DNA of 6,577 bases from an uncultured bacterium. Lineage in GTDB: Bacteria; Chloroflexota; Anaerolineae; JACIWP01. Every line of letters begins with the position of its first letter. Position 1 is the stretch's first letter. The notes under the pieces are model-generated. The model saw only the letters and a list, made by a program, of their open reading frames with translations, did not search any database and had not been told where the DNA came from. The position numbers were made by a program, and so were the translations under genes. Shown piece by piece: positions 1 through 6,577 of the stretch. The stretch covers positions 1 to 6,577 of the forward strand of contig CAIQJD010000009.1 in assembly GCA_903872005.1 (NCBI GenBank). The letters run 5' to 3'.

Positions 1-47
1 CGCAGCGCGTACCCGATGCTCCACCATCCAAGTGAACGCATCAGCAC

Positions 48-55
48 AGAGGAGG
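48..55 (+). promoter_or_regulatory. Ribosome binding site supporting the GTG start at 63
   Basis: AGAGGAGG is a near-perfect anti-Shine-Dalgarno match, 7 nt before the GTG. It decides in favour of the non-ATG start over the ATG at 102. The remaining bases 1-47 hold no feature I can support. Frame 1 is open from base 1 to a TGA at 64-66 that would overlap the GTG, so an upstream gene could end here, but 21 codons are too few to claim it. Confidence 0.8.
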
Positions 56-62
56 CACTACC

Positions 63-590
63 GTGACCAACCAAACAGTCCTGGATGTTCTGACCCGCGC
101 CATGTTCAACGAACAGGATGGCTACAACTTTTACGTGGCAGCGGCCCAGCGCACCAATGACCCTAAGGGCAAGGCCATGTTCCAAAGCCTGGCCAACGAC
201 GAGACCGAGCATCTCACCATCCTCCAGAATGAGTATCAACTGGTCTCGGAAGGCAAAGCCTTCGCCGATCTGGCGACGGCGCGGCAGAAGTTGCCGGCTC
301 GCCCCGACCTGCAACTCTTCCCGGAGAAGGGCATCTTGCAGGACCTGCTCAAACAGGCGACGGGCGACGACGCCATCCTCAAAATCGCCCTCGACTTCGA
401 GCTGAAGGGCTATCAGATGTACGACGCCGCCGGCAAGAGCGCGTCGGACAAGAACGCCGCCGCGATCTTCGCCTACATGGCGAAGATGGAAGACTGGCAC
501 TATGAGCTGATCCAGAAGAGCATCAACTACCTGGCCGACAAAGGCATCTGGTTCTTCGACGAAATCGAACGGCCGCTATTCGAGGGGTGA
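63..590 (+). CDS. Stand-alone ferritin-like (rubrerythrin-type) di-iron protein
   Basis: This 175-residue protein is predicted to be a soluble four-helix-bundle di-iron protein, likely acting in iron or peroxide handling. A full ligand set is visible: E17 on helix A, E47xxH50 on helix B, E113 on helix C and E143xxH146 on helix D, in the order expected for the ferritin/rubrerythrin superfamily. There is no rubredoxin-like Cys4 knuckle, no signal peptide and no membrane segment. The GTG start is chosen because an AGAGGAGG ribosome site lies 7 nt upstream; the next in-frame ATG (102) would remove most of helix A. The C-terminus (ending RPLFEG) lacks an encapsulin-loading motif, so this protein is probably cytosolic, unlike the ferritin-like protein at 2751-3659. 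It is first in a same-strand series with rubrerythrin and rubredoxin. The exact activity (peroxidase, ferroxidase or other) cannot be fixed from sequence alone. Confidence 0.88.
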   Translation: MTNQTVLDVLTRAMFNEQDGYNFYVAAAQRTNDPKGKAMFQSLANDETEHLTILQNEYQLVSEGKAFADLATARQKLPARPDLQLFPEKGILQDLLKQATGDDAILKIALDFELKGYQMYDAAGKSASDKNAAAIFAYMAKMEDWHYELIQKSINYLADKGIWFFDEIERPLFEG

Positions 591-600
591 GCCAGCCGGC

Positions 601-629
601 TTCCCATCTCTGCGGGCGAACGATATAAA
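601..629 (+). promoter_or_regulatory. Weak candidate promoter upstream of rubrerythrin
   Basis: TTCCCA (601-606, 4 of 6 matches to TTGACA) and TATAAA (624-629, 5 of 6 to TATAAT) are separated by 17 nt in the 96-bp gap before the rubrerythrin gene. The -10 lies in a locally AT-richer patch of otherwise GC-rich DNA. The -35 is poor, so this is a suggestion only. It would let rubrerythrin and rubredoxin be expressed separately from the preceding ferritin-like gene. Confidence 0.25.
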
Positions 630-665
630 CCAACGGCGATCACAGACGAGAGAAAAGTTCAGAAT

Positions 666-672
666 GAGGAGG
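666..672 (+). promoter_or_regulatory. Ribosome binding site for rubrerythrin, unusually far from the start
   Basis: GAGGAGG lies 14 nt before the ATG at 687. An ATG at 674 sits only 1 nt from it but reads ATG-AGT-TAG and ends at once. An in-frame TGA at 675-677 prevents any extension of the rubrerythrin frame upstream, so 687 (or the ATG at 696, even further away) must be used. The long spacing may lower initiation efficiency. Confidence 0.6.
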
Positions 673-686
673 CATGAGTTAGACGT

Positions 687-1193
687 ATGCGGAAGATGAC
701 CAAAGCCAATTTGGAAGCAGCCTTCGCCGGCGAAAGCCAGGCCCACATGAAGTATGCTGCCTTCGCTGAGAAAGCGCGGCAGGAAGGCTTCCCCAACGTC
801 GGCCGGCTGTTCCAGGCCATTTCCTACGCCGAGCAGGTGCACGCCACCGGCCATCTGCGCACCCTGGATGGCGTCGGCAAGACGGCTGACAACCTGGAAG
901 CGGCCATCGGCGGCGAGACCTTCGAGGTCGAAGAGATGTACGCGGCGTACAAAGTCGTCGCAGAAGCGCAAGACGAGAAGAGCGCGCTGCGCAGCATCAA
1001 CTACGCGTTGGAGGCCGAGAAGATTCACGCTGTCATGTACGCCGATGCCAAGAAGAGCGTCTTGGCCGGCAAAGATGCCAGCATTGGCGCCGTCTATGTC
1101 TGCGACGTCTGCGGATACACCGGCTTCGGCGAAGCGCCGGATGCCTGCCCGGTCTGCAAAGCCAAGAAAGACAAGTTCAGCGTCTTCAAGTGA
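687..1193 (+). CDS. rbr: Rubrerythrin
   Basis: The 168-residue protein is a classical rubrerythrin, the cytosolic enzyme that reduces hydrogen peroxide to water in anaerobes using electrons from rubredoxin. The N-terminal four-helix bundle carries the expected ligands: E16, E49xxH52, the ExxE pair E80/E83 and E111xxH114. The C-terminal rubredoxin-like domain has C139xxC142 and C154xxC157 for a single Fe(SCys)4 site. Length and domain order match the short form of the family. ATG 687 is the furthest upstream start possible because of an in-frame stop at 675; many homologues begin at the equivalent of the MTKANL stretch, so the ATG at 696 is an alternative. A dedicated rubredoxin follows 36 bp downstream, the usual electron donor arrangement. 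No encapsulin-targeting peptide is seen at the C-terminus (ending FSVFK). Confidence 0.95.
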   Translation: MRKMTKANLEAAFAGESQAHMKYAAFAEKARQEGFPNVGRLFQAISYAEQVHATGHLRTLDGVGKTADNLEAAIGGETFEVEEMYAAYKVVAEAQDEKSALRSINYALEAEKIHAVMYADAKKSVLAGKDASIGAVYVCDVCGYTGFGEAPDACPVCKAKKDKFSVFK

Positions 1194-1229
1194 TCGGCGC
1201 GAACCCAAGCGCCGGCAAGGAGCACCAAC

Positions 1230-1391
1230 ATGAAAAAGTACGAGTGCCTGGCTTGTGGCTATATCTATGACCCGGCGGTAGGCGATCCCGATAACGGCAT
1301 CGCTCCTGGCACGCCCTTCGACAAATTGCCGGCGGACTGGGTCTGCCCGCAGTGTGGCGCTGGCAAGGACATGTTTGAGCCGGCCAGCTAA
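1230..1391 (+). CDS. Rubredoxin
   Basis: This 53-residue protein is a complete canonical rubredoxin, a small cytosolic one-electron carrier with one iron held by four cysteines. The two knuckles are C6-L-A-C9-G-Y and C39-P-Q-C42-G, with the conserved aromatic residues around them (Y4, Y11, Y13, F30, W37) and the conserved DPDNGI turn. AAGGAG lies 7 nt before the ATG, so the start is secure. It sits between rubrerythrin (a known electron acceptor of rubredoxin) and an NADH:rubredoxin-oxidoreductase-type flavoprotein (a known electron donor), so the partners on both sides are encoded next to it. A strong hairpin follows 18 nt after the stop. Confidence 0.96.
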
Positions 1392-1409
1392 CGCGCCGGC
1401 CTCAACTTA

Positions 1410-1472
1410 CAGCGATCAGCGCCCAGCAGGCGATCCCTTGCCCGCTGGGCGTTGATTGCTGCTTCTCGTTTT
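1410..1472 (+). terminator. Strong 18-bp hairpin with imperfect T tail (attenuator or terminator candidate)
   Basis: The arms CAGCGATCAGCGCCCAGC (1410-1427) and GCTGGGCGTTGATTGCTG (1444-1461) pair over 18 bp with only two G-U wobbles. Inside, after one A/C mismatch, GGC/GCC adds three more pairs around an 8-nt loop. The 3' side runs into CTTCTCGTTTT, a broken T tract ending at 1472. The structure lies between the rubredoxin gene and the reductase gene. It could be a partly read-through intrinsic terminator reducing expression of the downstream cargo/encapsulin genes, or an mRNA-stabilising or processing hairpin protecting the upstream transcript. No convincing promoter is seen between it and the next gene. 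Confidence 0.5.
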
Positions 1473-1495
1473 ACACCTGGAAAGGAGCGCATGCG

Positions 1496-2716
1496 ATGCG
1501 TTTCGTGATTCTGGGGAATGGCGTCGCCGGCGTCACGGTCGCGCGTTATCTCGCGCGCGCCGGCTTGCCCGATACATCCATCGAAATCTACACCGATGAA
1601 CCCTTCCCGTACTATCCCAGACCCAAGCTGCCCGATTTCCTGGCCGGCGTCGTCTCGCAAACCGAGCTGATTCCGTACACCCCCGACTGGTACGCCGAAC
1701 GCGGCATTCAGGTGCATCTGAATGCTGGCGCCGCCGCGCTGGACGCTGCCGGCAAACGCCTGATTCTGGCTGACGGGAGCGCCGTCCCCTATGATCGTCT
1801 GCTCCTTGCCAACGGCGGGCGCTCCAACGTCCCCCCGATCCAGGGAGTGCACAAAGCCGGCGTCTTCACCTTGCGTAACCTGACCGACGCGCTCGCCATT
1901 CGCGCCCATGCGGCCAGAGCCGCCACGGCCGTCGTCATCGGCGGCGGCTTGCTGGGACTCGAAGCGGCGCGCGGCCTGAACCTCCTGGGACTGAAAGTCA
2001 CCATCGTCGAATTCTTCGCGCGCCTCTTGCCGCGCCAATTGGACGAGGCCGGCGCAGCCGTCCTGCAAAAGGCCATCGAAGCCCTGGGCATCGCGGTGGT
2101 GACCAATGCCGCCACGGAAGAATTGCTCGGCGCAGAACGCGTCGCCGGCGCGCGCCTGAAAGACGGCCGGCAACTCCCCGCCGACCTGGTGCTGATCTCG
2201 GCCGGCGTGCGCTCGAACGTGGAGTTCGCTGCAGCGGCCGGCCTCAAAGTCAATCGCGGCGTCGTGGTGGATGAAGCCATGCGCGCCAGCGAGCCGGACA
2301 TCTGGGCCGCCGGCGACGTGGCCGAATTTGCCGGCCGCGTCTGGGGCATCATCCCGGCGGCAGTGGAGCAAGCGCGAGTCGCCAGCGCCAATATGCTCGC
2401 CCCGGCCGGCGCCGGCGCGGCCGCCTACGTGGACATCGTGCCAGCGAATACCCTCAAGGTCCTGGGCATTGACCTGACATCTATCGGCAACGTCAACCCC
2501 GAAGGGGCCGGCTTCACCGAATTGCGCCGCGTCGACGCGGCCGCCGGCCGCTACGAGAAGCTGGTCCTGCGCGACGGCAAGATCGTTGGGGCGATCCTCT
2601 TGGGCAGCCAGACGCGCGTTGCCACAGTCTCCGAATTGATCAACCAAGGCGTCAACGTGACGGACGTAGCCGGCCGGCTCCTGGACGATGCCTTCGACCT
2701 GAAACAACTGCTCTAG
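1496..2716 (+). CDS. FAD/NAD(P)H-dependent oxidoreductase, probable NADH:rubredoxin oxidoreductase
   Basis: This 406-residue flavoprotein belongs to the two-dinucleotide-fold pyridine nucleotide-disulfide oxidoreductase superfamily. The N-terminal FAD Rossmann motif is G7-N-G9-V-A-G12. The NAD(P) fold motif is G149-G-G151-L-L-G154, followed by an acidic VE at about 171-172, which favours NADH. The second FAD contact motif is A-A-G-D around 271-274. I see no cysteine anywhere in the protein, so it cannot be a disulfide reductase. The C-terminal part (about 325-406) looks like the small domain found in rubredoxin reductases and NirB-type proteins, with a YEKLVLRDGKIVGAILLG stretch at 353-370. 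Expected role: passing NAD(P)H electrons to the rubredoxin encoded just upstream. AAAGGAG lies 8 nt before the ATG at 1496; the ATG at 1491 is out of frame. No encapsulin-loading peptide is visible. A ferredoxin or other acceptor remains possible. Confidence 0.88.
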   Translation: MRFVILGNGVAGVTVARYLARAGLPDTSIEIYTDEPFPYYPRPKLPDFLAGVVSQTELIPYTPDWYAERGIQVHLNAGAAALDAAGKRLILADGSAVPYDRLLLANGGRSNVPPIQGVHKAGVFTLRNLTDALAIRAHAARAATAVVIGGGLLGLEAARGLNLLGLKVTIVEFFARLLPRQLDEAGAAVLQKAIEALGIAVVTNAATEELLGAERVAGARLKDGRQLPADLVLISAGVRSNVEFAAAAGLKVNRGVVVDEAMRASEPDIWAAGDVAEFAGRVWGIIPAAVEQARVASANMLAPAGAGAAAYVDIVPANTLKVLGIDLTSIGNVNPEGAGFTELRRVDAAAGRYEKLVLRDGKIVGAILLGSQTRVATVSELINQGVNVTDVAGRLLDDAFDLKQLL

Positions 2717-2731
2717 ACCTGGCGTTGCCAT

Positions 2732-2739
2732 GAGGAGGT
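2732..2739 (+). promoter_or_regulatory. Ribosome binding site that sets the cargo gene start at 2751
   Basis: GAGGAGGT is a very strong Shine-Dalgarno sequence 11 nt before the ATG at 2751. An earlier in-frame ATG at 2730 would add seven residues (MRRWKSH), but that ATG precedes and is partly read through the ribosome site itself and has no site of its own upstream. The 2751 start is therefore preferred. Confidence 0.8.
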
Positions 2740-2750
2740 GGAAATCGCAC

Positions 2751-3659
2751 ATGGACAAAACGAGAGCCATCGAGCTACTGAGCCTGGACATGCAAGACGA
2801 GCATGCCGCTATCATGCAATACTTGACCCAAGCCTACGCCATCGGCGAGGGAGACTTGGCCTGCGAAATGGAGGCCATCGCGCGTGAAGAGATGCAGCAC
2901 TTCCGCTGGTTGGCCGAGACCATTGGCGCGTTGGGGGGCAAGCCAGACATGCGTCGCGGCAACGTCGTCTTCGGCGGGCCGCGCGTCGTCGCCATGCTGG
3001 GCGAAGATGTCAGCGCCGAAGAGCGCGCCATCGCCCAGTATCGCGCCCACATCGCCGAGCTGAACGACCCGGCCATCACCCTCACCTTGAACCGCATCAT
3101 CGCCGACGAAGACGCCCACCACGCCAAATTCGTCAAATTGCAGACAGAGCCGGACCCGGCGCTGGAAGTACGCATGGAATCCGCGCCGGCAGCCGAAATG
3201 CAGCACGTCGCCGGCTTCTTGCAAGAAGATGCCACCCACGAGTATACTGTCATCTTGCAATACTTGGCCCATGCGTTCGCGACGCCCCACTGCGAGGTGG
3301 AGCACGAAATGGAGCATGCCGCCATCGAAGAAATGCGCCATCTAGGCTGGCTGGCCGAGGAGATGGAAGGACTGGGCGGGCGCGTCGCCATGAATCACGA
3401 CGACCTGGCCCTGCCGGCCGGCACCGACTCCATGCTGGGCGCCGATATCGCCATCGAGAAGTCGGTAGCCGCCGAATACCGTCGCCAGGCGGCCGCATCT
3501 GATCCGGAGACCGCCAGGCTCTTCGAGCGGCTGGCCGGCGAAGAGGAACATCACATCCACGTCTTCAAGGGGCTGCTGACCCAAGCAGCGCCAGCGCACC
3601 CCGCGCCGACCCAACCGAAGCTCACCATAGGCAGCCTGCTGGGCAAGCAACAGAAATAG
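2751..3659 (+). CDS. Tandem double ferritin-like protein, predicted encapsulin cargo
   Basis: The 302-residue protein is an internal duplication of a ferritin-like four-helix bundle. Domain 1 (about 1-131) has E17, E47xxH50, E91 and E120xxH123. Domain 2 (about 150-277) has the matching E164, E194xxH197, E236 and E264xxH267, at a steady offset of 144-147 residues. Both halves thus keep a full di-iron ligand set. Strongly similar segments include MQYLTQAYA versus LQYLAHAFA and REEMQHFRWLAE versus IEEMRHLGWLAE. The C-terminus is a Pro/Ala-rich linker (about 279-289) followed by LTIGSLLG (291-298), which closely matches the LTVGSL-type loading peptide of known encapsulin cargo. The encapsulin gene starts 44 bp downstream. 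Expected role: ferroxidase, iron storage or peroxide reduction inside the shell. Single-domain encapsulated ferritins are about 100-130 residues; this fused form is unusual. Whether it mineralises iron is not shown by sequence. Confidence 0.9.
   Translation: MDKTRAIELLSLDMQDEHAAIMQYLTQAYAIGEGDLACEMEAIAREEMQHFRWLAETIGALGGKPDMRRGNVVFGGPRVVAMLGEDVSAEERAIAQYRAHIAELNDPAITLTLNRIIADEDAHHAKFVKLQTEPDPALEVRMESAPAAEMQHVAGFLQEDATHEYTVILQYLAHAFATPHCEVEHEMEHAAIEEMRHLGWLAEEMEGLGGRVAMNHDDLALPAGTDSMLGADIAIEKSVAAEYRRQAAASDPETARLFERLAGEEEHHIHVFKGLLTQAAPAHPAPTQPKLTIGSLLGKQQK
3621..3644 (+). other. Encapsulin cargo-loading peptide coding segment (LTIGSLLG)
   Basis: These codons encode residues 291-298 of the tandem ferritin-like protein, close to the C-terminus and after a flexible Pro/Ala linker. 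The pattern L-T-I/V-G-S-L is the well-known motif that docks cargo on the inner surface of family 1 encapsulin shells. None of the other proteins in the window ends in such a motif. Confidence 0.88.
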
Positions 3660-3703
3660 CGTAAGGAATCACCGAGCCACCAAGAGGAGGATCATAGATC
3701 ATC

Positions 3704-4480
3704 ATGGACGAGCTACTCATGCGTAACGCAGCGCCTCTCAGCGCCGAAACCTGGCACGCCATTGACGAAACGGTCGAGCATGTGGGGCGACAACAATTGG
3801 TCGGCCGGCGCTTCGTCAGCCTGGTCGGTCCCCTGGGCGCCGGCGCGCAAACGGTACCGACGGCCAAAGTCGAAGCCGGCGAAACCATCCGCGTCAGCGA
3901 GCGCCGCCTGCTGGAGTTCACGCCCCTGAGCCAGGACTTCATCATCGCCTACGAAGAACTGGTGGCCGCTCAACAATCGGGCCTCGGGCTGGACCTGGGG
4001 CCGGCGGCCATGGCGACGGCCGCGCTGGCCAAAGCCGAAGATGAGCTGCTCTTCGCCGGCCTCAAGGGCGCCAAAGGCGTCGCCTCCGCGCCCCTGGGCG
4101 AATGGGACAAGAGCGGCGGAGCCTTCGCCGCAGTCGCCGGCGCGCTGGAGAAGCTCATCGGCGCCGGCGTCTATGGCCCCTACGCCCTGGCGCTCAGCCC
4201 CGGCCTGTACACTCAGACCCAGCGCCTGATGGCCGATTCCGGCCTGCTGGAAATCCAACAAATCCGCGATCTGGTGGGCGGCAACGTCTACTTCTCGCCG
4301 GCGCTCAAGCCCAAAGAAGGCATTCTGGTTGCCAATGCCCCTTACAACCTGGATCTGGTGATCGCCCAGGACATGGTCGTGGCCTACACGGCCAATGTCG
4401 GCCTCGATCATAGCTTTCGGTTGATGGAGAAGCTGGCCCTGCGGGTCAAACGGCCGGCGGCCATCTGCGTGTTGAAATGA
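3704..4480 (+). CDS. enc: Family 1 encapsulin nanocompartment shell protein
   Basis: This 258-residue protein is a HK97-fold encapsulin (linocin M18-like) that should self-assemble into a closed protein shell around the cargo encoded just upstream. Recognisable family features run the full length: an N-terminal MDELLMRNAAPLS-type helix (1-13) that forms the cargo-docking region in homologues, GRRFVSLVGPLG (34-45), AKAEDELLFAG (109-119), VYGPYALALSPGLY (156-169) and the C-terminal RPAAICVL (250-257). The length suits the small T=1, 60-subunit class, though T number cannot be read from sequence. AGAGGAGG lies 13 nt before the ATG at 3704, and the family N-terminus supports this start over the ATG at 3719. 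There are only two tryptophans (W17, W134) and none near residues 80-100, so the flavin site reported for the Thermotoga maritima shell may be absent. A terminator follows the gene, making it the last gene of its unit. Confidence 0.96.
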   Translation: MDELLMRNAAPLSAETWHAIDETVEHVGRQQLVGRRFVSLVGPLGAGAQTVPTAKVEAGETIRVSERRLLEFTPLSQDFIIAYEELVAAQQSGLGLDLGPAAMATAALAKAEDELLFAGLKGAKGVASAPLGEWDKSGGAFAAVAGALEKLIGAGVYGPYALALSPGLYTQTQRLMADSGLLEIQQIRDLVGGNVYFSPALKPKEGILVANAPYNLDLVIAQDMVVAYTANVGLDHSFRLMEKLALRVKRPAAICVLK

Positions 4481-4506
4481 CGCCCAGCTAGGCTGACGAT
4501 GGACAG

Positions 4507-4545
4507 ACGGCCGCCGCTCTCTATGGGAGTGGCGGCCGTTCTTGC
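4507..4545 (+). terminator. Rho-independent terminator after the encapsulin gene
   Basis: ACGGCCGCC (4507-4515) pairs perfectly with GGCGGCCGT (4531-4539). The stem continues inward with a G-U pair and CTC/GAG around a short loop, giving about 13 bp. The downstream strand is moderately T-rich (TTCTTGCTGT), starting inside the 3' edge of the stem. It lies 26 nt after the encapsulin stop and upstream of a clear promoter for the next gene, so it separates the two transcription units. Confidence 0.75.
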
Positions 4546-4572
4546 TGTAAGCTCCAGGCGCAAAATTGGGAC

Positions 4573-4601
4573 TTGACAACTCCGCGAAAGGGTGGTACAA
4601 T
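4573..4601 (+). promoter_or_regulatory. Near-consensus sigma70-type promoter of the GntR regulator
   Basis: TTGACA (4573-4578) is a perfect -35 and TACAAT (4596-4601) is 5 of 6 for the -10, with an optimal 17-nt spacer. Transcription should begin near 4607-4609, only about 4-6 nt before the ATG at 4613. It is the best promoter in the window and drives the regulator and, by overlap, the methyltransferase gene. Confidence 0.8.
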
Positions 4602-4612
4602 CATCTTAAGTT

Positions 4613-5362
4613 ATGAATATCAGATATTTAGATAATCAGCAGAATACCGATGACCCGATGCAACCCTTCTCACCCAAGAGTACGATGGTCGCTGACCTCA
4701 TCCGTGAGCTGAACGTGAGAATATGGCGCGGCGACTTCAAGCCCGGCGCCTTCTTGCCGCCGCAGAAGGACCTGGCCGCGCAACTGGGCGTCAGCATCTC
4801 CACGGTACGCGAAGCCATCCAGGGATTGGTCGCGATGGGTCTGCTGGAATCGCGTCCCGGCAAGGGCACGTGGGTCCGCCCCGACGCACTGGATGGATTG
4901 GTATCTCCATCTGTCGTGCGAGCGCGTCTCGGCACGCTCAGCGCACGGATGGTCTACGAAACACGCACGGTGATCGAAGTCGGCCTGACGGAATTGGCCG
5001 CGGAGCGCGCCTCTGAAGAGGAAACGCAACGCATTGGCGCAGCCCTGGAGCAGATGAAGGCTCACGTCAACGACGAACAGACGTTCTTGCGAGCCGACCT
5101 GGAATTCCATCTGGCTGTGGCCGAAGCCAGCCACAATGACCTGCTCTATCAGCTCTATATCCTTTCGCGCAATCTGGTATCCGAAGTCATCGCGCAACTG
5201 GTTCAAGGCCAGACCGTACGAGAGGATTCTGTACGCTTGCAAGAAGATATCCTGCGATCCATCGCCAGCCGGCAGCCGGCCGCCGCGCGCCACGCCGCCC
5301 TGGCCCACATGCACTACATCCGGCCATTCTTTGAATCGCCGCCAGAAACGGAGTCGCCATGA
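4613..5362 (+). CDS. GntR family transcriptional regulator, FadR subfamily (FCD domain)
   Basis: The 249-residue protein is a ligand-responsive DNA-binding regulator. The winged helix-turn-helix spans about 25-90, with the GntR hallmarks LPPQKDLAAQLGVSISTVREAI (48-69) and G-L-L-E-S-R-P-G-K-G-T-W-V (76-88). The C-terminal helical FCD domain (about 112-240) keeps the metal-ligand positions D162 and H166 (ADLEFHLAVAEASHN) and H232. The usual third-position histidine (EHxxI motif) appears to be Q210 in RLQEDI, so metal binding may be altered. Start choice is uncertain: no candidate (4613, 4658, 4685) has a good ribosome site. I take 4613 because the promoter predicts a nearly leaderless transcript; however, the first 15 codons are AT-rich and unlike the rest, so 4658 is quite possible. 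Its TGA overlaps the ATG of the next gene, so it probably regulates that operon. Confidence 0.88.
   Translation: MNIRYLDNQQNTDDPMQPFSPKSTMVADLIRELNVRIWRGDFKPGAFLPPQKDLAAQLGVSISTVREAIQGLVAMGLLESRPGKGTWVRPDALDGLVSPSVVRARLGTLSARMVYETRTVIEVGLTELAAERASEEETQRIGAALEQMKAHVNDEQTFLRADLEFHLAVAEASHNDLLYQLYILSRNLVSEVIAQLVQGQTVREDSVRLQEDILRSIASRQPAAARHAALAHMHYIRPFFESPPETESP
4616..4628 (+). promoter_or_regulatory. AT-rich palindrome, candidate operator
   Basis: AATATC-A-GATATT is a perfect inverted repeat with 6-bp arms around one central base, lying about 8-20 bp downstream of the predicted transcription start. It sits in a conspicuous AT-rich patch (about 4605-4645) within GC-rich DNA. The position suits roadblock autorepression by the adjacent GntR-type protein. 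The sequence does not match a known FadR-type site that I can name, so the assignment is by position only. Confidence 0.3.
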
Positions 5363-6577
5363 TCTATCCTAATCTGCATGCCGCGCCACGAGCACACGTC
5401 TTCAGTGATGCTCAAATTCAACAGATTCACCTGGCTACCCTGGAATTGCTGGAACGCACCGGCATGCAGATCACGCACGCCGGCGCGCGCGAAATGCTCT
5501 ATCGCGCCGGCGCGCGCGTGGATGGAAATCGCGTCCGCATCCCTTCGCATCTGGTTGAAGAAGCCCTGCGCCGGGCGCCCCATCGGGTCGTCCTGGGAAA
5601 ACGCGATGGCTCCCGCTCCCTTTTCCTGGAAGAACGCAAGTATTACTATGGCGCGAGTCTGGATTGCCCGGACTACCTGGATCCAGCCACCAATGAGCGC
5701 CGGCCCTTCACTCGCGCCGACTGTCGGCAGACCGCTGCCCTGGCTGATACCCTCCCCAACTACGCCTGGGTCATGACTTGCGGCATGGCGGCCGATGCGC
5801 CGGCGGCCCTCACCGACCGCACCGCCGTGAAAGATACCCTCACGCACTGCGCGAAGCCGCTGGTCTTCATCTGCAAGGACGCACAAAGCGCCCGCGATAT
5901 CTACGAGATGGCCCTGCTCATCGCCGGCGGCGAAGAACGCTTCCGCCAGGCCCCTTTCCTGGTGCACTACTCCGAGCCAGTCTCGCCCCTGGTGCATTTC
6001 GATCCGGCCGTGGACAAGCTGCTCTTCTGCGCCGAAAAGGGCATCCCGCTCATCTACTTCCCGGCGCCCATGGCCGGCGGCACCGCGCCGGTGACCTTTG
6101 CCGGCGCCATCGTCCAGGCCAGCGCCGAATCCCTCAGCGGACTCGTTCTGGCGCAACTGGCCCACCCTGGCGCGCCCTTCATCTACGGCGCGTTCACCAC
6201 CATCATGGATATGACCAGCACCGTCTTTTCCTACGCCGCGCCAGAAATGAGCCTGATGGTCGCCGGCATCACCGAGATGGCGCACTTCTACGGCCTGCCG
6301 GTCTTTGGCACTGCCGGCTGCTCCGATGCCAAGTTTCCCGACCAGCAGGCCGCCGCAGAGGCCGCCTTCTCCTGTTTCAGCTCGGCCCTCAACGGGGCCA
6401 ACCTGATTCATGACTGCGGCTGGCTGGACCATGGCGCGCTGGCCTCGCCGGCGCACATGACCCTGGTCAACGAAATCCTCTACATGGTGCGCCAATACAT
6501 GCAGGGCATCCCGGTCAGCGACGAAACGCTGGCCCTCGATGTCATCCATCAGGTCGGCCCCGGCGGCCACTTCCTCC
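5359..6577 (+). CDS. MttB-family corrinoid-dependent methyltransferase (partial, C-terminus beyond window)
   Basis: The frame is open from the ATG at 5359 to the window end (406 residues visible; family members are usually about 470-500). MttB-family proteins move a methyl group from a methylated or quaternary amine to a corrinoid protein. Visible family features are the N-terminal segment with LELLERTGMQI (28-38), PMAGGTAPVTFAGAI (237-251) in the TIM-barrel core, LPVFGTAGCSDAK (313-325) and VGPGGHFL (399-406) near the usual C-terminal region. No in-frame TAG occurs in these 406 codons, which cover the region holding pyrrolysine in methanogen MttB. It is therefore likely a non-pyrrolysine homologue, such as those acting on glycine betaine, proline betaine or carnitine; the true substrate is unknown. 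GGAG (5350-5353) lies 5 nt before the start, and the ATGA overlap with the regulator (5359-5362) suggests translational coupling. A corrinoid protein gene may follow outside the window. Confidence 0.9.
   Translation, partial: MIYPNLHAAPRAHVFSDAQIQQIHLATLELLERTGMQITHAGAREMLYRAGARVDGNRVRIPSHLVEEALRRAPHRVVLGKRDGSRSLFLEERKYYYGASLDCPDYLDPATNERRPFTRADCRQTAALADTLPNYAWVMTCGMAADAPAALTDRTAVKDTLTHCAKPLVFICKDAQSARDIYEMALLIAGGEERFRQAPFLVHYSEPVSPLVHFDPAVDKLLFCAEKGIPLIYFPAPMAGGTAPVTFAGAIVQASAESLSGLVLAQLAHPGAPFIYGAFTTIMDMTSTVFSYAAPEMSLMVAGITEMAHFYGLPVFGTAGCSDAKFPDQQAAAEAAFSCFSSALNGANLIHDCGWLDHGALASPAHMTLVNEILYMVRQYMQGIPVSDETLALDVIHQVGPGGHFL

What the first reader, a model, noticed from the sequence alone, without database searches (positions are those of the whole stretch)
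2751..4480. Encapsulin with a fused double-ferritin cargo
The gene directly before a clear family 1 encapsulin encodes two ferritin-like domains in one chain, each with a complete E/ExxH/E/ExxH ligand set, ending in a Pro/Ala linker and LTIGSLLG. Well-studied encapsulated ferritins are single short helical-pair proteins that build a di-iron site across subunit interfaces. Here each half appears to be a full four-helix bundle with its own site, so one polypeptide carries two sites and a single docking tag. That changes the expected stoichiometry and geometry of the lumen, and may define a distinct cargo class.
Basis: partly seen in the sequence, partly recalled or inferred. Interest (0 to 1): 0.75.

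Follow-up and report, generated by a model that had tools for sequence, protein, structure and literature searches.

The report
Tandem mini-bacterioferritin with encapsulin shell tag
A Chloroflexota-like bacterium carries a protein made of two joined iron-oxidising ferritin units whose tail tag probably docks it inside a virus-like protein shell; this cargo type was already predicted in 2021, but its resemblance to a newly described small haem ferritin and its place in an oxygen-defence gene cluster suggest new, testable ideas about how it works.

Summary
The 302-aa protein (2751-3659) is two ferritin bundles, each with its own E/ExxH/E/ExxH set, then a low-confidence tail with LTIGSLLG, 44 bp before a family 1 encapsulin (3704-4480). 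The tag is supported by co-occurrence: in 80 related loci, 6 of 6 tagged homologues have encapsulin directly downstream; 0 of 74 without a seen tag do. Genome-wide, 1 of those 74 has an encapsulin, beside its own tagged small ferritin-like gene.

Added here: no Bfr E-helix is modelled in either half; the nearest solved proteins are a tandem homologue (9viw) and, tied with DpsL by fold, mini-bacterioferritin. The haem-ligand position is Met in both halves in 201 of 201 sequences. Best reading: a covalent mini-Bfr-like dimer oxidising Fe(II) inside an EncA-type shell, with haem and rubredoxin electrons for iron release. Loading, haem and assembly are inferred.

The parts
63..590 (+). Rubrerythrin-family ferritin-like protein (175 aa)
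   Evidence: PF02915 53.5 bits
687..1193 (+). Rubrerythrin with C-terminal rubredoxin-like domain (168 aa)
   Evidence: PF02915 78.8 bits, PF21349 41.3 bits
1230..1391 (+).
   Evidence: ORF; PF00301 87.7 bits
1496..2716 (+). FAD/NADH oxidoreductase of the NADH:rubredoxin reductase type (406 aa)
   Evidence: PF07992 194.3 bits, PF18267 Rubredoxin_C 67.4 bits
2751..3659 (+). Tandem ferritin cargo gene (302 aa). Start at 2751 rather than 2730: the closest homologues begin at this Met and an AGGAGG lies upstream of it
2757..3140 (+). First four-helix bundle (residues 3-130), ligands E17, E47, H50, E90, E120, H123; haem-position M48
3192..3587 (+). Second four-helix bundle (residues 148-279), ligands E164, E194, H197, E236, E265, H268; haem-position M195
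3621..3644 (+). Targeting peptide LTIGSLLG (residues 291-298) in a low-confidence tail
3704..4480 (+). Family 1 encapsulin shell protein (258 aa), closest to M. xanthus EncA
   Evidence: NF041155 219.5 bits; PF04454 199.2 bits; EncA best by sequence; EncA, Q. thermotolerans and other large-shell chains rank above T. maritima, mycobacterial and DyP-type shells by fold

Best explanation
The gene encodes a tandem, mini-bacterioferritin-like ferroxidase: two four-helix bundles covalently joined, each with its own di-iron centre. A flexible C-terminal targeting peptide loads it into the family 1 encapsulin encoded next to it. Shown here: the tandem architecture, conserved ligands, absence of a Bfr E-helix in the model, and presence or absence of tag and encapsulin together. 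Inferred: each half oxidises Fe(II) with O2 or H2O2 and the ferric mineral is kept by a large EncA-type shell; the joined bundles act as a built-in Bfr-type dimer with a haem or coproheme between M48 and M195; electrons from NADH through the reductase and rubredoxin serve the rubrerythrins and possibly reductive iron release through that haem. The whole would be an iron-holding and oxygen-defence module of an anaerobic or microaerophilic Chloroflexota bacterium.
Confidence: 0.66

Rival explanations
1. Shell-within-a-shell: the cargo is a bacterioferritin that builds a 24-subunit-type cage inside the encapsulin, as raised by Andreas & Giessen.
For: Bfr-type Pfam, NCBIfam (sub-cut-off) and PDB matches; [quoted passage not shown] PMC13168243 notes that helix E alone does not decide between 12- and 24-mers (passage), so its absence is not decisive.
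Against: No helix between residues 130 and 148 or after 279 in the model, so the E-helix that forms the four-fold axis of 24-mers (PMC13168243) is missing in both halves. Far below the bfr equivalog cut-off (32.8 against 125.55 bits). Top Foldseek match is the 12-mer mini-Bfr.
Confidence: 0.13
2. Mainly a reductive O2/H2O2 scavenger (rubrerythrin-like peroxidase or oxidase) fed by rubredoxin, with little iron storage.
For: Neighbouring rubrerythrins, rubredoxin and reductase; superoxide reductase in L007 and L070 and a flavodiiron-type protein beside the encapsulin in L112; one cluster with rubredoxin fused to the tagged tandem (P0080).
Against: The rubredoxin fusion is in 1 of 120 listed homologues of P0080. 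Ligand pattern and fold are of the Bfr/mini-Bfr type, whose established chemistry is ferroxidase (recalled). A closed shell seems more useful for mineral than for detoxification (inference).
Confidence: 0.2
3. The tag is a chance or inherited tail and the protein is a cytosolic ferritin that happens to lie next to an encapsulin.
For: 74 of 80 tandem homologues among the loci show no tag and no encapsulin nearby; phylogenetic correction leaves few independent changes.
Against: 72 of 81 tagged homologues carry LTVGSL or FTVGSL, while the linker before it varies. Encapsulin is present in all 10 distinct tagged genomes tested. L005 sits inside a tagged clade yet lacks both tag and encapsulin.
Confidence: 0.04

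Closest known systems
Family 1 encapsulin 'bacterioferritin' cargo class (Andreas & Giessen 2021, PMC8346489)
   Same: Two four-helix bundles per cargo, conserved C-terminal targeting peptide, family 1 operon, Chloroflexi among hosts (text seen).
   Different: They treat it as Bfr with a possible cage-in-cage; here both halves lack a modelled E-helix and look mini-Bfr-like. Their supplement was not seen, so whether this lineage is in their list is unknown.
Mini-bacterioferritin of 'Ca. Methanoperedens' (9qq4/9qq5, PMC13168243)
   Same: Bare four-helix bundle, canonical di-iron site, Met at the haem-ligand position; top structural match, tied with DpsL.
   Different: Single domain, 12-mer, no tag. 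Its signature His29 is not at the matching position here, Gly34 is kept only in half 1, and Arg13 is not conserved.
PDB 9viw 'Bacterioferritin' (306 aa)
   Same: Tandem homologue over residues 3-273 with both haem-position Met.
   Different: One ligand Glu of its second half (E194 here) is Ser. No paper or organism found with these tools; its tail beyond the alignment was not seen, so whether it is tagged is unknown.
EncFtn / EncB / EncC encapsulated ferritins
   Same: Ferroxidase-type cargo with a TVGSL-type tag next to an encapsulin.
   Different: About 100-aa structured domain, decamer of helical pairs (PMC11202242 passages); here each half is a full bundle. Scores below the NCBIfam cut-offs (49.4 of 90 and 26.3 of 125 bits).

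Membership tests
Family 1 encapsulin shell | Encapsulin HK97-fold protein above the curated family score | tested here: met
   NF041155 219.5 bits, cut-off 100; model (pLDDT 86.2) matches EncA and Q. thermotolerans shells
Family 1 encapsulin shell | Self-assembly to an icosahedral shell; T number | not testable with these tools
   Only ranking: EncA and Q. thermotolerans chains first; T. maritima, mycobacterial and DyP-type shells lower, rmsd 5.0-6.0
Encapsulin cargo with targeting peptide | C-terminal peptide of consensus L/F-x-V/I-x-x-L/I (PMC11202242) on a flexible tail | tested here: met
   LTIGSLLG at 291-298, pLDDT under 50 for 287-296 and 298-300
Encapsulin cargo with targeting peptide | Gene linked to encapsulin; tag present only where encapsulin is | tested here: met
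   6 of 6 tagged against 0 of 74 other loci (one of the 74, L050, is cut off before its tail); 5 of 5 against 0 of 6 in the 400-genome draw
Encapsulin cargo with targeting peptide | Physical loading into the shell | not testable with these tools
   needs co-expression
Two-bundle Bfr cargo class of Andreas & Giessen 2021 | Two four-helix bundles plus conserved C-terminal targeting peptide in a family 1 operon | tested here: met
EncFtn (helical-pair encapsulated ferritin) | Single short chain with one helical pair and inter-subunit di-iron site | tested here: not met
   two complete bundles per chain; below EncB_fam and ferrit_encaps cut-offs
Bacterioferritin (24-mer) | C-terminal E-helix after the four-helix bundle | tested here: not met
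   no helix at 131-147 or after 279 in the model
Bacterioferritin (24-mer) | TIGR00754 equivalog score | tested here: not met
   32.8 of 125.55 bits
Bacterioferritin / mini-bacterioferritin | Haem-ligand Met one residue after the ExxH Glu | tested here: met
   M48 201 of 201, M195 201 of 201
Mini-bacterioferritin | His29 | tested here: not met
   by ungapped hand count from the first Glu ligand the position is A28 / A175; A28 is Ala in 196 of 201, A175 mostly Ser, Asn or Ala; half 2 has a His one position earlier (H174, 187 of 201)
Mini-bacterioferritin | Gly34 | tested here: inconclusive
   G34 in 186 of 201 in half 1; no Gly in the matching loop of half 2 of the window
Mini-bacterioferritin | No N- or C-terminal extension, single bundle | tested here: not met
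   tandem plus tail
Mini-bacterioferritin | 12-mer with bound coproheme or haem | not testable with these tools
   no complex prediction or coordinates available

The most novel reading that the evidence does not exclude
The cargo is a covalent mini-bacterioferritin dimer that binds one haem or coproheme between its own two halves. Six chains form a 12-bundle sphere, or the dimers stay free, inside a large encapsulin. NADH, the reductase and rubredoxin supply electrons into the shell through that haem, making an electron-wired iron store unlike the known EncFtn and IMEF cargos.
Probability: 0.33. Interest if true: 0.66.

Novelty: new member of a known kind. Interest (0 to 1): 0.42.

Why it matters
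The structurally solved encapsulated ferritins are helical-pair FLPs or IMEF (PMC11202242 passages), to my recollection without haem. A cargo with two closed di-iron bundles and a conserved haem-position Met in each would change the expected stoichiometry and offer a route for reducing stored iron inside the shell, a step that I recall as poorly understood. The natural set of tagged and untagged homologues is a ready comparison of what encapsulation adds to one enzyme.

Tried and rejected
Filing as EncFtn, classical Bfr or strict mini-Bfr was rejected on tested features (see Membership tests). The M48-M195 distance could not be measured: the model's coordinates are not exposed. The Foldseek and VIA-align rows shown cover in the main one bundle, so the inter-bundle geometry was not compared with known dimers. 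9viw is not among the 50 Foldseek rows shown (library ends 2026-04-08), and the one paper that holds the string is unrelated. The rubredoxin fusion was checked for recurrence: among 120 listed of 132 homologues of P0080 only P0080 itself (a cluster of 4 sequences, 1 contig) has a rubredoxin domain. A phylogenetically independent test of tag against encapsulin lacks power. Literature searches (PMC library only, no preprints); their listings show no paper on haem or mini-Bfr features of tandem encapsulin cargos, but most listed papers were not opened.

Full report
1. Observation. The cargo has two homologous halves (34% identity, E 7e-19). In a 201-row alignment (window, 120 proteins, 80 loci; some rows near-duplicates), 11 of 12 di-iron ligands are the same residue in 201 of 201 and H268 in 200 of 201. 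AlphaFold2 with 31 sequences gives eight helices in two bundles at mean pLDDT 92.3 and a low-confidence tail. The tag is at 291-298.

2. Is the tag real? Of the 120 listed homologues (756 passed E 0.001), 81 match [TS][VIL]G[SPTN]L within the last 70 residues; 72 of the 81 read LTVGSL or FTVGSL. Some of the 39 others look like truncated contig ends (P0023 ends in FTVGS), so that split is not a count of true absence. In genome contigs 128 stretches encoded relatives and the best 80 were kept. 6 of 80 are tagged (L001, L002, L007, L014, L055, L070), and all 6 have encapsulin 26-67 bp after the cargo stop codon. 0 of the other 74 have it in the DNA held; some of those contigs are short, and one (L050) is cut off before its tail, so its tag state is unknown. 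Whole-genome search of all 80 found encapsulin in 6 of 6 tagged and 1 of 74 others; the genomes are metagenome assemblies and may be incomplete. The one (G037, L082) has its encapsulin next to a separate 125-aa protein ending TTIGSLKE, which matches PF02915 above its cut-off and EncFtn-like PF22277 below it.

3. A second draw. In 400 genomes of the same phylum (centred on G001, drawn evenly), 20 matched the cargo alignment at 1e-20: 11 tandem, 1 (G368) two adjacent separate genes, and 8 with single-bundle genes, two of these (G273, G348) as adjacent pairs. Encapsulin was found in 15 of 400. Tandem proteins with a tag: G001, G098, G215, G216, G460; encapsulin in 5 of 5, directly adjacent in 4 and about 4.3 kb downstream in G098. 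G215 ends IPSVGKLK, which my motif missed and I counted by eye; G460 ends PIGSLIH, also by eye. Untagged: G009, G043, G087, G099, G127 and G366, whose second half appears to have lost ligands; encapsulin in 0 of 6. Three of these 11 (G001, G009, G043) repeat genomes. Ten of the 15 encapsulin genomes had no tandem match. Pooled over distinct genomes: 10 of 10 tagged, 1 of 78 others (Fisher p 2.4e-12). This p ignores kinship. On a quick tree of 135 rows (window, 62 dereplicated tagged proteins, 72 of the 80 loci; the untagged proteins were left out) the tag changes at least 4 times (3 forced by well-supported branches), but only 1 independent pair lies on well-supported branches, 4 on all. L005 lies in a clade of 11 rows, 10 tagged (SH-aLRT 97), yet lacks both tag and encapsulin.

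5. Neighbourhood. Upstream, same strand: rubrerythrin-like, rubrerythrin, rubredoxin, NADH:rubredoxin-type reductase. L001 has the same order, rubredoxin included, and L002 the same order for the genes tested (its rubredoxin was not looked for), each with one more rubrerythrin-like match. The reductase is upstream in 6 of 6 tagged loci, with rubredoxin fused to it in L014 and L055, and with a superoxide reductase added in L007 and L070. Of 13 untagged loci listed gene by gene, 6 keep reductase and rubrerythrin; over all 74, 8 have a reductase match and 12 a match to the second rubrerythrin. One cluster (P0080) has rubredoxin fused to the tagged tandem.

6. Shell. The encapsulin is closest to M. 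xanthus EncA by sequence (1.9e-51; T. maritima 8.5e-15) and by fold (EncA, Q. thermotolerans, B. methanolicus and engineered chains at rmsd about 2-5; T. maritima, mycobacterial and DyP-type shells at 5.0-6.0). This points to the EncA-type group but does not fix T; EncA itself also appears there as T=1.

7. Novelty. [quoted passage not shown] The window is therefore a new member of a known kind. The mini-Bfr-like character, the double invariant Met and the co-occurrence of tag and shell within this family were not seen in the ten searches named under Tried and rejected (PMC library only, most hits not opened).

8. Recalled, not from a call: classical Bfr ligand numbering and ferritin helix topology used when placing M48/M195, which published shells are T=1, 3 or 4 where the title does not say so, and the E-loop position in EncA. 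PMC7925596 was seen as passages: the M. xanthus tag used there is PLTVGSLRRGG, close to KLTIGSLLGKQQK here. PMC11202242 was seen as passages.

The confidence of the best explanation was lowered from 0.68 to 0.66 for the structural tie, and the 24-mer rival raised from 0.12 to 0.13 for the helix E remark in PMC13168243.

Noticed in passing
L014:4412-5290 and L055:11011-11871; weaker in L070, L007: Encapsulin shells of tagged relatives carry a cysteine-rich insertion near where EncA has its E-loop: 10, 6, 4 and 2 Cys in the 70 residues after GPxGxG (L014, L055, L070, L007), none in L001 or L002; the window's encapsulin has its only Cys at 255. It could bind metal or cross-link subunits.
   Followed up: partly
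P0080: Rubredoxin fused to the N-terminus of a tagged tandem ferritin (392 aa, one cluster of 4 sequences); suggests an electron carrier inside the shell.
   Followed up: partly
L104/L108 (G273) and L106/L109 (G348): Adjacent pairs of single-bundle ferritin-like genes, a plausible pre-fusion state of the tandem.
   Followed up: no
L098 (G366) and PDB 9viw: Tandem relatives whose second half has lost di-iron ligand E194 (His and Ser there) but keeps the Met beside it; L098 appears to have lost further second-half ligands.
   Followed up: partly
L112: A flavodiiron-type protein (PF19583 plus flavodoxin) lies directly before the encapsulin of G098.
   Followed up: partly
L007:2567-2740 and L070:4643-4813: Small Cys-rich proteins between the superoxide reductase and the cargo; the L007 one matches the TRASH metal-binding domain PF08394.
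   Followed up: partly
window 4613-5362 and 5359-6576: GntR/FCD regulator overlapping the start of an MttB-family methyltransferase downstream of the encapsulin; probably a separate unit.
   Followed up: no
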